Source: Thermoplasmata archaeon (GTDB lineage: Archaea > Thermoplasmatota > E2 > UBA9212). Taken from it: a DNA stretch of 17,390 bases. Made by a program: the position numbers and the translations under genes. The notes under the pieces are model-generated. The model was not told the DNA's origin. It searched no databases and saw only the letters and a list, made by a program, of their open reading frames with translations. Below are positions 1 through 17,390 of this stretch, piece by piece. The DNA lies in NCBI GenBank assembly GCA_013329495.1, contig DUKC01000198.1, positions 1 through 17,390 of the forward strand, given 5' to 3'. The number at the start of each line of letters is the position of its first letter. Positions within the stretch are counted from its first letter, which is position 1.

Positions 1-978
1 TCTTAGTTTTCCGTCCTTTTTAAATGCGGGGAAATAAGCGGAGGGTAAAAAGTTTGCACTGTATGCAGCACTCTGCAATCCAGGGTCATTGGATGGTACG
101 ACCATCTCTATATAAGAACAATTCAACCCTAAGGCCGCCTCTGCAACACTCTCGAGAATTTGAGTGGGATCTTTTCTTCCGGATTCGATCTTTACGCCCA
201 GAACATAAAGAAAAGATGCTCTCGAATTGTGGAAAGTGAAAGCTTCGTTTTGCCCATCTGGGGTGTAAAACCTTAAATTTGGTTCGTAAAACGGATAATA
301 ATCATACAATAATCTCTTTTCGGCTTTGCATCTATAATATTGATCCTTGACCGAGGGAGTGGAATCTATGTTTAGATCGACAGCCAAATCGTTATTTTCC
401 ATCTTCACCTCAACTTGATTTGCCGCATGCAGACCAAACCTCGGTTTTATTAGATCGTAAAGCCCGATGGCAGGCTGAATCAAAGAGGGAATTTGTCTTT
501 CTTCCAAAGCTTTGTTTTTGAAGCAAGCCAGCAGTCCATGAGTTTCTAGTCTCCTTATTCTCATTGCATTGGGAAATATTCCGAGCGGAGCGAATCCAAG
601 CTTTTGCAGGACTCTTTGAGGTGCTCTAAATCCTGTCCTTGCTACCGCATAGAAAATGTCTGAATTTTTAATGCTCTCGATTCCGTATGAATTTATCTTG
701 TGCATTATTCCGCTGTTTTGCTCACTGGGTTCAACCACGGCACCGTAGCACTTTGAAATTCTGTTGTCCCCGTCTATCGCAAAAACTAGAGAGCCCACCA
801 AACGATTCTCTTTGAGGGCAATCAACCAGAGATGATTTCGATCTTGGATTATCTTTTTAAACTCTTCTGGGCTGGATGCTTCAGGTACTGGATATAAACC
901 CTCATAAACTCTGTCGTAGAGCGACGATATTTTTGTGAAATCCTCCTCTCCAGCTTTTCTTATTTCGATTTTGTCCAT
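1..978 (-). CDS. Tandem GNAT-like N-acetyltransferase (3' end beyond the window)
   Basis: An open frame of 326 codons begins at the ATG at 978 and runs off the left edge without a stop, so the C-terminus is missing. The first ~150 residues look like a GNAT acyl-CoA transferase: MDKIEIRKAGEEDF start, a hydrophobic core strand around residues 51-68, and an acetyl-CoA-binding stretch at 82-92 (VEPSEQNSGIM, fitting Q-x-x-G, though the usual final Gly/Ala is Met). 'LQKLGFAPLGIFPN' at ~124-137 matches the usual GNAT C-terminal strand/loop. A second similar pattern near the end (NFLPSAYFPAF, ~308-318) suggests a second, degenerate GNAT half. The substrate is unknown. A TATA-like box centred 28 nt upstream indicates a leaderless transcript, divergent from the secreted protein gene. 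The fold is fairly secure; the specific activity is not. Confidence 0.75.
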   Translation of the reverse strand, partial: MDKIEIRKAGEEDFTKISSLYDRVYEGLYPVPEASSPEEFKKIIQDRNHLWLIALKENRLVGSLVFAIDGDNRISKCYGAVVEPSEQNSGIMHKINSYGIESIKNSDIFYAVARTGFRAPQRVLQKLGFAPLGIFPNAMRIRRLETHGLLACFKNKALEERQIPSLIQPAIGLYDLIKPRFGLHAANQVEVKMENNDLAVDLNIDSTPSVKDQYYRCKAEKRLLYDYYPFYEPNLRFYTPDGQNEAFTFHNSRASFLYVLGVKIESGRKDPTQILESVAEAALGLNCSYIEMVVPSNDPGLQSAAYSANFLPSAYFPAFKKDGKLR

Positions 979-1000
979 CTCATTAGCGAAATTAAACTCT

Positions 1001-1011
1001 CATATTTAACT
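1001..1011 (-). promoter_or_regulatory. TATA box for the GNAT gene
   Basis: On the minus strand this reads AGTTAAATATG, centred about 28 nt before the ATG at 978. That spacing puts the transcription start at or next to the start codon, so the mRNA would be leaderless. This is inferred from sequence and spacing only. Confidence 0.5.
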
Positions 1012-1220
1012 ATTTCTGTTTTTGATGGGTTGGTTTATTCCAATTATTCGACCTGCTTTAAAATTAGGAAAAAGTATATTTTACAGCCTCGCACCAGATC
1101 AAAGACAAAAAACAGAAAGATACCCATTCAACACTGAGAGATGTTTGAATAATGTCGATTTCGGAGTTTTTGTTGTTTCTCAGCTTAGGATATCCTATGG
1201 CTTCTGAAATAAATAACAAA

Positions 1221-1230
1221 ATACTTAAAT
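1221..1230 (+). promoter_or_regulatory. TATA box for the secreted protein gene
   Basis: ATACTTAAAT is centred about 29 nt before the ATG at 1255. The spacing supports that ATG, rather than the TTG four codons earlier, as the start of a leaderless transcript. The rest of the 979-1254 gap holds only a short unsupported frame. Confidence 0.5.
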
Positions 1231-1254
1231 CCGCAAATTCCTTTGATAACTGCC

Positions 1255-3021
1255 ATGAAACAGAAAATTCTGTGTCTTTTGATCATTTCCTCTTTGTTAA
1301 TTGGTCAGCTTCTTCTCTCCCCGCTGTGCTTGGAGAGAGAAGAGCGCTTAATCGAAATAGATCGAGAAAAGTACATGCAGAGAATCGATGACCTGCTCAC
1401 CAATTGGCTCGGATATGGAAGAGGGGAGACTGGCTTGTTTTACATATGGATGAATGCTAGCACCAATAAACCAAAACCGGGTTTTTGTCAGGTGAGCGGA
1501 GAGTACATTCCGTATGAAGCTGACACGGAGGAATTTAAGCTCCCATTGGCCCTGTGGTACACCTGGTTGCTCACTGGAAATGAAACGTGCAAGGAAGGCT
1601 GTGAGAGGGCGGTCGATGCTTGGTGGGAGTATGCGATCGATTCAAAAACAGATTTGGCGGCCGCAGGATTCAGGTGGGGATACGGAGGCGGGGTGGATGC
1701 TAGAACTGGGGAATGGAATGAACCGGAAATTGTTCATTGGTATGCAATCCCTCAGGCGGCCCTGTTTGGCCATTGGAGGGAGTACATGTTCTCTTGCAAG
1801 AGTGCTTATGATAGATTAATAATAGAGACAAAGGGTTGGTTGTATCCTTCTGTGAGAGGAATATGGGCAAAGAACGAAAACATCGCTCTGCCTAAAGCTA
1901 AAGAAGATGTGGATGGTTGTTATTACGGCGACTTTGTTGTGACCTTTATCTTGCCTCTCTGGGCAGAAACCCATGATACGGGATACGTAGACGTTGCTGA
2001 TGAAATTCTCGGACAGTTTATGGAGCTGGAAAACAAGAAAACTGGTCTTTACCCTACCTCGCTGAGAGAAAACAGAGAAGCAACCATCAAAAAGGGATTG
2101 ACTGATTGGTACGACACCGCATTCATTGAATCAACAGTCAGCAACATGATCCTATATGAAGTGTCAAATCATGGGCCATTGCACGAGAAGGTATGCAAGG
2201 ACATTGACACCGTGATAGAAAAGTGTTGGAATGCGGAAGAGCAAAGGCCTTACAGAGTGGTAAACACATTGACTGGCGAGGGAAAAGGATTGCTGGATTG
2301 GTGGACAGAATACTGTTTTGTTTATGCATTCCTTCAAAGATATCATGAGACGGATGATGAAAAATATCTAATGTATGCTGAGCTTCTAGGCCAGAACTAT
2401 CTGGATGCCAAAGAGAGGATAGCAAGAGGAGAGGCATTCAGACCGAACGAATTGGCTAATGCGGGCATGGTCCTGCTCAATCTGTACCAGTGGACTGGAA
2501 AAGAGGAATACTTGGAAGGGGCAATCTGGCTTGGGGATTACATCGTAGAGAATGGATTTTACGACAACGGCTGGTTGAAGTTTTGGACCGCTAACTGGGA
2601 AGATGAGAAAGATGTTAACGGGTGGACAACCGCTGATTGCCACATGACCGCATGGACGGTGCAGTTCCTGCTGTCTCTAGCATACGAAACCTTCATGCCG
2701 GACTGGATGATGTGGGAACACCTCGTGGGGATAAATTCTCCTTATACTCTAACCAATGGATGCCTGGAGCTAGGAGACTATGAGCTAAACTATGAAAGAA
2801 AAGACATAGTGTTTAGTCTGACAGCAGCAAAAACCAGTTCTGCTGAAGTTTACGTCAATGTTCCCTATTCTTGGAATGGAGGAAGAGTTCTCTTAAATGG
2901 GAGAGAAATTCCTTTTGAAGAGCAGGTTTTGAGTGCAAGAAAATACGTCGTAATTAGGACGAATTTCCAAACAGACTCAAACACCGTGAGAGTGGATTAC
3001 AAGCCTTTCGGAGGAGGTTGA
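1255..3021 (+). CDS. Secreted alpha-helical-barrel protein, probable glycoside hydrolase or lyase
   Basis: A 588-residue protein with an N-terminal Sec-type signal (MKQK then a hydrophobic run, residues 5-24); it has no clear lipobox. The body (about 35-490) is rich in Trp/Tyr/Asp helices with repeated hairpin features: WYTWLLTG, HWYAIPQAA, YGDFVVTFILPLWAET, WYDTAFIESTVSNMIL, DWWTEYCFVYAFL, ANAGMVLLNLYQWTG, ADCHMTAWTVQFLLSLAYE. These resemble an (alpha/alpha)6 barrel of the six-hairpin glycosidase or polysaccharide-lyase type. Residues ~505-585 look like a C-terminal beta-sandwich. Ten cysteines outside the signal (78, 112, 116, 181, 222, 314, 324, 354, 462, 503) could form disulfides outside the cell. 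I could not assign a CAZy family or catalytic pair. The last codons carry the SD of dapB, so the two genes are probably cotranscribed. Secretion is likely; enzymatic class is inferred from fold-like patterns only. Confidence 0.7.
   Translation: MKQKILCLLIISSLLIGQLLLSPLCLEREERLIEIDREKYMQRIDDLLTNWLGYGRGETGLFYIWMNASTNKPKPGFCQVSGEYIPYEADTEEFKLPLALWYTWLLTGNETCKEGCERAVDAWWEYAIDSKTDLAAAGFRWGYGGGVDARTGEWNEPEIVHWYAIPQAALFGHWREYMFSCKSAYDRLIIETKGWLYPSVRGIWAKNENIALPKAKEDVDGCYYGDFVVTFILPLWAETHDTGYVDVADEILGQFMELENKKTGLYPTSLRENREATIKKGLTDWYDTAFIESTVSNMILYEVSNHGPLHEKVCKDIDTVIEKCWNAEEQRPYRVVNTLTGEGKGLLDWWTEYCFVYAFLQRYHETDDEKYLMYAELLGQNYLDAKERIARGEAFRPNELANAGMVLLNLYQWTGKEEYLEGAIWLGDYIVENGFYDNGWLKFWTANWEDEKDVNGWTTADCHMTAWTVQFLLSLAYETFMPDWMMWEHLVGINSPYTLTNGCLELGDYELNYERKDIVFSLTAAKTSSAEVYVNVPYSWNGGRVLLNGREIPFEEQVLSARKYVVIRTNFQTDSNTVRVDYKPFGGG
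3010..3017 (+). promoter_or_regulatory. Strong Shine-Dalgarno for dapB inside the preceding gene
   Basis: GGAGGAGG lies in the final Gly codons of the secreted protein gene, 6 nt before the ATG at 3024. It overlaps the end of the upstream gene (stop 3019-3021), which implies translational coupling and decides the dapB start in favour of 3024 over 3078. Confidence 0.6.
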
Positions 3022-3023
3022 AG

Positions 3024-3845
3024 ATGAGAAAGTTAGAACAAAAACCGAAATCACCATCTCAAGTTTATCGAGGAAAAATGATAAGGGTAGCAGTTGCTGG
3101 TGCAAACGGAAAGATGGGCTCTCTGATATGCAGAGACATCTTGGAGCAAGATGACATGAGCCTGGTAGCCGCGATGGACATAAAGGGTGTTGGAAAAAAG
3201 ATCGGGGATTTGGAGATTAGAGATGCGAGAGGGATGGGTGAAATCTTTGACGAGCTCTCTCCAGATCTCTATGTGGATTTCACGGTTGCGGATTCGTCGG
3301 TGAAAAACATCGAGACTGCTTCTGAGAAAGGGATTAACCTAGTGGTTGGAACGACGGGTTTCTCAAAAGAGCAAGAAGAAAGAATTAGGAGAGCGGTTGA
3401 GGGCAAGGTCTCAGCGGTCATTTCCCCGAACTTTTCTTTGGGCGTGAACGTTTTTTGGAGACTCACAAAAGAAGCGGCCTCCCATTTGAAAGACTATGAT
3501 GTCGAGATAATCGAGGCCCATGACAGACTAAAGAAAGACTCACCGAGCGGAACGGCCAGGAGAACCTATGAGATCGTGTGCGAAGTTCTTGGAGAGAGGA
3601 AGCCAGTGTATGGAAGGAGCGGATCAGGTGAGAGAGGAGAGGGCATAGGAATACACTCGATTCGGGCAGGGGACATCGTGTCCGATCACACAATTTTGTT
3701 TGGTGGGGATGGAGAGCGATTGGAGATAACGCATAAGGCGCAGAGCTGGGAACCGTTTTCATCGGGCGTTCTCATGTCAATAAGGTGGTTATCCAAGGGA
3801 AGGGAAAAGAAGATATACGAGATGGAAGACGTTCTTGAACTCTAA
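3024..3845 (+). CDS. dapB: 4-hydroxy-tetrahydrodipicolinate reductase
   Basis: DapB reduces 4-hydroxy-tetrahydrodipicolinate with NAD(P)H in the diaminopimelate route to lysine. Counting from the internal Met at 3078, the nucleotide-binding loop is VAGANGKMG (6-14), followed by VDFT (66-69), GTTGF (91-95) and SPNFSLGVNV (116-125). The catalytic segment is EAHDRLKKDSPSGTA: His148 and Lys152 match the E. coli His159/Lys163 spacing, but the second His of the usual HH pair is Asp. The family usually begins at the 3078 Met, which would give about 255 residues, near typical. The strong SD points to ATG 3024, adding an 18-residue basic leader; either start is possible. No other dap gene is present. 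It follows the secreted protein gene by 2 nt. Confidence 0.93.
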   Translation: MRKLEQKPKSPSQVYRGKMIRVAVAGANGKMGSLICRDILEQDDMSLVAAMDIKGVGKKIGDLEIRDARGMGEIFDELSPDLYVDFTVADSSVKNIETASEKGINLVVGTTGFSKEQEERIRRAVEGKVSAVISPNFSLGVNVFWRLTKEAASHLKDYDVEIIEAHDRLKKDSPSGTARRTYEIVCEVLGERKPVYGRSGSGERGEGIGIHSIRAGDIVSDHTILFGGDGERLEITHKAQSWEPFSSGVLMSIRWLSKGREKKIYEMEDVLEL

Positions 3846-4085
3846 ATCAAAAGGCAATGGACAAACATGATTACCTCACGGACCCTTTTTTGTCGAAGGT
3901 GGTGTGAAATGCCAGCGCGTGGCCAGTCCAAAATAATTTGAGGCATGAGACGTATGCAAAGAGTGTCTTATGGAATCGATAAGCATAAATGATAAGGATG
4001 TCGCTTGGGCAAAGTGACTTGACTAAGAAGAAATCCGGTCTTTCTAATTTTTATCTTTTTATAAGAATGAGCGCATCAGGCAAAC
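3846..4085. other. Convergent intergenic region between dapB and galK
   Basis: A 240-bp gap between the 3' ends of two convergent genes. It holds a T6 run at 3886-3891 that could serve as an archaeal U-rich terminator for dapB, and another T-rich patch near 4045-4062. A weak GCCA/TGGC stem at 3911-3923 is too short to call. I see no gene. Confidence 0.5.
3886..3891 (+). terminator. Possible T-run terminator of dapB
   Basis: Six consecutive T residues follow CCC about 40 nt after the dapB stop. Archaeal termination often uses U-tracts without a hairpin. This is weak evidence. Confidence 0.3.
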
Positions 4086-5255
4086 TTATTTGATACGTTT
4101 TGCTCCATTGGCTGCCTCGCAAACATACAACTTTGGCTTGAAGCCTGTCGCCTCGGAGTAAAGTTTTTCTATTTTTCCGACAAAGCCTTTAACTTGTGTT
4201 GTTTCAACCAGGCTCACAGTCGATCCCCCAAATCCCGCACCAGTTAGGCGTGAGCCTACGCACCCCCTCAATCCTCTTGCAATGTTCACCGCCTTATCGA
4301 GCTCCTTCGAACTGACCGCATAATCACTTCTCAGAGATCGATGCGAATCGTTCATGAGCTTGCCAAATCCTTCTAGATTCCCTCGCTTTAACAAGTCAAC
4401 CGCTTCAATCACCCTTTCGTTTTCCTTCACTACGTGCCTTGCCCTCTTTCTTAAGGTTGGAGGCATGTCTTCCTCGTGCTTTTCTAATTGTGAGAGGGAA
4501 ACGCCTCTCAGTGCTTTGACTTCGGGGTAATACTTTTTGAGAAATCCGAGTGCTTCTTTACACTCTCTTCTCCTCTGGTTGTAAGAGCTTTTTGACAACT
4601 CCCTTCTCACTCCTGTATCGAGGACAACCGCCTTATAGTCTTTCGGAAAGGGAACATACTCATGCTTTAATTCGCGGCAGTCGATGAAAATTGCATGCTT
4701 TGCTCTCCCAAATCTGGAAGCAAACTGGTCCATTATTCCACAGTCAACTCCGACAAAATGATTCTCTGCCCGCCTGCAGAGTTTCACAGCTTCTAACGAA
4801 GCTAACCCGAATCCCGAAGTTGATTCAAAAATCAATTCGGTAAGAACTTCCAGAGCCCCAGAGGAGGATAGACCAGAGCCTACTGGTAAATTTGAGGCAA
4901 AAATCCCTTGAAAACCTTTTAATTTGTGACCTTCCTTTCTAAGTTCAAGCCCCACTCCCTGTAAATAGTCTAACCAGGTGTTGGTCTTTCTTGTTTCATT
5001 GAGTTGGTTAAGAAAAAATTTCCTAGTTTCTTTCATCAACAAAGAGCGAACTCTAACTTGGGGGGAATCCGAGGGTAAAACTGCTGCCCTTAAGCCGAGA
5101 TTGATCGCGATTGGCAGCACAAAACCATCGTTGTAATCGGTGTGTTCCCCAATAAGGTTCACTCTGCCAGGCGCTCTGAAGAAAAGAGGGGGCTTCTTTT
5201 CTCCAGTTAGCTTGAATAATTGATCTTTTAACTCGCTCGATTTCACTCTTTCCAT
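4086..5255 (-). CDS. galK: Galactokinase
   Basis: GHMP-family sugar kinase of 389 residues, the normal family length, that phosphorylates galactose to galactose-1-phosphate in the cytoplasm. The galactokinase signature GRVNLIGEHTDYNDG is at 30-44, with Arg31 in the catalytic position. The ATP-binding loop PVGSGLSSSGAL is at 124-135. GIMDQFASRFG (173-183) carries the catalytic Asp176. The third GHMP motif, SRLTGAGFGGSTVSL, is near the C-terminus. The ATG at 5255 overlaps the end of galT by 13 nt, so the pair is translationally linked and transcribed galT first. Its product is the substrate of GalT. The GEHTDYNDG signature favours galactose over other GHMP substrates. Confidence 0.95.
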   Translation of the reverse strand: MERVKSSELKDQLFKLTGEKKPPLFFRAPGRVNLIGEHTDYNDGFVLPIAINLGLRAAVLPSDSPQVRVRSLLMKETRKFFLNQLNETRKTNTWLDYLQGVGLELRKEGHKLKGFQGIFASNLPVGSGLSSSGALEVLTELIFESTSGFGLASLEAVKLCRRAENHFVGVDCGIMDQFASRFGRAKHAIFIDCRELKHEYVPFPKDYKAVVLDTGVRRELSKSSYNQRRRECKEALGFLKKYYPEVKALRGVSLSQLEKHEEDMPPTLRKRARHVVKENERVIEAVDLLKRGNLEGFGKLMNDSHRSLRSDYAVSSKELDKAVNIARGLRGCVGSRLTGAGFGGSTVSLVETTQVKGFVGKIEKLYSEATGFKPKLYVCEAANGAKRIK

Positions 5256-6196
5256 TTTGTCTTTTTTAATTCCCTCGCCTTTTCCTCTGGCAATGTATCG
5301 TTAATAAACACTCCAGTCCCAGATTCAACTGATGCTAAATATTTTATCTTTTCCTTGCTTCTGTGCAGAGGCCTGAATTCGATTCTGAAGTGATAGAACG
5401 GATAATCCTTTCCATCTGTGGGTGATTGAAAGAGCATCATCATGTAAGGAAGTTCAAATCCAAAGAATCTGTCGTACTTGGTAATGATTGCCTTGATGGA
5501 CTCGGCAAGATCCTTTTTTCCATGGTCATCTAGTTGAGTTATCGAACCGAGATGAGATTTTGGATATAGGTGAACTTCGTAAGGAAGAGAAGCAAAGAAT
5601 GGGACAAATCCAACAAACCTCTCATTTTCAAAGATTATTCTTTCACTCTTTTCTTTCTCCCCCTCGATAATCGAGCAGAACAAGCACCGCCCGTGCTTTT
5701 CCATCCATTTTTTGCTAGATTCTACCTCTCTCTGGAGGGCTTCAGGAACAAACGGAAACGCGTAGATCTGGCCGTGGGGATGATCTAGAGTGACTCCGAT
5801 TAGCCTTCCTTTGTTCTCAAAAATAAAAACGTATTTTATTCCAGGTTTGCTCCCAAGTTCCTCGTACCGATCTATCCACAGGTTAATCAGTTCTATCAAG
5901 CTATCGGTAGACTGGTCCTTTAAACCTTTATCATGGTCCTTGCTGTAGATCACCACTTCGCATTTACCGTATGCTGGGCACTTTACAAACAATGGACTCT
6001 CATTGCTCACACTTCTTGAATTTTCCAATAGCGAAGGGAAGAGATTGGGAATGCTTATCACTTCGAGCTCTCCCGGAGCTCCTTCGACCTCTTCACAAAA
6101 AGGGCACTGCTTTCTGCTCAGTAACGGTCGGGTTTGGCGATGGGTTGCTACTATGACCCACTCCTGCCTTATTGGGTTCCACCTTAGTTCTTCCAT
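5243..6196 (-). CDS. galT: Galactose-1-phosphate uridylyltransferase
   Basis: GalT transfers UMP between UDP-glucose and galactose-1-phosphate in the Leloir pathway. It is 317 residues from the ATG at 6196. CPFC at 31-34 and CLFC at 171-174 are Cys pairs; C31, C34, H88 and H139 match the E. coli zinc ligands. The active site LDHPHGQIYAFPF at 138-149 has the UMP-accepting nucleophile His141 and Gln143. YPFYHFRIEFRP (265-276) fits the C-terminal metal-site strand. An in-frame TTG at 6235 would add 13 residues (PKLLLKKGALEI...), but homologues begin near ELRWNPIRQEWV, so I prefer 6196. Upstream A/T boxes at 6238-6250 and 6215-6226 can each act as promoter. It is the first gene of the galT-galK operon. 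No UDP-galactose 4-epimerase gene is present in the window. Confidence 0.93.
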   Translation of the reverse strand: MEELRWNPIRQEWVIVATHRQTRPLLSRKQCPFCEEVEGAPGELEVISIPNLFPSLLENSRSVSNESPLFVKCPAYGKCEVVIYSKDHDKGLKDQSTDSLIELINLWIDRYEELGSKPGIKYVFIFENKGRLIGVTLDHPHGQIYAFPFVPEALQREVESSKKWMEKHGRCLFCSIIEGEKEKSERIIFENERFVGFVPFFASLPYEVHLYPKSHLGSITQLDDHGKKDLAESIKAIITKYDRFFGFELPYMMMLFQSPTDGKDYPFYHFRIEFRPLHRSKEKIKYLASVESGTGVFINDTLPEEKARELKKTKWKE

Positions 6197-6236
6197 AATT
6201 TCTAATGCCCCTTTCTTTAATAATAGTTTAGGCAAG

Positions 6237-6250
6237 ATGCATAAAAAATA
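6237..6250 (-). promoter_or_regulatory. Candidate TATA box for galT-galK
   Basis: The minus strand reads CTATTTTTTATGC, about 48 nt before the preferred galT ATG. It would give a short leader containing AAAGGGG as an SD. A second A/T stretch at 6215-6226 is an alternative for a leaderless start. Confidence 0.35.
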
Positions 6251-6336
6251 GAGAGGGTTGCGAACGAATTTTGCTAGAAAAAAATTAAAAACGCCCTAAT
6301 CTAGGCATAAAGTTAAATAAGATGGCTTGGATAATA

Positions 6337-6348
6337 CCCCGTTTGGGG
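6337..6348. repeat. Short inverted repeat in the galT/DHH divergent promoter region
   Basis: CCCC-GTTT-GGGG, a perfect 4-bp G/C inverted repeat in an otherwise A/T-rich region, about 50 nt before the DHH gene start and just upstream of its TATA box. It could be a regulator site or small hairpin. It is too short to be sure. Confidence 0.25.
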
Positions 6349-6359
6349 CTGAAAAAGCT

Positions 6360-6373
6360 CAAATATGAAAATA
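6360..6373 (+). promoter_or_regulatory. TATA box for the TrkA-N/DHH gene
   Basis: CAAATATGAAAATA, with its A/T core centred about 28 nt before the ATG at 6392. The spacing is that of a leaderless transcript. Confidence 0.45.
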
Positions 6374-6391
6374 CCTATTTAGTGAAGAAGC

Positions 6392-7819
6392 ATGTATGCA
6401 ATCCTTGGATGTGGAGCAGTAGGCAAGGAAGTAGCGGAGCAGCTAGTTTCGAGAGGAAAAAAAGTAGTCATCATTGATCGGAGCCCTGTGAGAGTTGAGA
6501 GTCTAAAAGAGCTTGGGTTTGAAGCCATAGTTGGAGGCATAGCTAAAGTAGATCCTGAGAGCCCGCCTCTCAAAGATGCAAATCCCATTCTTATCCTTTC
6601 ATCTTCTGACAACAGCAATCTTGAGACTCTAAAAAGAATAAAGAAAAGCACTCCCGAGAAGCTGGTGGTTGTGAGAGCTAAAAGTCCAAATCTTGTTGCC
6701 GAACTAAAAAAAGCAAAGGCGGATGAGGTGATAGTAACCCCAAAGATCATCGCACAATCCTTGATCCGACAGATTGGAGAACACGAGCTTGAATCGAACA
6801 CTGAAAAGTTGGTTGTGGTTATCAAACAGGCCAAGGAGGGAGGAGTCGCAATCTTTATGCATGATAATCCTGATCCGGATTCTATAGCATCTTCCCTTGC
6901 CTTTGCTGAGATCTGCAAAAAGTTTAAGGTTCCTCACAGAATTTTTTATGGCGGCCAGATCTCCCATCAAGAAAATCGTGCACTTGTGAACCTTATAGGA
7001 GTTGAGTTTGAAAAGGTGGTGAATCCAACCTCCTCCCTTGAAATAGTTAACCAAGCAGGGAAAGTTGCCTTGATAGAATCTTCAATACCCGGCATAAACA
7101 ACTCATTGCCAAAGGATGTTGTGCCAGATGTAGTGATAGATCATCATGAAGCCCGAGTGGTCAAGGGTGAATTTGTCGATGTCAGAAGTGATATTTGTGC
7201 TGTGGCAACCATGATGACCCAGTATCTCCAGCAATTGTCGATCGTACCCGACGAAAAACTTGCAACTTGTCTTTTCTACGCAATACGGGTTGATGCCTCT
7301 TTGTTAACTCGCTCGATTTCACCAACCGAACTTCAGATCATGAACTATCTTTCAACGCTGGCTGATCCCGAACTCTTAGAAGCGATAGAATCGCCCCCAT
7401 ACAGCATAGAGACAATAGACACGCTATCTAAAGCGATAACACATCGTGAGGTAAGAGGCTCTTATTTGGTCACCTCCGTGGGTTTTACAAACGAGCTGAA
7501 TGCCATATCCCAGGCAGCGGATTTTCTGTTGAGGCTTGAGGGCGTTTCAACGGTCTTGGTTTCTGGAATTGTGGGAGAAAACATCCATCTCAGCGCGAGA
7601 TCCAAAGACTCACGAGTGAACTTGGGCACGCTCTTACAAAACGCTTTTGGTAAAGAGCATGCGGGGGGTCATTCTTCAGCTGCGGGGGGAAAGGTGCCTT
7701 TGGGCATCTTTAGCAAGGGTGGAGAAAAGGAAGACATCCAAAATTTTGTTGAAAACGCAGTAAAATTCCAATTCTTTGCCGCTCTGAATGGAGAAGCGAC
7801 TCTCAAAAGTAAAGCATAG
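6392..7819 (+). CDS. TrkA-N/DHH-DHHA1 phosphoesterase
   Basis: A 475-residue two-part protein. Residues 1-~125 form an RCK/TrkA-N Rossmann domain with the GCGAVG loop (Gly6, Gly8, Gly11) and acidic Asp29 at the end of strand 2, suggesting NAD(H) or another nucleotide as ligand. Residues ~140-310 are a DHH phosphoesterase: motif I DNPDPDSIASS (158-168), motif II VALIESSIPG (225-234), motif III IDHHEA (249-254), motif IV YAIRVDASLLTR (296-307). DHHA1 follows, with GKEHAGGHSSAAGG at 420-433. Such proteins hydrolyse short oligoribonucleotides or cyclic dinucleotides in Mn-dependent reactions; the exact substrate here is unknown. In motif II the metal-binding Asp position is Glu229. This is conservative and may be common in the archaeal branch. 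It stands alone, divergent from galT and convergent with upp. Confidence 0.88.
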   Translation: MYAILGCGAVGKEVAEQLVSRGKKVVIIDRSPVRVESLKELGFEAIVGGIAKVDPESPPLKDANPILILSSSDNSNLETLKRIKKSTPEKLVVVRAKSPNLVAELKKAKADEVIVTPKIIAQSLIRQIGEHELESNTEKLVVVIKQAKEGGVAIFMHDNPDPDSIASSLAFAEICKKFKVPHRIFYGGQISHQENRALVNLIGVEFEKVVNPTSSLEIVNQAGKVALIESSIPGINNSLPKDVVPDVVIDHHEARVVKGEFVDVRSDICAVATMMTQYLQQLSIVPDEKLATCLFYAIRVDASLLTRSISPTELQIMNYLSTLADPELLEAIESPPYSIETIDTLSKAITHREVRGSYLVTSVGFTNELNAISQAADFLLRLEGVSTVLVSGIVGENIHLSARSKDSRVNLGTLLQNAFGKEHAGGHSSAAGGKVPLGIFSKGGEKEDIQNFVENAVKFQFFAALNGEATLKSKA

Positions 7820-7863
7820 GAAAATTGGGGTAAAATAGAGGCGATGTTTATGCCATCAAGAGA

Positions 7864-8499
7864 TTACTCGTTCCTAAAGGCCCTGTCCCCCGCATCTCCC
7901 AGACCGGGAACAATGTAACCGCGCTCATTAATTTCAGGATCTATAACAGCTGTGTAGACTTCCGCATCAGGAGATTCTTTTTCTATTTTTTCCATTGCAT
8001 ATTGTGTTGTGACAACACATGTGATGATCTTCCTCTTGGGCTCGCCGTATTTCCTTAGTTCCTTTAGGATTCTTACCATTGTTGATCCAGTCGCCACCAT
8101 TGGATCTGCGATTATTAAGATATCTTTTTTGCTTATTCTAGGCACCTTGACGTAATCAACGCTAACCTTAAACTCGGGTGCCTTTCCCCTGAATGCACTT
8201 ATTATGCCGACCCTCGCTTCTGGAAAAACCTTTAAAAGACCGTCAACGAGAGGCATAGCCGCTCTTAAAACATTTATGACTATCACTCTCTTCATGTCTC
8301 CTATTTCTATTCCATCTGCAGCGGCTAAAGGTGTTTTGACCTCTTTTTCAACCCAATCGAAGCTCTTTGTTATTTCATAGCTGAAATACCGTCCAATGTG
8401 CACCAATCCTTTTCTAAAGGCGATGCTCCCCGTATTCTTATCTCTCATCTTCGTCAGTTCATCTCTTATCAAAGGCGCATCAACTACCGTTATTTTCAT
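7864..8499 (-). CDS. upp: Uracil phosphoribosyltransferase
   Basis: Type I phosphoribosyltransferase that makes UMP from uracil and PRPP (pyrimidine salvage). It is 211 residues, the family norm. The PRPP loop ILIIADPMVATGST is at 127-140. Upp-specific segments are present: VINVLRAAMPLVDGLL (74-89), GIISAFRG (98-105), and the uracil-binding C-terminus GYIVPGLGDAGDRAF (194-208). The ATG at 8499 is preceded on the minus strand by a purine-rich GGTGGGG. TATA-like boxes at 8516-8528 and 8531-8545 give a near-leaderless or ~15-nt leader start. It is a single gene, convergent with the DHH gene across 44 bp. Confidence 0.95.
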   Translation of the reverse strand: MKITVVDAPLIRDELTKMRDKNTGSIAFRKGLVHIGRYFSYEITKSFDWVEKEVKTPLAAADGIEIGDMKRVIVINVLRAAMPLVDGLLKVFPEARVGIISAFRGKAPEFKVSVDYVKVPRISKKDILIIADPMVATGSTMVRILKELRKYGEPKRKIITCVVTTQYAMEKIEKESPDAEVYTAVIDPEINERGYIVPGLGDAGDRAFRNE

Positions 8500-8515
8500 T
8501 TCCCCACCATCCTTC

Positions 8516-8545
8516 CATATTTTTTTCTATTCAATGTCCACATAT
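8516..8545 (-). promoter_or_regulatory. Promoter region of upp
   Basis: Two TATA-like A/T boxes on the minus strand, at 8516-8528 (reads AGAAAAAAATATGG) and around 8531-8545 (AAAAAATATG). The first is centred ~25 nt before the ATG. The second would leave a short leader with the GGTGGGG SD. Confidence 0.4.
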
Positions 8546-8902
8546 TTTTTCGAGATGACTTTCAATCACCGATATGGAATGACAGTGCCTTTTAAGCGTC
8601 AAACCTGTTTGAAGTCATACCATTCTTGTTTGTTTAATTTTGCTTTTTGAGTGCCACAATGAATCGACTGAAAGGCTTTTATTCCTTCTTATTTACTTCT
8701 TTTCCGATCTTTTTAATACCGTTCTCTGAATCGGCCTTTAGGATTATTTGGTAAAAGAATTATAATACGTGTTTTTATGACTTTTCGTTATTGCAAGGTC
8801 GAATCGAGTCTTTACTACAGCCTCTGCCCGGTCCAGCCCTCAGTTAAAAGAGATGCTATTTTTATGATTTGAAAAAAGAAATTCTTCTTTCCTACGAGAG
8901 GA
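8546..8902. other. Intergenic stretch with no recognisable gene
   Basis: A/T-rich DNA between the upp promoter and the inserted miniature element. I found no tRNA, no SD-led frame and no CRISPR-like repeats. Local inverted repeats include CCGAT/ATCGG near 8703-8733 and AAAGAA/TTCTTT (loop ATTC) at about 8875-8890. Both are weak. Confidence 0.5.
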
Positions 8903-8910
8903 TAAAAAGT
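8903..8910. repeat. Target-site duplication, left copy
   Basis: TAAAAAGT directly abuts the left inverted repeat and is repeated exactly at 9046-9053 beyond the right inverted repeat. An exact 8-bp direct repeat in this position is the footprint of transposition. Confidence 0.75.
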
Positions 8911-9045
8911 GGTACTATCCGTAAATAGGCTATGAGTGTCGGATAGTGGGGCTATGAAGAGTATCTGAATACCTTATACTCATTCCCTTTGTAGCCCCGC
9001 GTGGTGACGTAACTCACTATGGAAAGCCTCGATACGGATGGTACC
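8911..9045. mobile_element. 135-bp miniature inverted-repeat transposable element (MITE)
   Basis: The left end GGTACTATCCGTA and the right end (read inward on the other strand) GGTACCATCCGTA match at 12 of 13 positions. The repeat resumes after a 3-base gap with AGGCT on both sides. The element is flanked by exact 8-bp direct repeats. It is far too small for a transposase, so it would be moved in trans by an IS with the same ends. Internally it can form a strong hairpin: 8946-8954 (GTGGGGCTA) pairs with 8992-9000, with an inner GAGTAT/ATACTC stem at 8959-8964/8976-8981. ACTATCCG (8914-8921) also pairs with CGGATAGT (8940-8947). Several IS families make 8-bp duplications, and I cannot assign one. 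A structured small RNA is an alternative, but it would not explain the direct repeats. Confidence 0.78.
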
Positions 9046-9053
9046 TAAAAAGT
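9046..9053. repeat. Target-site duplication, right copy
   Basis: TAAAAAGT, identical to the left copy at 8903-8910, immediately follows the right terminal inverted repeat. Confidence 0.75.
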
Positions 9054-9064
9054 GTTAGAAAAAG

Positions 9065-9081
9065 CTGGGACATTCTCCCAG
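9065..9081 (+). promoter_or_regulatory. Hairpin upstream of the PGI/PMI gene
   Basis: CTGGGA-CATTC-TCCCAG is a perfect 6-bp stem with a 5-nt loop. It lies just outside the miniature element and about 30 nt upstream of the TATA box. It could be an operator or a DNA hairpin; its function is unknown. Confidence 0.35.
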
Positions 9082-9106
9082 ATATCTTAGGTTTGTTGCG
9101 GAGGCT

Positions 9107-9119
9107 AAAGTTTTAATCT
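9107..9119 (+). promoter_or_regulatory. TATA box for the PGI/PMI gene
   Basis: The A/T core AAAGTTTTAAT is centred about 29-30 nt before the ATG at 9144, consistent with a leaderless transcript. Confidence 0.45.
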
Positions 9120-9143
9120 CAGGTTCATATCTATTTCTACAAG

Positions 9144-10139
9144 ATGGTAAAGATTGACAGAAGTTTAGACAGAAGCGGAATGCTCGAGACTTTAGCAAAA
9201 TTACCTTTCATTATAAAGGATGCCTGGGAACTGGGAAAAGGAGCCAAGCTAGATATTCCAAAGAATCTTGTGATTGTTGGAATGGGTGGATCAGCGATCG
9301 GAGGAGAACTTCTTGCGATCTTCTTGGAAAACAAATACAACATTAAAGTGGTCAGAGGTTACGGCATACCTCCTACAAAATTTGTAGTTACGTCAAGCTA
9401 TTCAGGGAACACTGAAGAGACCCTCACAGCATTCGAGATGGCAAAGGCTTCCAACTGCAAGATCTTGGCTATAACATCAGATGGAAAGCTTTGGGGAAAA
9501 GCCAAATCGTCGAATATACCTCTCATAAAAATCCCTCATGGTTATCAGCCCCGAGTTGCCTTGCCTTACCTTTTCTTTCCTCTGTTGAGAGTGCTCGCTC
9601 AGGAGTATGACAAAGAGATTCCAAAGCTTTGTGAATTTATTTACTTGCAACACCAAAACTTTGACCCGAATGCAACGAACAATCCCCCGCTTAAGCTAGC
9701 GCAAGAAATTTATCTGTCAGGCAAAACACCAATAATCTACGGTTCTGGCCTCTATGCCCCTGTGGCCCATCGGTTCAAGACTCAACTCAATGAAAATAGC
9801 AAGTGTCTCGCCTATTGGGATTCGTTTCCTGAGATGAATCACAATGACACGGTCGGTTGGAGTGGGGAAGAACACGGAGATAGGTACCTTCCAATATTGC
9901 TGAGATACAAAGGCGAACATCCAAGGGTCACAAAGAGAATTGAGCTCACCAAGAGCCTTCTATGGAAAAAGCAAAAAATGATCGAAGTGTGGAGCAGAGG
10001 GAAGACTTCACTGCAACAGCTGTATTGGGGCATTTGCTTCCTAGATTATGTGAGCGTTTATCTTGCCCTCATGAGAGGCTTTGATCCCACTCCGGTGGAT
10101 ATAATCACAAAGCTAAAGGAGGCGCTAGCGAAAGAGTAA
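9144..10139 (+). CDS. Bifunctional phosphoglucose/phosphomannose isomerase
   Basis: A 331-residue SIS-domain isomerase of the archaeal PGI/PMI family, which interconverts glucose-6-phosphate or mannose-6-phosphate with fructose-6-phosphate. GMGGSAIGGEL is at 46-56. SYSGNTEETL at 85-94 is the phosphate-binding SIS signature. RFKTQLNENSK carries Glu217 and FPEMNHND carries His233; their 16-residue spacing equals that of the catalytic Glu203/His219 pair of the Pyrobaculum enzyme. VYLALMRGFDPTPVDIITKLK (305-325) is the usual C-terminus with the conserved Lys. It is slightly longer than the ~302-residue Pyrobaculum protein. It is a single gene with its own TATA box, and it feeds glycolysis, gluconeogenesis and nucleotide-sugar synthesis. 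Confidence 0.92.
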   Translation: MVKIDRSLDRSGMLETLAKLPFIIKDAWELGKGAKLDIPKNLVIVGMGGSAIGGELLAIFLENKYNIKVVRGYGIPPTKFVVTSSYSGNTEETLTAFEMAKASNCKILAITSDGKLWGKAKSSNIPLIKIPHGYQPRVALPYLFFPLLRVLAQEYDKEIPKLCEFIYLQHQNFDPNATNNPPLKLAQEIYLSGKTPIIYGSGLYAPVAHRFKTQLNENSKCLAYWDSFPEMNHNDTVGWSGEEHGDRYLPILLRYKGEHPRVTKRIELTKSLLWKKQKMIEVWSRGKTSLQQLYWGICFLDYVSVYLALMRGFDPTPVDIITKLKEALAKE

Positions 10140-10381
10140 ATGGCGTCAAATTCATAGAAAGCTTTTCAGGCAGAATTGTATCTCGCGTGTTCTGTAATGC
10201 CGTTGAATAATAAAGAATATCTTGAAATGTCCAGACGGCTGTTTGTCATAGGTGTTTTGAGAGAGTGGATTAAAATGCGTTTTGAAGATGATCTGCATGA
10301 AAAAAACCCATTTTTAAACATTTAAAAGAGAAAGTTTATATGTTATCAACTCTGTTAACAAAGTTACCAAGAGAAGGGATG
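10140..10381. other. Intergenic region before the thpR-cca operon
   Basis: A 242-bp A/T-rich spacer without a recognisable gene. Its 3' end holds the operon promoter, and just after that three GTTA units at 10342, 10354 and 10363 that could form an operator. Confidence 0.4.
10334..10342 (+). promoter_or_regulatory. TATA box of the winged-helix/thpR/cca operon
   Basis: AGTTTATATG is centred about 44 nt before the ATG at 10382. It would give a leader of about 16-18 nt holding the SD GAGAAGGG (10371-10378). An A/T stretch at 10312-10328 is an alternative. Because the box covers the upstream ATG at 10340, that ATG is unlikely to be used. Confidence 0.4.
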
Positions 10382-10960
10382 ATGAGTAATGAGAATACAG
10401 CTTTAAAAGATGTTATAGTGGAATACTTAAGAAAAAAGCATGAGTCCATCAGCGGAGTGAGTAAAAAGTTAGAGGAAGATGGTTTAAAATATAACAGACT
10501 GGTTATTGCTGGCTACTTGAAGGCGTTGGCTGATGTGGGTTTGGTCAAAGAGACTGAAGTGAAGCCGGCAAAGGTGTATTCTCCTGGCCAAGCATGCAAA
10601 AAAACCATTTATGAGGTTGTTGGAGATGAAATAAAGAAGTGTAAACTGGGTTCTTCTGAAGAAGTGGAATTGGCTGTTCACTGTTTGGAGAAGCTTTTTT
10701 CTAGAGCGATATTTATGGATGAGATCAGACGATGCGGCCTAGATCCAAAAACCATCGATGCAAAAAAAGCGGATCAGGGAGAAAGAGCCAAGGCTAGAAC
10801 GAAGCTTGCGAAATGCAAGATGAAGCTCCCCTTCAACGATCCTGCGTATTTGCCAAAGCCAGGTCAGGATTATAGTGAATTATCAGACGTGATACTCACC
10901 CAAGCTTTTTTGCAAGCTTATGATGCGGAAAACCTTAGAGTAAAAAACAAGAAAGATTGA
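10382..10960 (+). CDS. Conserved-looking winged-helix protein of unknown function
   Basis: 192 residues from the ATG at 10382, chosen because GAGAAGGG precedes it; frames from 10340 add 14 residues. Residues ~5-68 look like a winged helix: ALKDVIVEYLRKK, then ISGVSKKLEEDG, a probable recognition helix NRLVIAGYLKALADVGLV, and a basic wing ETEVKPAKVY. The middle (72-125) is helical (ELAVHCLEKLFSRAIFMDEIRRCGL), and 126-150 is strongly basic (KKADQGERAKARTKLAKCKMKLP), suiting nucleic acid binding. Five cysteines show no zinc pattern. It is first in an operon with thpR and the cca fusion, so it may regulate or take part in tRNA maturation. I do not recognise a named family. Confidence 0.8.
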   Translation: MSNENTALKDVIVEYLRKKHESISGVSKKLEEDGLKYNRLVIAGYLKALADVGLVKETEVKPAKVYSPGQACKKTIYEVVGDEIKKCKLGSSEEVELAVHCLEKLFSRAIFMDEIRRCGLDPKTIDAKKADQGERAKARTKLAKCKMKLPFNDPAYLPKPGQDYSELSDVILTQAFLQAYDAENLRVKNKKD

Positions 10961-10979
10961 AGTTAGGTAGGAGGGCAAT

Positions 10980-11525
10980 ATGAGATTGTTCGTTGCTGTT
11001 GACATACCAAAAAATGAGTTGATTAGAAGCTTTTTGGATAAGATAAGGGGGTGCGATCCAGACCTAAAAGTAGTAGCCCCAGAAAATTTGCACTTAACTC
11101 TCAAATTTCTAGGCGAAACGGACAAGGATCCGGCGGAGGTGGAGCAGGCTATTGAAAAAGCATCAAAAGGAGTGGAAAGCTTTAGAATGGCGCTAGAGGG
11201 ATGTGGGGTCTTTCCAAATCGAAACTATATTAGAGTGGTGTGGATTGGAGTGAAAGATGCTGGAAATCTTAAAGAATTGGCTGACGAACTTGACCGGGAA
11301 TTAGAAACTCTTGGATTTAAGAGAGAAAGCAGAAGTTTTTTACCTCATCTGACGGTTGCCAGAGTAAAATCAAAGAGAGGGAAAGATGAGATAATGAGAG
11401 TTCTAGACGAGTTTAATAGGGTTAAATTTTGTGAGTTTGAAGTAAGCGAACTCAAACTATACCAGAGCACTCTCTTGCAGGGGGGTCCTGTTTACACTCA
11501 ACTCAGGGAAGTTAGATTGGGATAA
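10980..11525 (+). CDS. thpR: RNA 2',3'-cyclic phosphodiesterase (LigT/2H family)
   Basis: A 181-residue 2H phosphoesterase, the usual length, that opens 2',3'-cyclic phosphates on RNA or seals 2'-5' bonds. Both catalytic HxT motifs are present: H38-L-T40 in ENLHLTLKFLGE and H123-L-T125 in FLPHLTVARVK. The start MRLFVAVDIP is typical of the family. It follows the winged-helix gene by 19 nt, with the strong SD GGTAGGAGGG just before the ATG at 10980. The next gene starts 1 nt after its stop, and a thpR-cca pairing is familiar in euryarchaea. The context fits processing of tRNA ends or intron-cleavage products. Confidence 0.93.
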   Translation: MRLFVAVDIPKNELIRSFLDKIRGCDPDLKVVAPENLHLTLKFLGETDKDPAEVEQAIEKASKGVESFRMALEGCGVFPNRNYIRVVWIGVKDAGNLKELADELDRELETLGFKRESRSFLPHLTVARVKSKRGKDEIMRVLDEFNRVKFCEFEVSELKLYQSTLLQGGPVYTQLREVRLG

Positions 11526-11526
11526 G

Positions 11527-13650
11527 ATGGAAACTCAGCTTATTGCAGGAATTATCCTGGGTCTAAACCTACTTCTTTTCGTTCCCTTTTTTTTCTTATT
11601 CGTGCCTAAAAAAGTTTTTAGGTATAACAGACAGAACCTGTTCAAAATCCTCTCGAAGTACAAACTGTACATCGTTGTGCTTGGCAGTGTTTTCATTCTT
11701 CAATCGATTGAAGTAAATCTTGTCGACAGGCCGACCACTACTTGGTTGATGCAGTACATTGGAGAAGATGGCTTCGCTCCCTTCTTTTATTCCATTGAAA
11801 ACGGATGGGTCGCATCGATGGCTGACTATTGGTGCAAGCCTCTGCTTTATTACTTCGTGTTTTTTTATTTGGTTGTATACTCTTTCGTCCTGTGGTTCAT
11901 ACCTGTCATTTTTCTCCTGAATGATAAGGAGTGGCACACAAGATTCGTTCTGCTTTTTTATCCCATGATGTGGGCAATCCAGTTGCCTTTTCTCTTGTTC
12001 TTTCCAGTGACCAATGTTTACAAGTATTTTGGACTTCAGTCTACTTTGGAGATGATAATTCCTGGGGTAGAGGCGTCTTTTTATACAGTAACCTCCATAA
12101 ACAACTGCTTTCCTTCATTGCACATAGGATTTGCCGTTTCTGCGGTGATAATCGCGTTCCTTTCGGATAACAAAAGACTGAAAGGGTTTACCCCCGTGTT
12201 TTCTTTGTCTGTCATTCTTGCAACCATTTATCTGGTCATACATTGGTTATTGGATGTACTGGGGGGTGCACTTCTAGCGCTGTTGGTAGGGTGGCTGCTA
12301 TGGAAAAAACTCAATCCACAATCGATAACTCTTTCACGCGTAAAGCCAAGTCGAGGAGAAGTGAGCAGGCTCAAGACGGCGGTTGCTTTACTGGAGGACA
12401 AGGCAAAAAACGAAGTAAAGGGCAAAGGCATAGAGGTCCAGCTGGTGGGCTCTGTGGCAAAGGACACCTACCTCAAAGACTCGATTGACATCGATCTCTT
12501 CTTGCTTTTCCCGCCCTCTACCGACTGGAATGAACTAGAAGCGGAGGGACTTTCGATAGGGAAAAGAGTGTTGGAGAAATGGGAGCTGAAGTATGCGGAG
12601 CACCCCTACATTCATGGGGATTTTGGAGGTTATGAAGTAGACGTGGTTCCTTGTTATAAAGTGGGGTCTGCAAAAAATATCTTATCTGCAGTTGACCGAA
12701 CTCCTTTTCATACCCAGTACATCAATGCAGCCTTAAAGCGCAGGCAAAGAAACCAAGTTAGGTTGCTAAAGCAATTTCTGAAAGGAATAGGGATATATGG
12801 CGCAGGGGCCGAAGCCGATGGCTTCTCGGGGTATCTATGTGAATTATTGATTCTCAGGTACGGGTCATTCAAAAAGGTGTTGGATCACGCTCCAAAATGG
12901 AGTAAAGAAGGCCTCACACTAACCGAAGGATCTCCATCGAAATTTGATTCTTCTCTCGTTTTTATCGATCCCGTCGATCCGAATAGGAATGTGGCAGCGG
13001 CTGTGACTGGAAGAAGTCTGGAGATATTCGAGAAAGCGTCGGATGCTTATCTTGAGGACCCCTCAATAAGATTCTTTTTTCCATTGGAGCCGAAACCGCT
13101 AAACGTTGAAGAAATAAGATCTAGGCTCGGACGAGAAGAAAGATTGATTGGGTTTGAGGTGAAGGTACCTGTTATTTCCTCAGAAATTCTATTGCCTCAA
13201 ATCAAAAAAGCTGAAAGGAATGCGAGGAGTCTGCTTGAGGAGAATGGATTCAATTGCAAACACGCCCTTCACACTTTGGCTGGCAGTAAAACACTCTTTT
13301 TATTTGAGCTGGAATCAGTTGTCCTGTCTGAACCTTTGCTTCATAGGGGTCCCCTGGCCAAAGACGAAGAGAACTCCAAGAAATTCACAGAGAGATGGAC
13401 CAAAAACAAAAGAACCATTAAAGGGCCTTATGTGGAGGGTAAGAGATGGGTAGTGGAAATAGAGAGGGAATTTTCAAATGCGTATGACTTGCTCAACAAG
13501 AAGTTAATGAAAATCAATCTTGGCAAAAACATCAAACCACAGATAAAAGAGGGATACGATTTGCTTAGACAAGAGGACTTGTTTAAAGAGCCGTATAGGA
13601 GGTTTGTTGGCAAGCTCATTGAAGCAAAATATCCGTGGGAGTATAAGTAA
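11527..13650 (+). CDS. cca: Fusion of PAP2/Aur1-type membrane phosphatase with tRNA CCA-adding enzyme
   Basis: A single open frame of 707 residues; archaeal CCA enzymes are ~440. Residues 1-260 form a membrane domain with about seven hydrophobic helices (1-27, 47-61, 105-131, 138-160, 197-213, 221-238, 241-259). It has PAP2_3 motifs FPSLHIG (195-201, His199) and HWLLDVLGG (239-247, His239, Asp243), as in lipid phosphotransferases. The positive-inside rule puts these residues outside the membrane and the C-terminus inside. Residues ~270-707 are a complete class I nucleotidyltransferase that adds CCA to tRNA. LVGSVAKDTYLKDSIDIDLFLLFPP (306-330) has catalytic Asp321/Asp323, and Asp372 is in YEVDVVPCY. 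AVDRTPFH, FSGYLCELLI, DPVDPNRNVAA and the C-terminal LGKNI...LFKEP blocks match archaeal homologues. A GTG at 12361 (residue 279) after GAGGAG could give a free CCA enzyme. It is last in the thpR operon. Confidence 0.9.
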   Translation: METQLIAGIILGLNLLLFVPFFFLFVPKKVFRYNRQNLFKILSKYKLYIVVLGSVFILQSIEVNLVDRPTTTWLMQYIGEDGFAPFFYSIENGWVASMADYWCKPLLYYFVFFYLVVYSFVLWFIPVIFLLNDKEWHTRFVLLFYPMMWAIQLPFLLFFPVTNVYKYFGLQSTLEMIIPGVEASFYTVTSINNCFPSLHIGFAVSAVIIAFLSDNKRLKGFTPVFSLSVILATIYLVIHWLLDVLGGALLALLVGWLLWKKLNPQSITLSRVKPSRGEVSRLKTAVALLEDKAKNEVKGKGIEVQLVGSVAKDTYLKDSIDIDLFLLFPPSTDWNELEAEGLSIGKRVLEKWELKYAEHPYIHGDFGGYEVDVVPCYKVGSAKNILSAVDRTPFHTQYINAALKRRQRNQVRLLKQFLKGIGIYGAGAEADGFSGYLCELLILRYGSFKKVLDHAPKWSKEGLTLTEGSPSKFDSSLVFIDPVDPNRNVAAAVTGRSLEIFEKASDAYLEDPSIRFFFPLEPKPLNVEEIRSRLGREERLIGFEVKVPVISSEILLPQIKKAERNARSLLEENGFNCKHALHTLAGSKTLFLFELESVVLSEPLLHRGPLAKDEENSKKFTERWTKNKRTIKGPYVEGKRWVVEIEREFSNAYDLLNKKLMKINLGKNIKPQIKEGYDLLRQEDLFKEPYRRFVGKLIEAKYPWEYK
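12353..12363 (+). promoter_or_regulatory. Possible internal SD and GTG start for the CCA domain
   Basis: GAGGAG (12353-12358) precedes an in-frame GTG at 12361 (codon 279 of the fusion) at the membrane/CCA boundary. The spacing is short (2-4 nt). If used, it would make a soluble 429-residue CCA enzyme lacking only a few N-terminal residues. Confidence 0.3.
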
Positions 13651-13710
13651 CGATTCAAAAGCCCTGTATTCGTCTTGGTGGAGGTACTTTCTTTTGCTCT
13701 TCGCTATTCC

Positions 13711-14589
13711 TTACATTAGTCCTGCTTTTTGGAGAATGATCAGGTCCTTGGTGCTAAGTTTTTTACCGCTTTTAAATTCTTTATAGATTTCGTCGGCTTC
13801 CTTTTTGACTTGTTCTTCAGCCCGGTCCTGCCTATCCTTCTTCTCTTTTTTCTTTATTTCAGCTAGCTTTCTTTCCAACTCATAAATTTGGTTTACCACA
13901 CTGATGTATTCCTTGTGAATTTTGTCCGCCTTTGTTTTCGTTACAACGATCTTTGGCTGCAAATCTTTTATTTTTTCACCCAATGCGTTGGTCCTTTTGA
14001 TGCACTCTAGATATTTTTCATGCTCCTCTTGAGCTTTCTTTGCGTGCTGAATAATTTCTGATTGCAGTTTCTTCAGTTCGTTCTTTATTGACTGCGAATC
14101 CTTTGTTATCTTCTTTATTTCCTTGTCTTCTTTGATCTGCTTTTCTCTTTCTGAAATCTTTGACTTAAGTTTTGACAACTGCTCGATGAGTTTTTTCTCA
14201 TCCTTTACAGAAAGGACGGTAGTCATCTGCTCAAATTCGATGCGATTCGCATCTTTCTTGAGTTTGTCCAAAGGATCTTCGTCCTTGTTTAAAAGGGACT
14301 GTTCGACTTTTTTTGCCATTCTGACTGTCTTTCTGTAATCCCTTTCCAGGCTTTCCCTATCCTTTTTAATCCCAGCGACTTCTAGGTTGAGTTCGTCTCT
14401 CCTTTTTTTGTGTTGATATCCCTCTGTTATCAGTTGCCTTATTTCATCGTTTAGCTTGTTTCTCTTCTCTACAAATTGCTTTATTTGGCTGTTCAGCTCA
14501 TCTCTCTTTGCCCTATAGCTGTTTGCTTTTACTTGCAAGGTTTCTTGCAGCTTCTTTGCCTCGTCAATATTTTCTTCTTCGATGTCCAT
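13711..14589 (-). CDS. Archaeal coiled-coil protein (COG1340-like)
   Basis: 292 residues that are almost wholly charged heptad-like helix (Glu/Lys/Gln rich, residues ~5-255), with helices such as VKANSYRAKRDELNSQIKQF and RNKLNDEIRQLI. A short distinct tail at ~262-292 (EADEIYKEFKSGKKLSTKDLIILQKAGLM) is the hallmark of the uncharacterised archaeal coiled-coil family that is sometimes misnamed phosphoserine phosphatase. There is no signal peptide or catalytic motif, so the role is unknown. Structural or scaffolding functions are a guess. The ATG at 14589 has a TATA box 27 nt upstream. It lies 49 bp after hjc on the same strand but probably has its own promoter. Confidence 0.85.
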   Translation of the reverse strand: MDIEEENIDEAKKLQETLQVKANSYRAKRDELNSQIKQFVEKRNKLNDEIRQLITEGYQHKKRRDELNLEVAGIKKDRESLERDYRKTVRMAKKVEQSLLNKDEDPLDKLKKDANRIEFEQMTTVLSVKDEKKLIEQLSKLKSKISEREKQIKEDKEIKKITKDSQSIKNELKKLQSEIIQHAKKAQEEHEKYLECIKRTNALGEKIKDLQPKIVVTKTKADKIHKEYISVVNQIYELERKLAEIKKKEKKDRQDRAEEQVKKEADEIYKEFKSGKKLSTKDLIILQKAGLM

Positions 14590-14608
14590 TTATAATTTAG
14601 AATAAAAG

Positions 14609-14622
14609 CACTAAATTAAAAA
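14609..14622 (-). promoter_or_regulatory. TATA box for the coiled-coil gene
   Basis: The minus strand reads TTTAATTTAG, centred about 27 nt before the ATG at 14589. The adjacent T-run (TTTTTTT on the minus strand) could also terminate hjc transcription. Confidence 0.4.
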
Positions 14623-14638
14623 AAGTTGTGGTCTAAAA

Positions 14639-15136
14639 TTAGGAAATTAGGCTCAAAAAGTCGCTGAGCTTCATTCCTTTCTGCCATTGCATTACTAAAT
14701 TACCGTCTTTTGTTCTATCAATTTTTGGCAAACTTTTGTATATTGGCCTGGCTTCTCCAAAAGTTTTGATGTCGATGGTGAACAATCTCCAGTGCTCGGA
14801 CCTTTGATGCTTCAGATAGTAAGCGTAGATTGGCAACACCTCTGCCCGTCCGCACATCTCTCTCAACCTCTCAGCTTGTTCAATCAGTCTCTTTTGATGG
14901 CTAAAATGAAAAATGGGGTGGATTGAGCTTTTTATCTCTATTAACAGTGAAAGCCCTCCTCTCAAAGCTACCAAATCTGCGACCCCAAGAGAGCCTGTGG
15001 CGCGAACTACAATAAAAGGTTTTTTAGCAAATCTCAGATAGTCCTCTTGTTTGGCCTTATCGAGCCTTGAAAAGAAGGGGGGGCGCTTCTTCCCCGAAAG
15101 AACATCCTTCAGTTCCCTCTCATAATTTGAAGACAT
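14639..15136 (-). CDS. hjc: Holliday junction resolvase, Hjc type
   Basis: A PD-(D/E)xK nuclease that cleaves four-way DNA junctions in homologous recombination. Archaeal Hjc is normally ~120-140 residues; this is 165. YERELKDVL (5-13) supplies the N-terminal catalytic Glu. VRATGSLGVADLVALRGGLSLLIEIKSS (44-71) gives the Gly-Ser segment, Asp54, Glu67 and Lys69 of the active site. A Lys/Pro-rich segment of about 30 residues (14-43) separates the first helix from the nuclease strands, where typical Hjc has only a short link. The C-terminal ~30 residues (KIDRTKDGNLVMQWQKGMKL...) are also extra. It is divergent from the CBS gene with a shared TATA box, and leaderless by spacing (27 nt). Confidence 0.82.
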   Translation of the reverse strand: MSSNYERELKDVLSGKKRPPFFSRLDKAKQEDYLRFAKKPFIVVRATGSLGVADLVALRGGLSLLIEIKSSIHPIFHFSHQKRLIEQAERLREMCGRAEVLPIYAYYLKHQRSEHWRLFTIDIKTFGEARPIYKSLPKIDRTKDGNLVMQWQKGMKLSDFLSLIS

Positions 15137-15158
15137 ATGACTTAGTAATCAATAGAAA

Positions 15159-15170
15159 GGTTTAAATTTT
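15159..15170. promoter_or_regulatory. Shared bidirectional TATA element between hjc and the CBS gene
   Basis: GGTTTAAATTTT contains the palindrome TTTAAA and reads as a TATA box on both strands. Its centre is 27-29 nt from the hjc ATG (15136, minus) and about 36 nt from the CBS GTG (15201, plus). No other A/T box of similar quality lies in the 64-bp gap, so one element probably serves both genes. Confidence 0.5.
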
Positions 15171-15200
15171 TTGCCAGCCAATATAGTACCTAGATACAAG

Positions 15201-15749
15201 GTGAAAACCAGCCTCAGGGTAAAAGACGTCATGTCAACGTCGCCAATAATAATAGAATCATCTTCTTCCATTCATAAGGCTGCCCAAGTTATGAAACAAA
15301 AGGGAATAAGCAGCATTATAGTAATTGAGGGAGATAAGCCCATAGGAATGTTAACCGAGAGGGACATAACTGAGAAGGTTGTAGCCAAAGGAAAAAATCC
15401 AAATGAACTAAAAATTAAAGAGGTTATGAGTGCACCCCTGCTGACTATTTCGCCTTCGACGAACATAAAAGAAGCGATGAAGCTTATGGCAAAGCTAAAT
15501 ATGCAAAGGTTTCCAGTAATGCACGAAAAAAAGTTGATTGGGATGATTACCTACGAGGACATCCTAAGGATTTCGTCGACCATGTTAGATATTTTAGAAG
15601 AGCAGGCCACCATCAACCAAGACGAACAGTATATAAACCCTTCTGCCTTAAGAGGAAAGTGTGAAGAATGCGGAGTATTGACAGATCATTTAGTAAACAA
15701 AAACAACCGATTTCTGTGTGAGGATTGCGCAGAGTTACTGGAGGAATAA
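15201..15749 (+). CDS. Two-CBS-domain protein with C-terminal zinc ribbon
   Basis: 182 residues from the GTG at 15201 (KTSLRVKDVMSTSP). A TTG at 15171 would add 10 residues but lies inside the promoter. CBS1 spans ~8-60 (VKDVMSTSPIIIE...GMLTERDITEKV) and CBS2 ~72-122 (IKEVMSAPLLTIS...GMITYEDIL). Both have the usual final G-hydrophobic-T-x-x-D/ED motif and together would form a Bateman module that binds adenine nucleotides or a similar ligand. The C-terminus carries a four-Cys zinc ribbon: C154-x2-C157 and C173-x2-C176. There is no enzyme domain, so it is a sensor or adaptor, target unknown; nucleic acid binding through the ribbon is a guess. A T-rich run follows the stop. Confidence 0.88.
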   Translation: MKTSLRVKDVMSTSPIIIESSSSIHKAAQVMKQKGISSIIVIEGDKPIGMLTERDITEKVVAKGKNPNELKIKEVMSAPLLTISPSTNIKEAMKLMAKLNMQRFPVMHEKKLIGMITYEDILRISSTMLDILEEQATINQDEQYINPSALRGKCEECGVLTDHLVNKNNRFLCEDCAELLEE

Positions 15750-15756
15750 AAACTTC

Positions 15757-15770
15757 CCTTTTTGTTTTTT
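15757..15770 (+). terminator. T-rich terminator after the CBS gene
   Basis: CCCTTTTTGTTTTTT starts about 8 nt after the stop codon: two T-tracts interrupted by one G. This is the form expected of an archaeal U-tract terminator. Confidence 0.5.
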
Positions 15771-15825
15771 ATGACATTATTTACTGGCAATGCTTGTTAT
15801 AAAAGGGTCGTGATAATTTTTCTTT

Positions 15826-16233
15826 CTATTTTTTCTCTGACTTTTTACTTTTTTCACTCGTCTTAGATTTCTCTTTGAGTTTGGGTTTCTCTTTAGGTTT
15901 TTCCTCCTTTCCTTTTCTTCTTATAAGTGCCTTCTTTTCTTTTTCACTTTCTTCTCTGGAAGTAATTGGCTCGCCCGGGAGAGAAGCTTCCACTTGCCCA
16001 TCACTAAACTTGATTGCCTTGACTCTAATTGTTGAAGGTATCTTATGTTTCCCTTTAGTCCAAATCGACTGATTCAGCGAACTTGCGATCCACACCTTTT
16101 CTTCTTCCACTTTCATATGCCTTGAAAGAAACTTTTTGACTCCTTTGATCGCAACATCGGCTCTTCGAGAGCCGGGAGCAGACCTTGCAGAGGTGAGAGG
16201 GATTACAAAAATCCGTTCTAATTCTTCAGCCAT
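15826..16233 (-). CDS. rpl31e: Large-subunit ribosomal protein eL31 with extended Lys/Glu tail
   Basis: 135 residues, whereas archaeal eL31 is usually ~85-95. Residues 5-88 are the ribosomal core: RIFVIPLTSARSAPGSRRADVAIKGVKKFLSRHMK, then KVWIASSLNQSIWTKGKHKIPSTIRVKAIKF and VEASLPGE. From ~91 the protein becomes low-complexity: EKEKKALIRRKGKEEKPKEK, then KLKEKSKTSEKSKKSEKK, with Lys-Pro/Glu-Lys-Ser repeats. Such a basic tail could bind rRNA on the subunit surface. The ATG at 16233 starts 6 nt after the eL39 stop, with the purine stretch GGAAAA before it. It is the last gene of the operon here. Confidence 0.93.
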   Translation of the reverse strand: MAEELERIFVIPLTSARSAPGSRRADVAIKGVKKFLSRHMKVEEEKVWIASSLNQSIWTKGKHKIPSTIRVKAIKFSDGQVEASLPGEPITSREESEKEKKALIRRKGKEEKPKEKPKLKEKSKTSEKSKKSEKK

Positions 16234-16239
16234 TTTTCC

Positions 16240-16395
16240 TCATTTTTTGATGTTAGTTCTCCTCCAGTTTCTTTGCTTTGGATGTCTAAGAAATCTTCGG
16301 GAGGTGCGAACCATTATCCATCCCGGAACTCTTCTGTTCGTTTTTGTAGCTTTGTTTAACCTTATTTTTTTACCTAGGGGTTTGTTTCTAGCCAT
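16240..16395 (-). CDS. rpl39e: Large-subunit ribosomal protein eL39
   Basis: A 51-residue protein, exactly the family size: [20 protein letters not shown], then [20 protein letters not shown] and [11 protein letters not shown]. The hallmark segments are KxxLxKAxKxNRxVPxW and the terminal R-x-WRRTxIK. It is a small, very basic protein that lines the peptide exit tunnel of the large subunit. The ATG at 16395 starts 3 nt after the PDCD5 stop, and the stop at 16240-16242 is followed 6 nt later by the eL31 start, so it is translated as part of the operon. Confidence 0.97.
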
Positions 16396-16398
16396 TTT

Positions 16399-16734
16399 TT
16401 ACTTCCGCCTTATTTTTATTTCTCTTTTTGGGTTCAACCTAATCAACAACAATTTTAGTTCCTCATCTGTTATTTTGTGCTCCAACCTCCCCGCTTGAAG
16501 GAGTAGTATCAGGTAGTCCTCAACCTTTTTTGCAAGATCAGGATGTCCTAGCTTGACTGTTTCCAGCCTGCTCAACGCTTCAGACGTGAGCAACTGATGA
16601 AGGATAAGCTGACGTTGCTTTTCAACTTGCTCGGTCTCTAACGGCTCCTCGACTCCTACGGTTTCCCCTACCTCCTCCTGAAGTTCTGCAAGCCTCTTCT
16701 GTCTCAGCCTCTCGTACTCTTTATCCTTTGCCAT
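16399..16734 (-). CDS. PDCD5/TFAR19-family DNA-binding protein
   Basis: 111 residues, the usual archaeal length. A charged N-terminus with acidic stretches (EEVGETVGVEEPLETEQ, 19-35) precedes the conserved three-helix core: QRQLILHQLLTSEALSRLETVKLGHPDLAKKVEDYLILLLQAGRL (40-84). The C-terminal ITDEELKLLLIRLNPKREIKIRRK has the family's basic end. Homologues bind nucleic acid; the eukaryotic protein is linked to cell death and chaperonin folding. The archaeal role is probably tied to translation, since the gene sits between eS19 and eL39. It begins 9 nt after the eS19 stop. Confidence 0.93.
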   Translation of the reverse strand: MAKDKEYERLRQKRLAELQEEVGETVGVEEPLETEQVEKQRQLILHQLLTSEALSRLETVKLGHPDLAKKVEDYLILLLQAGRLEHKITDEELKLLLIRLNPKREIKIRRK

Positions 16735-16743
16735 TGATTCTCA

Positions 16744-17196
16744 CTAATACTTTTTAAGACCTGTAATTTGAGCGCTTACCTCTTTTTTGACCTCATTTGA
16801 GACATTGTCAAGAAACGATTGGCCAGAAGGAGAAATTTGTCGTCCTCTGCCCTTTAGAGTATCCACAAGGCCGACTTTTTCAAGTTGTTGTAACCCTTTT
16901 CTTACGATAGACCGTGAGCCTTTTACTGCATGGTAAGGTTTTGATCCCCTGTCTCTTTTTCCGCCAAATTCAGAGGCTAATCTTTCAGTCCCTATAGGAC
17001 CTTTTAAATAGATTTTTCTCAAGATAGCGGCCAATCTAATGAACCACCAATCCTTTTGAGTTGGTACCTTTTCTCTGTGCCTTCCTGTCTTCACTGCTTC
17101 ACTCCAAGTTGGAGGAGTGATTTCTTTATTTTCGGCAAGCTTCTTTGCTGTTTTTTCAATCAATTTGTCTGGTGGAACATCATACGGAGTTGTCAT
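16744..17196 (-). CDS. rps19e: Small-subunit ribosomal protein eS19
   Basis: 150 residues, normal for eS19. The family pattern runs throughout: TTPYDVPPDKLIEKTAKKL (2-20), ITPPTWSEAVKTGRHREKVP, then DWWFIRLAAILRKIYLKGPIG, LASEFGGKRDRGSKPYHAVKGSRSIVRKGLQQLEKVGLV (a winged-helix-like rRNA-binding surface), and GRQISPSGQSFLDNV near the C-terminus. It is needed for 3'-end maturation of the small-subunit rRNA in eukaryotes. It is first of the operon eS19-PDCD5-eL39-eL31, with a TATA box 27 nt upstream of the ATG at 17196, hence leaderless. Confidence 0.96.
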   Translation of the reverse strand: MTTPYDVPPDKLIEKTAKKLAENKEITPPTWSEAVKTGRHREKVPTQKDWWFIRLAAILRKIYLKGPIGTERLASEFGGKRDRGSKPYHAVKGSRSIVRKGLQQLEKVGLVDTLKGRGRQISPSGQSFLDNVSNEVKKEVSAQITGLKKY

Positions 17197-17217
17197 GTTA
17201 GAGAGGATAATATAGAA

Positions 17218-17228
17218 GTTATATAAAA
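17218..17228 (-). promoter_or_regulatory. TATA box of the eS19 operon
   Basis: The minus strand reads CTTTTATATAAC, a near-consensus archaeal TATA box, centred 27 nt before the ATG at 17196. It drives eS19-PDCD5-eL39-eL31. T-rich DNA at 17231-17280 lies upstream. Confidence 0.65.
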
Positions 17229-17317
17229 GATTTTATGGTTTTTTATTTTTATTTTGAGGTTTTTAAAAGTATTTTTCCTTTACTGTGCGGCTGATTGTTG
17301 CTTTTTGGTCGATTTTT

Positions 17318-17390
17318 TTATTCTTCCCAAATCTTTACATGAGATTTTACCAATGACTCCAAACTTTCTGGGTCGGGAGTGGGTAAAAAA
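17318..17390 (-). CDS. C-terminal end of an unidentified protein (5' part beyond the window)
   Basis: A 23-codon open frame enters from the right edge on the minus strand and stops at 17318-17320. It reads FLPTPDPESLESLVKSHVKI then WEE, an acidic amphipathic helix after a Pro-rich turn, which looks like a genuine C-terminus. The other two frames are less protein-like. It would lie upstream of eS19 on the same strand, with a separate eS19 promoter between them. It is too short to identify. Confidence 0.4.
   Translation of the reverse strand, partial: FLPTPDPESLESLVKSHVKIWEE

Follow-up and report, generated by a model that had tools for sequence, protein, structure and literature searches.

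A single gene in the window, which is the whole 17,390-nucleotide stretch of archaeal DNA analyzed here, encodes a 707-residue protein composed of a PAP2/Aur1-type membrane domain and an archaeal class I CCA-adding enzyme. Its open reading frame lies on the forward strand and extends from an ATG at position 11527 to a stop codon at position 13650. Some little-known archaea carry, in this form, a tRNA end-finishing enzyme joined to a lipid-phosphatase-type membrane protein, which probably fixes the enzyme to the inner side of the membrane. In the interpretation favored here, to which a probability of about 0.65 is assigned, the sole detected CCA enzyme would be kept by the membrane half on the inner face of the membrane, and tethering, rather than phosphatase chemistry, would be the shared selected trait. 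An earlier examination of the DNA letters alone, hereafter the sequence-only reading, had noted one uninterrupted frame joining the two halves. That observation is confirmed by the frame itself, by Pfam and NCBIfam domain matches, and by full-length fused relatives, and the interpretation offered with it is partly supported.

Architecture of the fused protein

The membrane half is formed by residues 1 to 265 (positions 11527 to 12321, forward strand). The sequence-only reading had described a seven-helix PAP2_3/Aur1-like domain and, indeed, seven helices of at least 13 residues are predicted in the structure model, in which domain placement was judged by pTM. Scores exceed the Pfam gathering cut-offs for both PAP2 (PF01569, 39.0 bits against 27.2) and PAP2_3 (PF14378, 32.4 bits against 27). 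The predicted fold resembles that of a PAP2_3/Aur1-type inositol phosphorylceramide synthase (9vj4). The two differ, however, in that the identity is 14%, the membrane half of the window protein is fused to an RNA enzyme, and the triad has been lost in many of its fused relatives. In the window protein the PAP2 His-His-Asp triad is intact, and is provided by His199 of an FPSLH motif (12121-12123) together with His239 (12241-12243) and Asp243 (12253-12255) of an HWLLD motif (12241-12255). The K-x6-R-P sequence, which is the first motif of the classic three-motif lipid phosphatases (PgpB/LPP), is absent from residues 1 to 265, and the PAP2 half was therefore not filed under that subgroup.

The CCA-adding half extends from residue 269 to residue 707 (12331-13647). 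The NTP_transf_2, tRNA_NucTransf2, and CAA_C domains each score above their Pfam cut-offs, and residues 269 to 667 match the NCBIfam equivalog TIGR03671 (cca_archaeal) with 412 bits against a cut-off of 281.3. The solved enzymes from Archaeoglobus fulgidus are matched at E ~4e-79. Structural alignments with them (AfCCA; 1r89 and 3ova) give 36-37% identity, run from AfCCA residue 4 to 435, and include all three catalytic acids. These correspond to Asp321 (12487-12489) and Asp323 (12493-12495) of the catalytic DxD motif (12487-12495) and to Asp372 (12640-12642), the third acid, which is Asp or Glu in relatives. All six of the triad and acid residues had been named in advance and were located at those positions. 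Whereas AfCCA is without a membrane domain, the window protein has a seven-helix integral domain ahead of the enzyme. With its 707 residues and seven predicted membrane helices it departs from the stand-alone, soluble form of ∼440 residues, a form that is usual for CCA enzymes rather than defining for activity. At E ≤ 0.001, Pfam yielded PAP2, PAP2_3, and CCA domains only in the 707-residue protein, and no CURT1/CAAD.

Junction, topology, and translation start

The junction between the two halves, residues 244 to 274 (12256-12348), consists of the remainder of the last membrane helix (residues 241 to 262), a helix formed by residues 264 to 272, and Pro274. Residue 4 of the A. fulgidus structure aligns at model residue 262, which is precisely the end of the last membrane helix. 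A separation of about 15 residues had been proposed; there is, in fact, no loose spacer. Between Asp243 and the start of the CCA domain at Pro274 the distance is conserved: 65 of 69 fused rows have 31 residues, although the 69 include near-duplicates, in which a database cluster is also represented by its genome copy.

Lysine and arginine account for 9 of the 34 residues in the inside loops that precede the CCA half, as compared to 2 of 78 in the outside loops, with the loop borders set by us from the structure model. His199 and the His239/Asp243 pair are positioned at helix starts, and the other ends of these helices face the C-terminus; with a cytoplasmic CCA domain, the phosphatase site is predicted to lie outside and the C-terminus inside. 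The loop charge thus agrees with the orientation put forward in the sequence-only reading. The seven PAP2/Aur1-type helices would sit in the membrane with the catalytic pocket directed outward, and the last of these, with no loose linker in between, would continue into the first helix of a complete, cytoplasmically exposed class I CCA enzyme.

The least probable of the explanations considered is that the frame is an artefact of a frameshift, of sequencing, or of assembly, or that the CCA half is translated solely from an internal start. The usual gap between a Shine-Dalgarno sequence and a start codon is longer than two bases. An in-frame GTG encoding Val279 (12361-12363) follows an AGGAG string by two bases, a gap shorter than usual. 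The corresponding residue is an alanine in the relatives P0002 and P0003 and a glutamate in that from HGW-Thermoplasmata-1, and the structural alignment places Val279 within the CCA fold, into which such a start would cut. The AGGAG-GTG pair is not shared by the other 11 fused loci, and the stop-plus-ATG arrangement of separate genes occurs in none of the 12. A shorter CCA product from the internal GTG, a possibility raised earlier, is therefore unlikely, although the nearby AGGAG softens this judgment. Note that the idea that fused junctions are free of both Shine-Dalgarno-like strings and ATG codons had to be rejected: an in-frame ATG lies between the last helix and Pro274 in 2 of the 12 fused loci (L031 and L119), and AGGAG, GGAGG, or GGTGA was found in 9 of the 12 when 45 codons were scanned from the HWxxD motif. 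This makes an internal start slightly more probable, and the favored interpretation slightly less so. As for an artefact in the frame, it is ruled out by full-length fused relatives in several assemblies.

Distribution of the fusion

The nearest relatives found, P0002 and P0003, are both fused and are 68-69% identical to the window protein over the whole length. A profile built from eight fused proteins retrieved 3684 proteins at E ≤ 1e-100; both halves are carried by 59 of the best 120 of these 3684, although in P0050 the PAP2 domain is incomplete. Genome rows are excluded from this figure of 59 clusters, which runs counter both to an artefact and to the earlier suggestion of a lone chance fusion of neighbors. 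Fused genes in other assemblies include those of HGW-Thermoplasmata-1, AUK212, AUK133, AUK221, and S4B1_HD70. The search for the same domain order in archaeal genomes that had been proposed at the outset thus yielded full-length fused proteins and, in addition, at least 12 fused genomes belonging to six families (f1, f3, f9, f12, f23, and f29), with one gene cut by a contig. Seven came from the class to which the window belongs, of which 80 genomes were searched, namely the window's own genome, G000 (f1), G002 (f3), and G022, G024, G051, G059, and G060 (all f9); the G059 contig starts within the last PAP2 helix. A strict search of 389 genomes of the phylum added G080 (f12), G091, and G117 (both f23), and a long-frame search among 214 genomes added at least two more, G099 and G112 (f29). 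An in-frame PAP2 domain was absent from the nine other long CCA frames listed (G095, G196, G151, G194, G097, G141, G003, G120, and G224).

Among the best 80 of 165 relatives in the collection of named loci, nearly all of the archaeal ones are titled Thermoplasmata, Thermoplasmatales, Thermoplasmatota, or Euryarchaeota. The relatives are metagenome-derived assemblies, and the tables of whole-protein relatives are filled by the CCA half and may not contain every relative of the PAP2 half. The architecture is hidden by annotation: the fused proteins among the matches listed bear CCA-enzyme names (some of them partial) or, once, "hypothetical protein", and the membrane domain is mentioned in none.

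Many Paenibacillus genomes, which supply most of the loci L079-L110, encode PAP2 proteins that are 27-33% identical to the membrane half, and no archaeal-type cca gene was found in the flanks fetched. These far loci, of Paenibacillus and others, were left out with the exception of L081, L086, and L097.

Gene neighborhood

The fused gene is preceded on the forward strand by thpR, encoding an RNA 2',3'-cyclic phosphodiesterase (10980-11525; TIGR02258, 165 bits), which lies one base upstream. The local order is u206, thpR, and the PAP2-CCA gene, and thpR directly precedes the fused gene at all 11 loci with room for it. This arrangement would accord with a three-step repair of tRNA 3'-ends, in which ThpR opens 2',3'-cyclic phosphates, PAP2 removes the phosphate, and the CCA enzyme rebuilds the end. 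In its favor, activities of this kind reside in the HD domain present in some bacterial CCA enzymes. It is nevertheless very improbable: the predicted topology puts the phosphatase site outside and away from RNA, the triad has been lost in many fused proteins, and thpR also directly precedes an unfused cca gene without PAP2 in family f31 (L255 and L284).

The gene labeled u206 (10340-10960, forward strand) encodes 206 residues for which neither Pfam nor NCBIfam gave a match at E ≤ 0.001. In HGW-Thermoplasmata-1 a homologue with 46% identity precedes thpR; a weak homologue (31%) separates PAP2 from cca in a genome of family f4 (G009, locus L133). The order there is PAP2, u206, and cca, the PAP2 protein being far diverged (23% identity), and this gene order suggests that the neighborhood of PAP2 and cca is old. 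Elsewhere in the window, genes named by eye as galT-like and galactokinase-like occupy positions 4086-6235; a galT-like gene is also the neighbor of a stand-alone PAP2 gene from UBA186 (L032, 3245-4090), which is 46% identical to that of the window and whose 4.7-kb contig gave no cca match. TrkA_N, DHH, and DHHA1 domains are joined in one frame at 6392-7819 (forward strand). The gene at 1243-3021 (forward strand) adjoins dapB and encodes a 592-residue protein with a signal-like N-terminus, as judged by eye, and with glycosyl hydrolase 88, below cut-off, as its sole Pfam match.

Eighty named loci were fetched with a PAP2 profile (the best 80 of 165 relatives), and in 40 of these a cca gene was within reach. 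The two genes are fused in 5, separate in the same frame in 22, and in another frame in 13. In 21 of the 22 same-frame loci the genes abut, with a stop codon followed by an ATG at 0 or +3 bases; in L054 they are 1.4 kb apart. An AAGGAG string, Shine-Dalgarno-like for the cca ATG, is encoded at the PAP2 end in 13 of the 21 abutting pairs. Relatives with separate frames, named earlier as evidence that would speak against a genuine fusion, do occur in families f2, where PAP2 and cca are adjacent yet separate, and f17, but not among the nearest relatives, all of which are fused. In the f5 and f8 genomes showing both genes, PAP2 is on a different contig from cca or distant from it.

At 21 of the 40 named loci nothing more than a stop codon and the following ATG separates the in-frame genes, so that one point change would fuse them. 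The architecture could accordingly reflect neutral operon fusion, whereby neighboring, unrelated housekeeping genes were joined by stop-codon loss, the halves remained independent, and the membrane location was tolerated rather than selected. P0050 resembles such an event. In this 585-residue protein of the f2 lineage, the position of the stop between PAP2 and cca is occupied by a tyrosine and the PAP2 triad is degenerate; it is perhaps a recent fusion by stop loss. We regard neutral fusion as unlikely overall, albeit the strongest of the competing explanations. The junction is fixed in length, the fusion occurs in six families and several clades, and the whole membrane domain has been kept after decay of its active site, whereas a dead passenger phosphatase would be expected to be trimmed.

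Evolutionary history

The CCA and PAP2 trees agree in placing the fused f9 group as sister to the unfused f2 group, with the window and HGW-Thermoplasmata-1 elsewhere. A single fused clade was rejected by the class-level CCA tree (AU p 0.0045), and joining the window group with HGW-Thermoplasmata-1 was not (p 0.18). A tree of 139 rows, 63 of them fused and 76 unfused, requires at least five changes of state; it is a quick tree with several weak branches, from which near-duplicates, rows shorter than 250 residues, and L268 were left out. The 76 unfused rows, along with the adjacent but separate genes of f2, weigh against tethering as the selected trait, and the former also favor neutral fusion.

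The trees do not show whether fusion or fission took place. That clades share the 31-residue spacing favors an ancient fusion that was later split. In the in-frame f2 loci, 41 codons are found at the junction in 14 of the 15 that could be scored by pattern, as would be expected if a short insertion had split the gene, but also if the ancestor was unfused. The UBA186 PAP2 (L032), which is unfused, falls inside the PAP2 clade of the window, an observation that argues against a simple history.

The two catalytic sites

The catalytic acids of the CCA half, with the third being Asp or Glu, are intact in all 112 rows scored (L243 and L244 not included). All 57 unfused rows have an intact PAP2 triad, whereas it is broken in 23 of the 59 fused clusters, a contrast that is partly one of sampling in that an unfused PAP2 that died may be lost or missed. 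For 14 of these unfused rows the source was a scan that relied in part on the motif NNC[FL]PSLH; the other 43 came from motif-free searches. L053 was scored as unfused for this comparison, although the contig ends within its frame and it groups with the fused f9 proteins; P0050, with its partial PAP2, L247, and L248 were left out of the count of triad changes, the latter two being absent from the tree. All but one of the 23 triad-broken clusters fall in one group, and the whole membrane domain is retained in fused proteins with a decayed PAP2 site.

These data bear on the proposal of a catalytically coupled, two-sided enzyme, in which PAP2 would act on an outward-facing polyprenyl or archaeal lipid phosphate and signal through the last helix to the CCA half, thereby tying tRNA maturation to envelope lipid turnover. 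The intact triads of the window protein, P0002, P0003, HGW-Thermoplasmata-1, and the f9 rows, the helical junction, and the PAP2-cca gene order kept even when the genes are separate are all in its favor. Since the fusion persists in the 23 clusters despite loss of a catalytic residue from PAP2, however, a lipid-to-tRNA link is not the common reason for the architecture. The window's own genome also contains another PAP2 gene (G000:C19:8033-8383), which scores 84 bits against PF01569, as compared to 41.8 bits for the fused gene, and which could handle the ordinary lipid-phosphate work. Coupling is accordingly considered improbable. The link between lipid phosphate and tRNA maturation envisaged in the sequence-only reading thus remains conceivable for the window protein, with its intact triad, and fails as a general explanation.

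Tethering is favored as the shared selected trait because the membrane half persists even where its active site has been lost, and because both the length of the junction and the CCA site are conserved. In the window lineage the intact PAP2 triad may still act on a lipid phosphate outside the cell membrane. In other lineages the triad has decayed, with the fold, the junction length, and the CCA site kept, and phosphatase chemistry would be dispensable there.

Dependence on the fused enzyme

Each of the 12 fused genomes contains one PF09249 match, which is the fused gene, and PF01743 gave no match in any of them. The assembly of G000 is 82% complete, such that a further CCA gene could be missing from its count of one PF09249 and no PF01743 match. 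Thirty-three tRNA genes were found in G000, with CCA encoded in none of the 30 examined, and 43 were found in G060, with CCA not encoded in 27 of 30 examined. These tRNA genes were counted with Rfam; aragorn gave one tRNA gene in 266 kb. Given a sole detected CCA gene and tRNA genes without CCA, tRNA function depends on the fused enzyme as far as the assemblies show. By family score, catalytic acids, fold, and this need to supply CCA, the CCA half is assigned as an archaeal class I CCA-adding enzyme with predicted activity. It would add CCA to the tRNAs of the cell at the inner membrane face. Membrane tethering of tRNA end synthesis, as first suggested, is a likely consequence of the fusion.

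Comparison with known systems and implications

CCA addition is commonly regarded as a housekeeping reaction of soluble enzymes in the cytoplasm. In LysX of Mycobacterium, two activities form one pathway leading from lysyl-tRNA to lipid, a link not evident for PAP2-CCA. The similarity lies in the joining of a membrane lipid enzyme to a tRNA enzyme, LysX consisting of an MprF-type membrane domain and a lysyl-tRNA synthetase (PMC2713425). A parallel in mode of action is offered by the CAAD-anchored aminoacyl-tRNA synthetases of cyanobacteria, tRNA enzymes that are fixed to the membrane by an added domain. Contiguous genes are described in relatives of one such synthetase, and the anchor has been repeatedly recruited, with recurrent origin (PMC4893482). 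The enzyme class is different, the anchor is CURT1/CAAD, and the hosts are bacteria; PAP2-CCA would work alike without being a member. Nothing on a PAP2-CCA fusion was found in a non-exhaustive survey of the open-licence literature, and a term search of PMC5898192 gave no occurrence.

We would give even odds to the broader proposition that several lineages of Thermoplasmatota rely for all of their tRNA 3'-end synthesis on an integral membrane enzyme anchored by what was once a lipid phosphatase, catalytically dead in some lineages, and that the whole tRNA pool passes the membrane surface. A transmembrane enzyme has apparently been reduced to an anchor in some lineages. The conserved fusion of the only detected CCA enzyme into the membrane suggests spatially organized tRNA maturation in archaea and, if the broader proposition is true, the membrane surface would be a site of tRNA maturation in these organisms.
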